Origin: Proteiniphilum propionicum | Lineage (GTDB): Bacteria > Bacteroidota > Bacteroidia > Bacteroidales > Dysgonomonadaceae | Length of the DNA: 64,000 nt | NCBI RefSeq assembly: GCF_022267555.1 | Contig: NZ_CP073586.1 | Span: 1,240,001-1,304,000, forward strand | Direction of reading: 5' to 3' | Shown here: in pieces, positions 1 to 64,000 of the stretch | Numbering within the stretch: the first letter of the stretch is position 1 | Layout: every line of letters starts with the position of its first letter | The notes under the pieces: model-generated | The model's input: only the letters and a program-made list of their open reading frames with translations | Told to the model about the DNA's origin: nothing | Database searches by the model: none | Translations under genes and position numbers: made by a program

Positions 1-428
1 CCTTGAGGCGGCGTGTAGGGTTCTCCTTCGACCTGACTGCCAACCCTGTTGAGGATCCTGACCTGGTCAGTAAATATCCCGATATAAAAGGAGCCGACAA
101 AAATCTTATTCGCGAGATCAGGCGGGAACGTCGTATCGAACTGTTTGCCGAGGGCTATCGATGGGATGACCTTTGTCGCTGGAGAGCAGGAGTGAACCTG
201 TTGAACCGTGAGCGGAGAGGAGCGATTATGGATTCCAAATTCTATTCAGCAAAAGAGATCAATATGATCAGGGAGAAAATAGGATTCGATGAGGATGGAT
301 TCATTACTCCTTATGCCATAAGGGTTACATATAAACCCTCTTTCACGGAAAAAAACTATCTGTTCAATATTCCCATTGAAGAGACTTCTCTTAATCCTAA
401 TCTATTACCCGATAATCCGGGATGGTAA
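1..428 (+). CDS. SusD/RagB family outer-membrane glycan-binding lipoprotein, C-terminal part
   Basis: The gene runs off the left edge and only the last ~142 residues are present. The conserved SusD C-terminal helix is visible (IRRERRIELFAEGYRWDDL), as is the usual family ending, YLFNIPIEE followed by NPNLLPDNPGW. SusD proteins sit on the outer surface and cap a SusC TonB-dependent transporter to capture glycans. The partner susC should lie just left of the window. The following lipoprotein gene starts 20 bp downstream, so it is probably cotranscribed. The family assignment is firm; the substrate cannot be told from this fragment. Confidence 0.93.
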   Translation, partial: LRRRVGFSFDLTANPVEDPDLVSKYPDIKGADKNLIREIRRERRIELFAEGYRWDDLCRWRAGVNLLNRERRGAIMDSKFYSAKEINMIREKIGFDEDGFITPYAIRVTYKPSFTEKNYLFNIPIEETSLNPNLLPDNPGW

Positions 429-447
429 AACAATAAAAAATTGAAAC

Positions 448-1407
448 ATGATACGAATAAATGATTTAAAATCGAATAAAAAATATATTACTCTCTGGTA
501 CTTTGTATGTATGCTGTTTTTCAGCTGCTCTTCTTCATCTGATGAGGTGGTGGTGCCCGGCTTGCACAAAGGGGCGAAAACCCCGTTGATGCAATCGGTT
601 GCCGATTATATGGATAAGATCCAGGTGGTGGAAAAGGATTCGTCCTATCAGCTTACGGAGGGATTAACAATTACAGAGGTGAATTTCAGGTACTTGACCC
701 GGCCTACCCGGATGTTTGTTGCCGAGATCGATTTAGATAAAAATCTTTCGGTTGTGACATGTACGCCCAACAATGAAAATATTCAGAAAACACGTCAGAC
801 AATTCCGGAACAAATGATTTGGGCAGAAAAAGCGGGAAAGAATGTCGTACTTGGCGTAAATGGTGATTTTGCAGGTGAAAGCGCTGATAAAACAAAATTG
901 TTCACCATGAATATTTTTGTGAAGGACGGGCAGATACTGAAAGAGACCTATTATCCCGGGTATGAAGGCTTGTTTGTCGTTTTGAAGAATGGTGAAAGCA
1001 AAATAATTCACCCCAAGGACTTTGAGGGGATAAAAGACGATGTGCTGGAGGCCATGGGCGGATATCATTCGTTGGTAAGAGAGGGAGAGGAAAATAAAGA
1101 GATGCCTGTTGATGACCTTTCCATGCAGTTTGCTCCACGTACTTTTATTGGTTTGTCAAAAGATAATAAGAGATGTTTTCTGTTTGTGATAGATGGGCGT
1201 CAGGAAGGTTATTCTTCCGGGATGCGGCTGGAAGATGTCGCCACTTTATGTAAAGGCGCCGGATGCTACAATGCAATCAACCTGGATGGCGGAGGATCCA
1301 GTACTTTTGTCATCAAAGATAAAACAGGCAGTTTTAATGTATTGAACAAACCGTCCGACGGTCAATTGCGGCCGGTTATCAACGGATTAGTAGTTATAAA
1401 AAAATGA
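448..1407 (+). CDS. Phosphodiester glycosidase (NAGPA-type) domain lipoprotein
   Basis: A 319-residue protein with an N-terminal lipoprotein signal (hydrophobic stretch ending FFSC, then a Ser-rich linker). The rest resembles the NAGPA/DUF2233 phosphodiester glycosidase domain: a central VLGVNGDF segment and near the C terminus the hallmark NLDGGGSSTFVI (about residues 275-287), followed by a conserved RPVINGLVV ending. The family includes the mammalian uncovering enzyme that removes GlcNAc from phosphodiester-linked sugars, and bacterial members act on exopolysaccharides or glycan phosphodiesters. It lies between the SusD gene and the BACON protein, only 7 bp before the latter, so it is likely part of the same glycan-utilisation operon. 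The exact substrate is unknown. Confidence 0.85.
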   Translation: MIRINDLKSNKKYITLWYFVCMLFFSCSSSSDEVVVPGLHKGAKTPLMQSVADYMDKIQVVEKDSSYQLTEGLTITEVNFRYLTRPTRMFVAEIDLDKNLSVVTCTPNNENIQKTRQTIPEQMIWAEKAGKNVVLGVNGDFAGESADKTKLFTMNIFVKDGQILKETYYPGYEGLFVVLKNGESKIIHPKDFEGIKDDVLEAMGGYHSLVREGEENKEMPVDDLSMQFAPRTFIGLSKDNKRCFLFVIDGRQEGYSSGMRLEDVATLCKGAGCYNAINLDGGGSSTFVIKDKTGSFNVLNKPSDGQLRPVINGLVVIKK

Positions 1408-1414
1408 ACAAATC

Positions 1415-3286
1415 ATGAAAATATATAATTCCATATATCGAACTCTATTGGGAGTAATTGCATTTGCCTGTGTGTTGACGGCTTGTGACGATTCGTACGA
1501 AGTCCGCAGGGTAGAACCTAAAATAGATGTGCAGGAGTCCGTAACAAGCAGTCCGCAGACAATGCGTATGGTTGTGCCGTTAACCTCTTCATATCCTTGG
1601 TTTGCCGAGGCTTCCGGCGACTGGATTAATATGACTAAATACAGAGGACAAGCATTGAAAGCCGATTCCATTGTCTTTTCCTGCGAGGAGAACCAAAGTA
1701 TGGACGATCGTGAAGGCTGGATTGAAGTAAGGCTGATGGATCAGCTCAGTCAAAGAATAAAGGTAGTGCAAAAAGGGCGGGGGTCTCTTATCACGCTGCC
1801 TCAGAGCCTGGTCTATTTTAACCGGCAGGGTGGAGAGGTGATCATCGAAGTGGTCACTCATCAGGAATGGCAGCCGGAAGCGGCATCTAAGGACGGATTT
1901 ACCTTTACCAAGGTTGATAACGGACATTTAAAGATTACTGCTTCTCTAAACGCTTCAGGGAAGGATCAAACAACAGAAATAAAGTTGTTTGACAAAGACA
2001 GGACAACTGATGCCACATTGTCGATTATTCAAAAACCGGTTGATAAAATCTTGTTTATCCCTCTGGAAAAGGAGAAAAAAGATATTGTTATCAAGAAGGA
2101 GAGCTTTGCGATTGACATTCCGGTGACGTTGAATGTGGATTACGAGTGTGTTTCTTCCGGTTCGTGGATTGAGATAAAAGCTGATCAACAGCTGCAAGGC
2201 CATAACGTACAAAATGTAGTGGTTTCGGTAGATATTGAGAACAATCAGACAGGAGTGGAACGGGATGGATTTGTGGTGATAAAGAACAAAGGCAGCGTTG
2301 TTGAGGCATCCGACACCCTTTTCATCGCCCAGAGAGGAAAAAATCAGATAATTTACGTTAAGCCCGGCGGTAACAGCGACGGGACATCCTGGGAACAAGC
2401 CTTCGGCTCAATACACGATGCTATGGGGGCAGCTTCCAATAACGGAGATATGGAAATCTGGGTTGCCAGTGGGAATTATCAGTTTTCTTCTACGCTTACA
2501 TGGAAAGCAGTGAATGTATACGGGGGCTTTTCGGGAACGGAGACAAAACTTAAAGAGCGGAACCTGAAAAATAAACCCGTATTCAAAGGGGGCAATTTTA
2601 ATTTCATGAATGCCTGGAATAACAATGGCGATATCTGCTGGATGGATGGTATAGTTTTCACCGATTGTGATATTTACAAGAATACGGGCATGGGCTGTTT
2701 TGAGATCTATAAAAATCATGGCTTCCGTAACTGTGAATTCCGTGATTTAAAGCATGGAAGGCAGGTTTTCTACTTCAGCGAGTGCAAGCTTGTGAATTGT
2801 TTATTTTATAATATGCATTCTCAAAAGTATCTGATTAGAGGAGCCTCTTCTCAGTTTTATAATGTTACAATAGCTAATAGCATAACGGATGATACAGGTG
2901 CCTGGAACTCCAACTATTTTGAAAATGGAAGCAGATTATATAATACGGTGATTTGGAATGTGAGAAAGTCCGGGGGAAGTATTAATCGGGCATTGTCTTG
3001 CTGGAATGATGTCAAAGCGTTCAATTGTGCATTTTTGGGAGGTGTCAATGAGCCGGGTCTTCTCAGTTCCAATGGTATTGATTTGGAAGCTGATAATAGT
3101 GCACCCGGTGGCCCTCATTTTACCAATCCTACGGGCAATACACCGGACTTTTCACTCGCGGCCGGCTCGGTATGTATTGATGCAGGTGACTCCGGATATC
3201 CGGGTACATCCGTCGATATTGTTGGAAACACCCGTATCATCGGTTCATCCGTTGATATAGGAGCCTATGAGTATATGGTAAAATAA
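1415..3286 (+). CDS. BACON-domain and beta-helix exported lipoprotein
   Basis: A 623-residue protein with a lipoprotein-type signal (…VLTAC at about residue 24). Residues ~30-310 hold two or three BACON-like modules, seen as repeats of WI….WIEV…VVQKG and ….LFIAQRG strands, which are carbohydrate- or mucin-associated Ig-like folds in Bacteroidetes. From ~315 (IIYVKPGGNSDGTSW) the protein becomes a right-handed parallel beta-helix with short turn repeats, ending in the choice-of-anchor type motif SVDIGAYEY. Such helices bind or cleave polysaccharides, but no catalytic residues could be assigned. It probably acts on the cell surface with the neighbouring Sus proteins. A hairpin terminator follows. 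Confidence 0.8.
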   Translation: MKIYNSIYRTLLGVIAFACVLTACDDSYEVRRVEPKIDVQESVTSSPQTMRMVVPLTSSYPWFAEASGDWINMTKYRGQALKADSIVFSCEENQSMDDREGWIEVRLMDQLSQRIKVVQKGRGSLITLPQSLVYFNRQGGEVIIEVVTHQEWQPEAASKDGFTFTKVDNGHLKITASLNASGKDQTTEIKLFDKDRTTDATLSIIQKPVDKILFIPLEKEKKDIVIKKESFAIDIPVTLNVDYECVSSGSWIEIKADQQLQGHNVQNVVVSVDIENNQTGVERDGFVVIKNKGSVVEASDTLFIAQRGKNQIIYVKPGGNSDGTSWEQAFGSIHDAMGAASNNGDMEIWVASGNYQFSSTLTWKAVNVYGGFSGTETKLKERNLKNKPVFKGGNFNFMNAWNNNGDICWMDGIVFTDCDIYKNTGMGCFEIYKNHGFRNCEFRDLKHGRQVFYFSECKLVNCLFYNMHSQKYLIRGASSQFYNVTIANSITDDTGAWNSNYFENGSRLYNTVIWNVRKSGGSINRALSCWNDVKAFNCAFLGGVNEPGLLSSNGIDLEADNSAPGGPHFTNPTGNTPDFSLAAGSVCIDAGDSGYPGTSVDIVGNTRIIGSSVDIGAYEYMVK

Positions 3287-3317
3287 TTTGAATGGATAGA
3301 CAATAAATCGAAAATCT

Positions 3318-3352
3318 GAAATAGCAGGGAAAAATCTCTCTGCTATTTCTTT
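3318..3352 (+). terminator. Hairpin terminator after the BACON protein
   Basis: GAAATAGCAG (3318-3327) is perfectly repeated in inverse as CTGCTATTTC (3340-3349), with a 12-nt loop and a short T-rich tail. It lies 31 bp after the stop codon. It probably gives partial termination or protects the upstream mRNA end before the next lipoprotein gene. Confidence 0.6.
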
Positions 3353-3364
3353 AAAATTGAAAAA

Positions 3365-4306
3365 ATGAACAGAAAATTAATTTCCTGCCATTTTATTTTC
3401 ATGTTGATTGGCATCGTTATCATGAGTTGCGGATGCAGCTGCAGCAAAGAGGCCGTTATAACGAATAAACCGGAAAAAAACTTTACATTACCGGAAAAAG
3501 CTATTGTGGTCACCAATCAGGCGAATGCCTCTATTGTGATAGCAGATATGGTTACGCAGAAGATTGTATGGGAGTGGAACCCACTGTCGGGAAAGATACC
3601 GCAGGAAAGGAGATCATGGTTTAGCAACCCCAGCGAGGTGAAGCCGGTATATGATAACAGCTGTATATTGATGACGGCATCAGGCGGCGCGGTGGCACTG
3701 ATCCGCATAGCCGACAAGAAAGTTTTGTTCTACGGGTATGCCGGCGTTAATCCGCACTCGGCGGAACTGCTTCCCGACGGGAATATTGTTACCGCCTCTT
3801 CCACCGACGGGATTCTGGCTACATTCCGTACCGATACCCTGAAAGGATACGGCGAGATGGTCGCCAAATATGAGCTTCCGGCCGCTCACAATCTATTTTG
3901 GGATAAGAAACGGGGCAAGCTTTATTCGGCGACACATGTGATGAATATTTACGATTACAACGGACAGAAAGACAAACCGCTTCTCAAGAATCAAATGAAG
4001 GTCGAAGTAGCTTCGAGCGATGAACCTCTTCGCTCTTCACACGATCTGTTTCCCGTAAACGGTGAAGAAGATATGTTGTGGCTTACGACCAACGAAAGGG
4101 TTTGGAAATATGATCAGAAAAGCAATAGAATCCAATCGGCATATCGTTTTCCGGCGGTAAAAAGTATTTCCGATTCCCGTTTCGGAACAATCATGCTGTG
4201 TCCCGACGAAGAGTGGTGGGCAGATCATTTGGTGGACGAAAACGGAAATGTTGTATTTAGGGCTTATGGGTTTAAAATTTATAAAGCTCGTTGGATCGTT
4301 AAATAA
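3365..4306 (+). CDS. Beta-propeller-like lipoprotein (DUF6528-like)
   Basis: A 313-residue protein with an N-terminal signal ending in a Cys-rich lipobox region (MSCGCSCSKEA). The body shows repeating blade-like segments: IVVTNQANASIVIADMVTQK, then SCILMTASGGAVALIRIADKK, LLPDGNIVTASSTDG, and GKLYSATHVMNIYD. This pattern is typical of a six-bladed PQQ/strictosidine-like propeller, and in Bacteroides PULs such proteins are annotated as DUF6528. No catalytic motif was recognised. It is the fourth gene of the run and faces the same way as the GH123-like gene, which starts 98 bp later. A surface glycan-binding or accessory role is an inference from position. Confidence 0.65.
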   Translation: MNRKLISCHFIFMLIGIVIMSCGCSCSKEAVITNKPEKNFTLPEKAIVVTNQANASIVIADMVTQKIVWEWNPLSGKIPQERRSWFSNPSEVKPVYDNSCILMTASGGAVALIRIADKKVLFYGYAGVNPHSAELLPDGNIVTASSTDGILATFRTDTLKGYGEMVAKYELPAAHNLFWDKKRGKLYSATHVMNIYDYNGQKDKPLLKNQMKVEVASSDEPLRSSHDLFPVNGEEDMLWLTTNERVWKYDQKSNRIQSAYRFPAVKSISDSRFGTIMLCPDEEWWADHLVDENGNVVFRAYGFKIYKARWIVK

Positions 4307-4404
4307 ATATATGTGCAGAAGGGATAGTTATTGCCGATTTAACATGATAGCTGGTTAAAATATGCTATCTTTAACGCTTTGAAATAATTTTAAAACTAAT
4401 TTTT

Positions 4405-6153
4405 ATGATTCGATTTTACCCTCTTGTATTCTTACTTTTGATAGTAGGTTGTTCGCAACCTGCCCAAACTTTTAAAACATGTCAGACCTATGACGAAGCT
4501 GATCTTCCCGTGACAATCAGCTCTAACTGGGAAGCACTGGCTAAAGGCTTGCAGGTGTCTGTCGGAAGCATCGATACACGCTACCTGAAACATGAAATAC
4601 CGGAAATAACCCTACATAAACAATGGCAAGGCGTTGCATGGAGGGGAGAACGTGTCTCGGCTCAGATGATTGTTTGGAGTAAAGATAGCGTTTCCCGGAT
4701 TGGATGCCTGTTTAGCGATTTTAAAACATCCGACGGGAAAATTATTTCTGCAGATGCCGCGAACATTAATTTTGTACGCTATGTAATCACAGATGAGTTT
4801 GCAGAAGGGTGCGGGCACCGAAAGCCTGAAGATTTCGCTTCATCGCTCAGTGCCGATGTTCTTGATAACGTATCCTGTTTCAACCTATCTCCCAACACAA
4901 CACGACCCGTATGGATAACGATAGATGTTCCCGCAGATGCGGAGCCCGGTATTTACACATCTACGCTACAGGTTTTTGCCGGAGGAAAAAAGAGAGATAA
5001 AATCTCATTCCAGCTTGAAGTGCTTCCTCAGACCCTGCCTCCAGGGACAGAATGGACTTTCCATTTGGACCTGTGGCAGAATCCCTATGCGGTGGCCCGT
5101 GTTGCAGGCGTGGAGCCTTGGTCTCAAGGACACTGGGATGCTCTTCGGCCTGTAATGAAGATGCTGGCCGATGCGGGTCAGAAAGTTATTACTGCTACGT
5201 TGAACAAACGACCATGGAACGGACAAACCGAGGATGCGTTCGACAGCATGATTGGCTGGACAAAAAAACCGGACGGCTCATGGGCATTCGATTATACCTT
5301 TTTCGACAATTGGGTTCAATTCATGATGGACCTGGGTATAAAAAAGCAAATCAATTGCTATACCATGGTCCCGTGGGGAAATACATTCTACTACTTCGAT
5401 GAAAGTGAAGGGAAAGAGATGAAAATTACTGCTGCACCGGGAACGAAAGAGTACGCTGGTTTGTGGAAACCTTTTTTGGCAGACTTTGTGGAACACCTCG
5501 ATCAAAAAGGGTGGCGCGAAATTACCCGTATTGCCATGGACGAACGTAATCCTGTAGAAATGAAAGCGATGCTGAAGTTGCTGGAAGAGGCAGCACCCGG
5601 AATGGGGGTGGCATTGGCCGACAACCACAAAAGCTACAAAGAATATCCCGACCAGTTGACCGATTTGTGTGTAGCACACGGAGCGGAGGTTGATCTGGAA
5701 GACCGTATATACCGGGCAGAGAAGGGTTATGTCACTACCTGGTATGTCTGTTGTTCAGATGTATTCCCAAATGTGTTCACCTTCTCCGATCCCGCAGAAG
5801 GAGCTTTTATCGGCTGGTACACCATGGCTGCCGGTTTCGATGGATTCCTGCGCTGGGCATATAACAGCTGGGTAAAAGAGCCGCTTATCGACTCGCGTTT
5901 TCGAACCTGGCCCGCCGGAGATACTTATGTGGTTTATCCCGATGGACGCAGCTCCATCCGTTTTGAACGGCTTCGTGAAGGTATTCAGGATGCTGAGAAA
6001 ATTCGTATCCTGCGGAAAAACCTGCAGAACGAGCCTGAGAAGTTAAAACAACTGGAAGAAATGTTAAGGCGTTTTAATATCATAGAAAGGCCGGAAGATC
6101 TGAACAACCTTATGAGGGATGGCAAGGAGCTTTTGGAAAATTTATCACGGTAA
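4405..6153 (+). CDS. GH123-like glycoside hydrolase (DUF4091) lipoprotein
   Basis: A 582-residue protein with a lipoprotein signal (LLLIVGC at residues 11-17). The N-terminal ~200 residues form a beta-sandwich-like region; the remainder matches the DUF4091/GH123 catalytic fold, with the C-terminal segment DGFLRWAYNSW…WPAGDTYVVYPDG and REGIQDAEKIRIL characteristic of the family. GH123 enzymes are beta-N-acetylgalactosaminidases using substrate-assisted catalysis by an Asp-Glu pair; a candidate pair is D379-E380 in IAMDERNPVEMK. The length agrees with family members (~550-600). With the phosphodiester glycosidase and BACON protein this suggests a GalNAc-containing host or microbial glycan as substrate. 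The strand ends in a strong terminator. Confidence 0.83.
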   Translation: MIRFYPLVFLLLIVGCSQPAQTFKTCQTYDEADLPVTISSNWEALAKGLQVSVGSIDTRYLKHEIPEITLHKQWQGVAWRGERVSAQMIVWSKDSVSRIGCLFSDFKTSDGKIISADAANINFVRYVITDEFAEGCGHRKPEDFASSLSADVLDNVSCFNLSPNTTRPVWITIDVPADAEPGIYTSTLQVFAGGKKRDKISFQLEVLPQTLPPGTEWTFHLDLWQNPYAVARVAGVEPWSQGHWDALRPVMKMLADAGQKVITATLNKRPWNGQTEDAFDSMIGWTKKPDGSWAFDYTFFDNWVQFMMDLGIKKQINCYTMVPWGNTFYYFDESEGKEMKITAAPGTKEYAGLWKPFLADFVEHLDQKGWREITRIAMDERNPVEMKAMLKLLEEAAPGMGVALADNHKSYKEYPDQLTDLCVAHGAEVDLEDRIYRAEKGYVTTWYVCCSDVFPNVFTFSDPAEGAFIGWYTMAAGFDGFLRWAYNSWVKEPLIDSRFRTWPAGDTYVVYPDGRSSIRFERLREGIQDAEKIRILRKNLQNEPEKLKQLEEMLRRFNIIERPEDLNNLMRDGKELLENLSR

Positions 6154-6168
6154 TAGACATAAGAGACA

Positions 6169-6207
6169 GTTGAGCCACTCTCATCCAGAGGGTGGCTCAA
6201 CTTTATA
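6169..6207. terminator. Bidirectional terminator between GH123-like gene and corA
   Basis: A 14-bp stem (6169-6182 against 6188-6201, one G-T pair, outer ten pairs GTTGAGCCAC/GTGGCTCAAC perfect) with the 5-nt loop ATCCA, followed by TTTATAT. It lies between two convergent genes, 16 bp after the upstream stop and 13 bp before the corA stop, so it can serve both strands. Confidence 0.85.
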
Positions 6208-6213
6208 TATTGG

Positions 6214-7158
6214 CTACAACCACTTTTTCTTCTTAAAATAGTAGAGGATAAAAAGTGAGGAGAGAATCATCAGCAGAAGGGCAACCGGATAACCCCATTT
6301 TTTATCTAGCTCGGGCATAATGTCGAAGTTCATCCCGTAGATACTTGCTATAAGGGTAGGCGGCATGAAAATTACAGAGACAATGGTGAAAATTTTTATG
6401 ATCTTGTTCTGCTCAATATTTACATATCCAAGGAAAGTATCTTGTAGATAGTCGAGGCGATCGAAGCTGAATTTGATGTGCTCCACCAGCGAGTTGATGT
6501 CTTTGATGATTATAGTGAGCTTGGGTTGGAGCTCTGCGGAAATAAATTCGCTACGCAACATACTTGAAACGGTGCGTTGCTTGTCGATGATGTTCTCACG
6601 AAGCAGCATGGTTTTTTCCTGCAGGTTCTTAATCTCTGAAAGCAGCTCTTCATCGGCCTCCTTTAGCGATAGAGAGTTACTTAGCTGCGTAATCTTTTGT
6701 GTCATATTCTCTATCATGTCGGCATCGAACTCCACTCGGGTCTCCAGGAGTGCAACCAGCACGTGGGCACCAGTAGGATAGTTTTTGGGATTGGCCGATA
6801 TCTTTTTTACCGTTTCATGAAACGAAATCAACTCTTCAGAACGAACGGTGACAAGAATATTGTTTTTAAGAATAAAGGAGACCGGATCGGTTTCGAAATT
6901 CGACAACAAAAAGTTGGAGTTCACAATCAGCGTGTCGTTTGTTTCAATATAGCGTGACGACATCTCAATCTCGATCATCTCCTCCTCTTCCTGGATATAT
7001 ATTTTGAGGAAATCTTCGAGTTCGTTCTCTATCTCTTCGTCCACGTCGTTAAGATCTATCCATAAAAAGTTCTGGATAGGGTTTGATTTCAAGAATTCAA
7101 GGCTGCGGCTTAATCTCACGATGCCGTCTTTATGATAAAACAATTTTACTTCCGCCAT
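6214..7158 (-). CDS. corA: CorA-family magnesium/cobalt transporter
   Basis: A 314-residue protein. The signature motif YGMNF is present near the C terminus, between the end of TM1 (IFTIVSVIFMPPTLIASIYGMNF) and TM2 (GYPVALLLMILSSLFILYYF). It ends in a Lys-rich tail (KKKKWL), as usual for CorA. The large N-terminal part is the cytoplasmic alpha/beta funnel domain with long helices. CorA forms a homopentameric inner-membrane channel for Mg2+ (also Co2+/Ni2+). Length and topology are normal. It lies 32 bp downstream of rsmA on the same strand, so the two may be cotranscribed from the rsmA promoter. Confidence 0.95.
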   Translation of the reverse strand: MAEVKLFYHKDGIVRLSRSLEFLKSNPIQNFLWIDLNDVDEEIENELEDFLKIYIQEEEEMIEIEMSSRYIETNDTLIVNSNFLLSNFETDPVSFILKNNILVTVRSEELISFHETVKKISANPKNYPTGAHVLVALLETRVEFDADMIENMTQKITQLSNSLSLKEADEELLSEIKNLQEKTMLLRENIIDKQRTVSSMLRSEFISAELQPKLTIIIKDINSLVEHIKFSFDRLDYLQDTFLGYVNIEQNKIIKIFTIVSVIFMPPTLIASIYGMNFDIMPELDKKWGYPVALLLMILSSLFILYYFKKKKWL

Positions 7159-7190
7159 GATGTCTTTTTTTTAATCGTGAATCGAATAAT

Positions 7191-7991
7191 TTATTTCTTC
7201 TCTGTTCGAGGTAGCCCGGCCAAAGGCTCAAGCAGATTGGTTAGTTGCTCGAATTGTTCAATGGACAGTTGTTCGGGGCGCTTTGTAAGCATTGGGTCTG
7301 ATGGCAATGTACTCTCTTCTGTTAGTAGTGGCCTAATGGAGTTACGAAGCATCTTCCGTCGCTGGTTAAAGCTTGTCTTTACTACTGTTTTGAATAATTT
7401 TTCATTGCAGTTGAGCTGTTGTCGCTTGTTTCGTGTAAGCCTTACAACCGCCGATTTGACCTTTGGCGGAGGAATAAACGATTGCTCGCCTACCGTGAAT
7501 AGGTACTCAATATCGTACCATGTCTGAAGCAAAACACTCAAAATGCCGTATGTCTTGCTTCCGGGCGATGCGATCATGCGTTCTGCAACCTCCTTTTGTA
7601 TCATACCTGAGCAACAGGGAATGAAATCTTTGTTGTCAAGCACTTTGAAAAATATTTGCGATGAGATATTGTAAGGGTAATTGCCGATAATGCAGAAGCT
7701 CCCATCGTAGTATTCGTTGAAATTCATCCGGAGGAAATCCTGCTGTAGAATTTTTCCATGCAGCTCCGGGAAATGCTCGTTCAGATATGCAATGGATTCA
7801 CGGTCTATCTCTGCCACGGTGAGGTCCCTATTGTTTTGAAGCAGAAACCGTGTGAGCATACCTGTACCGGGACCCACCTCCAAAACAGGAAGAGATGGGA
7901 AGTCATCGAGTGTTGCCGCAATGCGGCAAGCTATCTCCTCATCTTTGAGAAAATGCTGCCCCAGGTTTTTTTTTGCTCTTACCGGAAACAT
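7191..7991 (-). CDS. rsmA: 16S rRNA (adenine1518-N6/adenine1519-N6)-dimethyltransferase
   Basis: A 266-residue KsgA/RsmA protein. The family N-terminus ARKNLGQHFL is seen as AKKNLGQHFLKD, then SAM-binding motif I VLEVGPGTGMLTR and the catalytic motif IV NYPYNISSQIFF. The C-terminal helical domain has QRRKMLRNS. It dimethylates two adjacent adenines in the 3' hairpin of 16S rRNA during late 30S assembly. The length is standard. A canonical Bacteroidetes promoter lies upstream on this strand at 8027-8061. It is divergent from the flippase-like gene and is followed by corA. Confidence 0.97.
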   Translation of the reverse strand: MFPVRAKKNLGQHFLKDEEIACRIAATLDDFPSLPVLEVGPGTGMLTRFLLQNNRDLTVAEIDRESIAYLNEHFPELHGKILQQDFLRMNFNEYYDGSFCIIGNYPYNISSQIFFKVLDNKDFIPCCSGMIQKEVAERMIASPGSKTYGILSVLLQTWYDIEYLFTVGEQSFIPPPKVKSAVVRLTRNKRQQLNCNEKLFKTVVKTSFNQRRKMLRNSIRPLLTEESTLPSDPMLTKRPEQLSIEQFEQLTNLLEPLAGLPRTEKK

Positions 7992-8026
7992 TGCAATATG
8001 ACGATTATTCCTTATCTTTACGGCCG

Positions 8027-8061
8027 CAAAGTTAACATTTTATTGTGTAAAATCAGACAAA
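8027..8061 (-). promoter_or_regulatory. rsmA promoter
   Basis: On the minus strand TAACTTTG (8027-8034) matches the -7 consensus TAnnTTTG exactly and TTTG lies at 8058-8061. The 23-bp spacer is slightly longer than the usual 19-21. The distance to the rsmA start (7991) is about 36 bp. Confidence 0.6.
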
Positions 8062-8103
8062 CGTATTCTTAAAAAAGAGGATACAATTATAGATGTTACG
8101 TGT

Positions 8104-9189
8104 TTGGGTATCTCTTTATTAAAAGAAGGTACCCGGTTGTATAAGATAATAATCGTTTTATCGGTGAAAATAAATTCAGAATCTGTAAAGAGTTTACTTA
8201 AGACTGTAATCTCTTTGCTGCTCGGCCTTGTAATAATCTGGGCAATGTATCGGAATACCGATATGGGGGAACTGTGGCAGATAGTTAAATCAGCTAATCT
8301 GGGAATTATTGGTTTATCACTTATTTTCGGGCTTATAGGGAATACCCTCAGAGGGTTGAGATGGGAGCTGTTTTTAAACTCGCTGGGGTATCATCCGCCA
8401 AGATCCAGTGTTATTTATGCTACGCTTGGAAATTATGCAGTGAACTTTGTATTACCGCGTGCCGGTGATATATGGCGATGTGGTGTGGTAAGCAAATATG
8501 ATAAGATTCCCTTCACCAAAACACTGGAGACTTTTTTAGTGGATAAGATGGTTGATGTGATTTCGGGATTGACTGTTGTGTTTATCAGCGTGGTGCTGTA
8601 TATCGACTTTTTTGTCTCCTATTTCAATGACAACCCTCAGTTTGAAGAAAGTATGAGGCATATAATCACTTCTGAATGGATTTATGTTGTTTTGGTGATA
8701 ATCTTGTTGATTGTCATATTGTTTGGTACGGCCTTCAGGAAGTCACCCATAATGATGAAGGTGAAAAATTTTATTGATACACTCAAATATGACTGGTTGC
8801 TGATATCGCGGATGAAGGAGAAAAGGCGTATAATAATTTACACAATCCTTCTATGGTTATGTTTTTATTTGTATTTTTACATTTGCTTTTTTGCGTTCGA
8901 TTTTACAAGGGGACTGGGCCCTTTGGCCGGGCTGATTGTGTTCGCGATGACAAATATCGGTATTTCCGTACCAATTCAGGGCGGAATAGGGCCATGGCAC
9001 TTCATGGTTATATCTTCGCTTTTAATATTAGGAGTTGCCGAAAATGAGGCACTTGCATTTGCAGGAGCAGTATTTACAATTCAGTCGGTATGGCAGATAC
9101 TTTACGGGCTCGTAGGAGTGTTTGCATTACCATATGTAAAAAGAGAACACAAGGAAATTGAAACCCAAATGACCAATCTAAAAAAATAA
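8104..9189 (+). CDS. Lysylphosphatidylglycerol synthase TM-domain (UPF0104/flippase-like) membrane protein
   Basis: A protein of up to 361 residues with about eight hydrophobic segments, starting with SLLLGLVIIWAMY and ending with IQSVWQILYGLVGVFALPYV. The conserved family segment LRGLRWELFLNSLGY…NFVLPRAGDIWRCGVVSKYD (glycine/proline motif after TM3) and PIQGGIGPWHFMV are typical of the UPF0104/YbhN/AglD group, which are thought to be lipid-linked transporters or flippases without the synthase domain. The start is uncertain: TTG at 8104, TTG at 8137 (preceded by AAGAAGG) and GTG at 8164 are in frame. The family's usual N-terminus favours 8137 or 8164. pepD follows after 4 bp. Confidence 0.88.
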   Translation: MGISLLKEGTRLYKIIIVLSVKINSESVKSLLKTVISLLLGLVIIWAMYRNTDMGELWQIVKSANLGIIGLSLIFGLIGNTLRGLRWELFLNSLGYHPPRSSVIYATLGNYAVNFVLPRAGDIWRCGVVSKYDKIPFTKTLETFLVDKMVDVISGLTVVFISVVLYIDFFVSYFNDNPQFEESMRHIITSEWIYVVLVIILLIVILFGTAFRKSPIMMKVKNFIDTLKYDWLLISRMKEKRRIIIYTILLWLCFYLYFYICFFAFDFTRGLGPLAGLIVFAMTNIGISVPIQGGIGPWHFMVISSLLILGVAENEALAFAGAVFTIQSVWQILYGLVGVFALPYVKREHKEIETQMTNLKK

Positions 9190-9193
9190 AAAT

Positions 9194-10657
9194 ATGACAA
9201 CATCAGAAATTCTAAGTTTAAAACCGCATAGTGTTTGGAAGCATTTTTATTCACTTACCCGAATACCAAGGCCAACAGGCAGAATGAAAGAGGTAACACA
9301 GTTTATAAAAGATTTCGGTAACTCTTTGAACCTGGAAACAAAACAGGATAAAGTTGGCAATGTAGTAATAAAAAAGCCTGCATCAAAGGGATATGAAAGT
9401 GCCGAAACAGTAATATTACAGTCTCATCTTGATATGGTTCCTCAGAAAAACTCTGATATAGAACATGATTTTACATCAGATCCTATTGAGGCATATATCG
9501 ATGGAGAATGGGTAAAAGCACGCTCTACCACATTGGGTGCCGACAATGGTGTTGGATGTGCAATGATTATGTCAGTGCTTGAGGACCAGACAATATGTCA
9601 TCCGGCTATAGAGGCCCTTTTTACAGTTGATGAAGAGGTGGGTATGGATGGGGCTAACGGCCTGAAAAAAGGATTTCTGAAAGGTTCCGTGATGCTCAAC
9701 CTTGATACAGAGGAGGAGGGTGAACTTTGCATAGGCTGTGCTGGTGGAAGGGATGTGAATGTCTCTTTCAGGTTTCAGCCCGACACATCAGTTGAGAAAG
9801 GCGATGTGGCTTATAAAGTAAGCCTTAAGGGTTTAAAAGGAGGGCATTCTGGTGTGCAGATACATATTGGACGGGCCAATGCCAACAAACTGATGAACCG
9901 TTTTCTAAAAGATGTGGTGAGTAATTATGAAGCGCGGATTGCTAGCATACATGGTGGCTCGCTGCGAAACGCCATACCAAGGGAGTCGTTTGTAGTGCTG
10001 ACTATCCCCGGGCAGCTGGCTGAAGATCTCGAAGATCTTGTTGCTGAATATGAAGTGTTGTTCCGGGAAGATTTTGCCGGTATTGAAGAGGGTATCTCAT
10101 TCAAGGCCGAAAAAACGGAAATCCCTGCTACGCTGATTCCTGAAGAAGTTCAGGACGACCTTATAAATGCTGTTGAGGGTTGTCCCAATGGTGTAATAAG
10201 CTATCTGGCCGATTTCCCAGGAGTGGTGGAGAGTTCGTTGAACCTTGCGTTGGTTGAATCTGTGGAAGATAAAATTGAGGTTAAACTGCTGGTGAGAAGT
10301 TCTTCCGAAAGCCGTAAGGATTGGGTCTGCTCGTCGGTCGAGAGCCTATTCAGCCTGGCTGGGGCAAAAGTGGAATTCGATGGCGATTACCCGGGCTGGC
10401 AGCCTAATGCCAACTCTGATCTGCTGAATACGATGGAGAAGATTTATTATGAAAAGTACGAAAAAAGGCCAAAGGTGGTTGTTATTCATGCAGGACTTGA
10501 GTGTGGTATTATACAATCGAAGGTAGAGCAAAAACTTGATATTGTTTCTTTCGGGCCCACCATTTACGGAGCACATTCTCCTGCCGAGGCAATAGAGATT
10601 GATACAGTAGGCAAATCATATGATTATCTTGTTTCTATTTTAGAAAAATTGAAATAA
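9194..10657 (+). CDS. pepD: Beta-Ala-His dipeptidase / aminoacyl-histidine dipeptidase (M20)
   Basis: A 487-residue M20-family metallopeptidase with PepD layout. Metal-ligand motifs are LQSHLDMVPQ, LGADNGVG and TVDEEVGMDGA (E-E pair), then HAGLECGII and the C-terminal AHSPAEAIEI. The lid domain lies between. It hydrolyses Xaa-His and other dipeptides in the cytoplasm. No signal peptide is present. The length agrees with PepD (~485). It starts 4 bp after the flippase-like gene, so the two probably share a transcript. Confidence 0.95.
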   Translation: MTTSEILSLKPHSVWKHFYSLTRIPRPTGRMKEVTQFIKDFGNSLNLETKQDKVGNVVIKKPASKGYESAETVILQSHLDMVPQKNSDIEHDFTSDPIEAYIDGEWVKARSTTLGADNGVGCAMIMSVLEDQTICHPAIEALFTVDEEVGMDGANGLKKGFLKGSVMLNLDTEEEGELCIGCAGGRDVNVSFRFQPDTSVEKGDVAYKVSLKGLKGGHSGVQIHIGRANANKLMNRFLKDVVSNYEARIASIHGGSLRNAIPRESFVVLTIPGQLAEDLEDLVAEYEVLFREDFAGIEEGISFKAEKTEIPATLIPEEVQDDLINAVEGCPNGVISYLADFPGVVESSLNLALVESVEDKIEVKLLVRSSSESRKDWVCSSVESLFSLAGAKVEFDGDYPGWQPNANSDLLNTMEKIYYEKYEKRPKVVVIHAGLECGIIQSKVEQKLDIVSFGPTIYGAHSPAEAIEIDTVGKSYDYLVSILEKLK

Positions 10658-10757
10658 GGTTTAATGCTAATTCACTGCTCCTTTTGCTGTCCCTCTTTTT
10701 TGTTTTGAAGAGAAAGCAAAAGATAATAAGAGGTGAATTTTCCAAAAGTATTGACCG

Positions 10758-12416
10758 ATGAGATATTATTACATACTGTTTCTGCTTCTTTTCTCTTTTT
10801 CATCTTTTGGCGGGATACTTTCCGGTCCCCAGTTTTATAAGTTTCGAATTTACCTTAAAGATAAAGGGAAAATAGAGTTCTCTGCTGATGATCCTTTGAA
10901 GTTCCTTTCTGAAAGGGCAGTTGAAAGGAAGAAAAAAGAGAATGTAAAGATCGATGAAACCGATTTTCCAATCTCCCGTGAATATTTTTCATTGATGGAA
11001 AAAGCGGGCGGGGAGGTTGTTTCATACAGCAAATGGTTTAGAACGCTAATTGTACAAACAGATGACAGTGCCAGAATTAATGATATAAGCTCACTCCCGT
11101 TTGTCGATTCCGTGAAATATGTCTGGAGGGGAACCTGTAATAATTATAAACTTAATGCTGCCCGCCCCCGTTTAAAGGAGGTTCACTGCGAGGAGGAGAA
11201 GTCATCTGATTCATTTCTCGGGCTGACTGAACCTCAGTTCACCCTGCATAATGCTCAAACACTTGCTTGTGCAGGATTCAGGGGAAAGGGTATAATGGTT
11301 GGCGTTATTGATGCAGGATTTACCAATTTCGATGTAATCCCATGTTTTGAGACAGTTAATTTGAATGGATTTATGAGCTTTGTGCCGGGAGGCGACATAT
11401 TTTCATCAAGCGATCATGGCACTAAGGTGGTTTCAGCTATGGCACTTAATAAGCCTGGAGTGATGATGGGATCGGCGCCAGATGCTTCATACTGGCTTCT
11501 GTGCTCTGAAGATGTCTCCAGTGAATTTCCCGTGGAGGAGGATTATTGGGTGCGTGCCATTGAGTTTGCAGACAGCCTGGGGTTGGATGTTATCAATACA
11601 TCACTGGGCTATTATCAGTTCGATGATAGCGGGTTGGACTATACACATGCTGATCTTACGGGGGGCGTTTCTTTGATGTCTCAGGCAGCCGCAATGGCTT
11701 TCGATAAGGGGATGGTTCTTGTGGTAAGTGCGGGGAACGAAGGTAACAAGCCCTGGCAAAAATCCACACCCCCTGGAGATGCAAGAAATGTACTTGCAGT
11801 GGGAGCCGTGGGGACAGATAGCATTATTGCTTCGTTCAGTTCGCGCGGGTTCATGGAGGATGGGCGCATAAAACCTGACCTTGTCTCTGTGGGAAAAGGT
11901 ACTGTTACTGTGGGACATGATGGTTCCTTCGGAAGGACTAATGGAACATCTCTCTCTTCTCCTTTTCTGGCGGGGCTGATAGCTTCGCTGTGGTCGGTAA
12001 ACCCTGAATTGCACCGTACCGAACTGATAGATATTGTTAAAAAATCTTCAGACAGATATCTTTCTCCCGATTCTGTTTACGGACAGGGAATTCCGGATTT
12101 CAGGAAAGGGATGTCAGAGGTGTTGAAGACTTTGGAAATGCAACCAGGAAAGGTAGAAAAAAATGGATGGAGCATTCAACCTGACAGTACGGGGAACTAT
12201 TGGGTTACACTTCTTGATCCAGCCTTTTCTTTAGACGACTATTCCTTTCGGTTGCTGGATGAATCTGGAAAATTTATTTCCGGATATTCTTTCAATGAGA
12301 GTAATACTGCTTTTGTTCCACTCTCAAAAGATATAAGAGATAATAATCGGGCTCTCTATTTTGTTGTTGATGAGCCGTTTGCGAAACGTACATATAAAAT
12401 AAAGCTTCAGCTATGA
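10758..12416 (+). CDS. Secreted S8 (subtilisin) family serine protease
   Basis: A 552-residue protein with an N-terminal signal peptide (YYYILFLLLFSFSSFGG). The subtilisin catalytic triad can be placed at D185 (VGVIDAGFT), H220 (SSDHGTKVV) and S398 (NGTSLSSPF), with the oxyanion Asn in VVSAGNEGN. An N-terminal propeptide-like region (~20-150) and a C-terminal ~100-residue beta-rich domain flank the catalytic core. It is probably exported to the periplasm or surface. Its stop codon overlaps the xseA start by 4 bp (ATGA), an unexpected translational coupling of a protease with a DNA repair gene. Confidence 0.9.
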   Translation: MRYYYILFLLLFSFSSFGGILSGPQFYKFRIYLKDKGKIEFSADDPLKFLSERAVERKKKENVKIDETDFPISREYFSLMEKAGGEVVSYSKWFRTLIVQTDDSARINDISSLPFVDSVKYVWRGTCNNYKLNAARPRLKEVHCEEEKSSDSFLGLTEPQFTLHNAQTLACAGFRGKGIMVGVIDAGFTNFDVIPCFETVNLNGFMSFVPGGDIFSSSDHGTKVVSAMALNKPGVMMGSAPDASYWLLCSEDVSSEFPVEEDYWVRAIEFADSLGLDVINTSLGYYQFDDSGLDYTHADLTGGVSLMSQAAAMAFDKGMVLVVSAGNEGNKPWQKSTPPGDARNVLAVGAVGTDSIIASFSSRGFMEDGRIKPDLVSVGKGTVTVGHDGSFGRTNGTSLSSPFLAGLIASLWSVNPELHRTELIDIVKKSSDRYLSPDSVYGQGIPDFRKGMSEVLKTLEMQPGKVEKNGWSIQPDSTGNYWVTLLDPAFSLDDYSFRLLDESGKFISGYSFNESNTAFVPLSKDIRDNNRALYFVVDEPFAKRTYKIKLQL

Positions 12417-13690
12417 TAGAATCTTCTTTCTCGTTATCTGAACTCAATCGCCGGGTAAAGTATGCTATTAGAAATCAACTGCCGGATAGCTATTGGGTAA
12501 GGGCAGAGACTAGCGATGTGCGCCGTAACCAAAACGGGCACTGCTATCTGGAGTTTGTGGAAAAAGATGCAACAACGCAATCTATCATAGCAAAAGCACG
12601 AGGAGTGATTTGGTCGAATGTGTTCCAGATGTTGTCACTATATTTTGAAAAAGAAACGGGTCAGCAGTTCACATCGGGGCTGAATGTACTGGCAAGGGTG
12701 TCGGTTGAGTTTCACGAACTTTACGGATACTCACTGTCGGTTGTTGATATTGACCCTTCGTTCACAGTGGGGGAGATAGCACGTAACCGGCGGCTTGTAC
12801 TTAATAAACTAAAAGAGGAGGGGGTTTTAACTCTTAACAAGGAGCTAACGATGGCTGAACTTTCAAACCGGATAGCTGTAATCTCTTCACCTACTGCTGC
12901 CGGTTACGAAGATTTCAGGGACCAACTCTTGAAAAATCAGGGAGGATTTGCGTTTTACACTAAACTGTTTCCTGCAATCATGCAGGGAGAGAGGAGTGAG
13001 GCTTCTATTATTGCTGCTCTGGAGAGAGTGTTTAAGTACAGAAATCTGTTCGATGCCGTCGCAATAATAAGGGGTGGTGGAGCTGCCTCCGATCTGAGTT
13101 GTTTCGACTCTTATCTGTTGGCTACAAACGTTGCCCAGTTCCCTCTTCCTGTAGTAAGTGGTATAGGACACGAAAGAGATGTCACAGTGCTTGATGTTGT
13201 TGCTCATACTCGTGCAAAAACACCTACTGCCGTTGCCGAGTTTTTCATTGGACACCTTTCAAAAACGGCAACACATCTTATTGATATGGAAAAAAGGATG
13301 ATAACCGTCAGCGAATCGGTGATGGTAAAAGAGAGATCAGACCTGTTCTCGCTTTCTAAAGATGTGGTACATAAATCAGTCCTTATGTTGCAAAAAGAAG
13401 TTTCAAGAGTGATGCAGATGTCGGCAACGATGAAGCATTCTCTTCGGCAATTGCTGCAGGCCCAGTATCATTTTGTTGATACAAGGGAGCATTTTGTCCG
13501 GGCTGTGTCTCCGGAAAATGTGCTTAAACGGGGATATACACTTACCGTGAAGAATGGGAAAATTGTTACATCTATGCGTGATATTGCTGTAGACGATATA
13601 ATTGAAACCCGTTTTAAAGATGGATTTTCTACATCGTTAGTCTCCAAATTGGAGGTGTACAATGAAAATGTAAAGCGAAACCGTTTATAG
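12413..13690 (+). CDS. xseA: Exodeoxyribonuclease VII large subunit
   Basis: A 425-residue protein beginning with the OB-fold domain (SFSLSELNRRVKYAIRNQLPDSYWVRAE) and continuing into the catalytic domain with VISSPTAAGYEDF, the IIRGGGAASDLSCFD motif and SGIGHERDVTVLDVVAHTRAKTPTAVAEF. The C-terminal coiled-coil part binds small subunits; the last part RGYTLTVKNGKIV is typical. ExoVII degrades single-stranded DNA from both ends. It overlaps the subtilisin gene by 4 bp and is followed after 164 bp by xseB. Confidence 0.96.
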   Translation: MIESSFSLSELNRRVKYAIRNQLPDSYWVRAETSDVRRNQNGHCYLEFVEKDATTQSIIAKARGVIWSNVFQMLSLYFEKETGQQFTSGLNVLARVSVEFHELYGYSLSVVDIDPSFTVGEIARNRRLVLNKLKEEGVLTLNKELTMAELSNRIAVISSPTAAGYEDFRDQLLKNQGGFAFYTKLFPAIMQGERSEASIIAALERVFKYRNLFDAVAIIRGGGAASDLSCFDSYLLATNVAQFPLPVVSGIGHERDVTVLDVVAHTRAKTPTAVAEFFIGHLSKTATHLIDMEKRMITVSESVMVKERSDLFSLSKDVVHKSVLMLQKEVSRVMQMSATMKHSLRQLLQAQYHFVDTREHFVRAVSPENVLKRGYTLTVKNGKIVTSMRDIAVDDIIETRFKDGFSTSLVSKLEVYNENVKRNRL

Positions 13691-13854
13691 AAATAGTAAT
13701 TTCAGTAATAGTTCGGTAAATAGATACTCAACGCTGCATAAATAATTGACTATGAGTGACATGCATTGAGCTTATGTCTTCAGTAAATCAACTGATAACG
13801 GTAGTCCGCAACAAGAGGTACCGAAGTGTTGTTAAGAAAAACATAAATAGTTAA

Positions 13855-14046
13855 ATGGAGAAATTGACTTATACTCAGGCCAAAAAAGAACTCGAGACAA
13901 TTGTCTTGGCCATTGAATCGGGAGAGTTGGATGTGGATGCCCTCACCGATAAGGTGAAAAGGGCGTCGGAACTGATTGCTTTTTGTAAGGAAAAGCTGAC
14001 CAGGACAGATAAGGAACTGCAAAAAATATTGGATGATATCGAATGA
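13855..14046 (+). CDS. xseB: Exodeoxyribonuclease VII small subunit
   Basis: A 63-residue, highly charged helical protein with the family pattern LTYTQAKKELETIVLAIESGELDVDALTDKVKRASELI. Several copies assemble along the XseA coiled-coil. Its stop overlaps the ispD start by 4 bp (ATGA at 14043-14046). Length and position next to xseA are normal. Confidence 0.93.
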   Translation: MEKLTYTQAKKELETIVLAIESGELDVDALTDKVKRASELIAFCKEKLTRTDKELQKILDDIE

Positions 14047-14735
14047 CCCCTGAAAAGAAGTATAGTGTGATCATTGTAGCCGGCGGAAAGGGGATTCGTG
14101 CCGGTGGAGAGCTGCCTAAACAGTTCATTTTGATAGGAGGAAAACCGGTTTTGATGCATTCCATACAGGCTTTTCATGATTACAGCGACAAGATGCGTAT
14201 TGTGGTTGTTCTTCCAGATGGATTCCAAGCTCTATGGAAAGAGCTTTGTAACAAGTATCAGTTTATAGTGCCTCATATCTTAACCACTGGTGGGGATACA
14301 AGGTTTCACTCAGTAAAAAAAGGATTAAAATTTATTTCGGAGGATGAGACTGTAGGTGTGCATGATGCAGCCCGCCCTTTTATAACGCCTGGACTAATCA
14401 GACGTTGTTTCGATGCGTCCTGCCGATACAGTTGCGGGGTTGTTCCCGTAGTGGATGAGGTGAACAGTGTTCGTGTACTTTCAGAAAAAGGAAGCCGTAT
14501 CTTCGACCGGAAGCTGCTCAAAATAGTGCAAACTCCTCAGGTGTTCCCGGCACAAGTGTTGAAAAAAGCATACGAAACTAGTTTTGACCCAGCCTTTACC
14601 GACGATGCATCCGTAGCCGAAAAATATGGACTGAAAATTATGCTGACTGATGGGGAAGAGTCCAATATAAAAATTACCACTCCTTTCGATATAGTGATAG
14701 CTGAGCATTATCTAAATTATTTGGCAAAACGATAG
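14043..14735 (+). CDS. ispD: 2-C-methyl-D-erythritol 4-phosphate cytidylyltransferase
   Basis: A 230-residue protein. The nucleotide-binding N-terminal motif is VIIVAGGKGIRAGGELPKQF; later VGVHDAARPFITP, the conserved DEVNSVR and TPQVF segments, and TDDASVAEKYG near the C terminus identify IspD rather than TarI. It transfers CMP from CTP to MEP in the non-mevalonate isoprenoid pathway. It is translationally coupled to xseB by a 4-bp overlap. A short palindrome (14734-14745) followed by T residues may terminate the operon. Confidence 0.94.
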   Translation: MTPEKKYSVIIVAGGKGIRAGGELPKQFILIGGKPVLMHSIQAFHDYSDKMRIVVVLPDGFQALWKELCNKYQFIVPHILTTGGDTRFHSVKKGLKFISEDETVGVHDAARPFITPGLIRRCFDASCRYSCGVVPVVDEVNSVRVLSEKGSRIFDRKLLKIVQTPQVFPAQVLKKAYETSFDPAFTDDASVAEKYGLKIMLTDGEESNIKITTPFDIVIAEHYLNYLAKR

Positions 14736-14798
14736 CATTAATGCTTTTTCTTCAGAAATCCGTATAAAATGAGCGTTTTTTTAAAATTGTCTTTCCAT

Positions 14799-14832
14799 TT
14801 TGTCAAAAACTCATAGAAATTTATTACTTTTG
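14799..14832 (+). promoter_or_regulatory. Promoter of the Lrp-type regulator
   Basis: TTTG (14799-14802), a 22-bp spacer and TACTTTTG (14825-14832) match the Bacteroidetes promoter form. It lies 26 bp upstream of the start codon of the Lrp/AsnC gene. Confidence 0.55.
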
Positions 14833-14858
14833 ACGATATAATGTAGATTAAATTTACT

Positions 14859-15332
14859 ATGGAAAAAATTGACAAGCTAGACAGACAAATACTGGAGATT
14901 ATTTCACAAAACGCCCGAATTCCATTCAGAGATGTAGCTGAACAATGCGGGGTCTCGCGTGCAGCAATACATCAGCGGGTTCAGCGAATGATAGAAAACG
15001 GCGTCATCACCGGGTCGGGATATCATGTAAACCCTAAAGTGCTTGGATATGCATCGAGTGCATATATCGGGGTGAAACTGGAAAAAGGCTCTATGTACAA
15101 AAACGTTATCCCCGAGTTTGACAAGATTCCCGAGGTTACGGAGTGTCATTTCACCACGGGGCCATATACCCTGCTTGTAAAGCTCTATGCCCGCGATAAC
15201 GAACATCTGATGGATTTACTGAATAACCGTATTCAGGAGATTCCCGGCGTGGTGGCAACAGAGACCATGATTTCGTTGAGCCAGGGTGTAAAACGCGAGA
15301 TCCCTATTATGAAGGGAAGTGCAAAAGAGTAG
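14859..15332 (+). CDS. Lrp/AsnC family transcriptional regulator
   Basis: A 157-residue protein with an N-terminal helix-turn-helix (LDRQILEIISQNARIPFRDVAEQCGVSRAAIHQRVQRM) and a C-terminal RAM/ACT-like ligand-sensing domain (YIGVKLEKGSMYKNVIPEFDKIPEVTECHFTTGPYTLLVKL). The family forms octamers that sense amino acids or other small metabolites. It has its own promoter and no obvious operon partner; the next features are tRNA genes. Its effector is unknown. Confidence 0.92.
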   Translation: MEKIDKLDRQILEIISQNARIPFRDVAEQCGVSRAAIHQRVQRMIENGVITGSGYHVNPKVLGYASSAYIGVKLEKGSMYKNVIPEFDKIPEVTECHFTTGPYTLLVKLYARDNEHLMDLLNNRIQEIPGVVATETMISLSQGVKREIPIMKGSAKE

Positions 15333-15634
15333 GAGATTTTTGTATCGGTTATCATGCAAAACAATTTAATCGGAGAACCGGTATGAAGGATGCCTGCTGC
15401 CATGTATGCTATGTTGAACTGAAAAATATTCAATAATAATAACAGTATGGAAAAAAGTTCGACAAAACATGTTTTTCATTAATTATATGCTGAATATTTT
15501 TCTCCGAAGCCAGATAGCCTTTACCGCTGATTGTCTGGTGCCTAAATAAATACTTACCGAAGTATTGTAGTAGCAGAAGTATCCGTAAAAGAAAAAAAGA
15601 CGAAAGCCTGAAACTTCCGTCTTTATTATGTAAG
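15333..15634. other. Intergenic stretch without recognised gene
   Basis: About 300 bp between the Lrp gene and tRNA-Pro. It is AT-rich and short frames on either strand resemble no protein. No repeat or promoter was recognised. Confidence 0.5.
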
Positions 15635-15708
15635 TCGGGATGAGGTGACTCGAACACCCGACCTCCACGTCCCGAACGTGGCGCGCTAGCCAACTGTGCT
15701 ACATCCCG
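15635..15708 (-). tRNA. tRNA-Pro (anticodon CGG)
   Basis: On the minus strand the molecule opens with CGGGATG and closes with CATCCCG (7-bp acceptor) plus discriminator A (15635), 74 nt in all. The anticodon stem CCACG/CGTGG encloses the loop TTCGGGA, giving anticodon CGG, which reads proline CCG. The T-arm carries GTTCGAGTC. CCA is not encoded. Confidence 0.95.
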
Positions 15709-15819
15709 ATGATTTTTATCTATCTTCATAGACGCCGCAAAGGTAAATAATTTTTCCCTATATTATGAGAAAAACAATAAAAAATGATCTTTGATGGCAC
15801 ATTGAATGGAAAAAAGTTT

Positions 15820-15827
15820 TAATTTTG
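15820..15827 (+). promoter_or_regulatory. -7 box of the tRNA-Gly promoter
   Basis: TAATTTTG matches TAnnTTTG and ends 10 bp before the tRNA-Gly 5' end, the usual distance for stable-RNA promoters in this phylum. The upstream -33 element is not clear. Confidence 0.55.
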
Positions 15828-15837
15828 CATTCACAAT

Positions 15838-15910
15838 GCGGCAATAGCTCAGTCGGTAGAGCATTAGCTTCCCAAGCTGAGGGTCGCGAGTTCGAGTCTC
15901 GTTTGCCGCT
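15838..15910 (+). tRNA. tRNA-Gly (anticodon CCC), integration target
   Basis: A 73-nt cloverleaf: acceptor GCGGCAA/TTGCCGC, discriminator T, D-arm AGCTCAGTCGGTAGAGC, anticodon stem TTAGC/GCTGA around TTCCCAA (anticodon CCC), and T-arm GTTCGAGTC. Its last 45 nt are the left copy of the 46-bp att duplication, so the integrative element rebuilt the tRNA 3' end on entry. A hairpin terminator follows at 15922. Confidence 0.95.
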
Positions 15911-15911
15911 C
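15866..15911 (+). repeat. attL: left 46-bp att repeat of the integrative element
   Basis: The 46 bp from AGCTTCCCAAGC to GCCGCTC recur at 29755-29800 with one mismatch (G at 15896, A at 29785). This copy lies within and completes tRNA-Gly. tRNA 3' ends are standard targets of tyrosine integrases. Confidence 0.93.
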
Positions 15912-15921
15912 GTTCATCATC

Positions 15922-15957
15922 AAGCACTTATCGGTTTATTCCGGTAGGTGCTTTTTT
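15922..15957 (+). terminator. Rho-independent terminator after tRNA-Gly
   Basis: A 13-bp stem (15922-15934 against 15941-15953, including G-T pairs) with the loop TTTATT and a following T run. It lies inside the element end. A similar hairpin follows the right att copy at 29811. Confidence 0.8.
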
Positions 15958-15960
15958 CTT

Positions 15961-15981
15961 ATAACAAACAAATAACAAACA
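15961..15981 (+). repeat. Left arm-type repeat of the element
   Basis: A 21-nt block of two (A)TAACAAACA units that is identical to 29610-29630, in the same orientation. It lies 50 bp inside attL. Such paired arm sites near each end are typical of integrase/excisionase binding in Bacteroidetes elements. Confidence 0.6.
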
Positions 15982-16070
15982 TGCGCCCAGAAAAACAATG
16001 AAAAGAAAAACAACGTTATCTACTGAAATCGAATAATAAATAGTATGTTTGCTATTCAAAATCATGGATT

Positions 16071-16496
16071 ATGGCACGTCCCCGCAAATATACCTTTCCC
16101 CTTTCCGATCTGAGAGGATTTGAAGATGTAAGGCTGGAACTTAAATCCAACCCTGAACTTGATGGTCTTGATATTGAAAACGCAGTTATAACCCTGAAGC
16201 AACGTAAGCAGTCATATACCGCACAGCCTGAAAACCTTAAAAGAGCCCTTGTATCACTTGAACGATATATTTCCCGAAACGGTATCACCGAACCGGTCGA
16301 GTTGAGCAAGCGTGAAATGAGCGATATATTATGCATTTCCCGTCCGACCGTTGATAAGTGGATCGATGCGGAGATTATCAAGGCAGAAATCCCTGAAACT
16401 GCAAGTGACAAGTTCAGCAGCATTCAGTATTATCCGCATATCTTTACTACCCGATCCATATTGCAGGGATTGAAAAAGTTGGTAGATAAATTATAG
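16071..16496 (+). CDS. Element-encoded helix-turn-helix protein of unknown function
   Basis: A 141-residue protein. Residues ~80-110 (LSKREMSDILCISRPTVDKWID) form a clear helix-turn-helix, with a basic N-terminus (MARPRKYTF). It is the first gene inside attL. A regulator or excision-control role is plausible for an element end gene, but the family was not recognised. The downstream 300 bp contain two promoter-operator units that it could bind. Confidence 0.65.
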   Translation: MARPRKYTFPLSDLRGFEDVRLELKSNPELDGLDIENAVITLKQRKQSYTAQPENLKRALVSLERYISRNGITEPVELSKREMSDILCISRPTVDKWIDAEIIKAEIPETASDKFSSIQYYPHIFTTRSILQGLKKLVDKL

Positions 16497-16806
16497 TTAT
16501 ACAGTATCTTATAACTGTTGCCACCTCTCATTTCCAGATACTCCCCCTTTCTATTTATATTTATTTAACCGAAAATAATTACCACTTTACGTTTGGCATC
16601 GAGTGGCTTCGACTGTCTCCGGATTGACTTATATAGTTGTTAAAAGGTAAAGTTTAATCCTTATTATTACTTTACATTTGTCTATGAATGGCATCGAGTT
16701 ACTTCGAATAAAGACATTTGTAAACCGATTTTGTGATTTGATTTTCAGTAATATACGACTTTACTTTGTGCGATGGATTTCTATTTATAATTTAAAAGAA
16801 AACGTA
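16497..16806 (+). promoter_or_regulatory. Control region with two -7 boxes and a repeated GGCATCGAGT motif
   Basis: TACGTTTG (16588-16595) and TACATTTG (16673-16680) match TAnnTTTG. The first is overlapped by GGCATCGAGTGGCTTCGA (16595-16612) and the second is followed after 9 bp by GGCATCGAGTTACTTCGA (16690-16707). The shared motif is probably an operator controlling the excisionase/primase genes. No protein-coding signal was seen ahead of the ATG at 16807. Confidence 0.5.
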
Positions 16807-17148
16807 ATGGAGAAAATTATTATCACAACACCCGACGAATTGAAAGCGCTGGTAAAGGAGGCGGTACACGGGTTGCTACCGGCACCGGCAGAACAAAAGA
16901 ACGATACGGATGCCGCCAACCTTGTGGAGATACTCGCCTTCCTGAAAGAAAACGGTTATCCCACATCCAGAGGGAAGATGTACAAGCTCACTTCCGCAGG
17001 AGATATCCCGCACCGGATGTATAACGGCAAACTTGTCTTTTCACGGAAAGAGGTACTGAAATGGGCTGCAAGCCAGACACGAAACCGACATGACTATAGT
17101 GAAATCACCCGAACCGTTGCCCGTAGCGCACGCAGGAAAATGAAATGA
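16807..17148 (+). CDS. Excisionase-like helix-turn-helix protein
   Basis: A 113-residue protein from the ATG at 16807. The frame is open from 16678, but that extension covers the promoter region and is not protein-like. The C-terminal half, LAFLKENGYPTSRGKMYKLTSAGDIPHRMYNGKLVFSRKEVLKW, is the winged helix of the MerR/Xis-type DNA-binding domain widely used by Bacteroidetes integrative elements. It likely regulates excision or replication. The primase-helicase gene starts 4 bp after its stop. Confidence 0.75.
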   Translation: MEKIIITTPDELKALVKEAVHGLLPAPAEQKNDTDAANLVEILAFLKENGYPTSRGKMYKLTSAGDIPHRMYNGKLVFSRKEVLKWAASQTRNRHDYSEITRTVARSARRKMK

Positions 17149-17152
17149 GGTC

Positions 17153-18343
17153 ATGGGAAATAAAAGAGAATATATCCGTGTCGGGACAACCCTGTACAAG
17201 AATGTAAGGCGACCACTGATCAGTGGCGATTTTATCGAGGAGAAGATTGTCTGGAGCTATGAAGCACTACGGCAGGATTACGGGAAAAACAGTCTCCCCG
17301 AAATCGGGAAATACGACGGCTTTTGCATCATACCCAGTCATATAGACTACCGGCAGGTATATGGAACTTTCCTCAACCAATACGAACCTATTGGCCATAC
17401 ACCATGCGAGGATGATTTTCCTTATATTCGGCTATTTCTGGAACACATTTTCGAGGAACAGATAGAGTTGGGATTTGACTATATCCAACTATTGTATGTC
17501 CGTCCGACACAAATGCTGCCCATCCTCTTACTCGTTTCCAATGAAAGGGAAACAGGCAAGACAACGTTCCTGAAATTCCTGAAAGCATTATTCGGGAAGA
17601 ATGCCACATTCAACACGAACGAGGATTTTAAAAGCCAGTTCAATGCCGACTGGGCAAACCGGCTGTTGATCCTTGTTGATGAGTTGCTGTTGAACAGGAT
17701 GGAGGATACCGAGAAGATAAAGAACCTGTCAACAGCCGGAGATTACAAGATTGAAGCCAAGGGGAAAGACCGTCGTGAGATCGAGTTCTTTGCCAAGTTC
17801 GTACTCTGTTCCAATAATGAAAAGAACCCGATTATCATCCCGAGGGAAGAAATCCGTTTCTGGGTTCGTAAAGTCAAACCGGTCGAAAAGGATATAACTT
17901 CCCTGAAAGAGTTGATGACGAGGGAAATACCCTTTTTCCTTCATTTTCTGAAGAACCGAAAGCTATCCACCCAAAACGAATCCCGCATGTGGTTCAAGCC
18001 CTCGTTGCTTGAAACCCCTGCCCTGAATAAGATAAAGAAATACAATTCGAGCAAGGTCGAGATTGAAATGGCCGCCTATTGTGCAGAGGTCATGGAGCGG
18101 CTCAACCTGACCAGAATCTATTGTTGTCCGAAAGATCTCCTTGATGTCGTACGGAATGCAGGATTGAAGGCAGACCTTCCTCAAATCCGGAACATTCTAA
18201 AGGATAACTGGAAGCTTCGTTCGGATCATAACAGTGACTATACATTTTATAGTATCGGCCTTAGCGGGGAGATAAGTTCACTGGATAGAAAAGGACGGTA
18301 TCTGGAGGTAGGGAAAAGCGTGATCGATAAAATCTTGTTGTAA
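17153..18343 (+). CDS. Primase-helicase family protein (DUF5906-like AAA+)
   Basis: A 396-residue protein with a P-loop SNERETGKTTFLKFLKALFG (about residues 125-145), Walker B LLILVDELLL, and the arginine-rich sensor region REEIRFWVRKVKP. This is the superfamily 3-like helicase found with toprim primases in phage and NBU-type elements. It is probably used for element replication or mobilization after excision. It follows the excisionase-like gene by 4 bp; the primase gene comes 203 bp later. Confidence 0.8.
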   Translation: MGNKREYIRVGTTLYKNVRRPLISGDFIEEKIVWSYEALRQDYGKNSLPEIGKYDGFCIIPSHIDYRQVYGTFLNQYEPIGHTPCEDDFPYIRLFLEHIFEEQIELGFDYIQLLYVRPTQMLPILLLVSNERETGKTTFLKFLKALFGKNATFNTNEDFKSQFNADWANRLLILVDELLLNRMEDTEKIKNLSTAGDYKIEAKGKDRREIEFFAKFVLCSNNEKNPIIIPREEIRFWVRKVKPVEKDITSLKELMTREIPFFLHFLKNRKLSTQNESRMWFKPSLLETPALNKIKKYNSSKVEIEMAAYCAEVMERLNLTRIYCCPKDLLDVVRNAGLKADLPQIRNILKDNWKLRSDHNSDYTFYSIGLSGEISSLDRKGRYLEVGKSVIDKILL

Positions 18344-18546
18344 TGTTTTCCTTTCATCGTTAATTGATTAATAATCAATGAAAACAAAATGACAACAATA
18401 GCACAACAACCGTACCACAAAATAGGGATTGTCGGGAACAACCGGCAACGGAAATGATATTTGTTGTGGATATGTTGGTGTTGTAATTTATTGTGATACA
18501 ATAGGTATTGATTAAAAAACAACAAAACAACAGAAAAAATAGAAAT

Positions 18547-19485
18547 ATGAATACGGACAATATAAAAAACATACAAATAAGGGATTACCTGAAAAGTCGA
18601 GGATTTAACCCCGCAAAGGAATATTCCGGTTATGGAATGTACAGGAGCCCATTCAGGGATGAGAGTACACCGAGCCTCAAAGTCGATTATGCCAAAAATC
18701 TATGGTACGACTTCGGAAGCGATGAGGGAGGGAGCATCATCGACCTGGTGATGAAGATGGACGGATACACTTTTAATGACGCCATCGAACATCTAAGGGA
18801 ACAGCCGTTCATACCCGTGGAGGAACAACTATCCCTTTCCTTTCACCGGAATCCTGAAAGGAACAGCGGGATCACCCTGATGGAAGATAAACCGCTGGAA
18901 CATCCCCGGCTGTTGGAGTACCTGCAAATCCGGAAGATCAATGCGGATATCGCACTGGAACAATGCAGGGAGATACACTACAGCGCAGCAGGAAACATCT
19001 ACTATGCCATCGGCTTTGCCAACGATGCCGGAGGCTATGAACTACGCAACCCGGCATTCAAGGGATGCATCGCCCCCAAGGATATCACCCGTATCCGGCA
19101 GGAAAGCGGAAAGGAAAGCTGTTTCGTTTTCGAGGGATTTATGGACTACCTTTCCCTACTTACCATACGCAAGCAGCTCAATCCCGAATATCCAAGTTCG
19201 AACCGGCATGACAGTATCATTCTCAACTCGACGGCAAACCAGCAGAAAGCATTACCGCTATTAGCGGACTACCAACAGATACATTGTTTCTTTGACAATG
19301 ACAAGGCAGGGATGACCGTTTTCAGGAAACTGCAAAAGGAACTGGGTTGCCGTGTGCGGAATTCCTCGCACCATTATTCGGGGTACAAGGACTTGAATGA
19401 ATACTTGTGCGCAGGGGCACATTTGAAACACAGCCGATCCCCTAAGCAGCCAGTCCAAAAACCAAAAAGGGGATTAGGAATTTAA
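18547..19485 (+). CDS. Toprim/CHC2-type DNA primase
   Basis: A 312-residue protein from the ATG at 18547. The N-terminal part has the degenerate zinc-finger fold of mobilizable-element primases (IRDYLKSRGFNPAKEY…YRSPFRDESTPSLKVD…WYDFGSDEGGSIIDLV) and the C-terminal part a toprim fold (ESCFVFEGFMDYLSLL, then IHCFFDNDKAGMTVFRKL, the acidic EG and DND residues). Similar proteins (PrmN1 of NBU1) prime replication of excised elements. The upstream region shows only AT-rich sequence. Confidence 0.85.
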   Translation: MNTDNIKNIQIRDYLKSRGFNPAKEYSGYGMYRSPFRDESTPSLKVDYAKNLWYDFGSDEGGSIIDLVMKMDGYTFNDAIEHLREQPFIPVEEQLSLSFHRNPERNSGITLMEDKPLEHPRLLEYLQIRKINADIALEQCREIHYSAAGNIYYAIGFANDAGGYELRNPAFKGCIAPKDITRIRQESGKESCFVFEGFMDYLSLLTIRKQLNPEYPSSNRHDSIILNSTANQQKALPLLADYQQIHCFFDNDKAGMTVFRKLQKELGCRVRNSSHHYSGYKDLNEYLCAGAHLKHSRSPKQPVQKPKRGLGI

Positions 19486-19522
19486 TGCGGCAAAAAATGG
19501 GATACCTTATGTTTCCGGGAGT

Positions 19523-19561
19523 AGCAAGTTTATGTTTTGGTAGTACCAAAACCCGCTTGCT
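19523..19561 (+). other. Candidate origin of transfer (oriT)
   Basis: A nested inverted repeat just upstream of the mobilization genes: outer AGCAAG (19523-19528) with CTTGCT (19556-19561), inner GTTTTGGTA (19534-19542), one G, TACCAAAAC (19544-19552). Relaxases of this class bind such repeats beside their own genes. It could instead be a terminator for the primase gene, but it lacks a T run. Confidence 0.5.
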
Positions 19562-19634
19562 CCCCGAAAAGGGAGAAGAAATCCCGATGGTCTGGAATGA
19601 AATCATAATGAAAAATGACATTGAAAACTAAAGT

Positions 19635-19988
19635 ATGAACACGATAAAAAGGGGAGGGAGACCCGCCAAGAAACTGGGAGAGAAACGCAGGTACACCGTC
19701 AGCGTGAAACTCGACACGAGGGAGTATTTCTCGCTAAGGACAAAGGCAAACAGTGCGGGGATCAGCACGAGTGAATTTATCCGGCAGTCCATATCTGGGA
19801 GCATGATCCGTCCACGGATGACACCCGAAATGAACGACCATATCCGCAAACTGTCAGGGATGGGAAATAACCTGAACCAGATCGCGAGGAGAGCGAATGC
19901 CGAGGGGTACGCCAATGCAAGGGGAGAATACCTCCGTCTGGCAGTCAAGATCGACGACCTGATAGAAGCTTTACGCAATGATGGCTAA
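19635..19988 (+). CDS. MobC-like relaxosome protein
   Basis: A 117-residue basic protein. The N-terminus (KRGGRPAKKLGEKRRYTVSVKLDTREYFSLRTKANSAGISTSEFIRQSI) is a ribbon-helix-helix domain, and the C-terminal MGNNLNQIARRAN motif is the classic MobC/relaxosome segment. It helps the relaxase melt oriT. The start of the relaxase overlaps its last codons (11 bp), showing translational coupling. Confidence 0.9.
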   Translation: MNTIKRGGRPAKKLGEKRRYTVSVKLDTREYFSLRTKANSAGISTSEFIRQSISGSMIRPRMTPEMNDHIRKLSGMGNNLNQIARRANAEGYANARGEYLRLAVKIDDLIEALRNDG

Positions 19989-20895
19989 GATCACACAGGG
20001 AAGTTCTTTTAAAGGTGTGGTGAAATACGTCATCGATGAAAGGAAAGATATGCAGATACTCGCAGCGGACGGGTTACGCCTGAAAAACCTGAATACCGTC
20101 ATCGACGGCTTTGTAACGCAGGCAGGCATGAACGGCAGGGTATCGAAACCGGTCGGACATATATCCCTCGATTTTTCAGCACAGGATAAGGACAAGATAA
20201 CTAACCAAATGATGGTGAAGATCGCACACGATTATATGCAGCGCATGGGAATCACCGGCACGCAATATATCATTGCCAGGCATTTCGACAAGGAACACCC
20301 GCACATCCATCTTGTCTTTAATCGGGTTGACAATAACGGCAAGACCATATCCGACAGTAACGACCGTTACCGGAGCGAGAAGATCTGCAAGGAATTGACG
20401 CACAAGTACGGATTATACTATTCCACGGGCAAGGAGAATGTGAAGCAACACCGCCTGCGTGAGCCGGACAAGACCAGATACGAGATATACGAAGCCCTTA
20501 AAACTTCCGTCCCGAGGTGCAGGGACTGGAAACAATTGATAAGAGAACTTGAAAGATCAGGAATCAGGACGGAATTCAAGACCAAAGGCAATACCACCAC
20601 CGTGGAGGGAGTAAAATTCAGAAAGGGAGGGTACACGTTCAACGGCTCGAAAGTGGACAGGATGTTCAGTTACTCGAAAATCGACTACCAATTAAAACAG
20701 AACGTCCGACAGTCCATGCGGCAGGATCAGGCACAATCGATATCGGCAACGGTACACAACAGTACAGAATCCATAGTATCGGGATTGGGAGGACTGTTCG
20801 ACATCCGGCCTGCAAGCGGGCATGATGACGATCAGGCATACCTGTACCAGCAACCGAAAAAAAAGAAGAAACGCAGGTACGGCCGGCAGATGTAG
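19978..20895 (+). CDS. Relaxase/mobilization nuclease (MOBP-type)
   Basis: A 305-residue protein (start 19978, or 19981 for the second Met). The relaxase histidine triad motif is HFDKEHPHIHLVFNRVD (about residues 97-113), preceded by KPVGHISLDFS. It nicks oriT and leads the strand during mobilization. The C-terminal part is basic and short compared with conjugative relaxases (QQPKKKKKRRYGRQM). It overlaps the MobC gene. No coupling or mating-pair genes are nearby, so transfer would need a helper. Confidence 0.92.
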   Translation: MMAKITQGSSFKGVVKYVIDERKDMQILAADGLRLKNLNTVIDGFVTQAGMNGRVSKPVGHISLDFSAQDKDKITNQMMVKIAHDYMQRMGITGTQYIIARHFDKEHPHIHLVFNRVDNNGKTISDSNDRYRSEKICKELTHKYGLYYSTGKENVKQHRLREPDKTRYEIYEALKTSVPRCRDWKQLIRELERSGIRTEFKTKGNTTTVEGVKFRKGGYTFNGSKVDRMFSYSKIDYQLKQNVRQSMRQDQAQSISATVHNSTESIVSGLGGLFDIRPASGHDDDQAYLYQQPKKKKKRRYGRQM

Positions 20896-21020
20896 TCTAC
20901 ATAATGCAGTCAATATCTCAATAAGTCATGGCATCATGATCTCATTAAATAGTACTTCAATGCATAAATGCAAGGGTGCAATAAAATATCAAGGTAATAA
21001 CACAATAACACATTAAAGAA

Positions 21021-21566
21021 ATGAAGAATAAAGACGTAAACGAGATATACACGCTTTTCGAGGAAATCAGGGAGATTGTAAAGGCAGGGAACAGTAATAG
21101 CGCTCCCACCCAACCCGAAATACTCGGCTTGTCGGCCATCGACGAGTTATCCGGTAAACTGGATGAAGCCATCAGAGAAATCCGCAAACCGGTTAGGACT
21201 GAATACCACCATATTTTCAGTATCGCTTCCAGTAAGGTATTTTACGGGATGATCGGGTTATGTATCATGTGCCTAATTTTATTTTTCATCGTATTCTACC
21301 AGCAGAAAGAAATCACTACCTGCAAGGACAACGATTTAAAGTACCGTTACGTCCAGATGCAGGGAGAAATCACCCCTGCAGGTGTAAACGATCTCGACAG
21401 TATTTTCGAGAACCGGAGGGATAGCGTGAGAATGATCCGTAAACTGGTGAAACAGCACGAAAAAGCAGTTATCGAAAAAACCAGAAGGTTGGAAAGGGCA
21501 AGGCTGAAAGAACTGGAAGCAGAGCAGTTGAGACAGGATGTGGAAAATTTCAAACACAAAAAATAA
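21021..21566 (+). CDS. Membrane-anchored coiled-coil protein of unknown function
   Basis: A 181-residue protein with one strong transmembrane segment at about residues 73-95 (KVFYGMIGLCIMCLILFFIVF). N-terminal to it are ~70 acidic residues; C-terminal is a long charged helix with coiled-coil character (VRMIRKLVKQHEKAVIEK…RLERARLKELEAEQLRQ). It follows the relaxase gene by 125 bp and is likely part of the mobilization module (similar small membrane proteins accompany Bacteroides mob genes), but no family was recognised. Confidence 0.6.
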   Translation: MKNKDVNEIYTLFEEIREIVKAGNSNSAPTQPEILGLSAIDELSGKLDEAIREIRKPVRTEYHHIFSIASSKVFYGMIGLCIMCLILFFIVFYQQKEITTCKDNDLKYRYVQMQGEITPAGVNDLDSIFENRRDSVRMIRKLVKQHEKAVIEKTRRLERARLKELEAEQLRQDVENFKHKK

Positions 21567-21584
21567 ATTTCACAGCGATCAAAA

Positions 21585-21631
21585 AACACACTTTTGTGTG
21601 TTGTGTACACTATTTTTCTTCACGACCTTTG
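21585..21631 (+). promoter_or_regulatory. ThiF-gene promoter with 18-bp palindromic box
   Basis: The perfect palindromic arms AACACAC (21585-21591) and GTGTGTT (21596-21602) flank TTTT. The -7-like box GACCTTTG (21624-21631; one mismatch to TAnnTTTG) begins exactly 27 bp after the G at 21596. The same 27-bp spacing is seen at the acyltransferase and lipoprotein promoters, so this is probably an activator site. Confidence 0.7.
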
Positions 21632-21649
21632 TTGCAAAAATAAGACAAT

Positions 21650-22408
21650 ATGGAAGAAAGATACAGTAGGAACCGAATTTATGTCCGCCCGGAAGAACAG
21701 CAACTCCTCAAGCATTTCCGCATCCTGCTGGGTGGTGCAGGTATCGGCAGTATTATAGCCGAGTGCGCATTGCGGTTCGGATTTGAAACCATTACCATCG
21801 TGGATGGCGACGTGGTGGAAGAATCAAACCTCAACCGCCAGAATTACCGGATGCAGGATATAGGTAAACCCAAAGCCGAAGCTTTGAAAGAGCATTTATT
21901 GAGTATCAATCCAAATGCTGACATTACGGCAATAAATACATTCATCGATGCCGGCAATGTGGAAGAACTGGTTAAAGAACAAGATGTTGCCATAAACGCA
22001 TTGGATTTCCAGTCGGATATCCCGTTTGTTTTTGATGAATGGTGCCAGAAGTATAATGTCCCGGTCATACACCCCTATAATCTCGGTTGGGGCGGATTGG
22101 CATTTGTGGTGGAGCCTACAGGCCCGCAACTGAAAGACTTTACCGATAAATGGGAGAACTTTGAAGTACAGCTTATAGAGCGCATTGTGAATTACTTTAA
22201 ACTCTGGGTACAACCCAAGCCGTGGATTGAAAAAATCATCACCCAATACAAAAATGAAAAAAGTATACTTCCGCCACCGCAACTTCCTATCGCTTCGTGG
22301 ATAGCCGCCGGATTGTGCACCAACCTGTTGTTTTGCATTGCCACGGGGCAAAAGACAAAACGCTATCCAAAATTTTATCTGTCATCCATTATAGATGACA
22401 GGAATTAA
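21650..22408 (+). CDS. ThiF/HesA/MoeB-type E1-like adenylyltransferase
   Basis: A 252-residue protein with the full E1 adenylation core: glycine-rich GGAGIGS (28-34), VDGDVVEESNLNRQ (51-64) and GKPKAEAL (72-79). ThiF-fold enzymes use ATP to adenylate a C-terminal carboxylate, usually of a ubiquitin-like sulfur carrier, sometimes of a peptide (MccB). It lacks the paired CxxC zinc motifs of MoeB/ThiF, and no ubiquitin-like partner gene is next to it, so its substrate is open. It has its own promoter with the palindrome shared by the LuxR/GNAT genes, so it belongs to that regulon. Length is typical for stand-alone ThiF proteins. Confidence 0.85.
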   Translation: MEERYSRNRIYVRPEEQQLLKHFRILLGGAGIGSIIAECALRFGFETITIVDGDVVEESNLNRQNYRMQDIGKPKAEALKEHLLSINPNADITAINTFIDAGNVEELVKEQDVAINALDFQSDIPFVFDEWCQKYNVPVIHPYNLGWGGLAFVVEPTGPQLKDFTDKWENFEVQLIERIVNYFKLWVQPKPWIEKIITQYKNEKSILPPPQLPIASWIAAGLCTNLLFCIATGQKTKRYPKFYLSSIIDDRN

Positions 22409-22462
22409 ACAGGGGAGACAAGTAAAGGTATTGTAAAGCTTCGAGCTCCACTTTGAATTATA

Positions 22463-23221
22463 CTATATCAGCCTGTGGTGAATGGCAAAACCAAGGGCTT
22501 CGGTTATGTTACCCACGTTTAATTTCTCAAACAGTAACCGTTTATACCCCTTGATGGTATCGACCGACTTATGGATCTGTTCAGAAATTTCGTTCATCGT
22601 GCAGCCTTGTGCGGATAACCGGAGCACCTCTTTTTCATAATCCTTCAGTTCTACACCCGCATATTTGACCCATTTTTTATTTTCCGGATGATACCTCCAG
22701 CGCGAATTACAACCCTGACGGGAAATCTCGATATTACCGGCTTTCGTCTGTGAGGAGAGGGATACCGAGCATAACGCCAACCATATCCTGCCGTCCCTTG
22801 TCAAATGTAGCGGTGTGATTTCATGGTGGACAAGCATAGCCTTGCCTGACGGTTGTTTCATATGGAAATCGTAACCAAGCGTATATTCCAGCCGGTTCAC
22901 AGGCGGAACAGACTCCGAGAACAAAAAACCTGCCCGGTTGATTTCCAGTAGAAGTGGCAGGTCTGCATCCGTCACACGTTCAAGATAAAAATCGTATCCC
23001 ATATCCCTGACCTTTCCGGCAGGCATACCACAAAGGAATAAAGGGTTTTCAGACACATACAGGAAGTTTTTCCTGAAATAGTCAATGACGTAAATACTTA
23101 CATAAGTAGTTCGTGAGAACGCATCCAAAAACTGAATATACCTTTCCATGGGTGCATAGTCCTCATCAGGGACAAAAAGAATTTCATTCTCCTGAATGAA
23201 AAAATCCTCTTTTTTAGCCAT
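22463..23221 (-). CDS. LuxR-type transcriptional regulator with PAS-like N-terminal domain
   Basis: A 252-residue protein. The C-terminal ~60 residues form a GerE/LuxR helix-turn-helix (KDYEKEVLRLSAQGCTMNEISEQIHKSVDTIKGYKRLLFEKLNVGNITEALGFA). The N-terminal ~150 residues are not a phosphoreceiver (no acidic pocket) and look like a PAS or ligand-binding fold (SIYVIDYFRKNFLYVSENP…LERVTDADLPLLLEINRA). It is divergent from the acyltransferase gene, with 130 bp between starts carrying the palindromic box. It is the natural candidate for the protein binding all boxes in the module. Its ligand, if any, is unknown. Confidence 0.85.
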   Translation of the reverse strand: MAKKEDFFIQENEILFVPDEDYAPMERYIQFLDAFSRTTYVSIYVIDYFRKNFLYVSENPLFLCGMPAGKVRDMGYDFYLERVTDADLPLLLEINRAGFLFSESVPPVNRLEYTLGYDFHMKQPSGKAMLVHHEITPLHLTRDGRIWLALCSVSLSSQTKAGNIEISRQGCNSRWRYHPENKKWVKYAGVELKDYEKEVLRLSAQGCTMNEISEQIHKSVDTIKGYKRLLFEKLNVGNITEALGFAIHHRLI

Positions 23222-23272
23222 ACAACACTCCTTTTAATAAAAACAGACGGATCTTACATCCGGAACTTAAGA

Positions 23273-23319
23273 AACACACTTTTGTGTCATTCCCTTTTGC
23301 CCCGACAACTGTACTTTTG
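23273..23319 (+). promoter_or_regulatory. Acyltransferase promoter with palindromic box
   Basis: Box AACACAC-TTTT-GTGTCAT (23273-23290; right arm partly degenerate). The -7 box TACTTTTG (23312-23319) matches TAnnTTTG exactly and begins 27 bp after the G at 23284. The start codon is 33 bp downstream. The region is shared with the divergent LuxR gene, so one site may also control the regulator. Confidence 0.72.
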
Positions 23320-23351
23320 TGTCCGTAAATATAAAAAAATAAATCTAAATA

Positions 23352-23999
23352 ATGGATAAATTCATTACATTTTACGACAAATATACCATCTGGCAATTGT
23401 CGGAGGATAGTTTGCATGAACTTGCCGGATTTGTGGTGCGGGAAAACTACAAGCATCATTCCAATAGCCGGCCCAATATTCATTTCGATGCAGAAGTCGA
23501 AGCAGTATATCGGGAAGAAGTGCGTTATTTTAACCATTCACGGATATTTGTAGCAAAAAATAGTGAGAATAACATTATAGGAGCCATCCGCCTGATGCTG
23601 TGGGATGGGAGAGAAACACTGCCCATACAGTCTTTATTCGGCATTCAATGCCTAAACGATATTTCACCCGATGATAGTTGTTCTGCAATTTGGCATATAG
23701 GACGATTGGCAGTCAATACCGATATCGGCCGTCATGGATTGTTACTGTTCAAATCGCTGTTGCTCTATGCCATGTACCCGATTTGCAACAGAAAGAAAGG
23801 GATTGTGTTTGCAGAATGTGATAGCAAACTGCTGCGAACAATGAAACTAATGGGTATTCGGGTGCATAGCCTTGGCAATGGGATCGAATACCTCGGTTCG
23901 GAAACGATCCCCGTTTATTCCACATATGATGACCTTGTCGGTTTTTTTCGTGAGAACCAATCTTTCTACGGTATCAATCAAGCCAGTGTAGTTGCTTGA
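23352..23999 (+). CDS. GNAT-fold acyltransferase resembling LuxI/FeeM N-acyl synthases
   Basis: A 215-residue protein. It has a GNAT core: strand plus AIRLMLWDG (78-86), the cofactor-strand motif IWHIGRLAV (113-121) followed by the pyrophosphate loop GRHGLL (126-131), and a C-terminal half with AECDSKLLRTMKLMGI (154-169). The long N-terminal region and the IGRLAV/AE…K…MG pattern resemble N-acyl amino acid synthases (FeeM) and LuxI-type autoinducer synthases more than small acetyltransferases. The neighbour is a divergent LuxR-type regulator. The product would be an acylated small molecule, but neither acyl donor nor acceptor can be read from sequence. A plain N-acetyltransferase remains possible. 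Confidence 0.7.
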   Translation: MDKFITFYDKYTIWQLSEDSLHELAGFVVRENYKHHSNSRPNIHFDAEVEAVYREEVRYFNHSRIFVAKNSENNIIGAIRLMLWDGRETLPIQSLFGIQCLNDISPDDSCSAIWHIGRLAVNTDIGRHGLLLFKSLLLYAMYPICNRKKGIVFAECDSKLLRTMKLMGIRVHSLGNGIEYLGSETIPVYSTYDDLVGFFRENQSFYGINQASVVA

Positions 24000-24100
24000 A
24001 ATACAATTGTAAGGAACAACCAAGTGTCATTACGACGGCTTTTTTGGATCAGAATTGAAAAATATTCCGTAAAACCAAATGTTTTTTGCCCAAAGGAAAA

Positions 24101-24185
24101 AACACACAAAAGTGTGTATTTCGATAGTGTATGCCAAAAACACACTTTTGTGTATAGTAAATGGAAAAACAAGGGTATAATTTTG
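24101..24185 (+). promoter_or_regulatory. Lipoprotein-gene promoter with two palindromic boxes
   Basis: Box 1 AACACAC-AAAA-GTGTGTA (24101-24118) and box 2 AACACAC-TTTT-GTGTATA (24139-24156), centres 38 bp apart. The -7 box TAATTTTG (24178-24185) matches TAnnTTTG and begins 27 bp after the G at 24150. The 5' leader to the ATG at 24339 is about 150 nt and holds no clear gene. Confidence 0.7.
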
Positions 24186-24338
24186 CATCAGTAAAGCAAA
24201 AAAATGAATTAATCAACAGATTTTTATAGTGCGCAATATGGAAAGAAGGTTGTTAAGATAGTTCATTGACAAATATTTATTCATACCCTGAGTACTTGAA
24301 TACAATATGTACGGTATGGGGACAAAAAAATTACAATT

Positions 24339-24875
24339 ATGAGAACAATTCTTTTTACATTGCTGGCATTAACATGCATGCTACTATCCTCTTGTAATAA
24401 TGAGTTGGATGAACAACAAGTAGCGATCACCGATGAAACTAATACAGTTTTTAGGCAATCGGATGGAATTCTTATGTTTGATAATGAAGCAGCATTTTTA
24501 GAAGCTGTCGAAAAAGTGAGAAATAATGAAGTTGGAACTGCCTCTTTTACCCGTTCTGCTTCCGGGGAAGAATTTATTTCTTTATTTAGAGAATTTGATC
24601 AGGCTATGACTGAAGCAGACGATTATTACCAACGTGAGGGAGGATATGAAGAATTTAAGGTGAAATTCCCCAATCTGTATTATCCTGAATACGAAGAAGA
24701 TTATGCAGCGTTCCTGCCAGTAAGTGACGAGGCTATTGCAAAGCTATTAAATCAGCAAGGTAAAGTTATAATAGCTGGAAAAGAGATAGATATGCGTGAT
24801 GTTTTTTCTTATGAAAAAATTCAAGAATTAGGATTAGGTATGCCCGAAAATGTAAATGTTTATAATACTCCCTAA
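24339..24875 (+). CDS. Exported lipoprotein of unknown function
   Basis: A 178-residue acidic protein with a lipoprotein signal (RTILFTLLALTCMLLSSC, Cys at 19). The mature part begins with a short linker and contains FDNEAAFLEAVEKV and an acidic/Tyr-rich segment (PNLYYPEYEEDYAAFLP). No family was recognised. It is expressed from a promoter carrying two copies of the palindrome found at the ThiF and acyltransferase genes, so it is a probable effector or product of that regulon. The IS3-type element starts only about 4 bp after the stop codon, so downstream genes have been separated from it. Confidence 0.7.
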   Translation: MRTILFTLLALTCMLLSSCNNELDEQQVAITDETNTVFRQSDGILMFDNEAAFLEAVEKVRNNEVGTASFTRSASGEEFISLFREFDQAMTEADDYYQREGGYEEFKVKFPNLYYPEYEEDYAAFLPVSDEAIAKLLNQQGKVIIAGKEIDMRDVFSYEKIQELGLGMPENVNVYNTP

Positions 24876-24922
24876 AAATCATACCACTGGTTAAGCTTAA
24901 TAAAAATGATTAAATTTGACCA

Positions 24923-25237
24923 ATGATTAAAATGATGAAAACAAGGAAGAAACACAGTGCAGCTTTCAAGGCACAGGTTGCGATAGAGGCAATCAAGGAA
25001 GCGGAAACACTTAGCGAGCTGGCCAAGCGGTTCGATGTGCATCCACAAATGATCTCCAACTGGAAACGGGAGTTCCTATCCCGAGGAGCAGAGATATTCT
25101 CAACCAAGGCTCCCGACGAGGAAGCCGCCAAACGGGAGAAAGAATTGTATGAGAAAATCGGCCGTCTGGAAGTAGAGGTGGATTTTTGCAAGAGGGCCTC
25201 AGAACAATTGGGGATACTGAAGTCCTCAAAGAAATAG
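24923..25237 (+). CDS. IS3-family transposase OrfA
   Basis: A 104-residue protein with a helix-turn-helix (KHSAAFKAQVAIEAIKEAETLSELAKRFDVHPQMISNWKREFL) followed by a leucine-zipper-like helix (KRELYEKIGRLEVEVDFCKRAS region). It binds the element ends. It overlaps OrfB by 52 bp in another frame, so OrfAB is expected to arise by ribosomal frameshifting, although a strong A-rich slippery run is not obvious. An internal Met at 24935 is an alternative start. Confidence 0.9.
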   Translation: MIKMMKTRKKHSAAFKAQVAIEAIKEAETLSELAKRFDVHPQMISNWKREFLSRGAEIFSTKAPDEEAAKREKELYEKIGRLEVEVDFCKRASEQLGILKSSKK

Positions 25238-26043
25238 TATCCCCGAGAAATGATTTGAGTCAACGACGCCAGTGTGAACTACTCGGATTGAATCGCAGCA
25301 TGCAGTATTACAAGCCTGCCGGGGAGGATCCCGCAAACCTTGAACTGATGCGCCTGATGGACGAAGAATACATGGAACATCCTACAAAAGGCGTTTTGGG
25401 GATGGTTGATTTCCTGCGTGCATTGGGTATCCTGACAGGCCCAAAACGTGTCCGCCGATTGCTTCGTAAAATGGGCATCATGGCCATTTATCCGAAACGG
25501 AACCTGAGTAAGTTGGGGTTGACCAAATACATTCAGCCGTACAGACTTAGAGGTCTTGAGGTCACGCACTCGAATCATGTATGGTGTATCGATATCACGT
25601 ACATACCAATGGCAAAAGGATTCCTTTACTTGACGGCTATCATTGATGTATATAGCCGGTATATTGTTGGCTGGGACATTCACAATACGCTGGATGCCGA
25701 AAACAGCCTGAATGTACTTCGTAAAGCAATCACCGTGCATGGCAAGCCGGAGATTGTAAACTCTGACCAGGGATCTCAATTTACGTGTCCAGGATGGATA
25801 GCGTATCTTGAAAGCCAAGAGATCACCATCAGCATGGATGGGAAAGGCAGGGCACTTGACAACGTCTGGATAGAACGCTTCTGGCATACACTCAAACAAG
25901 AATATGTCTATATTTGTCCAGCCGTGAACGGCAAGATGCTGCGAAAGGGGTTGACCAGGTTCATCAACTATTACAACAACCGGCGACAGCATCAAAGCCT
26001 TGATAGAAAAACGCCCTTTTCCTGGTATGAGTATGCAGCCTGA
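25186..26043 (+). CDS. IS3-family transposase OrfB (rve integrase)
   Basis: A 285-residue DDE recombinase. The catalytic acids are visible in VWCIDITYIP (first D), IVNSDQGSQF (second D) and WIERFWHTLKQEY (E), with the usual N-terminal HTH_21 segment (HPTKGVLGMVDFLRALGILTGPKRVRRLL) and C-terminal YYNNRRQHQSL. The frame is intact, so the element may be active. It interrupts the cargo end of the integrative element, between the lipoprotein gene and the small exported proteins. Confidence 0.93.
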   Translation: MQEGLRTIGDTEVLKEIVSPRNDLSQRRQCELLGLNRSMQYYKPAGEDPANLELMRLMDEEYMEHPTKGVLGMVDFLRALGILTGPKRVRRLLRKMGIMAIYPKRNLSKLGLTKYIQPYRLRGLEVTHSNHVWCIDITYIPMAKGFLYLTAIIDVYSRYIVGWDIHNTLDAENSLNVLRKAITVHGKPEIVNSDQGSQFTCPGWIAYLESQEITISMDGKGRALDNVWIERFWHTLKQEYVYICPAVNGKMLRKGLTRFINYYNNRRQHQSLDRKTPFSWYEYAA

Positions 26044-26244
26044 TTCGTTTCCATTGCAAACAAAGGTAGTGCCTGCCCCGGAACCTGTCAAGGCTGTGAC
26101 AAGCGACCTGAAGGTCGGCCTTGACAGAACCCGTTCCAGGCACAAAGAGTGGTTTACAATGACAACGAACTAAACTTAAAAACGAGACCTAGTGGTCTGA
26201 CAAATGGGGAGTAAAATAAAATTTGGAAACCCGGGCCAAGCCAA

Positions 26245-26448
26245 GTGAAAGTTTTTGATAGTGGTGTTGAATTTGAAGTTGAATACAATTCAAATTTAGG
26301 ACTGGTTGGAAGTGCCCTTAAAACTTTAGCAAAAAATGTCAAGAATAAAGCTCCTAATGTGGAATCTGCATTTGTTTACGCATATACAACAACTGATTCC
26401 GGCGGTGAAGTAAAAGGTATGATTCTTAAAAAGACAAAAGACAAGTAA
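26245..26448 (+). CDS. Short hypothetical protein, probably a 3' gene remnant
   Basis: A 67-residue frame beginning with GTG at 26245, 45 bp after the IS3 end. The sequence (VEFEVEYNSNLGLVGSALKTLAKNVK…AFVYAYTTTDSGGEVKGM) is protein-like, and the frame is open a further ~10 codons upstream without a Met. It is most simply the tail of a gene whose front was lost near the IS insertion. No family was recognised. A GC-rich hairpin follows. Confidence 0.45.
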   Translation: MKVFDSGVEFEVEYNSNLGLVGSALKTLAKNVKNKAPNVESAFVYAYTTTDSGGEVKGMILKKTKDK

Positions 26449-26483
26449 TAGAATCATAGTAAAATATTATATTTAAATTTTAT

Positions 26484-26517
26484 ATCCGGCGTGAGTGTTT
26501 ATTTGCTTGCGCCGGAT
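26484..26517 (+). terminator. Hairpin terminator
   Basis: ATCCGGCG (26484-26491) pairs with CGCCGGAT (26510-26517) and extends inward by four weaker pairs. It lies 36 bp after the 26245 frame. The T-run is poor. Confidence 0.6.
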
Positions 26518-26553
26518 TAAAAGTAAAATAATCAAAATAATACGAATATATAA

Positions 26554-27123
26554 ATGGAAACGAAGAAACTACTTTTTAGATACTTTTTATTTTGCTCCCT
26601 TTTTATTACAAACACTTTGTATTCACAAGAGTTGCAAACAGTATCCAGAATAGGATTGGGAATAAATGGACTTGATCTGGCGGTTGAGTTACCCATAGCG
26701 AAAAAAATAACCATTGAACCGAGCATTGGTCTTGGGCCAAGTTATGATTTCGGTGAAGGTGAAGCCCTTACGTTCAGGATGGATTGGCATTGGACATTAT
26801 TGAATCCGAGCGTACATTTAGGAGTAAATGGCAAGTTTATTTATAACCATAAAAGTGAACCGAAATTATTCAATTCGGGAAACTTTATCGGTTTAAAAGT
26901 GAAATATGTATCAAAACCATTAACTGATGAGATACATTATTTGACCAATACATTGCTAACAAATCTGAATTGGGGAGGACAGCGAAATATTGGAAGACAT
27001 TGGATTTTCAGTTATTCGTTAGGAGCAGGATACGGCTACAACCTCGATGAACCGTATGGTTTATTCTATCCGGCTTTCGATCTCAAATTTGCCTATGTAT
27101 TGCCCTACGGAAGAAGCAATTAA
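26554..27123 (+). CDS. Small exported beta-barrel-like protein
   Basis: A 189-residue protein with a signal peptide (FRYFLFCSLFITNTLYS, cut before QELQ). The mature part alternates hydrophobic and polar strands (RIGLGINGLDLAVELPI, FSYSLGAGYGYNLD, FDLKFAYVLPYG), as in small outer-membrane barrels. No family was recognised. It is in the cargo part of the integrative element, behind the hairpin, followed by another exported barrel-like protein. Confidence 0.65.
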   Translation: METKKLLFRYFLFCSLFITNTLYSQELQTVSRIGLGINGLDLAVELPIAKKITIEPSIGLGPSYDFGEGEALTFRMDWHWTLLNPSVHLGVNGKFIYNHKSEPKLFNSGNFIGLKVKYVSKPLTDEIHYLTNTLLTNLNWGGQRNIGRHWIFSYSLGAGYGYNLDEPYGLFYPAFDLKFAYVLPYGRSN

Positions 27124-27270
27124 AATTTAACTATAGCAAACAAAATACTAAATAGTCTCTTAGCTAATAAATTAATGTTTTCACAATTATAATTAGTATG
27201 AGGGACTATTATTTTACTAATTGTTTCTTTCTGCAAAAATAGAAGAACAAATAATGATACAAATATCGGC

Positions 27271-27933
27271 ATGAAACGTATAATATTTTGTACTTTGGTT
27301 TTGGTTATGTTTTTTCTTAATTCAGTTTATTTGAATGCGCAAATCCAAAAAACTTTAGGTATGGATGGCGGTTTTTACTTTAATTCCAGTAACATAGCAT
27401 ATCATTTTTCGTTGACTTATAGCCTTCAATTCAATCAGTATTTTGGAATTTCTGCTGGAACTATGTTCCTTTCCGTTCCATTGGATATTGCTGGATGGTC
27501 GGATAGTTCAAGAAATAGCAGCTATTATTTTGATGAAGATAATATTAAACGTTTCAATCTGTTTTTTTCTACTTTTTATTCACGACCACTTTTCCAATCT
27601 ACAGGTGTTTACACGAATTGGTCGGTTTCATTCGAACCAATTCCATATGAGTATATATCATTAGAGAAACGGATGAACAATGATATACTATCCGAGAATG
27701 TAGGTAAATACCAATTTACTGGATTTTCACCCGGTACATTTTTAGAAATGGGCTTAGTTCAATATTTAAATAGAGATAATAATGGATTAAGGCTATCCCT
27801 CGGGTTTGGTTATGGCTGGTATGATATGTATGCCGGTTATAATAGAGCTATTATTGATGGACAAAGAATATCGACATATATTCCTAATAATAATCTTTAT
27901 AAAAGGATAAGTCTAAAGTTAATTGGACTTTAG
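27271..27933 (+). CDS. Exported outer-membrane-like hypothetical protein
   Basis: A 220-residue protein with a signal peptide (RIIFCTLVLVMFFLNSVYLNA). Aromatic, alternating strands through the body (LTYSLQFNQYFGISAGTMF, LRLSLGFGYGWYDMYAGYN) suggest a small barrel of 8-10 strands. Unknown family. It is AT-rich compared with the mobilization genes, like the preceding gene, which suggests a separate origin for this cargo. Confidence 0.62.
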   Translation: MKRIIFCTLVLVMFFLNSVYLNAQIQKTLGMDGGFYFNSSNIAYHFSLTYSLQFNQYFGISAGTMFLSVPLDIAGWSDSSRNSSYYFDEDNIKRFNLFFSTFYSRPLFQSTGVYTNWSVSFEPIPYEYISLEKRMNNDILSENVGKYQFTGFSPGTFLEMGLVQYLNRDNNGLRLSLGFGYGWYDMYAGYNRAIIDGQRISTYIPNNNLYKRISLKLIGL

Positions 27934-28144
27934 ACGATTAATGACTTAAAAATAAATGTAATTACACTTTCTAAATTCTAACGCGCTCATACCATATTTT
28001 CATTAAACAAATAGTTGGGATAATGTTTTCATTTAGCGAAGGTGCCTAAAATATCACATTTTACAACCAGTTCGGTGTTATACAGGAATTGGTTTCCTTA
28101 TCTTTGAAATTAACAGACACAGTCTGTCATATTTCGGGAAACGA

Positions 28145-29566
28145 TCATCCGGTTACAGACAATAGACTTATCGTATTATATTTTTTGTTTGGGTTTAATA
28201 GTTTAGAATTCACCTCTCTCCTTTTTTTGGGGGATGGATTATTATAGCCGGCGGTTACATTCTTTCCAGTACTATGGCCAACCATTTGTTTAACGAAAAT
28301 CTCACTAATATACATTTCGCTTGTAAGATGAGTTACGTAGCTGTTACGGGTATAGGCGGTCGATAAATTCCGGTCTATCCCTAATTGTGCTGCTATTACT
28401 TTTAATGAATTATTTATTGGGTTTAATGCCAGTTGAATAGCGTCTTTTATCTTTCTTTCGTTTTGATCTACTCGTTCGATGCCGTTAAGAAATGGAAAGA
28501 TATATCCATTCTGTTCTTTATTGCCGTGTCGGTTAATTATTTCTACCATTGGAGGTAGTAGCGGAGCGCAAATAGGCTCTGGATTTTTTTTCTTTTTTGT
28601 ATCTCTGGTTTTCTTACGATGAAATACAATCTCTTGGGATGCTCCGTCGATGTCTTTGTATTGCAACCTGCATAGATCACCGAAATTTAGTCCGTTACAA
28701 TAGAACATGAATATGAAAATATCCCTTGCAACCATCAATCCTTGATTGTCAGTCTCAAAATCCTCTATTTTCCAAATGTCCTCAATGTCTAAAGCGATAG
28801 ATTTTCTCCCACCTTCCGGAATAGAATATTTATTCTTGCCCTCTCCAAATGGATAGCGAGTTCCGCTTAAATAAGGGTCTTCTCCATTGTTTATTATTGC
28901 CCTAAGTGTTCTCATATAAATCCCGATAGTAGCGTATTCTATACCGGTCGCACTCCAAAAGTCTTCGCAGTCAGATAAAAATTTCACCGTGATATCGTCA
29001 AATTTAATATCAGCGATGACGTTTAAAACATCCTTACCTTTTGTCTTATGCTTTTTACTTACACATTCTTCAATAAATAGTTGTTTGGCTATTTTACTTT
29101 TGATTTTTCTGTAATACTGAAAACGTATAAGAGCGTTTAATGTGGTTCTGTATATTGTTGCATTCCCGACCTTGAAGGTGTTGTTTAAAGTGTTTATTTT
29201 GGCCGTAAACGCATCATTTACGGTTAAGATATCCGACTTGCCTAATTTGTGATCGAGTGCTGCAAAAGAGAAATTGTCTGCAGTCTCTTTAACTGCGGGT
29301 TTAAGAATATCATCAAAATATTTTTGTATGTCGTCTTTATGCTCTCTTAGATGTGCCGCTTTAGTCTTAAAATTAAAATCAGCTTCCTCTGAAGCTTCAA
29401 ATAATTCCCAGTCCTCACGATCTAATACTTTTCCTGTAGAGTAGTAGTCGCTATCTCTTTTATATGTTACACGCCACCGTAGTGGGCATTCATTTTCGGG
29501 ATTTTTATTCCTTATATCTCGAACAAGTTTAACGGTTATACCGTTATTGGAATAGTAGAATTTCAT
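28145..29566 (-). CDS. Tyrosine recombinase/integrase of the element
   Basis: A 473-residue integrase with an N-terminal arm-binding domain, a SAM-like core-binding domain (residues ~110-220) and the catalytic domain. Visible catalytic pieces are box II YTRNSYVTH (Arg), MVGHSTGKNVTAGYNNP (His and the nucleophilic Tyr). The box I Arg position reads GLNFGDLC, with Asn instead of Arg, as in several Bacteroidetes integrases such as IntDOT that lack this Arg. It transcribes inward from the right end, 190 bp from attR, and is expected to recombine the 46-bp tRNA-Gly att sites. Confidence 0.92.
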   Translation of the reverse strand: MKFYYSNNGITVKLVRDIRNKNPENECPLRWRVTYKRDSDYYSTGKVLDREDWELFEASEEADFNFKTKAAHLREHKDDIQKYFDDILKPAVKETADNFSFAALDHKLGKSDILTVNDAFTAKINTLNNTFKVGNATIYRTTLNALIRFQYYRKIKSKIAKQLFIEECVSKKHKTKGKDVLNVIADIKFDDITVKFLSDCEDFWSATGIEYATIGIYMRTLRAIINNGEDPYLSGTRYPFGEGKNKYSIPEGGRKSIALDIEDIWKIEDFETDNQGLMVARDIFIFMFYCNGLNFGDLCRLQYKDIDGASQEIVFHRKKTRDTKKKKNPEPICAPLLPPMVEIINRHGNKEQNGYIFPFLNGIERVDQNERKIKDAIQLALNPINNSLKVIAAQLGIDRNLSTAYTRNSYVTHLTSEMYISEIFVKQMVGHSTGKNVTAGYNNPSPKKRREVNSKLLNPNKKYNTISLLSVTG

Positions 29567-29597
29567 ATCAGTATATTTTTAGATTGTATTCGATATA

Positions 29598-29630
29598 TAA
29601 CAAACAATCATAACAAACAAATAACAAACA
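29598..29630 (+). repeat. Right arm-type repeats of the element
   Basis: TAACAAAC units recur three times; 29610-29630 is identical to the 21-nt block 15961-15981 near the left end and has the same orientation. They lie between the integrase start and attR, as expected for arm sites. Confidence 0.6.
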
Positions 29631-29754
29631 AAAGTAGCAAAAATATACAAATAGAAGAAATAGGAAAGAGTTAATAATTTATTATATATGCTGTTAAACA
29701 GGTATTTATGAATTATTTGAAAATAGAGAAAAAATACAGAAATAACTGTTTAAA

Positions 29755-29800
29755 AGCTTCCCAAGCTGAGGGTCGCGAGTTCGAATCTCGTTTGCCGCTC
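29755..29800 (+). repeat. attR: right 46-bp att repeat
   Basis: A copy of the tRNA-Gly 3' end (AGCTTCCCAAGC to GCCGCTC) with a single change from attL. It does not form a tRNA because the 5' half is missing. It marks the right boundary of the integrative element. Confidence 0.93.
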
Positions 29801-29810
29801 ACTTAAAATC

Positions 29811-29850
29811 AGACACTTACCGGTTTGCCCTGGTAAGTGTCTTTCTTTTT
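29811..29850 (+). terminator. Terminator beyond attR
   Basis: An 11-bp perfect stem (29811-29821 with 29832-29842) with a 10-nt loop and a T-rich tail. It has the same relation to attR as the hairpin at 15922 has to attL. It is followed by two GGGTAAACAA repeats (29851-29872). Confidence 0.75.
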
Positions 29851-30172
29851 GGGTAAACAATGGGTAAACAAAGCATGATAAAAAGACAAAAATATCCAAA
29901 TAATAATAAACTCTTGGTTCAATTTTACAAATATCTCACCCAAGCAAATACCACAAAACTAAAGATGATCTGTTTTTAAATTAGTTTCCCCCCCCACTCA
30001 CTAACCACAACAAAACCACCCCTGTCCCAATTTTGTCAATCGATATTTTAACTGGCATCTGTTTGCCGATGCAAGATACAGGAAACACCTTAAGAACAAC
30101 AACCTCAAGACAGAGTTTCTGGAAAATGAAAACGAAATCGATAAATCAATAGCCATCCTGGTTCGGCTGAAT

Positions 30173-30886
30173 ATGCTGAATTCAATTTGTCGCGATGAGA
30201 CATTTATCTACTCATACAATATCATCTTAGAGGATGACACATTTAATAATTATCGAGTATTGTTTTCTTACAAGCTGAAAGAAGAAAACCATTCCACGCC
30301 CTACCATATAGAACAAGAGTGTAAAAAGTACAAAGAAGACTATCCAAAAAATATCCTGGCAGATTATTTACTTGATGATGACAATCTCCATTTCTACAAC
30401 CAAAGAAGATTCGAACTACTTAAAGATGAGGAGTGGTGGTTAAATGCTTTAAATAAAGCGTATGAAATATTCGATAAAGCACGTATTCTGGTAAATGACC
30501 CATTTAAAACCCAATATATGGTCAAGAATATTTATTTCGATGATAAAGTGACGGAGAGCACCATAGTTACAATCATAAAAAGACCGGTCGACAATTATTC
30601 TTATTATCTGACCGATATACAAAAGAAAAAACTTGAAATGTTATCTGATAATATCGATGTATATGGGAAAGAGAACTTTTTGAAAAGAAATTTTTTATCT
30701 AATAAAAAAATTAGTTCTTTTGTCGTAATATTATCAGACTATTTTGATAATACTTCGGTATTTTTTTTAAATAGTTATTATAATTCACTGAATATCAATA
30801 GAGTATGGTGCTACTTGAGGATCTGGTATAAATTGTTGACTGTCAGTATTATAAATGAAGTTTTAACGAAGCATTATTTTGAATAA
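30173..30886 (+). CDS. Hypothetical protein, probably 5'-truncated
   Basis: 237 residues from the first ATG; the same frame is open and protein-like back to 30005 (…NFVNRYFNWHLFADARYRKH…) with no start codon, so the N-terminus is probably missing. The protein is acidic, Lys- and Tyr-rich, without signal or membrane segments; no family was recognised. Its last ~130 bp recur in a degenerate copy at 40592-40726, about 9.8 kb away. Its stop (TAA) overlaps the ATG of the sigma-factor stub. Confidence 0.45.
   Translation: MLNSICRDETFIYSYNIILEDDTFNNYRVLFSYKLKEENHSTPYHIEQECKKYKEDYPKNILADYLLDDDNLHFYNQRRFELLKDEEWWLNALNKAYEIFDKARILVNDPFKTQYMVKNIYFDDKVTESTIVTIIKRPVDNYSYYLTDIQKKKLEMLSDNIDVYGKENFLKRNFLSNKKISSFVVILSDYFDNTSVFFLNSYYNSLNINRVWCYLRIWYKLLTVSIINEVLTKHYFE
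30749..30882 (+). repeat. Left copy of a ~134-bp dispersed direct repeat
   Basis: Forms the 3' end of the preceding hypothetical gene. It matches 40592-40726 at roughly 80% by eye, with long exact blocks such as TGACTGTCAGTATTATAAAT. The copies flank the arsenic/AbiE island. Confidence 0.7.
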
Positions 30887-30975
30887 TGAACAATAATATC
30901 GACATAGAAACATTGGAGGCTTTACGGGATGGTGACCACAAATCCTTTGAAGCTGTTTTTATTGCCTTTCTATAA
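30886..30975 (+). pseudogene. N-terminal stub of an ECF (FecI-type) sigma factor
   Basis: A 29-codon frame MNNNIDIETLEALRDGDHKS…FEAVFIAFL and then a stop. The segment LRDGDHKSFEAVF is the usual start of sigma-70 region 2 in Bacteroidetes FecI-like factors (LREGDHKAFEELF). The rest of the ~190-residue gene is absent. A FecR-type anti-sigma gene follows 780 bp later, which supports the reading. Confidence 0.65.
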
Positions 30976-31057
30976 AAAATGAAAAAGACTTAACTTCCTA
31001 TTGAGAATTCAATGACTAACTTGTATATATACTTGTATATATAGTAAAAGCCATTGA

Positions 31058-31747
31058 ATGATGAAGAAGTCCTTATTCCTGATTTTTCTATTAGTCCCTT
31101 TTATTTCATTTTCTCAAAGCGAGATAGATAATGCCAGAGTTGGAACAATTGACAATAAATCTAATTTGCAGTTCCGGCCAGGAACATTCGATGCTAAAAA
31201 TCAATTGAATCCATTCATATTTCTATTTGAGAATCGTGTATTAAATCACGGTATAAATGCAGATCAGTTGTTTAATAATTATTTGATGGTTAAAATGATT
31301 TTAAATGACTCAACATAAACTTCCCGAATTCAATTTTCACCTTTCAACCAGGGGCTGGTACAACCCGGACTTGGCTACTACAACAATATCGGTATTTCAT
31401 CCTTATTAATGCCTGTTGACAATTTATTTATTGAAGGTAATGCATTTTTAAGTTTACAAAAAACGCTTTTCACAAGTGAAATATTGTATGGAGTGAGGGG
31501 AGTTTTAAGTTATAATTTGACTTATATACTGCAATTTCAATTATGGGGTCAGTATATTTCTCCATCAAAATATACTGATCCAGTAAAAGTAGTAAGCGGA
31601 CTATATCCCAAGACAAGTGTTGGAGGAGCCGTTATTGCCGAACCTTCAAAGAACGTAAAAATTGGAGCCGGGGTAGAATACCAGCATAATCAGAGAAATC
31701 AGAAATGGGAATCCCGATCCGGGGGTAAAGTCGCGTTTGGTTTCTGA
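31058..31747 (+). pseudogene. Broken exported outer-membrane protein gene
   Basis: An N-terminal part (31058-31318) has a clean signal peptide (KKSLFLIFLLVPFISFSQ), then stops. A second frame resumes the same protein: read upstream of the Met at 31409 it gives LVQPGLGYYNNIGISSLLMP, and it continues with barrel-like strands to FGF at 31747, a typical C-terminal Phe of outer-membrane proteins. At least one frameshift lies between about 31300 and 31345. It sits between sigma and anti-sigma remnants. Function unknown. Confidence 0.6.
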
Positions 31748-31757
31748 ATAAAAAAAG

Positions 31758-32525
31758 ATGACAATGGAAAACAAAACCAAAATCTCCGCCATTATTAAAC
31801 GATTTCTGTCGCAACGTTTTTCTCCATCTACCGAGGAGAGAGTGCAAAGATGGCTTATGAGGGACGAGTATAGTGAAGAGAAAGCAAATGCGTCATTGGA
31901 ATACTGGAACGAGTTAAAAAACAACGTTGATCCAAACACATATGCGGCTTTGGAACGTGTGAATGTAAAAATTGGCTATATCAAGCGGAAAAGAAATAAT
32001 TCCATACGTAGAAAAGTAGTCGGGATTGCAGCAGTACTGGTTCCTGTACTTTTAATTGCAGGAGGCTATCTCTATTATGCATATAACAATAATAAACTAA
32101 CAGAGGTCCAGGCATTATATGGTGAGACAAAACATTTCTTCCTTCCTGATAGTTCCGAAGTCTGGATCAATGCTGGAACGAATTTAAGATATCCAAAGAA
32201 ATTCAAGACAGGCCAGCGTACTGTTTTTCTTGACGGAGAAGCCTATTTCTTCGTAAGAGAAAATAAAGTTAAACCTTTCACGGTAGAGACACAACAACTT
32301 TCTGTAAAAGTACTTGGCACAAAATTCAATGTAAAGGCATACTCCTCGGAAACGAAGACCATCACAACGCTAACAAGCGGTAAAGTGGAAGTGACCACAA
32401 ATAAAAATGATCACCGGGTTCTTAATCCAAATGAACAATTAGTTTTTGACCATAGTAACGCAACGATAGATGTAACCGAAATTCCAGCAAAGATTTACTC
32501 TATACAAGAGGTTTTCCCGACATAG
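31758..32525 (+). pseudogene. FecR-family anti-sigma factor, C-terminally truncated
   Basis: 255 residues. The N-terminal cytoplasmic part (SAIIKRFLSQRFSPSTEERVQRWLM) is followed by one TM segment (VVGIAAVLVPVLLIAGGYLYYAY) and the periplasmic FecR domain (HFFLPDSSEVWINAGTNLRYPKKF…RTVFLDGEAYFFV…KPFTVETQQLSVKVLGTKFNVKAY). The DUF4974/STN-like C-terminal domain (~70-80 residues) that interacts with the TonB transporter is missing; the frame runs into unrelated sequence after VTEIPA. The sigma partner is also a stub, so this signalling unit is not functional. Confidence 0.75.
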
Positions 32526-32975
32526 CCTTTGGCACGTCGGGAGAACGGACGGAGAATTACATCCTGCTGCATTTTAATCTTCGCCTTACGGCGACATCGT
32601 AGAACACAGGATTTGCGAGATTACGAGGGGTAGTGTATATCCCCCCCCACAATCTCGCAAATCCTCCGTCCGATATACGGTGTTTTAATTGCCTAATGAG
32701 GAGTATTAATTTAGGCAAGAAGATATTGAAAAAAGAAAACAAGGGTTATATTACCAACTTAGATATTTAAGCAAAGTGTGAAATATTTAATTAAAAAAAA
32801 CACCTAACGCCCACCTTCATCCTGATAGTGAACCTGATCATACCGTCAGTTCTATTTCCGGTTATTTGGGACTAAGTAAAATCAGTTATCAAAGAATCAA
32901 TTAAAAATGTCGCTTAATTTTTTGTCTCAATTAAGTTTGCAAGACCACCTTTCAGATACCTGTCTACCGCTACAG
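32526..32975. other. Non-coding region with nested inverted repeats
   Basis: GGATTTGCGAGATT (32609-32622) and its exact inverse AATCTCGCAAATCC (32651-32664) surround a 28-nt loop with a run of eight C. An outer pair GGACGGAG (32547-32554)/CTCCGTCC (32664-32671) is also present. No gene is visible. The structure begins right where the FecR homology stops, so it may mark a recombination junction or a structured repeat. Confidence 0.55.
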
Positions 32976-33893
32976 TCAGTAGAATAAATTAAAAACCCAT
33001 CCCGATATCACGGCGGTAACGAAAATAACGGCAACAATCATCGCGACCATCCTCTTTTTGAAAATTCCGGCAAGCATCGACATTTCAGGAATTGCCATCC
33101 CGGCACCGCCGATGATCAGAGCCACAACGGCTCCTATACTCATCCCTTTCTGCATCAATGCTAATCCAATGGGTATTGCAGTTTCAGCTCTGATGTACAG
33201 AGGGATACCGATAATCGCGGCAACAGGAACAGCTAATGGATTATCTGCACCTGCAATGCGCATCACAAAATCTTCAGGCAGATAACCGTATATTAAAGCA
33301 CCAATAGCAACTCCAATAAACAGATAACCGAGTATGGGTTTCATACTGCCCCATGCTCCTTGAAATGCAAGACTGATCTTTTTCTTAAAAGTTCGTCTCT
33401 GGGGTTTTGTCCCGGTTTCTTCTTCATCCCCGCATCCACAGGATACTACTTTTTTGTATTGGTTTTTAAGATACCTTACTCCCCTGGTTTTGTCCATGAA
33501 ATATCCAAAGAATACCGAACAAAGAAATGTTATCACGAAATAAATGACAGCTGCCTTTACGCCTATCATTACGCCTAACATTCCAATGATGATAGGATTC
33601 AACAGAGGTGAAGCAATCAGGAACGAAATGGTTGATCCGAAAGGAATCCCTGCATTGATAAAACCCAATGTCATAGGGATGGTTGAACAGGCACAAAAAG
33701 GAGTCAACGATCCAATCAGCGCACCCAAAAAGTTTCCTTTCAGTCCTTTACCTGACAGATAGCTTTGAATCTTATCTGCCGGAATGTGCATCAGGATCAA
33801 TTCGACAATCATACTGATCAGCATGAAAAGAAGAATCAATTCTGCAGAAATAATAAAAAAATACTTTACAGTTTCAATAAAAGTGTTCATCAT
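32976..33893 (-). CDS. YraQ/UPF0718-type permease (ArsP-like)
   Basis: A 305-residue protein with about eight TM segments in two halves. It shows the family hallmark PFCACSTIPMTLGFINAGIPFGSTISFLIASPLLNP and the repeated GIPLYIRAETAIPIGLALMQKGMSIG…GGAGMAIPEMSML in the second half. Members of this family include ArsP, an efflux permease for trivalent organoarsenicals. It is the last gene of the arsenic cluster, 66 bp beyond the small ferredoxin. A cytoplasmic Cys-rich loop (VSCGCGDEEE) may bind metal. Confidence 0.85.
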   Translation of the reverse strand: MMNTFIETVKYFFIISAELILLFMLISMIVELILMHIPADKIQSYLSGKGLKGNFLGALIGSLTPFCACSTIPMTLGFINAGIPFGSTISFLIASPLLNPIIIGMLGVMIGVKAAVIYFVITFLCSVFFGYFMDKTRGVRYLKNQYKKVVSCGCGDEEETGTKPQRRTFKKKISLAFQGAWGSMKPILGYLFIGVAIGALIYGYLPEDFVMRIAGADNPLAVPVAAIIGIPLYIRAETAIPIGLALMQKGMSIGAVVALIIGGAGMAIPEMSMLAGIFKKRMVAMIVAVIFVTAVISGWVFNLFY

Positions 33894-33959
33894 TGTCAGA
33901 CAGCGTTTCTAATTTTTAATATGGTTAAGAAAAAATTGTCATCCCCTGATCGAGGATGT

Positions 33960-34178
33960 TTAGGGAATGACAAACATGGGAGTGTCCCCAAAATAGGTAA
34001 TTGCCTTTTGCGGGCAATTCTTCTCACAACCGTGACAACCTGTAACGCAACCATCAGGAAAAAGTACAACTGGACGACCGTTATTCAATGTATAAACTCC
34101 GTGTTTACACATTTGCCAACACAAAAGACATCCGTCGCATTTAACATTGTTGATGATTGGATACCAGGTTTTACTCAT
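33960..34178 (-). CDS. Small 2x[4Fe-4S] ferredoxin-like protein
   Basis: A 72-residue protein with two clusters of cysteines: CDGCLLCWQMCKHG (first half) and CVTGCHGCEKNCPQKAI (second half), the C-x2-C-x2-C-x3-C arrangement of bacterial ferredoxins with an extra Cys. No signal peptide. It begins 3 bp after the acr3 remnant. In this cluster it might supply electrons for nitroaryl-arsenical reduction or serve the permease, but that is inference. Confidence 0.85.
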   Translation of the reverse strand: MSKTWYPIINNVKCDGCLLCWQMCKHGVYTLNNGRPVVLFPDGCVTGCHGCEKNCPQKAITYFGDTPMFVIP

Positions 34179-34181
34179 TGA

Positions 34182-34642
34182 TCATGAATTTTGAGTTTGA
34201 GGAAAATATCTACGGGTGTTATTGGCAATCCGTACCAGCATCAGCATCATCGGCACCTCCACCAGTACTCCCACCGTGGTGGCCAGTGAGGCACCCGACT
34301 CAAGTCCGAAGATCGAGATGGCTACGGCGACCGCCAGGTACTGCCCAGCCAGTTGGTCACCCCGGTAATGAGGATTCCTTTCGGCCTTCAACCCGCGTTC
34401 TTCACGCTGTTGAAATCTACCTTCAGCATCATCGGAAAGATCATCAGCCAGATCAGGATGGCGACCGGGATGGAGACATTGGCGTACTCAAACCGATGCA
34501 ATGTGGCAGGTACGGATGGGATATATTGTCTAATCAGGATACCCGCCATGATGCAGGCGGCCACCCAGATGGTGAGAGTTCGTTCAAAAAAACTAATGCC
34601 TTTATTTTTTTCATGATGAGCATTATTTTTTGAGATTAGCAA
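34182..34642 (-). pseudogene. acr3: Broken ACR3-type arsenite efflux gene
   Basis: The first 84 codons (FFERTLTIWVAACIMAGILI…[21 protein letters not shown]) match the ACR3 N-terminus and end at an in-frame TGA; the reading beyond it ([13 protein letters not shown]) is still ACR3. A different frame then supplies the ACR3 C-terminus ([30 protein letters not shown]). Roughly the middle 200 residues are missing. The gene therefore has a stop, a frameshift and an internal deletion. It lies directly after arsC, the usual ars order. Confidence 0.85.
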
Positions 34643-35091
34643 TCGCCATCACAGGAGCATTTGGGCAACTCTTTTTTCAATATCTCTGTGATGTAAAATT
34701 CAGCGAAGCGCTGTTTGATCTCATCTCTGATGCGACGAAACTCACTTAGCACAAACGCATCGCTGCCGGTTACCTTTGCCGGGTCCTCGAATCCAATATG
34801 TAGGCGCGTCTTTACCTTGCCGGTGAAAATCGGGCAGTTCTCGTTGGCATCACCGCAGACGGTGATTACATAGTCCCATGCTTCGTTGATATAGGTATCT
34901 ACCTGAGTAGGACGGTTGTTGCTGATATCGAGTCCCGTCTCATTCATCACCTTTATTGCCAGAGGATGCACCTCCGCGGCGGGATGGGTGCCCGCGGAGC
35001 GTACTTCCATGTCTGCATTGAACGACTCCAGAAAGGCATGTGCCATCTGGCTGCGGCAGCTGTTGCCGGTACATAAAATCAGTATTTTCAT
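34636..35091 (-). CDS. arsC: Arsenate reductase, low-molecular-weight phosphatase type
   Basis: A 151-residue protein with the P-loop LCTGNSCRSQMAHAF (residues 6-20). The mobile Cys segment VITVCGDANENCPIF (about residues 76-90) provides the additional cysteines of the thioredoxin-coupled relay, and the DPA loop appears as GFEDPAK. It reduces arsenate to arsenite with electrons from thioredoxin. A Cys-rich tail (LPKCSCDGDC) may bind arsenite. The stop overlaps the start of the acr3 remnant by 7 bp. Apparently intact. Confidence 0.93.
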   Translation of the reverse strand: MKILILCTGNSCRSQMAHAFLESFNADMEVRSAGTHPAAEVHPLAIKVMNETGLDISNNRPTQVDTYINEAWDYVITVCGDANENCPIFTGKVKTRLHIGFEDPAKVTGSDAFVLSEFRRIRDEIKQRFAEFYITEILKKELPKCSCDGDC

Positions 35092-35159
35092 TTTGCAGTA
35101 AACAGATTATTTTTTTAATGTGATACCCTATAACAGAATCGCCTTGTAACGATTTCTGT

Positions 35160-36503
35160 TTAAAAAAAAGTACCATAGAACAATCCGGAGAGGGTTGCCA
35201 TAACAACAACGAGAGAAACGTAGACGATGGTCTTTTTCGTTCCCATCACTCCGCGGATCACCAGCATGTTCGGCAATGAGAGCGAGGGACCGGCGAGCAG
35301 CAGTGCAAGTGCAGGCCCCTTTCCCATACCGCTGGAGAGTAGTCCCTGTACAATAGGTACTTCAGTGAGCGTTGCAAAATACATAAAGGCCCCGGTGAAG
35401 CTGGCGAAAAAATTGGAGAAGAAGGAGTTTCCACCTACAGCCCACTCGATCCACCCGTTGGGTACCACTCCGGGGATAGCCACATTGTCGTGAGTCGATC
35501 CCAACAGGAAACCGGCGGTCACCACACCGATGGCTAGCAGTGGCATGATTTGTCTAGCAAACCCCCAGGCCGAGATTGTCCATGCTTTGTTTTCCTCATC
35601 GTTCCTATCGAAGAGAGTTATCACAGAAAGAGCAGCGATGCCCACTATCATGGGTACCAGTGGCACCATTTTGGGATTGGGAATGAGCCGGCTGGCAAAA
35701 AGTATTGACAGCGCTGTAGCGGCCGCTCCCAACAACACCCATTGCCATTTGATTTTTAGTACCCTTATCAGTGAGAAAGCCAGCATTAACCCCAGAAATC
35801 CGGTAATATGCCATTTATAGGTGAAAAAATAAAACCAAACGCTTGATGTGTCTCCTGTTGCAGGTGCGCCCCAGTTAGCAGCCACCATAATCAGCACAAG
35901 CGTGAAGAAGTGGAACATGGTCTGCGATATAGGCCTTTTTGCCGGTGGAGCATCGAAGTTCATCTGCTCCTCCTGCTTTGCTTTCTCCTCTTTGCGAAAG
36001 ATAAAGGCCATCACTAGTCCGATAATAACCGAGAAGAGTATAGCTCCTACCATTCGGGCAACACCCATCTCAGTACCGAGGATTCTCCAGGTAAGAATGA
36101 TGGAGAGGATGCTGATGGCCGGTCCCGAGTAGAGAAAAGCCACAGCTGGTCCCAGCCCTGCGCCACGCTTGTAGATACTGGTAAAGAGAGGAAGTATGGT
36201 ACATGAGCATACAGCCAAGATGGCACCCGAAACAGATGCTACGGAGTATGAAAGCCATTTTTTAGCATTTGCCCCGAAATAACGGATTACTGATGCCTGA
36301 TTAATAAAAACGGCTATTACTCCGGCAATGAAAAAAGCCGGAAGCAGACAGAGGATTACATGCTCCTGAGCATACCATTTCGAAAGATCGAGCGCAGCAT
36401 AGATAGCAGTCATAAAACGCTCGTTGCCAATAGGCATAAAGAAGATAACCCCGAAAATAAACACCACCCACACCAGATATTTCAGTTCCTTTTTTGATTC
36501 CAT
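35160..36503 (-). CDS. Large YraQ/UPF0718-type permease
   Basis: About 447 residues from the Met at 36503 (an upstream in-frame Met at 36527 is less likely). It has 10-11 TM segments with the conserved VCSCTILPLFTSIYKRGAGLGPAVAFLYSGPAISILSI and a second copy SSGMGKGPALALLLAGPSLSLPNML. It is related to but longer than the 32976 permease. In ars clusters such permeases export arsenicals or related thiol-reactive compounds together with small thioredoxins. It lies between trx and arsC. Confidence 0.85.
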   Translation of the reverse strand: MESKKELKYLVWVVFIFGVIFFMPIGNERFMTAIYAALDLSKWYAQEHVILCLLPAFFIAGVIAVFINQASVIRYFGANAKKWLSYSVASVSGAILAVCSCTILPLFTSIYKRGAGLGPAVAFLYSGPAISILSIILTWRILGTEMGVARMVGAILFSVIIGLVMAFIFRKEEKAKQEEQMNFDAPPAKRPISQTMFHFFTLVLIMVAANWGAPATGDTSSVWFYFFTYKWHITGFLGLMLAFSLIRVLKIKWQWVLLGAAATALSILFASRLIPNPKMVPLVPMIVGIAALSVITLFDRNDEENKAWTISAWGFARQIMPLLAIGVVTAGFLLGSTHDNVAIPGVVPNGWIEWAVGGNSFFSNFFASFTGAFMYFATLTEVPIVQGLLSSGMGKGPALALLLAGPSLSLPNMLVIRGVMGTKKTIVYVSLVVVMATLSGLFYGTFF

Positions 36504-36578
36504 TTTTTTATTTTTTAGACAATACAATATCGTTCCGCATCATTGATGCGGTAATTTAGACACCAGAATATATGCGAC

Positions 36579-36812
36579 TTATAAGCCTATTATCTTTTTA
36601 ATTTCCTTTTCTGAGGGTACATGACCTTTAATTTTCACCTCACCATCAACTACCACGGCCGGGGTGGCTATAACATTGTACTTCATGATCTCCATGATGT
36701 CTTCCACCTTGCGGATCGTTACTTCAGCTCCAGTCTGCTCCACAACTTTTTTGATGGTGTCGCAGGTCATTACACATTTTTTGCAACCGGGTCCCAATAC
36801 CAATATTTCCAT
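36579..36812 (-). CDS. Small thioredoxin-like protein (TM0996/ArsE-like)
   Basis: A 77-residue protein: EILVLGPGCKKC at the N-terminus gives the redox pair C-x-x-C, followed by the cis-Pro loop VIATPAVVVDGEVKIKGH, the standard TM0996/MTH895 glutaredoxin-like fold. Such proteins accompany YraQ permeases. With ArsF and ArsG downstream neighbours of arsR it fits the small ArsE component of arsEFG clusters that act on aromatic arsenicals. Confidence 0.85.
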   Translation of the reverse strand: MEILVLGPGCKKCVMTCDTIKKVVEQTGAEVTIRKVEDIMEIMKYNVIATPAVVVDGEVKIKGHVPSEKEIKKIIGL

Positions 36813-36866
36813 GATTTTATTTTTTAAAATTTTATTGTTTTGTGATAATATCCTTCTGAAATTTTC

Positions 36867-37568
36867 TTAAAGGCTTATTATGATGTAATAAGCACCCACA
36901 ACCATAAAAACTGCCGCAACCCCACGCTTGAACCATTCCTGGAAGCTGTTCATCTTTTTATAGAACGTACCGATATTACTCACGCTGTAGGCCAGCAGCC
37001 AGGCGATAATGATCACCGGAAGGCCTGTGGCCAAAGCGAAAACAGGTGGGTATATGAGTCCCGATGTGGAGACAATCGTCATGGGGATCAATCCCCCGAA
37101 ATAGAGCATCCCGCTATAGGGACAGAACGCCAGAGCGAACAGCAGTCCCAGTAAAAATGCATCCCAGTAGGTTTTCTTCCCTTTTTTATTGCTAAACTTC
37201 TCCGTTAAATTGCCCACTCCGGGTATATTTAACTTGATAATGTCGAGCATAAAGATACCAATCAATAGCAATGCGATCCCAAGCCAGATGACACCGATAC
37301 CTTGTAGTGCAGACGCAATTTTGAACTGACTGGCACCGAAAAAGAAGAGTAAGCCCAGCGCCGTATAGGTGAACATCCTTCCCAGCGTGTAAAAAAGGCC
37401 ATTGAACAACACTCTTTTTTTGATACCGATATCCTTACTCAGATAGGCGGTGGCCGTAATGTTGGTAGCCAGCGGACAGGGACTGATGGCAGTCATCAGC
37501 CCAAGCAGGAACGCCGTAAGAAGCGGCCAGCCGGAGCTTTCTGTCAGGCTATGCAGAAGATTCATCAT
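36867..37568 (-). CDS. arsG: ArsG-type CcdA-like permease
   Basis: A 233-residue membrane protein with six or more TM segments of the CcdA/DsbD-beta type (GLMTAISPCPLATNITATAYLSKDI and FCPYSGMLYFGGLIP, each with the Pro-Cys pair). The N-terminal SPCPLATNI pattern is that of the ArsG family, described for aromatic arsenical efflux. It lies between arsF and the small thioredoxin. It probably passes reducing equivalents through the membrane or exports reduced aromatic arsenicals. Confidence 0.82.
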   Translation of the reverse strand: MMNLLHSLTESSGWPLLTAFLLGLMTAISPCPLATNITATAYLSKDIGIKKRVLFNGLFYTLGRMFTYTALGLLFFFGASQFKIASALQGIGVIWLGIALLLIGIFMLDIIKLNIPGVGNLTEKFSNKKGKKTYWDAFLLGLLFALAFCPYSGMLYFGGLIPMTIVSTSGLIYPPVFALATGLPVIIIAWLLAYSVSNIGTFYKKMNSFQEWFKRGVAAVFMVVGAYYIIISL

Positions 37569-37590
37569 AATTCAGCTCTGTTTTTGTCTG

Positions 37591-38124
37591 TTAAAGCCTC
37601 CGATCCACTTCACTTTTCAGCATCTCTTTCACTCCAGCCGGATTGGCAAATGCGTTTTGTGTTATGTCGATATGGTCGTCACCCTTAGCAACAATCAGCG
37701 CGTTCCATGTTACACCATACCTTTCAACAAGTTCTTTGTTGGCGGCTTCTTCGGTCAGTATTTCTAAAAACTGTACTTTCTGGTTGTCACCATACATCTG
37801 CTCAACCGCCTCCTGGGTGAATTTTTGAACAGCAATGCAGGTCTTGCAGCGTTGTTTGCCATGAAAATAATAAACATAAACCGTCACAGGATCAGCATTC
37901 GTAACAGAGACTACCTTTGAGCTGTTTACTGAAGATTCTGTTGTCGCTTCATTTACATCTGCTTTATTCTCTTTACCATTTCCACAGGCAGTAAATAATA
38001 ATACTGCCACGAACATCATAAGAACTTGTTTCATAGGACTGTTTTTTTGTTTGTTTAATGAAAAATGATTAGTTTTTATTTCGGATTGATTGATCTGTTT
38101 CAGCCAATTTTTGGGTGAATGCAA
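37591..38124 (-). CDS. arsF: ArsF-type thioredoxin-fold lipoprotein
   Basis: A 177-residue protein. An N-terminal hydrophobic segment ending LFTACGN is a lipoprotein signal (internal Met at residue 31 may be the true start). The mature domain is thioredoxin-like with YYFHGKQRCKTCIAVQKF (C-x-x-C) and IVAKGDDHIDITQNAFANP. This matches the ArsF family linked to reduction of nitrophenyl arsenicals. It starts 8 bp after the arsR stop and precedes arsG by 22 bp, so the three are an operon. Confidence 0.8.
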   Translation of the reverse strand: MHSPKNWLKQINQSEIKTNHFSLNKQKNSPMKQVLMMFVAVLLFTACGNGKENKADVNEATTESSVNSSKVVSVTNADPVTVYVYYFHGKQRCKTCIAVQKFTQEAVEQMYGDNQKVQFLEILTEEAANKELVERYGVTWNALIVAKGDDHIDITQNAFANPAGVKEMLKSEVDRRL

Positions 38125-38131
38125 AAAAAAA

Positions 38132-38452
38132 TCAGCTGTAACTGTTAACCTTTGCTATCTGATCGATAAAGGTTCTCAGCAACTCTCCCACGCTCTCCCA
38201 ATTCTCTTTGTTGATGCAATACCTGACGGTGGGAGGAGTAAATTCTCCCTGAATCAGCCCCGACTCCTTCAGTTCATTTAAATGTTGAGAAAGAGTGCTT
38301 TTGGCTACTGGAATAATTTCAGACATATCGCCGTGATAACAACAATTCTCGTTGGCCAACAGCTGCAAAATGGCTATTCTTACCGGATGGCCCAGTGCCT
38401 TGGCAATACGGGAAAGTCTGATCTGCTCTTCGGTGAATTCTTTTTTTGACAT
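38132..38452 (-). CDS. arsR: ArsR/SmtB-family metalloregulator
   Basis: A 106-residue winged-helix repressor. The recognition helix lies in VAKSTLSQHLNELKESGLI and the wing in GEFTPPTVRYCINKE. The alpha3 region NENCCYHGD carries a vicinal Cys pair suitable for As(III)/Sb(III) sensing. It is the first gene of the arsenic operon and its promoter carries two operator copies (38484-38535). It should repress the entire cluster until arsenite binds. Confidence 0.93.
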   Translation of the reverse strand: MSKKEFTEEQIRLSRIAKALGHPVRIAILQLLANENCCYHGDMSEIIPVAKSTLSQHLNELKESGLIQGEFTPPTVRYCINKENWESVGELLRTFIDQIAKVNSYS

Positions 38453-38483
38453 GATAACTTTTATAGCTTAGAATTTATAATTC

Positions 38484-38535
38484 TTTTCAGTTCGCAAATA
38501 TACGAATAGTTTTTCAGTTCGCAAATATACGAACA
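38484..38535 (-). promoter_or_regulatory. Promoter and tandem ArsR operators of the ars operon
   Basis: Two copies of a 25-bp unit (38484-38508 and 38511-38535) share the semi-palindrome TTCGCAAATATACGAA. On the minus strand the TTTG in the upstream copy (38522-38525) and TATATTTG in the downstream copy (38495-38502) are separated by exactly 19 bp, so each operator covers one promoter element. Confidence 0.75.
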
Positions 38536-38632
38536 ATAATATTTCCAAATTTTAGAACGCCACCAAACATCTTTTTATCAGGCCGATATTCAATACATTA
38601 CATAATTTGCCATAATATATGCAAAACCTTAT

Positions 38633-39091
38633 ATGACTGATGTATTAGGTGATGATTTTGGCTCTTTTCTATATGTTATCTCCAATCAAATTGCTTGGTT
38701 GTCCTTAAAATTGGATGAGTATTGTCAGTTGTTTGCTGTAAAAGAAACGAGGATTGAATTGCTGAATCAGTCGGCTCCTTCTTTCTTCTTTCTCATTCAA
38801 AGAACACTATTGGAGAGTATCATTCTTGGAATAGCTAAACTTACCGATTCCTATAAATCCGGCAGTAAAAAAAATATAACGCTGAATACTATTACCAGTT
38901 ATATTAATGATGAAGATTTGAGAGAGGACATTCAAAATGATATTCGTGAACTTACTCTTAAAGCTCAATTTTGTAGGGATAGGAGGAATAAAATTATCGC
39001 TCACATGGATTTTGACTTTACCCTTGATACAAACAATATTGAAAAACTTGAACCGGCAACAAAAAAGGAAATAGAAACAGTTATTATATGA
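38633..39091 (+). pseudogene. HEPN-like (AbiU2-type) protein, probably C-terminally truncated
   Basis: A 152-residue helical protein. The segment FCRDRRNKIIAHMDFDF near residue 120 gives the R-x4-6-H signature of HEPN RNases and of AbiU2-type proteins; the preceding LIQRTLLESIILGIAKLTD is also typical. Family members are ~190-230 residues, and the frame ends where the convergent AbiEii homology also ends, so the 3' part seems lost. It is divergent from the ars operon. Confidence 0.55.
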
Positions 39092-39729
39092 AAACGGAAT
39101 TTTAGTCATTCCGGAAAATTGTTTCACAAGTGTTTCCTGATAATCTACCCTGTTAGGTTGAAGCGACTCGATAATAGGACGGTCGCCACCAAATAGACAA
39201 TAGAGAAACCCTCTTTTAACCTGGTCAAAGTTAGTAATGAAATCAAACATCAGTTTCACATCAAACAAATCACGGGGATGTTGGCGGTCGAGAGCTGCAG
39301 TAATTTTCGCGCCGTAGAGTTGGGAAAGTGAAACAATTCTTGCCTTGTTTGCAGTTTCAAATTCATTTTGTGCAGCATTACATAGTGGTCTTATCGAAGC
39401 CGGATCAATCAGCCCGCGTTTCGTTCCGCTCACTTCAATTTTAACCATAACCCCTCTACGTGTACAGTAGATTTTATTCGGCTTCTCTCTAATGACAATA
39501 TCCGGGACAACCGTCTTGATTTTTTCCTTGATGATAGCCAGATTTTTATGGATATCCGCAAACGAATCTTCCCTGGGTTTTATTGGAATGTAAGTAAGGT
39601 CAACGTCAACGGAGTACCGAGGGAGGTCGAGGATATACAGGTTAATTGGCGTTCCACCGTGAATGGCAAAACTATCCACTTCCTCTAATGTCGGGATAAT
39701 TCTAAGGAGTAATTCAACCTGTTGCGATA
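39089..39729 (-). pseudogene. AbiEii-type nucleotidyltransferase toxin, frameshifted and truncated
   Basis: The frame holds the NTase core HGGTPINLY…DLPRYSVDVDLTYIP (GG-T and D-x-D motifs) and continues to KQFSGMTKIPFSY. Upstream codons DVSQQVELLLRIIPTLEEV are protein-like, but the expected Met (ATG at about 39727) is one base out of frame, so a 1-bp deletion disables the start. The C-terminal ~100 residues are missing at ~39090. The toxin is therefore probably dead although its antitoxin is intact. Confidence 0.75.
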
Positions 39730-39733
39730 CATC

Positions 39734-40498
39734 CTATTCATAATATACTAAATCTCTTGGTAAGGTTATCTGATATTTCGGATCATAAACACCATTCTTC
39801 ACGTTTGAACGTTTCCCTTTACCCAGGTCTATCCTGTCCAAATTCAAATCATGGAACCACGAGTGCCCCGCTTTCTCTGCCATATACAGGAACAACCGCT
39901 TCACTTTTACCGAACTGTTTTCCTCTAATAGCTGTTGCAGTAATTTTGGCCTCAAACCGTTAAGCATTTCCATGATCTGGTATAAATCGGTAAGATTGTA
40001 ATGTTTGGGAGCAAGGTCTAAACTTTCCAGAAATGCTCTTTCAGGCAAGGAAACCGGCACTTCGAAATTGTTTTCATTGATTGAGGATATCCCCGTTTTG
40101 CTATATTTGGAGTATTTCTTCAATATATCAACACCCCAGTCATATTTCGAAAACCATTTTGGGAACCATTCACCCCGGGGGCAATATATTACTATTGTCT
40201 GCCGGCCAAGCGGAACGTAATGGGCCAATCCCCTCATTTCCAAAGCAGATACAGCCCCTATATGGAATTTCTTACCTAACTGGCTATTATAGCACGACAG
40301 AGCACTAAACAAGGTCGGCTCTTCACCTGTCCTGTACATCACACCATCATCTATAGCCATAAGCCATTGCGAATTACGGTAATGTCTCTGCAGAGAATAG
40401 GATATCCCATTTTGATTTAACCACGAGGCAAAGTACAATGCTCCGGTTGGAAATTTCTGAAGTAATGAGTTTATTTTTGTTTGTCCTGTTGCAGTCAT
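39734..40498 (-). CDS. AbiEi-family antitoxin of a type IV toxin-antitoxin system
   Basis: A 254-residue protein with the AbiEi layout: N-terminal DNA-binding region (FPTGALYFASWLNQNGISYSL), GAVSALEMRGLAHYVPLGRQTIVIYCPRG, and the C-terminal domain with PERAFLESLDLAPKHYNL and LFLYMAEKAGHSWFHDL. Antitoxins of this type repress their own promoter and counter AbiEii without direct binding. The start is upstream of the toxin remnant as in normal AbiE operons. It looks intact. Confidence 0.85.
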   Translation of the reverse strand: MTATGQTKINSLLQKFPTGALYFASWLNQNGISYSLQRHYRNSQWLMAIDDGVMYRTGEEPTLFSALSCYNSQLGKKFHIGAVSALEMRGLAHYVPLGRQTIVIYCPRGEWFPKWFSKYDWGVDILKKYSKYSKTGISSINENNFEVPVSLPERAFLESLDLAPKHYNLTDLYQIMEMLNGLRPKLLQQLLEENSSVKVKRLFLYMAEKAGHSWFHDLNLDRIDLGKGKRSNVKNGVYDPKYQITLPRDLVYYE

Positions 40499-40973
40499 AC
40501 TGCAAATACACTAAAAATAATAAACTATATGCGTTTCTATTAGAATTTTTATGTTTCCAATAAAATGGAATTATTTATTGTTTATTGGAGCAATACTTCG
40601 GTAATATTTTTAAAATAGTTTTTATAATTCGCTGAATATCAATCGAGTATGACGCTTTTTGGGGATATGACATAAATTATTGACTGTCAGTATTATAAAT
40701 GAAGTTCTAACGAAGCATAATTATAAATAAGAATCTATTTTTTATAATTCAAGTTTCTCATGTTAAGTATTCAACTAAATATTCGACTGACAATGTTTTG
40801 TGGCTTTTTGAAAGTTCCTCTTGTTGTGAAAAAGCAATTAATCTTTCCTCCTGACTCAGTTTGCTTTACAGAACCCTCACTTTTAACTCTCATCAACGAA
40901 TTCCAACAAATTCGTTTTTGCCTGGTTTCACTTGGTCAAGTTGAAGTTTTATTGTAATTTCGATGCCATTAAA
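40499..40973. other. Degenerate region ahead of the S9 peptidase
   Basis: Contains the right copy of the dispersed repeat (40592-40726) with stops in all frames of the ancestral gene. The rest, 40730-40973, has no recognisable gene; the short frame at 40760-40957 is not protein-like. Confidence 0.55.
40592..40726 (+). repeat. Right copy of the ~134-bp dispersed direct repeat
   Basis: Matches 30749-30882, the end of a hypothetical gene, but is disrupted by indels and stops. Same orientation as the left copy. It brackets the decayed island on its right. Confidence 0.7.
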
Positions 40974-43778
40974 ATGAATTATATGCAACGTTTCTTTTAC
41001 CACAGGCTCATTATTTTTATAACTTTAATTACATTCAGCCAGTCAGCATTCACCCAGAAAAAACAACTCGACCACTCCGTTTATGACGATTGGAAAAGCC
41101 TACAGGATATTTCCATCAGTAACGACGGCAGATTTATAAACGCAGTTATCAGCCCACAGGAAGGAGATAGCATGCTTTATATCTATGATTCAAAGGAATG
41201 TAGAGAGTTAAAGATTCACCGTGTAAATAAATATACTCTGTCGGCAGATGGACGATTTACCGTAGGAATGTTAAAGGCCCCTTTTTCAGATGTACGTCAG
41301 GCTAGGATAAAGAAAAAGAAAGCCGATGATTTTCCCAAAGATTCGTTGGTTATTGTCAATAATGAAACATTTAAGTTTTGCAAAATTGCAGATGTGAAAT
41401 CTTACTCAACATCAACGGAGATGGGCGCCTACATTGCCTATAAAAAATCTGCACCAAAAGATACGGTAAAGAACAAACAAAACAAACCAAAGGATTTTCT
41501 GATTATCAGAAACCTGAGCACCTCTGAAGAGGATACCGTTAAAAATTCAAAAGAATTTGCTTTTAACAAGTACGGAAATTCACTGGCTATTTCAGTGGAG
41601 CCTGAAAAAAACGATTCCACCGATACACACAAAGTGTTGTTTATCGATTTGAAAAACGGGGCCAAAAAGCAGATTTCAGCTGATAAAATGGAATATAAAT
41701 CATTTTCTTTCGACGAGCAGGGAAGTCAGCTTGTTTACATAGCTACAAAAGATACTTCTAAAATTGAACAAAAGGTATTCGATGTAAGGTATTTCAAAAA
41801 CTCAATGGATTCGGCAGTTATAGTTGCTTCTAAAACATCAAAAGGGTTGCCTGAAAATTGGATTTTCAATGAAAACTCAAAGCCATATTTTAGTAAAGAC
41901 GGTGAACGTATTATTATTGGAGCTGCTCCAAAACAAATACCTAAAGACACAACAATTGTTGATTTTGAAACAGCCATCCTCGATGTTTGGCACTGGAAGG
42001 ACCCGGTTGTACAGCCGCAACAACTTTTGAGGCTAAAAAACGAATTACGCAGGACCTATACCGGCGTTATTGATCCCGGCCGCCCTCACGAATTTGTTTC
42101 CATAGCCAACGAACAAATGCCCAATGCTTTGTTTTCAGATGAAGGAAACGGGCGTTTTGTCCTTCTTACTTCGGAATTACCTTATGAGATTGAAAGCCAG
42201 TGGAATATTTCTCAAAAAACGGATGCGTGGATTTACGATATGCAATTCCATCAATTGACCGAAATTGCTAAACCTGTTGAGGGAAGGCCTCAGATTTCGC
42301 CATCGGGTAATTTTACCTACTGGTGGAATACCTCTGTAAAACAGTGGTTCTCTTTCGATAACAAAACCAGAAAAATCGTCTGTCTGACTAAGGAGATCCC
42401 GGTCAACTTCTGGAATGAAAAAAATGACACACCAAGCAAACCCGGTGCGTACGGGATTGCGGCATGGGGACAGGATGACAAATTCGTACTTTTATACGAT
42501 GCCTTCGATATATGGAAAATTGATCCTATCGGAAAAGAGATGCCGGAGAATATCACTAAAAATAACGGGAGAAACGATTCAATTACTTTCCGGTACATCA
42601 ACACCGATCCAGAAAAGCTTTTTATTGAGCCAAAAGATGTTTTGCTCTTATCGGCATTTGACAATAAAAGCAAAGAAAGTGGTTTTTATACTCTTAAACA
42701 ACAAGGCAGAAATCCATTAGTAAAAAGGGAATTGGATAAATACAAATATACTTCTCTTAAAAAGGCAAAAAACGCGGAAGCATTTGTTTTTCAAAAAAGC
42801 AATTTTAATACGTCACCAGATTTGTATTTAACCCTGAATTTTTGGAGATCGGTAGAAAAACTAACCTGTATCAATCCCCAAATGAAAGATTATAGCTGGG
42901 GTACAGCAGAAATTTTTGAGTGGACAACATTCGATGGTAAACAATCACAGGGAATTTTGTATAAACCCGAGAATTTCGACTCTGGGAAGAAATATCCGGT
43001 AATGATATATTTCTACGAAAAACATTCCGATGACCTTTACCGCTATTTTGCTCCTGCGCCAAGCCGATCAGTTATTAATATTCCATTCTTCGTTAGCCGG
43101 GGATACATTGTTTTTACACCGGATATTCACTACGGGGTAGGACAACCCGGCAATGATGCGTACAACTACGTTGTTTCGGGAGCGAAGGCATTGGCAAAAA
43201 ACAGATGGGCAGATCTGGAAAATATGGCCATACAGGGGCAAAGCTGGGGGGGCTATCAGGTGGCATATATAATTACCCGCACAAATATGTTTAAAGCTGC
43301 CGGAGCCGGTGCGCCAGTGTCAAACATGACAAGTGCTTACGGCGGAATCCGCTGGGAATCGGGGCGCAGCCGCCAGCTTCAGTACGAACAGACACAATCA
43401 AGAATTGGCGCTACAATGAGCGACTCACTGCAACTTTATATTGAGAACTCTCCTGTTTTCTTTGCTAATAAGGTAAACACACCGCTGCTTATTATGCACA
43501 ACGATGATGACGGTGCAGTGCCCTGGTATCAGGGAATTGAGTATTTTATGTCGCTGCGTCGCCTGGGAAAACCTGTATGGATGCTCCAATACAACAAGGA
43601 AGCCCATAACCTGAGCCTGCGCCGTAATGCCAAAGATCTTTCCATCAGGCTGCAACAGTTCTTTGACCATTATCTTAAAGGTGCTCCCGCTCCTGTTTGG
43701 ATGACACGTGGTGTGCCGGCTATTGAAAAGGGAAAATCGTGGGGATATGAAATTGATAACTCAACAACCGGGAGATAG
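40974..43778 (+). CDS. Secreted S9-family prolyl oligopeptidase-like peptidase
   Basis: A 934-residue protein from the ATG at 40974 (40983 is an alternative). Signal peptide FYHRLIIFITLITFSQSAFT. The N-terminal ~600 residues form a propeller; the C-terminal alpha/beta hydrolase has the nucleophile S757 in GQSWGGYQ, D846 in HNDDDGAVP, and H878 in KEAHNLS. Such exported peptidases cleave peptides in the periplasm or surface of asaccharolytic Bacteroidetes. It seems full length and monocistronic, lying beyond the decayed island. Confidence 0.92.
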   Translation: MNYMQRFFYHRLIIFITLITFSQSAFTQKKQLDHSVYDDWKSLQDISISNDGRFINAVISPQEGDSMLYIYDSKECRELKIHRVNKYTLSADGRFTVGMLKAPFSDVRQARIKKKKADDFPKDSLVIVNNETFKFCKIADVKSYSTSTEMGAYIAYKKSAPKDTVKNKQNKPKDFLIIRNLSTSEEDTVKNSKEFAFNKYGNSLAISVEPEKNDSTDTHKVLFIDLKNGAKKQISADKMEYKSFSFDEQGSQLVYIATKDTSKIEQKVFDVRYFKNSMDSAVIVASKTSKGLPENWIFNENSKPYFSKDGERIIIGAAPKQIPKDTTIVDFETAILDVWHWKDPVVQPQQLLRLKNELRRTYTGVIDPGRPHEFVSIANEQMPNALFSDEGNGRFVLLTSELPYEIESQWNISQKTDAWIYDMQFHQLTEIAKPVEGRPQISPSGNFTYWWNTSVKQWFSFDNKTRKIVCLTKEIPVNFWNEKNDTPSKPGAYGIAAWGQDDKFVLLYDAFDIWKIDPIGKEMPENITKNNGRNDSITFRYINTDPEKLFIEPKDVLLLSAFDNKSKESGFYTLKQQGRNPLVKRELDKYKYTSLKKAKNAEAFVFQKSNFNTSPDLYLTLNFWRSVEKLTCINPQMKDYSWGTAEIFEWTTFDGKQSQGILYKPENFDSGKKYPVMIYFYEKHSDDLYRYFAPAPSRSVINIPFFVSRGYIVFTPDIHYGVGQPGNDAYNYVVSGAKALAKNRWADLENMAIQGQSWGGYQVAYIITRTNMFKAAGAGAPVSNMTSAYGGIRWESGRSRQLQYEQTQSRIGATMSDSLQLYIENSPVFFANKVNTPLLIMHNDDDGAVPWYQGIEYFMSLRRLGKPVWMLQYNKEAHNLSLRRNAKDLSIRLQQFFDHYLKGAPAPVWMTRGVPAIEKGKSWGYEIDNSTTGR

Positions 43779-43935
43779 GTAAACCGAAGATAGGTAAACT
43801 GAGATAGGACAACCGGAATAGACAATTTTTTATCCAGTTTATTTACTTTTTGTCAAAAAAATCAATAGATAATGTCGGATAATTGCCAGATTATTTGTTT
43901 ATTTGTAAGTGAAATGTTACAAAAAAACAGTTATT

Positions 43936-44835
43936 ATGATCCGCGATTTAACTGAACTGCTCCGGAAAGCCAAAAACAGGCCAAAAAGGACGGTAGCTAT
44001 TGCTGCTGCTGAAAATGAACATGTGCTTAAAGCTTTGAAAGATGCTGTGAAAGAGGAAATTATAATCCCTTTGCTTATAGGAGATAAAACTAAGATTGAG
44101 CGAATAGCTTTTTCAATAGGTTTTGATTTGAGTAATTTTGATATTATCGACAACCGGGAGGGTGCTGCTGTTTCTGCACGAATTGCCGTGGAGAACATAA
44201 AAAATGGAGATGCAGATATAATAATGAAAGGATTCGTTAGTACCGGTGAACTTTTGAAAGCGGTTCTTGACAAAGAATCTGGATTACACTATAATCAGTT
44301 GCTAAGTCATGTCGCTTTTTTTCAATCTCCTTACTACCATAAGATTTTTTGTGTGACCGATGTGGCGATGAATATTGCACCTGGTCTTTACGAAAAGGCA
44401 CAAATTATAGAGAACGCGGTAAACGCATGTCAACTCCTTGGTATTGAAAAACCAAAAGTGGCTGTGGCAGCTGCTGTGGAGAAGGTAAATCCAAAAATGG
44501 AGGCTACGGTACATGCTGCCCAATTAAAAGAAATGAACCTTGACGGACGGATAAAAGGGTGTGTGGTGGATGGCCCCTTCGCGATAGACATAGCAGTGAA
44601 TAGGGAGGCAGCACGAAACAAAGGTATTGAGAGTGAAGTTGCTGGCGACTGTGACATCATACTGGCACCCGATATTGAGGCGGGGAATATGTTTTACAAA
44701 GCACTTAACTTTTTAGGCGGGGCAACAGTAGCCGCTGTTGTGATGGGTGCTGCAGCACCTGTTGTGCTGACCTCCCGGTCAGACGATGAGCGGAGCAAGT
44801 TGTTCTCAATTGCACTGGCAGCCTGTCTAAGATAA
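43936..44835 (+). CDS. ptb: Phosphate butyryltransferase
   Basis: A 299-residue protein of the phosphate acetyl/butyryl transferase family: MKGFVSTGELLKAVLD, CVTDVAMNIAPGLYEKAQIIENAV and LGGATVAAVVMGAAAPVVLTSRSDD near the end. It converts butyryl-CoA and phosphate to butyryl phosphate, which butyrate kinase then uses for ATP. The start is placed at the ATG 43936; the frame is also open from a GTG at 43909. butyrate kinase follows 98 bp later, which confirms the assignment over Pta. Confidence 0.92.
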   Translation: MIRDLTELLRKAKNRPKRTVAIAAAENEHVLKALKDAVKEEIIIPLLIGDKTKIERIAFSIGFDLSNFDIIDNREGAAVSARIAVENIKNGDADIIMKGFVSTGELLKAVLDKESGLHYNQLLSHVAFFQSPYYHKIFCVTDVAMNIAPGLYEKAQIIENAVNACQLLGIEKPKVAVAAAVEKVNPKMEATVHAAQLKEMNLDGRIKGCVVDGPFAIDIAVNREAARNKGIESEVAGDCDIILAPDIEAGNMFYKALNFLGGATVAAVVMGAAAPVVLTSRSDDERSKLFSIALAACLR

Positions 44836-44933
44836 TATATTATTGGCCCTTGTTGCCGAAGCAGCAGCTTAAACAGCTATATCCCCGGAAAGAACATTAA
44901 GATGTATATAAAAAAATAAAAACATATAAACAT

Positions 44934-46013
44934 ATGGGAACAAATACACGTATTCTTGTCATTAACCCCGGGTCAACGTCGACTAAGATAGCAATTTACC
45001 AGCAGGAAAAGGTGATCTTCCTTAAAACAATCAAGCATGCTCCCGAAGCATTACGAAAATTTGAAAAGATTACAGATCAGTATGAATACAGAAAGAATAT
45101 CATTTATGAGGAACTAAAGGGTGCTGACGTCCCCGTTGAAACCATTGATGCAGTGATAGGGAGGGGAGGGCTGGTGAAACCTATTGCATCAGGTGTTTAC
45201 CGGGTGAATGAAGCAATGCGAAAAGACCTTTTTGAATGCAAGCGTGGAGAACACGCCAGCAACTTAGGAGCGCTTATTGCGCACGATATCGCGAAGCTGC
45301 TCCCCTCGGCAGAAGCATTCATTGCCGATCCCGTTGTGGTGGATGAGTTACTGCCTTTGGCAAGATATTCCGGACATCCGCTATTTGAAAGAAAATCAAT
45401 TTTTCATGCGTTGAATCAGAAAGCAATAGCCCGCTCACACGCAAAATCTATCATGAAAAAATATGATGACCTTAATCTTATTGTGGTACATCTTGGAGGT
45501 GGAATTACTGTAGGCGCACATCAAAAAGGAAAGGTGATTGATGTAAACCAGGGACTTGATGGTGATGGCCCTTTTTCCCCGGAACGCTCCGGCTCATTGC
45601 CAGTGGGGCAATTGTTGAAAGTAGCTTTCAGTGGGATATACAGCTACGAAAAGATGTCTGAAATGGTTGTCGGTAAAGGAGGAATGATGGCTTACCTGGG
45701 AACTAATGATGCTTATATTGCCGAACGTGAAGCGAGAAATGGTGATAATAAATGTATGGAAGTGCTGGAGGCGATGGCTTACCAGGTGGCAAAAGAGATA
45801 GGTGCCATGTCTACCGTATTGAAAGGGGAGATTGATGCGATCCTTATTACTGGCGGAATTGCCAATAGTAAATGGTTCTGCAATCTGATCAGCCAACGGG
45901 TCTATCGGATTGCACCGGTTCACCTCTATCCGGGCCAAGACGAAATGGGAGCCCTGGCGGAGAATGCATTGCTTGCCCTCAATGGAGAGATTGAGATAAA
46001 AGAATACAAATAG
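44934..46013 (+). CDS. buk: Butyrate kinase
   Basis: A 359-residue ASKHA-fold kinase: N-terminal phosphate-1 motif LVINPGSTSTKIAIY, GRGGLVKPIASGVY, HLGGGITVGAHQKGKVIDVNQGL and the C-terminal ITGGIANS adenosine motif. It transfers phosphate from butyryl phosphate to ADP. The length matches Buk. The stop codon abuts the ATG of the next gene (46011-46014), so the ATP-grasp protein is tightly coupled to it. Confidence 0.94.
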   Translation: MGTNTRILVINPGSTSTKIAIYQQEKVIFLKTIKHAPEALRKFEKITDQYEYRKNIIYEELKGADVPVETIDAVIGRGGLVKPIASGVYRVNEAMRKDLFECKRGEHASNLGALIAHDIAKLLPSAEAFIADPVVVDELLPLARYSGHPLFERKSIFHALNQKAIARSHAKSIMKKYDDLNLIVVHLGGGITVGAHQKGKVIDVNQGLDGDGPFSPERSGSLPVGQLLKVAFSGIYSYEKMSEMVVGKGGMMAYLGTNDAYIAEREARNGDNKCMEVLEAMAYQVAKEIGAMSTVLKGEIDAILITGGIANSKWFCNLISQRVYRIAPVHLYPGQDEMGALAENALLALNGEIEIKEYK

Positions 46014-47174
46014 ATGTATCTTTTTAATCCCTGGCACGATCTTGCCCTTGCAAATTTTGAAGCTAACTATACACCACCTGCTGCTGCTGTGAAGATGGCC
46101 GAGGATCTGGCCGTTTTGCCGGTATGGTATGGGAAAGGTGATTTGGTGATAGCGGAAGGAGAGTTAAACCGGTCATTTGTCGATGCCATTAAAAAGATAT
46201 TCCCTGTTTCCTCTGATCTGATTCCATTCAGTGATATTTGTTTGCACCCCGGTGAGGAGATTATTCCCTGGGGATGGAGTCCGGCATTACGTAAAAAGCT
46301 TCTGGCTCAGGGTGCCGCTGAACAGCAAATTCCTACGATTGAAGATTTAAGGCGATTAAGGGAGTATTCGAACCGGCAAAATGCTGTGCTACTGCTGCGT
46401 GATTTAAAGGCCGGGGAAGTGGAATTTTGTGGGGAATCATATTTTTTCACAAACATGGAGGAGTTGTTGGCATATCAGCACTCTACTCCCGGCAACAAGG
46501 TATTGAAGATGCCACTCTCCGGCAGCGGAAAAGGATTGATATGGATATTGGGGGAGATAACTGACAAGCAAGTTGATTGGTGCAGACGGGTTATCAGATT
46601 ACAGGGTGGGGTGGTAGCGGAGCCTGTTTTGAGCAAGATACAGGATTTCGCAATGGAGTTTTATATTGATAGGGGAAAGGCCAGCTTTGTAGGTTATTCT
46701 ATTTTCGGGTCTACAGCATCGGGCGCATACAAGGGGAATGAACTACTTTCCGATAGACGGATTGAAGAAAAACTTTCCGCTAATATTTCTTTTACCCTGA
46801 TGCAGCAGCTTCGAGAGACTCTTTTAGTGAAGCTTGCCGGTTATTTTCCTTTATATACCGGTTATGCGGGTGTCGATATGATGATTTGCGAAACGGCAGG
46901 AGGGTACCGTGTCCAGCCTTGTGTGGAGATCAATATGCGAATGAATATGGGTGTAGCGGCACATCTATTCTTCGATAGTTTTGTTAATTCTTCCTCGGAG
47001 GGGAAGTTCGTTGTGGACTATTTTAAAAAGCAGGGAAGCGCCTTGTCGTTCCATGAAAAAATGCAACGGGAATCCCCACTACAGGTAACAGGTGGAAAAA
47101 TACTTTCCGGATACCTGTCATTGACTCCCGTTGCAGCAGATAGCCGCTACACTGCATATGTAGTAGTGGGTTAA
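46014..47174 (+). CDS. ATP-grasp-like protein of unknown function coupled to buk
   Basis: A 386-residue soluble protein starting immediately after the buk stop. ATP-grasp features are seen: KMPLSGSGKGL (lysine and glycine-rich loop, ~160-170), VVAEPVLSKIQDFAMEFYID (~205-225), and GYAGVDMMICETAGGYRVQPCVEINMRMNMG (~285-315, acidic metal ligands and the E-x-N motif). The N-terminus MYLFNPWHDLALAN is unusual and well defined. ATP-grasp enzymes ligate a carboxylate to an amine or thiol. No substrate could be assigned; coupling to ptb-buk hints at a role in acid or CoA metabolism, or only at shared expression. Confidence 0.65.
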   Translation: MYLFNPWHDLALANFEANYTPPAAAVKMAEDLAVLPVWYGKGDLVIAEGELNRSFVDAIKKIFPVSSDLIPFSDICLHPGEEIIPWGWSPALRKKLLAQGAAEQQIPTIEDLRRLREYSNRQNAVLLLRDLKAGEVEFCGESYFFTNMEELLAYQHSTPGNKVLKMPLSGSGKGLIWILGEITDKQVDWCRRVIRLQGGVVAEPVLSKIQDFAMEFYIDRGKASFVGYSIFGSTASGAYKGNELLSDRRIEEKLSANISFTLMQQLRETLLVKLAGYFPLYTGYAGVDMMICETAGGYRVQPCVEINMRMNMGVAAHLFFDSFVNSSSEGKFVVDYFKKQGSALSFHEKMQRESPLQVTGGKILSGYLSLTPVAADSRYTAYVVVG

Positions 47175-47312
47175 TCAACTATTCATTGTGAGAATGGTTT
47201 TGCTTAGTCAGGGTGTTAAAAATATTTTCGATCAGCCCGGTTGTCGTTGTTTCGGAATAGAAACCATAAACATTCACCAATACTCCTTTTAAATAGTTTT
47301 ATGAAAAGTGGG

Positions 47313-48686
47313 CTATTTTTTCATCTCCTCTGCGAAGTATTTATAGAACAGAGGTATAGTCCTTATTCCATTGTAGAATTGCTCAAGCGGGAAGTTCTCG
47401 TTGGGCGAGTGAATTGCATCGGACCCGAGCCCAAAGCCCATCAGTACCGATTTTATTCCGAGAATCTCTTCAAAAGCGGCAATGATTGGGATGCTGCCAC
47501 CTGAACGTACTGGCACCGGCTCTTTCCCGTAGATTTCCCTGTAGGCTTTTTCGGCTGCCTGATATGCCGGTAAATCAATGGGACAAACATAGGAGGGGCC
47601 TCCGTGTAGATACTCCACCTTCACCTTTACCGATTTTGGTGCTATTCCCTCGAAATATTTCACGAAAAGCTTAGCTATCTTGTTGTGGTCCTGGTTGGGC
47701 ACCAGTCGTGTGCTGATCTTGGCATAAGCTTTTGAGGGCAAGACAGTTTTTGCCCCCTCCCCAGTATAGCCGCCCCATATACCACATACGTCAAATGAAG
47801 GGCGAATACCGGTACGCTCACTGGTGGTATACCCTTTTTCGCCGGACAGCTCCTTCACATCGAGCGACCTTTTATACTCTTCAGCAGAGAATGGAGCTTT
47901 TGCCATCATTGAGCGTTCTTTTCGAGAGACCTCCACCACATCGTCGTAGAATCCGGGAATCAAGATCCGCCCTTCATCATCAACAGTCTGGGCAATCATT
48001 TTTGAAAGCACATTGATAGGGTTAGCAACAGCTCCGCCGAAAATACCGGAGTGAAGGTCCACATTTGGCCCCGTTACTTCTACCTGCCAGTAGGCAAGTC
48101 CCCGGAGGCCGGTAGTAATGGAGGGGACATCCGGTGCTATCATAGAAGTATCGGAGACTAGTATAACATCAGCTTGCAGCATCTTCTTGTTTTTTTTGCA
48201 GAATTCGGGAAGACTGGGAGAGCCTATTTCTTCCTCACCTTCGATAAGGAACTTCACATTACATTCCAGCCTGCCTGATTGCACGAGATATTCAAAGGCC
48301 TTGGCGTGCATGAACGACTGTCCTTTGTCGTCATCGGCACCACGCGCCCAAACCTTTCCATCCTTTACCACCGGCTCAAAAGGATTGGTCTTCCATGATC
48401 CTATCGGATCAACAGGCATCACATCCATATGGGCGTAGACCATTACAGTGGGTGCATTTTTGCTGATAATTTTCTCCCCGTAGGTAACAGGGTTTCCTCC
48501 GGTTTCCATAACCTCGGCCTTGTCGGCTCCTGCAGCCAGAAGGAGTTCTTTCCACTTTTCTGCAACCCGGTACATATCGGGTTTGTGCTCTGGCAGTGAA
48601 GAGACCGAAGGGATGCGGATAAGCTCAAAAAGCTCGTCCATAAAACGTTTTTTGTGTGTTTCTATGTACTTGTCTATTTCATTCAT
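47313..48686 (-). CDS. M20-family dipeptidase
   Basis: A 457-residue metallopeptidase of the CNDP/PepV-like branch: VYAHMDVMPVDP (His ligand), WARGADDDKGQ (bridging Asp), EGEEEIGSPSL (Glu general base and ligand), VSDTSM, and RSGGSIPIIAAFEEILG plus HSPNEN at the C-terminus. The inserted lid domain starts with GLRGLAYWQVEVTG. It has no signal peptide and is probably a cytosolic di/tripeptidase. It is convergent with the ATP-grasp gene, and the 138 bp between show no clear terminator. Confidence 0.93.
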   Translation of the reverse strand: MNEIDKYIETHKKRFMDELFELIRIPSVSSLPEHKPDMYRVAEKWKELLLAAGADKAEVMETGGNPVTYGEKIISKNAPTVMVYAHMDVMPVDPIGSWKTNPFEPVVKDGKVWARGADDDKGQSFMHAKAFEYLVQSGRLECNVKFLIEGEEEIGSPSLPEFCKKNKKMLQADVILVSDTSMIAPDVPSITTGLRGLAYWQVEVTGPNVDLHSGIFGGAVANPINVLSKMIAQTVDDEGRILIPGFYDDVVEVSRKERSMMAKAPFSAEEYKRSLDVKELSGEKGYTTSERTGIRPSFDVCGIWGGYTGEGAKTVLPSKAYAKISTRLVPNQDHNKIAKLFVKYFEGIAPKSVKVKVEYLHGGPSYVCPIDLPAYQAAEKAYREIYGKEPVPVRSGGSIPIIAAFEEILGIKSVLMGFGLGSDAIHSPNENFPLEQFYNGIRTIPLFYKYFAEEMKK

Positions 48687-48791
48687 ATTATTTCGGTTTT
48701 ACTATTTAGTGTAAAACTATAAAAAAATTGAGAGCGTTGCAATAGAATTGCCTATTTTCAACTGTTTTTTCATTTGTCTGGAAAAAACTTG

Positions 48792-48799
48792 TAAATTTG
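48792..48799 (+). promoter_or_regulatory. -7 box upstream of the HExxH lipoprotein
   Basis: TAAATTTG fits TAnnTTTG and lies 77 bp ahead of the start codon. The -33 element is not clear (nearest TTTG at 48773 is too close). Confidence 0.4.
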
Positions 48800-48875
48800 T
48801 TTATTAAAAATTATAACGGGGGAAAACAGTGCAATAGTTCGTTCATAACTGTACCCTTAAAAAACACCAGGAATA

Positions 48876-50936
48876 ATGAAAAAAATCCTTTTCACTACCA
48901 TCATGTTACTTCTTGCCGGATTAGCGGCATGCAGTACCAACACGAAAGATAAGACAGATATGAAAAACGCTGACTTTATAACTGATTCACAGATAGGCAA
49001 TGTTACGAAACAGTTGAAAGATTCACTTGGCGAGCCACACTCTTTCCGTATTGAACGGGGTGTAAAGCAAGTAGCTGGTCTGTGGCGGGAGCCGGACGGC
49101 ACTGTGGACGATTTTGCCCGCTTCTGTAAAAGCTCTTTTGTGGCCGATAAGGAGCAGTTGGCATCACTTTTCAACACTCTGGAACGAAATTTAGAGGTAA
49201 TCAACGGCTATTTTCACAAGATGGATGTGATGCTTAAAGCACCTCTGCAGCTCGAAGGGCCTGAGATCACTCCAGTGGATATGATGTTCGGCAGTTACGA
49301 CGCAGCAGCTCATCTGACGGATGATCTTTATACCAACAGGATAGCTTTTATTACAGCATTGAATTTTCCGTTTTACTCGTTGGAAGAAAAGAGCGAGCTT
49401 GGGGAAAAGTGGACACGGCAAGAGTGGGCGTATGCACGTATGGGAGACAAGTTTATTTCGAGAGTCCCCGCAACTGTTAAGCAAGAAATCTCAAAGACTC
49501 TTACAGAAGCTGATACCTATATTTCAGATTACAATATTTACATGGGGAATTTGAGGAATATTAAGGATGAACAACTCTTTCCAGATGACATGAAACTGAT
49601 ATCTCACTGGGGATTACGCGATGAGTTGAAATCGAATTATGCAGACAAAGAGGGAGGTATTGAAAAGCAGCGGATTATCTATACTGTGATGCAACGTATA
49701 ATTGATCAGTCCATTCCATTGCAGATTATTAACAGCGATACCTATACATGGAGGCCTGAGACGAACGATGTTTTTGAAGGGAAAGAAAAGGTCTCTTCCA
49801 CTCCTGAAGAGACTAAGAGATATGAGGTGTTCCTGAAGAATTTTCATGCTATGAGTCAGCTTGATGTCTATTCTCCGCATTATCCCACTCAGCTTGCACG
49901 GGCTTTCGATGCTTCCATGGAGATCCCTCAGAAAGATGTGGAGGAGTTGTTCAAAGGATTGCTCTCTTCACCGCAGGTTAAAGAGGTGGCGTCATTCATC
50001 GAGTCGAGGCTTGGACGGAAGTTGGAACCTTTTGACATCTGGTATAACGGGTTTAAAGCTCGTGGTAGCATTTCCGAAGAACAGCTCTCTTCAATCACCT
50101 CCGAGAAATACCCTGATGCGAAAGCACTTGAAAAAGATCTTCCCAATATTCTCGAGAAACTTGGTTGGTCACCCGATAAGGCAAATGATATATCTTCGCT
50201 AGTAACAGTCGACTCATCACGTGGTGCCGGGCATGCATGGGGAGCTGAGATGCGCAATGATGTTGCCCGCCTTCGTACACGCATAGGACCCGGGGGGATG
50301 GATTATAAGGGTTACAACATTGCCGTTCATGAGTTTGGCCACAATGTAGAGCAGACCATTACCATGAACAATGTGGATTCCTACATGCTCAACGGTGTTC
50401 CTAACACCTCTTTTACCGAAGCTGTGGCATTTTTATTCCAAAAGCGTGATCTGGAGCTGCTTGGCCTGAAAAACCCAAATACTGAAGATGAATACTATCT
50501 CGCGTTGGATAACTTCTGGTCTAGTTACGAGATAATGGGGGTGTCGCTGGTCGATATAAAAGTATGGGAGTGGCTTTACGCTCACCCCGATGCTACACCG
50601 GCTCAGTTGAAAGAGACTGTTATTAATGCTGCAAAAGAGGTCTGGAACACATATTATGCAGGAGTATTGGGAGGAGAAGATGAGACGTTGTTGGGAATCT
50701 ATTCTCACATGATCGATTACCCTCTATACCTTCCCAACTACCCGATGGGGCACCTGATCGACTTCCAGATTGAACAGCAGGTACGCGGAAAAAATCTTGC
50801 TGAAGAAGTTGAACGGATGTACACCCAGGGCAGAATAATACCGCAGTTGTGGATGAAAAATGCAGTAGGATCTCCCATCTCTATAGAGCCTCTGCTTTCA
50901 TCAACAGATGATGCACTGCAGTCATTAAATAAGTAG
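48876..50936 (+). CDS. HExxH zinc-metallopeptidase-like lipoprotein
   Basis: A 686-residue protein with a lipoprotein signal (FTTIMLLLAGLAAC). A zincin motif is present: H485-E486-F-G-H489 in AVHEFGHNVEQ and a downstream glutamate E515 in TEAVAFLFQ that could be the third ligand. The long N-terminal part is helical, and the C-terminal part (ATPAQLKETVINAAKEVWN…MIDYPLYLPNYPMGHLIDFQIE) also contains conserved-looking His/Glu. It might be a distant M49 or other gluzincin family member, but the M49 HELLGH spacing is not met. It stands alone, followed by tandem repeats. Confidence 0.65.
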   Translation: MKKILFTTIMLLLAGLAACSTNTKDKTDMKNADFITDSQIGNVTKQLKDSLGEPHSFRIERGVKQVAGLWREPDGTVDDFARFCKSSFVADKEQLASLFNTLERNLEVINGYFHKMDVMLKAPLQLEGPEITPVDMMFGSYDAAAHLTDDLYTNRIAFITALNFPFYSLEEKSELGEKWTRQEWAYARMGDKFISRVPATVKQEISKTLTEADTYISDYNIYMGNLRNIKDEQLFPDDMKLISHWGLRDELKSNYADKEGGIEKQRIIYTVMQRIIDQSIPLQIINSDTYTWRPETNDVFEGKEKVSSTPEETKRYEVFLKNFHAMSQLDVYSPHYPTQLARAFDASMEIPQKDVEELFKGLLSSPQVKEVASFIESRLGRKLEPFDIWYNGFKARGSISEEQLSSITSEKYPDAKALEKDLPNILEKLGWSPDKANDISSLVTVDSSRGAGHAWGAEMRNDVARLRTRIGPGGMDYKGYNIAVHEFGHNVEQTITMNNVDSYMLNGVPNTSFTEAVAFLFQKRDLELLGLKNPNTEDEYYLALDNFWSSYEIMGVSLVDIKVWEWLYAHPDATPAQLKETVINAAKEVWNTYYAGVLGGEDETLLGIYSHMIDYPLYLPNYPMGHLIDFQIEQQVRGKNLAEEVERMYTQGRIIPQLWMKNAVGSPISIEPLLSSTDDALQSLNK

Positions 50937-51173
50937 CTTAAAATATATATCTAACTTTAGTGAACTGTTTCGTTAAGCTAAATGAGCAGAGGACAAATTT
51001 ATTTGGACTATGCCATAGCGAGAAATAGTCTAACTTTAGTGAACTATTCGCATTAAGTCAAAAGAGCAGAAGCCAAGTTTACTTTTATTATTCCTTGACG
51101 AGCGAATATCTAACTTTAGTGAACTATTCGTAGCCGTAGTTTGAATAAATAATGTAATTTTGCATTGAAATAA
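50937..51173. repeat. Imperfect ~79-bp tandem repeats before tRNA-Ser
   Basis: TCTAACTTTAGTGAACTGTT / …ACTATT blocks begin at 50951, 51030 and 51110, about 79-80 bp apart, each followed by TCG. The interval between them is also partly conserved (TTAAG…GAGCAGA…CAA.TTTA). The third unit runs into the tRNA-Ser promoter, whose -7 box TAATTTTG is at 51155-51162. No protein coding seen. Confidence 0.75.
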
Positions 51174-51260
51174 GGAAAGATGCCGGAGTGGTCGATCGGG
51201 GCGGTCTCGAAAACCGTTGTACTCTCGCGGGTACCAAGGGTTCGAATCCCTTTCTTTCCG
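51174..51260 (+). tRNA. tRNA-Ser (anticodon CGA)
   Basis: An 87-nt tRNA with acceptor GGAAAGA/TCTTTCC, discriminator G, anticodon stem GCGGT/ACCGT around CTCGAAA (anticodon CGA) and a long variable arm (TGTACTCTCGCGGGTACCA region) as required for class II tRNA-Ser. T-arm GGGTTCGAATCCC is perfect. Confidence 0.95.
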
Positions 51261-52502
51261 CAGGAAATATTAAAGGGATGGGCGGTGACGCCATAAATGT
51301 ACACGGGACTTCCAGAGGGTAGCCATAAGAGTGAATGAGAACACACTATATACACGTTACATGCAGTGGCAGGTGTGGAATTAAAGTTTTTATAAACGGA
51401 CGATTGCAGTAGTTGGTTCGAGTCCGCTGCCAGCTATGAGGTGATAATTATAAACAGCAGTTTTCCTACTTTGTAATCGTAATCTAAAACAGTGAGTCCA
51501 CTTTAGTTAGTCGTTTTGTTAAAAATGATTTCTGATTTTCAAGTTATTATGATGTCAAATCTTCTTATTTGAGACTTTTCAAGCAGACTAAAACAATATG
51601 TTTGAAATATTCGACCGTCAGATAGTTTACGTCAAATCTACCTACTGAATGGTTTTTCGTAGCAATAACACTATAATATACTATACCTAATTTTAACAGT
51701 TTGACCGGAACAAATACCCGTTCTTCCTTAAACAGATCATCAAAGTTCTTATTGAAAACAACTGCTTCGAAAACTGTAGGGATACAGATGAAGATATACT
51801 TGAGGAAAATTCGGCAAAAGATCCGGTAACGGAGAAAAAATCCATAACATAAATTATCATTGAGATAATTTGTAAAAAATAAGAACATGATTTTTTGCAT
51901 ATAAAAAAATAATATTTATCTTTGCAATGCACACGTGTGCATCTTTATTTTAATTTCATTTACTTACTTTACGAAAAGAGGATTTCATTTAGTATTTTAG
52001 TGATATTAACACGAGGGTAATTACTTCACAATTATGCGAGTGCGGAGTTAAAAAATGAAATAGAGTAGATCATTACCAATTATTTTTAACATGTGCAAGC
52101 AGACCGATAGTTGATTTGGCTCTCAACTTAATTGATTATATTTATAAATAGTTGTGTTTTCGTTGTAACAACCGTTTCCCTAAAGCTTGTATTTTAATAA
52201 GATACTACTGGCGTCGATTTGTTTTATAATGCAATGTGAAGAATAGCACAAATAGTTTTTTTTGAATAAAATAAATAATTGCGAAAGTTTTAAAAAATGA
52301 CGAATTTGATCAATGACAAACCAAAAATATATTGAAAATTGACAAAAACAGAATTATTAAGAAAAACAGGATTGTATCAAATCATGATTAATTTAAACGA
52401 ATTGGGGAAATTTACAAAATTAATATCACCGGAAGTTGATCAATAACGAAATTTAAACAGTTCAAAATTTGGATAAAATATTTAATGACATTCTTATGTA
52501 AT
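51261..52502. other. Long non-coding region and fucosidase-gene leader
   Basis: Contains a degenerate tRNA-like segment (51368-51438: ends TGGCAG and CTGCCA, with GGTTCGAGTCC), and an orphan coding-like tail on the plus strand around 51697-51849 (…RNKYPFFLKQIIKVLIENN…) without a start, probably a gene remnant. From 51925 the sequence is the ~560-nt transcribed leader of the GH29 gene. No complete gene was recognised. Confidence 0.5.
51894..51942 (+). promoter_or_regulatory. Fucosidase operon promoter with LacI-type operator
   Basis: TTTG (51894-51897), 19-bp spacer, TATCTTTG (51917-51924), then two bases later the perfect 16-bp palindrome ATGCACACGTGTGCAT (51927-51942). The palindrome covers the transcription start, as expected for a repressor site. 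An identical arrangement precedes susC at 59530. Confidence 0.82.
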
Positions 52503-53915
52503 ATGAATTTTCATTTTTCACAATCAATTGTAGCAATTCTTGCTTTATCTACTTTTCTGTCTTCATGTAATTCCCATTTTAGAGAATGGGAACGAGCAGC
52601 AAATGACCCATCGGCTGCACATTTGGCAAAACCAACAAAAGTACAGTATGAATGGCAGGAAATGGAACGAGGAATGTTTATACAGTTAGATCCTGCAACT
52701 ATACAAGAACGTGAATATGATGATGGCAGCACACCATTAAAAGATATTCGTTTTGAAAAGTTAGATGTAAATGAGTGGGTAAAAGCTGCGAAAGCATGGG
52801 GAGCAGAAGAAATTATTTTTATGCTGGCTCATAGTGGTGGCTTTTGTATGTGGCCTAGCGCAACCACTCAATATCATATTGGAAATACATCCTATAAAGG
52901 CGGTAATGGCGATGTAGTAAAAGAATTTGGAGAAGCTTGTAGACAAAATGGATTGAACATGGGCTTTTATTGCTGGTCTCCACACCCCGAAGAAGAAGCG
53001 GAAGACAACAACACGGTGACATATACTAAAATAGATAAAGTAAGTACCCGTAAGGAAGCAGATCAAATTTTACATACGCGTATTCGTGAAATAGTAGAAC
53101 GATTAGGCAGTGACCACATTACAGAAATATGGATTGACCAGCCCATTAATGCTCATCTTGGAGACATATTGAAAGAATTATTGCCAAATGCTGTGGTTGC
53201 TGCTGTTGGTTGTCACGATCCATTACCTACGGTGCGTTGGCCCGGAAATGAAAAGGGAGTTGTGTCAGACCCCTGTTGGTCAGTAACTACATTAGAACGG
53301 ATGAACCGTGTTTTTGAAACTCAGTTTGAAGCAGATGCTAACCAAACACAAGATGCGGATAATCCCGACGGTGATTACTGGGCTCCACATGAAGCTGATG
53401 TTCCTTTGCACAATCATTTTTGGCACATGAGGCCTGAAGCACTAAAACACCGTCGTAGTGTAAATGAATTGATGGAATGTTATATCAAGTCCGTAGGACG
53501 TAACAGCTTTCTCCTGCTGAATTGTGCTCCTCAAGCCGATGGGAGTATTCATCCTGACGATATGGAACGTTATAAAGAATTTGGAGTTGAGATAGAAAGG
53601 ACCTTCGGGCATCCTATTGCTGTATTGGATAAAGAAGTTGGTAATGAACATTGTCTGAACCTACCGGTTCCCACACATGTAACTTATACAGATGTATGGG
53701 AGGCTTATAATTACGGACAGCGTATTCGCTCATATGTAATTGAAGGATTTGATGTAGACAAGAAATGTTGGATAGAATTGGCATCCGGAACATCCGTAGG
53801 GCGCAGAAAAATTGATCCGATACCAGATTGTCCATTAATTGATAAAGTTAGATTGAAAGTAAAGCAAAGTGTGGGTATACCTATGTTGAGGAAAATCATG
53901 GTACATACAAAATGA
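52503..53915 (+). CDS. GH29-type alpha-L-fucosidase lipoprotein
   Basis: A 470-residue protein from the ATG at 52503 (an ATG at 52485 is in frame; the shorter form gives a tighter signal peptide ending FLSSC). GH29 features: WVKAAKAWGAEEIIFMLAHSGGFCMWPS (the HxGFxxW sugar-binding segment), GFYCWSPHPEEE, and EIWIDQP with D212 as the probable nucleophile; SFLLLNCAPQADGSI is the second family block. It removes alpha-linked fucose from glycans at the surface or periplasm. The C-terminal beta domain is present. It was probably cotranscribed with the second GH29 gene before the IS66 insertion. Confidence 0.88.
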   Translation: MNFHFSQSIVAILALSTFLSSCNSHFREWERAANDPSAAHLAKPTKVQYEWQEMERGMFIQLDPATIQEREYDDGSTPLKDIRFEKLDVNEWVKAAKAWGAEEIIFMLAHSGGFCMWPSATTQYHIGNTSYKGGNGDVVKEFGEACRQNGLNMGFYCWSPHPEEEAEDNNTVTYTKIDKVSTRKEADQILHTRIREIVERLGSDHITEIWIDQPINAHLGDILKELLPNAVVAAVGCHDPLPTVRWPGNEKGVVSDPCWSVTTLERMNRVFETQFEADANQTQDADNPDGDYWAPHEADVPLHNHFWHMRPEALKHRRSVNELMECYIKSVGRNSFLLLNCAPQADGSIHPDDMERYKEFGVEIERTFGHPIAVLDKEVGNEHCLNLPVPTHVTYTDVWEAYNYGQRIRSYVIEGFDVDKKCWIELASGTSVGRRKIDPIPDCPLIDKVRLKVKQSVGIPMLRKIMVHTK

Positions 53916-54242
53916 ACAAATCATGTGAGAAAAACTATCTTGCCCGTCTACAAAGATATTTAAAAGAAAAGTATCTGGTGATGTGTTTTTATTCCCTTGG
54001 AGCCACTGCATTGAGGAAGGGGTTGATTGTTTAGATACATATACTCTCTTTGTACAAAATTTGGAAGAGAATCTGCTGCAAGACCATGTACATCCTTCTC
54101 TCGTTGGCTATATTTTAGTGGTATTATTCCTTTATAATTATCTAAATATTAAAGAAATTAGAAACTAAACCATTCATTTGTCTTGCATGTGGAATAACTC
54201 AATTTTTTGACAATCAAATGTGAGAATATGATTATATTTTTT
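53916..54242 (+). pseudogene. Remnant of an SGNH/GDSL-type hydrolase end
   Basis: A short plus-strand frame (53983-54168) reads LDTYTLFVQNLEENLLQDHVHPSLVGY, resembling the C-terminal catalytic D-x-x-H block of SGNH esterases. Its upstream part does not continue the gene, and frames are broken. It lies between the first fucosidase and the IS66 element, so a sugar esterase may once have been in the locus. Confidence 0.4.
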
Positions 54243-54541
54243 GTAACTACTCAGGTGCCCTTTTTCTGACCAATGATGAAGAATGTCGCAGGGTTGTCGA
54301 GATCCTGTTGTAACTTTTTTTGAATTTTTCCTCATGCCGCTATCCATGGATTGAAATTGTTATATATCAGCTTGTTGAGGGATATTTGGAGGGTATTGCA
54401 GGGCTCCAAAAATTTTTGGAATGACCCTCCGGGATAAGAGGCGCAGGTCTCGCCAAAACGCCTGGGAACAGCCTTTAATCCATTGATGCCCAAATCATTA
54501 TATTTGCACATGTCCATTATTTTTTCGACCTTTGTGGAGGT

Positions 54542-55051
54542 ATGAAAAAGAACTTTAATACAGGACTTGGAAAGAGTGTCGAGGCAGACCGGGTAAAGCT
54601 CTCCCGGCGGCGCAGGCAGATCCTTCGGGAACTCGGCCTTTGCGAAGAGCTTGACTCCACAGAACTGGCAGAGCGGCTGCTGGTGCAGGCGAAGATCAAC
54701 AGGGCTCTTGTCAAAACCCTTGAGGAGAAGGACAGGGAACTTGCGCGGATGGATCTTATTCTTTCTGTCCGTGACAGTGAAATAAAAGTCAAAGAGGCTC
54801 GTATAGCCGAGCTTGCATCCCGTGTTGCCGAACACGGGGGTGGCAGGAAACCCGTCATCAAGACCAGCACGAACAGCAGCGTTCCGCCCTCCGGGAATCC
54901 AATTGGCATCCGGCATACACAGTCCCGGCGCAAGCCTTCCGGCAGGAAGTCCGGTGGGCAGAAAGGCCATTCGGGGAGCACCCTGCTCCAATCCGAGAAT
55001 GTAACGGAAACCCAACAGTGGTACCCCCGTCCCGGTGTGTCCAGAATGTGA
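54542..55051 (+). pseudogene. IS66 transposase, N-terminal part (frameshifted)
   Basis: 169 residues: basic N-terminus, a long coiled coil (LVKTLEEKDRELARMDLILSVRDSEIKVKEARIAELASRV) and the conserved linker NSSVPPSGNP…GRKSGGQKGHSG of IS66 TnpC. The frame then closes after QQWYPRPGV. A run of five C at 55024-55028 appears to hold one extra base; with four C the reading would be YPVPVCPECEKP, joining the next frame. Confidence 0.8.
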
Positions 55052-56120
55052 AAAGCCGCTGGAGATGGATTCTGCGATCGTCTGCGCCACACGCCAGGTG
55101 GTGGACATTCCGCTTCCGGTTGCGGCCACGGTTGTGAACCACATGACGATGCAGGTCAAGTGCTCCTGTGGGCATTGCTGCAAGGGACAGTTCCCGGAAG
55201 AGGTGAACGCTCCCGTATCCTTCGGCCCCAACATCATGGCGATGACATCCTACCTCAGCACTTACCAAAATGTTCCGTTCAAGCGACTCACCCATCTGTA
55301 CGAGACCATCTTCGGACTCCACATCAGTGAAGGCTCTGTATCGAACATGCTGAACGCCATGCGGAAATTCTCCAAAACGCCCTACGAAATGATACGTCAG
55401 AAAGTTGCAGGTGGAAAGGTTGCCGGGGCGGACGAGACCGGGATCAACGTGAACGGGAAAAACAACTGGCTCTGGGCTTTCCAGAATACCGTGGCCACCT
55501 TCCTCGCCTTTGGCAGCAGCAGAAGCCATCATGTCATCAACAAGCACTTTACCCGGGAAGAACGGGGTAATAAGGTATGGGTCACTGACCGGCTTCCGGC
55601 TTACTTCATGGGAGAGGTGGGGATGGAGGATCACCAGATATGTATTGCCCATCTGTTGCGGAACCTCACCTACACGATGCAGGCCTTTCCGGATGATCCA
55701 TGGAGCCTCGACATGCTCGACTTGCTGCGGGACTCCGTCCATCATCGCAATGAAAATGACATTGGAGAAGCGGTCAGGAAAGATATGGAAGAAAGACTGG
55801 ACAAACTGCTCGAAAGGCCTCCGGTTTACACGAAAGAAGAAGGGGGGAATACCGAACTTGACAAACTCAAAAAAGGCATTGCCAAACACCGGGACTATAT
55901 CTTTACCTTCCTCGCCAATCCAGCTGTTCCTCCCACGAACAACGACTCCGAGAAGGCATTGAGACCGGCCAAGACCAAATTGAAAGTCAGCGGGTGCTTC
56001 CGCTCCGAGGAAGGAGCCGGGAACTATGCTACCGTTGCCTCCGTCATCCAAACAGCGGTCAAGAACGGACAGAACCCCTATGAGGTCCTTCGGGTTATTG
56101 CATCCCTTGCTAAAGCGTAG
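55035..56120 (+). pseudogene. IS66 transposase, catalytic part
   Basis: 361 residues beginning in the zinc-finger region (CPECEKPLEMDSA, then VKCSCGHCCKGQFP). The DDE-type core includes VAGADETGINVNGKNNWLW (first Asp), VWVTDRLPAYFM (second Asp) and PPTNNDSEKALRPAKTKLKVSGCFRSEEGA with the final Glu. It is the same protein as the preceding part, separated by the 1-bp shift. It is inactive unless the shift is programmed or a sequencing error. Confidence 0.85.
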
Positions 56121-56257
56121 TTTCGAGTATAGCATAGTTATTGACGAGTAGTCAGGACTCTCTGTCTATGACAGGGGGTACCTGAGTAGTTACTATTTTT
56201 TTCGATATTAAATAAAACTACTATTTATAAATTCATTTTTTAATTTTATAGTGTATT

Positions 56258-58018
56258 ATGAAAAAGAATTTTTTATTGGCAAGCTTGACGCTGTTGTTTC
56301 CATTGATTTGCCTGGGTATTGATATTAAAATCAATAATTTTCAAGAATTAGGCAATATTTATACGGAAGCTACTCGTACATTGAACGAAGTACACTCATC
56401 TGCTGACTGGACAAATGCACTCCGGACATTGGAAGAACTTCAAAAGAAATGTGAGGACAATCCGGCATTGCAGGCAGTGTTACGATTGACTTATACAACC
56501 TGTCCTCAAAATTTGAAATCTGAATATGAGCAAGCATTGAAGTTGCAATCGGAAATGCAAGATGCTGTCAAACGTTTGTCTATGGCTGGAAATCTTCAAT
56601 CTTTAGATATTGCAACCAAAGTGAACTCATTTGTCAAATCGGTATATTTGCAAGAGCTTGTATATGATGAGCGTATAGGTGAAGAAGGTGCTCCTTATGA
56701 AACCAAAGAACAACGTGATGCAAGAATGAAATGGTGGAGAGATGGCAAATTTGGGATGTTTATTCATTATGGGCTTTATTCTGGCTTAGCAGGTGAATTC
56801 CAGGGAGAAAAATATGAAGGATGTGTTGAGTGGATTCAAATGCAGTCTGGTGCAGATTTTGAAACTTATAAAAAAGAGGCAATGCCTCGTTTCAATCCTA
56901 AATCTGGAATGGCAGAGAAATGGGTAAAACTGGCAAAAGAAGCCGGATGTACTTATACGGTACTGACAAGTCGTCATCACGAAGGCTTCAATATGTTTGA
57001 TACACCACATTATGATTTCAATGTAAAGAATAAAAAAGGTATAGACATCGTAAAAGAATATGCAGCTGCATGCGAAAAAAATAATATAAAAGCTGGATAT
57101 TATTTTTCTCTGTTAGACTGGAATCATCCTGATTATGATCCTACTAATTCTGGCATTTCATACCCAGAAGGAAACTATGAAGCAGAAAAACAGGGAAAAC
57201 GTCATTTTGGAAACCATGAGAAATACAAGGAATATCTATTTAATACTTTCAATAATTTAATCAACCAATATAAAGTGGATTTGATTTGGTGGGATTTCAG
57301 CCAACCCAAATTTCAGGGAGATTATGCATGGGGGGCAACCCGCTTAATGAAATCCTTATTCGAAAAACACCCAAAAGCAATTCAAAACAATCGTCTTTAT
57401 CATTCTGACAACCATCTGAGTGAAGGAGGAATAAAAGTTACCCCCACTTGGAAAGGTGATTATTCTACTGCTGAACATCATGTCCCGGCTACAGGCATTG
57501 ATGGTGATTGGGAAGCCTGTCAAACATTGAATGGAACTTGGGGGTATTCATCTTTTAACCAAAAATGGAAGTCTGCTGATGAACTTATTCATGAACTGAT
57601 AGATGTAGTAAGTAGAGGGGGAAATTTCCTTTTGAATATTGGCCCTGAGCCTGACGGTTCCATACCCGAAGAGAGTGTGGAAATTTTCAAGACAATTGGA
57701 AAATGGATGAAAGTAAATGGCGATGCCATCTACGGAACCAGAGCTAATCCTTTCGACAAAGAGTTTCAATGGGGACGAGTGACTCGCAAAGGTGATAATA
57801 AATTATATCTCATTCTTTACTCCGAACCTGAAAATGGGAAAATAGAAATACCCTGCTCTTTTGAAAAAGGGGTGGTTAAAGCACATTTACTACAGAACGG
57901 GAAAAAAGTAAAATTATCACAGTTCAATGACAAGAACCAATGCATATTAGACGTAAGTCATGTCCGTATAGAACAACCTGCAACAGTTATAGAGTTAACA
58001 GGGAAATGGAAGTTGTAA
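56258..58018 (+). CDS. GH29-type alpha-L-fucosidase with N-terminal helical extension
   Basis: A 586-residue protein with a signal peptide (KNFLLASLTLLFPLICLG). Residues ~25-140 form an extra helical region. The GH29 barrel follows: WWRDGKFGMFIHYGLYSG, TVLTSRHHEGFNMFDTPHYDFNV, GYYFSLLDWNHPDY, and LIWWDFSQP with nucleophile candidate D346; GGNFLLNIGPEPDGSIPEESVEI is highly typical. The C-terminal part is the beta-sandwich. It removes alpha-L-fucose. The IS66 element ends 64 bp upstream, so it probably cut the gene from its original promoter. Confidence 0.93.
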   Translation: MKKNFLLASLTLLFPLICLGIDIKINNFQELGNIYTEATRTLNEVHSSADWTNALRTLEELQKKCEDNPALQAVLRLTYTTCPQNLKSEYEQALKLQSEMQDAVKRLSMAGNLQSLDIATKVNSFVKSVYLQELVYDERIGEEGAPYETKEQRDARMKWWRDGKFGMFIHYGLYSGLAGEFQGEKYEGCVEWIQMQSGADFETYKKEAMPRFNPKSGMAEKWVKLAKEAGCTYTVLTSRHHEGFNMFDTPHYDFNVKNKKGIDIVKEYAAACEKNNIKAGYYFSLLDWNHPDYDPTNSGISYPEGNYEAEKQGKRHFGNHEKYKEYLFNTFNNLINQYKVDLIWWDFSQPKFQGDYAWGATRLMKSLFEKHPKAIQNNRLYHSDNHLSEGGIKVTPTWKGDYSTAEHHVPATGIDGDWEACQTLNGTWGYSSFNQKWKSADELIHELIDVVSRGGNFLLNIGPEPDGSIPEESVEIFKTIGKWMKVNGDAIYGTRANPFDKEFQWGRVTRKGDNKLYLILYSEPENGKIEIPCSFEKGVVKAHLLQNGKKVKLSQFNDKNQCILDVSHVRIEQPATVIELTGKWKL

Positions 58019-58063
58019 AATATATTAATTCATATTATTAATGTATTATTAAAGCAGAAAACT

Positions 58064-58209
58064 AGTTGGGAATGTAATTCAAATTGTGTGAGGAATTAAA
58101 ATTATAATCAACCATTTATTGAAGATAGATTGCGTTGTATAACGTAGAAGTAAGAAGTAATGATTGGTATATAATCTGGCACAATTTGAATTACAATTCC
58201 AACCAACTT
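58064..58209. repeat. 146-bp segment with long terminal inverted repeats
   Basis: The left arm (58064-58088, AGTTGGGAATGTAATTCAAA…) and right arm (58181-58209) are inverse copies of ~25 bp with a small indel, around ~90 bp of AT-rich DNA. It lies between the convergent fucosidase and LacI genes. It could be a MITE-like element or a large bidirectional terminator. Confidence 0.6.
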
Positions 58210-58218
58210 ATTTGAATA

Positions 58219-59226
58219 TTATAATGAGCTCCTTATTTTCAATTTCAATGGTAATATAACATCTTCCTTTATCTCGGTTTTTTGTTCTATCTGTTTTATG
58301 AGAAGACTGAATAGTGTTTGTGACAAGTTATCAATAGATTGAGACAAAGTTGTTAATTGCGGATCACATACAGCTCCCATTGGGTTATCATCAAAGCCAA
58401 TAACAGCGACATCATCGGGAATGGTAAATCCCTTTTCTTTTAGGAAATTCATCGTTCCAATGGCAATTTCATCATTAATGCATATTATGGCATCTGGTAT
58501 TTCTTTTTCTTTAAACAGTAAAGAGGCCGATTCGTATCCGTCATTGATAAATATTTGCTTCGCATTTATAGATCTATTATAAGACAAGCCTGCATCTGAA
58601 ATAGCTTCATTATACCCGTTCAGCCTATCTTTAAATATTCTCATATGGCTATTAAACGAAATGTAAGCAATGTTTTTTTTATTCCGCTTTATTAATTCAT
58701 CGACTACCATTCGAATTGCATGATAATTATCCAATGTAATTGTAGAATATTGAGTCTTTACCGGTACTCTGTCAAAAAAAACTAATGGAATTCCTTCTTC
58801 TTTTAATTTATCGAAATGAGCGGTTGATTTAGTTTTTAATCCCACTGAAATGGCAACGCCTGCAACACGCAAACTAATTAATGAGTTTATAATTTTTTTT
58901 TCTATATATGGGTTATCATTTGATTGGAATATCATTATCATATATCCATTATTATAAGCTAATTCAGTTATGGAAGAAATTAGCCTTGAAAAAAAATGAT
59001 GCTTGAAATCAGGAATGATGAATGAAATAATTCTGCTTTGCCTATTTCTTAAATTTTGAGCTAATAGATTAGGGGTATATCCTAAATTATGAGCTTCCTG
59101 TAATACTCGGTTTCGAGTTTCTTCTTTTATTTTTTTACTGCCATGCAAAGCTCTTGATACAGTAGTGTGATGTATGCCTAACTGTTTGGCTATATCTTTT
59201 ATAGTTACTTCTTTTTTCATAATCAT
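58219..59226 (-). CDS. LacI-family transcriptional regulator
   Basis: A 335-residue protein: N-terminal LacI helix-turn-helix (VTIKDIAKQLGIHHTTVSRALHGSKKI) with hinge helix (NLLAQNLRNRQ), then the periplasmic-binding-protein-like sensor domain (IISFIIPDFKHHFFSRLISSI…VAVIGFDDNPMGAVCDPQLTTL). It should dissociate from its operator on binding a sugar, here most likely fucose or a fucosylated sugar. The palindrome ATGCACACGTGTGCAT at 51927 and 59563 is the obvious candidate operator. A Met at 59220 is an alternative start. Confidence 0.93.
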   Translation of the reverse strand: MIMKKEVTIKDIAKQLGIHHTTVSRALHGSKKIKEETRNRVLQEAHNLGYTPNLLAQNLRNRQSRIISFIIPDFKHHFFSRLISSITELAYNNGYMIMIFQSNDNPYIEKKIINSLISLRVAGVAISVGLKTKSTAHFDKLKEEGIPLVFFDRVPVKTQYSTITLDNYHAIRMVVDELIKRNKKNIAYISFNSHMRIFKDRLNGYNEAISDAGLSYNRSINAKQIFINDGYESASLLFKEKEIPDAIICINDEIAIGTMNFLKEKGFTIPDDVAVIGFDDNPMGAVCDPQLTTLSQSIDNLSQTLFSLLIKQIEQKTEIKEDVILPLKLKIRSSL

Positions 59227-60228
59227 TATTGAAACAAGGGATATATTAATGACTTTTGATATAATATCTTAAAAATAATAACATAATAACTAACTTATAT
59301 ATCTGACAAATATAGTGATTATATCGCAAGATAATTATAACCAGTAAATCGAAAACTTTAGTACAACGAAATTTGTAGCAAAGCTATAACAAGATTAAAT
59401 CGTTTTTGTAAAATTAATTTCACATTTGATATATCGCTGTTAAATAGAATGATATACATTAATTTGCAGGAAATTCTGTGCTCACTAGCCTGCCTTAACA
59501 ATATTTTACATAAAATAAGAATATTATTTTTTGCATATATAAAAATAATATTTACTTTTGCAATGCACACGTGTGCATTTTTGCTTTTAGTACATTATCA
59601 ACATAAAAAATGGATTCAATTCAGTGTCTTGATGATATTTAATTATCTCAAAAAAAATAGTTGACGTAAGGTAAAACACTTATTATAAATGCATTAAACA
59701 AAATGCAACATTCACATGTCAAATACAAAAAAAGTTATTAAAAAATATTGTGCAGCCTAAGTGCATGCGCATGTATTAAAAAAATCAACAACAAATGTTG
59801 TCTGGAGTTAATTACTGTGACCTGTGGAGTATCAACAGATGAAGTTGCCTTGAAGTTGGCATTAATTTCCATCGTTATTTGGGCATATGCTTTTGCCGTG
59901 TTAAAAGAGTTGACAGGAATATTAGCTGATTTTATACTATCAATGGTCACACAGTAAAGCATGATTGATTAGGCACGTTTTAATATATAGTCGATGCTTG
60001 TGACAATGGTGTGAGTATTGAAAAAGAGATAAATGCTTCACACATAACGAATGTATATTTCAAATTTATTGATGTAATTGCCCTTTTATTTGAAGGTATA
60101 CTTGGCATATGGCATTGTAATTACGTCATTGAATGATTATTAATATTTATCAAATTTTTCTATTAGAATTGCTCTAAATGTAATGTATTGTTTCACTTAA
60201 AAATTTATCACATGTAAAAATTTATCAC
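59227..60228 (+). other. Intergenic region and long susC leader
   Basis: Contains the susC promoter/operator at 59530-59578, then ~650 nt of leader. 59601-59640 resembles the start of the fucosidase leader (51974-52009). An AT-poor stretch at 59748-59960 has a 69-codon frame with a hydrophobic tail (ALISIVIWAYAFAVLKEL). Immediately before susC a 17-bp tandem duplication occurs (60198-60231). Confidence 0.55.
59530..59578 (+). promoter_or_regulatory. susC promoter with LacI-type operator
   Basis: TTTG (59530-59533), 19-bp spacer, TACTTTTG (59553-59560), two bases, then the perfect palindrome ATGCACACGTGTGCAT (59563-59578). Same architecture as at 51894. The operator overlaps the start of transcription. 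Confidence 0.82.
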
Positions 60229-60231
60229 ATG
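60198..60231 (+). repeat. 17-bp tandem duplication at the susC start
   Basis: TAAAAATTTATCACATG occurs twice in a row (60198-60214, 60215-60231). The second copy carries the susC ATG; the first carries an ATG directly followed by TAA, in another frame. Confidence 0.85.
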
Positions 60232-63200
60232 AAAAAAAGCAAATTAATTATTTTTATGGTATTGTCTGCCTTTATGCAGCTCAAAGCTCACCAAGCTCCA
60301 ATGAATGAGATATCCATTAGTTTGAATGCGCTATCCTCTCAACAACAATCATCAAAAGTCGAAATTAAAGGTATGGTAATAGACATCAATAATGAACCGA
60401 TGATTGGTGTTAATGTATTTTATACATCGAAAGAGGGAGGGATACAAGCTGGAACATCAACTGATATGGATGGGAACTATGTTTTGCAAGTAGAAAGAGA
60501 TGCTGAAGTGACATTCAGACTTATCGGATACAAAACATCGACAATACGTTTTACGGGAAACAATGCAAATGCATTTCGCGTAGTAACGATGTTTGAAGAT
60601 TCAGAATTGCTTGACGAAGTTCAAATTGTAGCATTTGGCCGACAAAAGAAAGAGAGTGTCGTTAGTTCAATATCAACGATTAAGCCGGCAGAGTTGAAAA
60701 TACCTTCAAGCAATTTAACCAACTCGCTTGCCGGCCGCATTTCAGGTTTGGTATCTTATCAACGTTCGGGTGAGCCGGGGGCTGACAATGCCGAATTCTT
60801 CGTTCGTGGTGTCACCAGTTTCGGTTATTCAAAATCTCCTCTTATCCTGATTGATGGTTTGGAATTAACTACTGAAGATTTAGCACGTTTGAACACCGAT
60901 GATATTGAGAGTTTCTCAATACTTAAAGATGCTACATCTGCTGCTCTTTACGGTTCACGTGCTGCAAATGGTGTAATCATGGTTACCACCAAACAAGGAA
61001 GTGAAGGAAAAGCTCGTGTTTCATTTCGTGTAGAAGGTTCATTGTCTTCACCTGTAAGCAAAGTTAAAACAGTTGATCCAATTTCATATATGGAACTGTT
61101 TAATGAAGCTATTTCGACTCGTAACCCTTTGGAAAGAGCAAGGTACTCACAAATGCAAATTGATAATACCAAAGCAGGATTGAACAAAAACGTTTATCCG
61201 GCTACGGATTGGTATAATTTATTGTTCGCAGACCAAACATGGAATCAAAGATACAATATGAATATCAATGGAGGTGGTAAAGTTGCCCAATACTATATCG
61301 CAGCCAACTATAGTCATGATAACGGTAACTTGAAAGTAGATAAAAGAAACAACTTTAATCAAAACATATCTATTAATAGAGTTAATGTTCGTTCAAATAT
61401 AACCATCAACATGGCCCCTACTACCAAGGTTGCAATTCGCATGAATGGCAGCTTCGATGATTACAAAGGTCCTGTTCATGATGGTACTAAAGTTTATTCT
61501 ATGATTATGAAAACCAGCCCGGTTGATTATCCAGCTTATTTTGATGCTGATGCTGATCATAAATACACCAACCATATTTTGTTCGGTAACAATAATCAAG
61601 CTAATGCACTTAACCCATATGCAGAGCTGGTAAAAGGTTATAGAAACTATAGCCGCACTTTCTTATCAATGCAAGCAGAGTTAAATCAAAAATTAGATTT
61701 AATCACCAAAGGGTTGAATTTCAGATTATCGGTTAACACGAACAGAACCGGTTTCTATGAATCATCACGTCAATACAATCCATACTACTATTATGTAGAT
61801 AGCTACGATAGGATTAAAGATGAATATGTCCTTTTTAACTCTAACGAGCAGACAGGTACTGAATATCTTAACTATACAAAAGGTAATGAATATAGTTTAA
61901 GTGTTGTTTATCTTGAAACTGCACTTAACTATGCCCGAGCCTTCAATGATAAACATGATGTATCAGGTCTTATGGTTTTCACTATGCGTGACGAATCAAG
62001 ATCGGCAGCCTCATCATTATCTCAATCACTTCCTTATAGAAATTTAGGCCTTGCCGGACGAGCAACTTATGGTTATGACTCACGTTACTTTATTGAAGCT
62101 AACTTTGGTTACAATGCATCTGAACGTTTCCATAAATCACACCGTTGGGGTTTCTTCCCATCAGTAGGTTTTGGATGGATACTTACTAACGAAGAATTTA
62201 TGAAAAATGTGAATAACAACGTCCTTTCTTTGTTAAAGTTTAAAGGAACTTATGGTAAAGTAGGTAACGAGAGAATTGGTGATGTAAACGACCGTTTCTT
62301 CTATCTTTCTAATGTTAATTTATCTGCAACTACCGGACCTGGTTTCGGTTTAAATATGAACAGGCCGATTCACAGGCCAACAACAAGCATTATACGTTAT
62401 GCCAATAATAACATTGGGTGGGAAGTTGCTAATAAATTAGACTTAGGTTTCGAATTAGAACTATTCAACGATTTCGTAATTATTGCTGACTACTTCCGTG
62501 AAGATCGTAGTAATATCCTACAATCTCGTGCATCTATAACCGATGAAATTGGAGTTGAATTTCCGGATAATGTAAAGGCTAACATCGGTAAAGCATTCTC
62601 TCAAGGTTTTGATGGTTCTATCGACTACAATAAATCATTCAACAAAGATTTGTGGTTACAAGGCCGTGTTAACTTTACTTATGCCAAAGGTAAGTTTAAT
62701 TTATATGAAGAACCTGAATATGCCGATGCGCCATGGTTGAGCCACATTGACCAACCTATTACACAGCAATGGGGTTATGTTGCAGAACGTTTGTTTGTTG
62801 ATGAAAACGATGTGAAGAACTCACCTTCTCAATTTGGTGATTACAAGGCAGGTGATATTAAATACAAAGATATCAATGGTGACGGTGTTATCAACTTTAA
62901 AGACAGAGTGCCAATTGGATATCCTACAACTCCAGAAATAATTTACGGTTTCGGTTTATCATTAGGATACAAGAATTTTGATCTCTCGGCTTTCTTTCAA
63001 GGTTCAGGACGTTCATCATTCTGGATTGACCAAGGAGCTACTGCACCATTCGTCGCATCTTCAATGGACAATAGGATTGGCAACAACACAATGTTGAAAG
63101 CTTATGCTGATGATTACTGGTCAGAAAGTAATCAAAACATATATGCTTTGTGGCCTCGTTTGTCATCTTACGTAATTGAAAATAATAACCAAACCAGTAC

Positions 63201-63432
63201 TTGGTTTATGCAAGACGGTTCATTTTTGCGTTTGAAATCGGTAGAAATTGGTTATACTATATCCAAAAAAATTCAGCGTAAACTACTCATCGACAACTTC
63301 CGTATCTATGTTGATGGTTCAAATCTTCTTACATTAAGCAAGTTTAAATTGTGGGATCCTGAAATGGCAGGAAATGGTTTAGGATATCCTATTCAGAGAG
63401 TTATAAATTTTGGCTTACAGATTGGATTTTAA
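60229..63432 (+). CDS. SusC/RagA-family TonB-dependent outer-membrane transporter
   Basis: A 1067-residue protein. Signal peptide (KLIIFMVLSAFMQLKA), then a carboxypeptidase-D-like regulatory domain (VEIKGMVIDINNEPMIGVNVFY…STDMDGNYVLQV), TonB-box region, and the plug (SSISTIKPAELKIPSSNLTNSLAGRISGL…DDIESFSILKDATSAALYGSRAANGVIMVTTKQG), followed by the 22-strand barrel to a C-terminal Phe (NFGLQIGF). It imports oligosaccharides with its SusD partner (starting 13 bp downstream). The operator upstream suggests LacI control and the neighbours suggest fucosylated glycans. Full length. Confidence 0.96.
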   Translation: MKKSKLIIFMVLSAFMQLKAHQAPMNEISISLNALSSQQQSSKVEIKGMVIDINNEPMIGVNVFYTSKEGGIQAGTSTDMDGNYVLQVERDAEVTFRLIGYKTSTIRFTGNNANAFRVVTMFEDSELLDEVQIVAFGRQKKESVVSSISTIKPAELKIPSSNLTNSLAGRISGLVSYQRSGEPGADNAEFFVRGVTSFGYSKSPLILIDGLELTTEDLARLNTDDIESFSILKDATSAALYGSRAANGVIMVTTKQGSEGKARVSFRVEGSLSSPVSKVKTVDPISYMELFNEAISTRNPLERARYSQMQIDNTKAGLNKNVYPATDWYNLLFADQTWNQRYNMNINGGGKVAQYYIAANYSHDNGNLKVDKRNNFNQNISINRVNVRSNITINMAPTTKVAIRMNGSFDDYKGPVHDGTKVYSMIMKTSPVDYPAYFDADADHKYTNHILFGNNNQANALNPYAELVKGYRNYSRTFLSMQAELNQKLDLITKGLNFRLSVNTNRTGFYESSRQYNPYYYYVDSYDRIKDEYVLFNSNEQTGTEYLNYTKGNEYSLSVVYLETALNYARAFNDKHDVSGLMVFTMRDESRSAASSLSQSLPYRNLGLAGRATYGYDSRYFIEANFGYNASERFHKSHRWGFFPSVGFGWILTNEEFMKNVNNNVLSLLKFKGTYGKVGNERIGDVNDRFFYLSNVNLSATTGPGFGLNMNRPIHRPTTSIIRYANNNIGWEVANKLDLGFELELFNDFVIIADYFREDRSNILQSRASITDEIGVEFPDNVKANIGKAFSQGFDGSIDYNKSFNKDLWLQGRVNFTYAKGKFNLYEEPEYADAPWLSHIDQPITQQWGYVAERLFVDENDVKNSPSQFGDYKAGDIKYKDINGDGVINFKDRVPIGYPTTPEIIYGFGLSLGYKNFDLSAFFQGSGRSSFWIDQGATAPFVASSMDNRIGNNTMLKAYADDYWSESNQNIYALWPRLSSYVIENNNQTSTWFMQDGSFLRLKSVEIGYTISKKIQRKLLIDNFRIYVDGSNLLTLSKFKLWDPEMAGNGLGYPIQRVINFGLQIGF

Positions 63433-63444
63433 AATAGTTTAACT

Positions 63445-64000
63445 ATGAAACATATATCAATAATATTTAGCATTCTTATGGCAATCATGTCATTTGGCTC
63501 TTGCAGTTACCTGGATATTATTCCAGACAACGTTGCAACGCTTGATCATGCTTTTGCAGATGAAACAACTGCCGAAAGATATCTATTTACATGCTATGCC
63601 GGCCTTCCGAAAGAGCATAACGGCAATACCGATCCCGCAATGGCAGGATCATACGAATTCTGGCAAAAAGATTCTTATACAGAAATTGATGCCCCTTTTA
63701 AGACTCCTTTTAGAATTAAAGACGGGTTCCAAAATTCTAACAATCCTTATGTAGATAATTATAGAGGTACTAATGGAGGTACTCCATTGTACAAAACTAT
63801 AAGGAAGTGTTATATCTTTCAAAATAACATTGATAAGGTGATTAATATTAGCGAGCTAAATAAGCAGCGCTGGATTGCTGAATCAAAAGTAATTATTGCT
63901 TATTGCTACTTCTATCTGGTACGTCAATATGGCCCGGTACCTTTGATTACTAAAGAGTATTCAATTGACTCTAGTACTGATGATATTCGTTTAAATCGTA
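63445..64000 (+). CDS. SusD/RagB-family glycan-binding lipoprotein, N-terminal part
   Basis: Runs off the right edge after 185 codons. A lipoprotein signal (ISIIFSILMAIMSFGSC, Cys at 20) precedes SYLDIIPDNVATLDHAFADETTAERYLFTCYAGLP, the standard SusD start, and the later KQRWIAESKVIIAYCYFYLVRQYGPVPLIT helix is the family TPR-like region. It begins 13 bp after the SusC stop and forms the outer lid of that transporter. Confidence 0.95.
   Translation, partial: MKHISIIFSILMAIMSFGSCSYLDIIPDNVATLDHAFADETTAERYLFTCYAGLPKEHNGNTDPAMAGSYEFWQKDSYTEIDAPFKTPFRIKDGFQNSNNPYVDNYRGTNGGTPLYKTIRKCYIFQNNIDKVINISELNKQRWIAESKVIIAYCYFYLVRQYGPVPLITKEYSIDSSTDDIRLNR

What the first reader, a model, noticed from the sequence alone, without database searches (positions are those of the whole stretch)
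21585..24185. A three-promoter regulon with a palindrome at constant 27-bp spacing on a Bacteroidetes mobile element
The palindrome AACACAC-(T/A)4-GTGTGTT occurs at 21585, 23273, 24101 and 24139. For the ThiF, acyltransferase and lipoprotein genes the G ending the box core (21596, 23284, 24150) is followed by exactly 27 bp and then a -7 box (GACCTTTG, TACTTTTG, TAATTTTG). That puts the palindrome centre near -42, the position of class II LuxR-type sites. The LuxR-type gene lies inside the module. The constant spacing across three unrelated sequences is hard to explain by chance and defines a regulon.
Basis: partly seen in the sequence, partly recalled or inferred. Interest (0 to 1): 0.88.

Follow-up and report, generated by a model that had tools for sequence, protein, structure and literature searches.

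The report
Mobile LuxR circuit with self-made signal
A mobile DNA element in a Bacteroidetes bacterium carries a gene switch, its DNA binding sites and two enzymes that may make a small fatty signal, a set-up that recurs across related bacteria and looks like a previously undescribed form of bacterial self-sensing.

Summary
Four palindromes lie where reported; three sit at one fixed distance from a Bacteroidetes -7 box (core end to last G of TTTG = 32 nt). 22 of 40 upstream regions from 23 loci carry such a box at exactly that spacing (shuffled mean 0.005, maximum 1). The half-site varies between loci (ACAC, ACCC, ACTC) and tracks residue 228 in the recognition helix of the neighbouring LuxR protein: Arg loci 78 of 90 half-sites A, Lys loci 2 of 32. 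So the module's own regulator very probably binds the box. By predicted fold the regulator is PAS plus HTH; its nearest functionally characterised match is the quorum receptor VqmA. The enzymes resemble the N-acyltransferase plus ThiF pair that makes acyl-oxazolones, but mostly lack the usual flavin oxidase nearby. Neighbouring outputs are lipoproteins, outer-membrane barrels and RiPP genes (clear in three loci, weaker in two). Best reading: a mobile, swappable autoinduction circuit with specificity groups. The regulon is well supported; product and sensing are inferred.

The parts
21585..21602 (.). palindrome AACACACTTTTGTGTGTT, operator of the thiF promoter (12-bp core 21588-21599)
21624..21631 (+). 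-7 box GACCTTTG of thiF, last G 32 nt after the box core
21650..22408 (+). ThiF/E1-like adenylyltransferase, 252 aa; closest solved structures 9egb/9egc/9egd
   Evidence: (PF00899 1.4e-35)
22463..23221 (-). LuxR-type regulator with PAS-like N-terminal fold, 252 aa; recognition-helix Arg228
   Evidence: (GerE 1.8e-9)
23273..23290 (.). palindrome between divergent luxR and acyltransferase genes (core 23276-23287)
23312..23319 (+). -7 box TACTTTTG of the acyltransferase gene
23352..23999 (+). GNAT-fold, FeeM-like N-acyltransferase, 215 aa
   Evidence: (PF21926 4.7e-4, below cut-off)
24101..24118 (.). upstream palindrome of the tandem pair
24139..24156 (.). downstream palindrome of the tandem pair (core 24142-24153), 38 bp from the first
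24178..24185 (+). -7 box TAATTTTG of the lipoprotein gene
24339..24875 (+). output lipoprotein (lipobox seen by eye), first 174 residues of a 356-aa protein intact in L034; truncated here
24864..26215 (+). transposase genes (IS3-type, name recalled, not scanned) that truncate the lipoprotein; bounds from alignment to L032 and L034
19978..20895 (+). MobA/VirD2-type relaxase of the carrying element
   Evidence: PF03432 2.6e-38
28145..29566 (-). tyrosine recombinase of the element
   Evidence: PF13102 2.1e-9
15866..15911 (+). attachment repeat, 3' part of tRNA-Gly(ccc)
29755..29800 (+). second attachment repeat, right end of the ~13.9-kb element

Best explanation
The module is a self-contained, mobile autoinduction circuit. 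(1) The acyltransferase N-acylates an amino acid; inferred from family. (2) The ThiF protein adenylates the carboxylate and cyclises the product, most likely to an acyl-oxazolone-type ring; inferred from the known OxzA/OxzB, TyzA/TyzB and TrzA/TrzS enzymes. (3) The PAS-like domain of the LuxR protein binds that product; inferred, VqmA-like. (4) The LuxR dimer binds ACnC-N4-GnGT palindromes centred about 42 bp upstream of the start and activates thiF, the acyltransferase and one or more output genes. The operator, its fixed position and its match to the neighbouring regulator are shown by comparative sequence; activation rather than repression is inferred. Outputs differ by locus: lipoprotein plus outer-membrane barrel, CarboxypepD_reg/OMP_b-brl_3 barrels, or adjacent RiPP genes. 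Half-site and recognition-helix variants define specificity groups.
For: Spacing: 28 of 56 boxes in 20 loci have TTTG ending at exactly 32 nt; the next most common, 35 nt (8), comes mostly from the TTTG inside a second tandem box. 22 of 40 upstream regions in 23 loci have a box at 32 nt (TTTG, in one case TTTA); shuffled mean 0.005, maximum 1, over 200 shuffles; other spacings 3 or fewer. Specificity: residue 228 ranks first of 252 LuxR columns by entropy-normalised mutual information with half-site class; R 78/90 vs K 2/32 half-sites A. On a tree of the N-terminal domain the K state needs two origins by parsimony, each with a changed box, though well-supported branches alone force only one. 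Blind test: the protein-free pattern hit 14 of 101 family genomes (reversed control: 3 hits); 6 carry this element, and 2 of the 8 single-hit genomes hold a module remnant beside the box, a LuxR 73% identical with Arg at 228 (L084) and a ThiF fragment 76% identical (L083). Named case: both Riemerella anatipestifer LuxR paralogues have an ACAC box at 32 nt and Arg. Receptor: AF2 model pLDDT 91.8; Foldseek top hits 3clo (uncharacterised), then VqmA with its autoinducer DPO, E 5e-8. Enzymes. Chemistry precedent: PMC10404671 (abstract and introduction seen) and PMC12856293 (passages and Discussion); the latter notes similarity of N-acyl oxazolones to acyl-homoserine lactones and calls their role unresolved.
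Against: No transcript, binding or metabolite data. The acyltransferase is below the Pfam FeeM cut-off (20.4 vs 27 bits) and far below TIGR03694 (27.8 vs 111.95); its best fold matches are ordinary GNATs, with the LuxI homologue TofI at rank 27. The flavin oxidase that takes part in known oxazolone pathways lies within 10 kb on the same contig in 1 of 19 genomes (some modules are on short contigs). ThiF next to an N-acyl amino acid synthase need not mean an oxazolone: PMC12479983 (passages) reports none seen in stieleriacine, kyonggic or thalassotalic acid producers. ThiF-like enzymes also modify RiPP peptides (abstracts in listing). 18 of 40 upstream regions lack the exact box. One Lys locus, L113 (flavobacterial), has 2 of 6 half-sites A, and several Arg loci have mixed half-sites. 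Lys loci are few (6) and four form one clade. LuxR superposition on VqmA is poor as a whole chain (TM 0.29-0.36 by query length).
Confidence: 0.55

Rival explanations
1. Pathway-specific activator without self-sensing: the LuxR protein binds the boxes and switches on a small-molecule pathway plus surface proteins, but its PAS-like domain senses something else (redox, heme, a host or diet compound), and the acyltransferase/ThiF product is an end product (or ThiF acts on a peptide), not a signal.
For: PAS domains bind many ligands (general knowledge); the regulon evidence fits equally. The GNAT-ThiF pair also occurs without LuxR in the stretch fetched (L060, L115). RiPP genes lie beside some modules.
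Against: The regulator is divergently placed next to the synthase, and a box lies between them in 20 of 23 representative loci (not L068, L112, L114; counted). The nearest characterised full-length structural match is an autoinducer receptor. Synthase genes are broken or missing in several loci where luxR is intact, as expected if some strains listen without signalling; but those loci were chosen because they hold luxR.
Confidence: 0.35
2. Autorepression: the LuxR protein is a repressor whose box overlaps the -33 region.
For: A box ending near -33 could block polymerase; the box lies between divergent genes.
Against: By eye the window's thiF promoter has no TTTG at usual -33 spacing, and 7 of 10 thiF promoters with an exactly spaced box have GAnnTTTG rather than TAnnTTTG, which points to weak promoters needing an activator. 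A strict distance is typical of activator contact with polymerase (general knowledge).
Confidence: 0.08
3. Chance or shared recent descent: the palindromes are conserved only because the loci are recent copies.
For: Copies L030-L034 are 98.8-100% identical over the module, so they are not independent.
Against: Those copies were left out of the counts; the remaining LuxR proteins are 42-65% identical to the window's, and the box sequence changes while the spacing does not.
Confidence: 0.02

Closest known systems
LuxI/LuxR acyl-homoserine-lactone circuits
   Same: Adjacent synthase and GerE-type regulator; palindromic operator near -42; GNAT-fold synthase; regulon includes the synthase.
   Different: Receptor has a PAS-like fold and no autoinducer-binding Pfam match; synthase has no LuxI Pfam match; an extra ThiF enzyme; Bacteroidetes -7 promoter.
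VqmA-DPO quorum sensing (Vibrio cholerae and a phage)
   Same: PAS plus LuxR-type HTH receptor; closest characterised fold.
   Different: VqmA is not encoded beside its signal enzyme and DPO needs Tdh (both recalled); here two candidate synthase genes are in the regulon.
Acyl-oxazolone pathways OxzAB, TyzACB, TrzAS
   Same: N-acyltransferase plus ThiF-like enzyme encoded together.
   Different: Flavin oxidase near the module in only 1 of 19 genomes; a dedicated LuxR regulator and operators are present. The parts of PMC10404671 and PMC12856293 that I saw do not mention such a regulator.
PDB 9egb/9egc/9egd ThiF-type protein
   Same: Same enzyme family, E 5e-93, residues 1-247 of 252.
   Different: No paper naming these entries was found in the library; substrate and organism unknown to me.
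PDB 3clo, B. thetaiotaomicron LuxR-type protein
   Same: Best structural match to the regulator.
   Different: Listed as a putative regulator; 21% identity; I know of no function for it.

Membership tests
LuxR (acyl-homoserine-lactone type) | GerE HTH at C-terminus | tested here: met
   PF00196 1.8e-9, residues 196-243
LuxR (acyl-homoserine-lactone type) | autoinducer-binding domain | tested here: not met
   only GerE found at E up to 0.1; N-terminal fold matches PAS proteins
LuxI autoinducer synthase | Pfam autoinducer synthase match | tested here: not met
   only a sub-threshold FeeM match at E up to 0.1
LuxI autoinducer synthase | GNAT-like fold similar to LuxI proteins | tested here: met
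   TofI 3p2h E 1.5e-7, but rank 27 behind ordinary GNATs
FeeM-type N-acyl amino acid synthase | PF21926 above cut-off | tested here: inconclusive
   E 4.7e-4, 20.4 bits, cut-off 27
Acyl-oxazolone synthetase pair | N-acyltransferase encoded close to a ThiF-like protein | tested here: met
   ThiF not found in the stretch in L023, L058, L061, L067
Acyl-oxazolone synthetase pair | flavin-dependent oxidase fused or adjacent | tested here: not met
   PF00881 within 10 kb on the same contig in 1 of 19 genomes (L070)
Acyl-oxazolone synthetase pair | oxazolone product | not testable with these tools
   needs expression and LC-MS
PRTRC ThiF | TIGR03736 above cut-off | tested here: not met
   28.4 bits, cut-off 144.75
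Quorum-sensing autoinduction | regulator controls its own signal synthase through a shared operator | tested here: inconclusive
   box at 32 nt in 12 of 22 acyltransferase and 10 of 18 thiF upstream regions; sequence inference only, binding not shown
Quorum-sensing autoinduction | receptor binds the product and response depends on density | not testable with these tools
   needs binding and culture assays

The most novel reading that the evidence does not exclude
A new class of quorum sensing in Bacteroidetes: acyl-oxazolone-like (or other cyclised N-acyl amino acid) autoinducers made by an acyltransferase/ThiF pair and read by PAS-LuxR receptors. Mobile elements would spread it as a swappable cassette with insulated specificity groups (ACAC, ACCC, ACTC), and it would control surface lipoproteins, outer-membrane barrels and RiPP production. 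It would give a physiological role for oxazolone lipids.
Probability: 0.4. Interest if true: 0.92.

Novelty: new variant of a known kind. Interest (0 to 1): 0.8.

Why it matters
[quoted passage not shown] This module ties a likely N-acyl amino acid cyclising pair to its own receptor-like regulator and operators, and can be tested with three genes and a reporter. Its spread on a mobile element, and the presence of two modules of different half-site class in one draft assembly (G445: L034 ACAC and L023 ACCC), suggest insulated specificity groups.

Tried and rejected
Whole genome as file: not available; searches and stretches were used. Plasmid records searched with the acyltransferase: no match; viral contigs: no relative. 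The two other own-genome palindromes with 2 mismatches (1646937, 2382355) are not matched by the strict spaced pattern; their own spacing was not examined, and no wider regulon in this genome is claimed. PRTRC-system ThiF was considered and rejected. The idea that the 67-aa ORF at 26245 is the lipoprotein's missing C-terminus was rejected. A universal one-to-one Arg/Lys code was rejected: flavobacterial loci have mixed half-sites (L057, L059, L112-L114), one Gln locus (L067) has hybrid boxes, and L065 is half mixed. In one search some high-entropy columns (189, 201) have higher raw mutual information than 228; 228 leads after normalising by column entropy. Rows left out of counts: near-identical copies L024, L030-L034, L011, L012; L060 and L115 (no LuxR); L069 (contig-end fragment). 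The box list was typed by hand; it left out four chance-looking matches away from the promoters (L023 9195, L029 7452, L070 5775, L114 13085), and was made before L083 and L084 were compared. Weak acyltransferase hits in G1012, G1048 and G055 were not followed up. Literature: searches of an open-access library; I looked at the listings (some capped) and opened four papers in part (PMC10404671, PMC12856293, PMC12479983, PMC7366714). None described this LuxR-acyltransferase-ThiF module; subscription journals and preprints are mostly not held.
Full report
OBSERVATION. The spaced pattern ACACWWWWGTGT-N28-TTTG occurs three times in the 3.9-Mb host genome, all three in this module, with no hit for the reversed control. 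The boxes precede thiF, an acyltransferase gene and a lipoprotein gene.

THE ELEMENT. The module lies on a ~13.9-kb island inserted in tRNA-Gly(ccc). The 3' tRNA sequence is repeated, with one mismatch by eye, at 15866-15911 and 29755-29800. A tyrosine recombinase sits near the right end, with relaxase, MobC/NikA and primase genes to the left of the module. Near-identical modules (98.8-100% nucleotide identity) occur in five other stretches from two genera, on backbones 93.5-100% identical. L023 has about 1.9 kb of backbone 84-85% identical to the window's but a different, ACCC-type module about 50% identical in LuxR. So the module behaves as a swappable cassette. One assembly, G445, holds both types (L034, L023); it is a draft, so mixed populations are not excluded. 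It appears to be Proteiniphilum sp. UBA4977, judging by equal contig length (L011; inference).

HOMOLOGOUS MODULES. Searches with the acyltransferase gave matches in 4 of 393 genomes of the order with the single sequence, 9 of 101 of the family, 6 of 395 of the class, 4 of 121, 2 of 15 and 7 of 118 in three other families, then 7 of 123 and 6 of 159 and 5 of 393. The groups overlap, include the host genome, and include a few weak hits, so the numbers are not additive. thiF(+) - luxR(-) - acyltransferase(+) synteny recurs, sometimes with thiF downstream of the acyltransferase (L026, L028, L065) or not found in the fetched stretch (L023, L058, L061, L067).

SPACING. In 20 representative loci, 56 box matches on the acyltransferase strand gave TTTG ending at 32 nt in 28 cases. 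The next most common distance, 35 nt (8), comes mostly from the TTTG inside a second tandem box. In 23 loci, 40 regions upstream of acyltransferase or thiF were tested with one pattern (TTTG or TTTA allowed): 22 had the box at 32 nt (one with TTTA, L059), all other spacings from 16 to 55 gave 3 or fewer, and 200 dinucleotide shuffles gave a mean of 0.005 and a maximum of 1. The 18 regions without it include genes inside operons (thiF of L026, L028, L065), one cut short by my start estimate (L061 acyltransferase, whose box is followed by TATATTTA at the right place), boxes with one mismatched half or other degeneracy (for instance L057, L066, thiF of L059), and others that stay unexplained. Tandem boxes 37-39 bp apart form 15 pairs in 12 of the 20 loci (counted), several of them before the gene downstream of the acyltransferase. 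Of ten thiF promoters with an exactly spaced box, seven carry GAnnTTTG and three TAnnTTTG. TAnnTTTG as the Bacteroidetes -7 consensus is from passages of PMC7366714.

THE REGULATOR READS THE BOX. The third base of the half-site differs between loci but is mostly constant within one. Across 252 LuxR columns, residue 228 ranks first by entropy-normalised mutual information with half-site class. Over 25 loci, Arg loci (18) have 78 of 90 half-sites A, Lys loci (6) 2 of 32, and the one Gln locus 2 of 4; a label permutation that ignores relatedness reached the observed difference 0 of 100000 times. On a tree of the N-terminal domain only, the five Lys loci then known need two origins by parsimony (L026 alone and L023/L025/L029/L071), each with a changed box, although strongly supported branches alone force only one. 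L113, added later, is a further Lys locus with mixed half-sites, so the rule is weaker in flavobacteria. From memory, the position corresponds to TraR Arg210, a base-contacting residue; not tested here.

BLIND TEST. The DNA pattern alone hit 14 of 101 family genomes; the reversed control gave 3 hits in 3 genomes. Six genomes had 3-4 hits and are the carriers of this element. Of eight with one hit, two sit beside module genes: G467 has an intact LuxR 73% identical to the window's, with Arg at 228, and no acyltransferase recognised among the ORFs of the 3 kb held (L084); G448 has a ThiF fragment 76% identical (L083). The other six look like background from the first residues of their neighbours (not searched further). 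The three acyltransferase-positive genomes not hit (G414, G424, G453) are those with ACCC or ACTC boxes. In a Riemerella anatipestifer plasmid record, both LuxR paralogues have Arg and an ACAC box at 32 nt, one before thiF and one before a DUF3887/outer-membrane operon.

WHAT THE PARTS DO. The LuxR model (pLDDT 91.8) matches PAS plus HTH proteins; Pfam finds only GerE. Foldseek ranks an uncharacterised B. thetaiotaomicron protein (3clo) first, then VqmA with its autoinducer DPO. Whole-chain superposition is poor (TM 0.3-0.5), so the match is by domain. The acyltransferase is a GNAT fold (pLDDT 88.0) with weak FeeM and PEP-CTERM acyltransferase profile matches. ThiF keeps the nucleotide-binding and adenylation motifs (motif assignment from general knowledge) and matches solved structures 9egb/9egc/9egd over residues 1-247, so others have studied this family. 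N-acyltransferase plus ThiF makes acyl-oxazolones in the OxzAB, TyzACB and TrzAS pathways (PMC10404671, abstract and introduction; PMC12856293, passages and Discussion). In all three a flavin oxidase takes part; here one lies within 10 kb on the same contig in only 1 of 19 genomes, so a saturated or different ring is expected. Against a simple rule, N-acyl tyrosine producers with ThiF genes have shown no oxazolones (PMC12479983, passages).

OUTPUTS. Beside or under the boxes are lipoproteins recognised by eye from their N-termini (window, L023, L025, L031, L032, L034, L062) and outer-membrane barrels (L026, L057, L071 by Pfam; L061 by similarity to L057; L029 only by its N-terminal domain). 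The window's lipoprotein has a relative in L066 (35%). RiPP genes are clear in L026 (radical SAM maturase, C39 transporter), L057 (LanB, LanC) and L058 (NHLP precursor, C39 transporter); L063 and L064 share VKOR/C39 proteins, with a sub-threshold LanC-like match in L063. LuxR is essentially full length in all 20 loci that were kept because they hold it. The acyltransferase is broken or incomplete in five (L027, L028, L029, L070, L071); thiF is broken in L068 and not found in the stretch in four (L023, L058, L061, L067). Draft-assembly errors and contig ends may explain some.

VERDICT. Regulon and operator-regulator pairing: about 0.9. Enzymes make a cyclised N-acyl amino acid: about 0.6. Regulator senses that product: about 0.5. 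Novelty: a new variant of autoinduction built from known domain types in a new combination; not a member of the LuxI/LuxR family, and not a complete oxazolone pathway by its known definition.

Noticed in passing
window 24339-26215: The output lipoprotein is cut after 174 of 356 residues by transposase genes, and about 3.1 kb present in L034 is missing.
   Followed up: partly
L060 6450-7923 and L115 6776-8153: Acyltransferase-ThiF pairs with no LuxR found in the stretch and, in the scans made, no box upstream: a possible separately regulated branch of the same enzymes.
   Followed up: no
L084 294-2314 (genome G467): An intact LuxR 73% identical to the window's, with a spaced ACAC box before a small lipoprotein gene but no acyltransferase recognised in the 3 kb held: a possible listener-only module.
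   Followed up: partly
L119 10500-10905 (Riemerella anatipestifer plasmid): A short Cys-rich reading frame, seen by eye, follows a box-like site where the acyltransferase would be expected; possibly a RiPP precursor.
   Followed up: no
L023 and L034 (assembly G445): One draft genome holds two modules of different half-site class (ACCC and ACAC).
   Followed up: partly
window 15961-15981 and 29610-29630: Identical 21-base repeat ATAACAAACAAATAACAAACA just inside both ends of the element, possibly recombinase arm sites.
   Followed up: no
L070 7353-8225: Nitroreductase-family protein beside apparent ABC transporter genes next to the module, the only nearby candidate flavin oxidase.
   Followed up: partly
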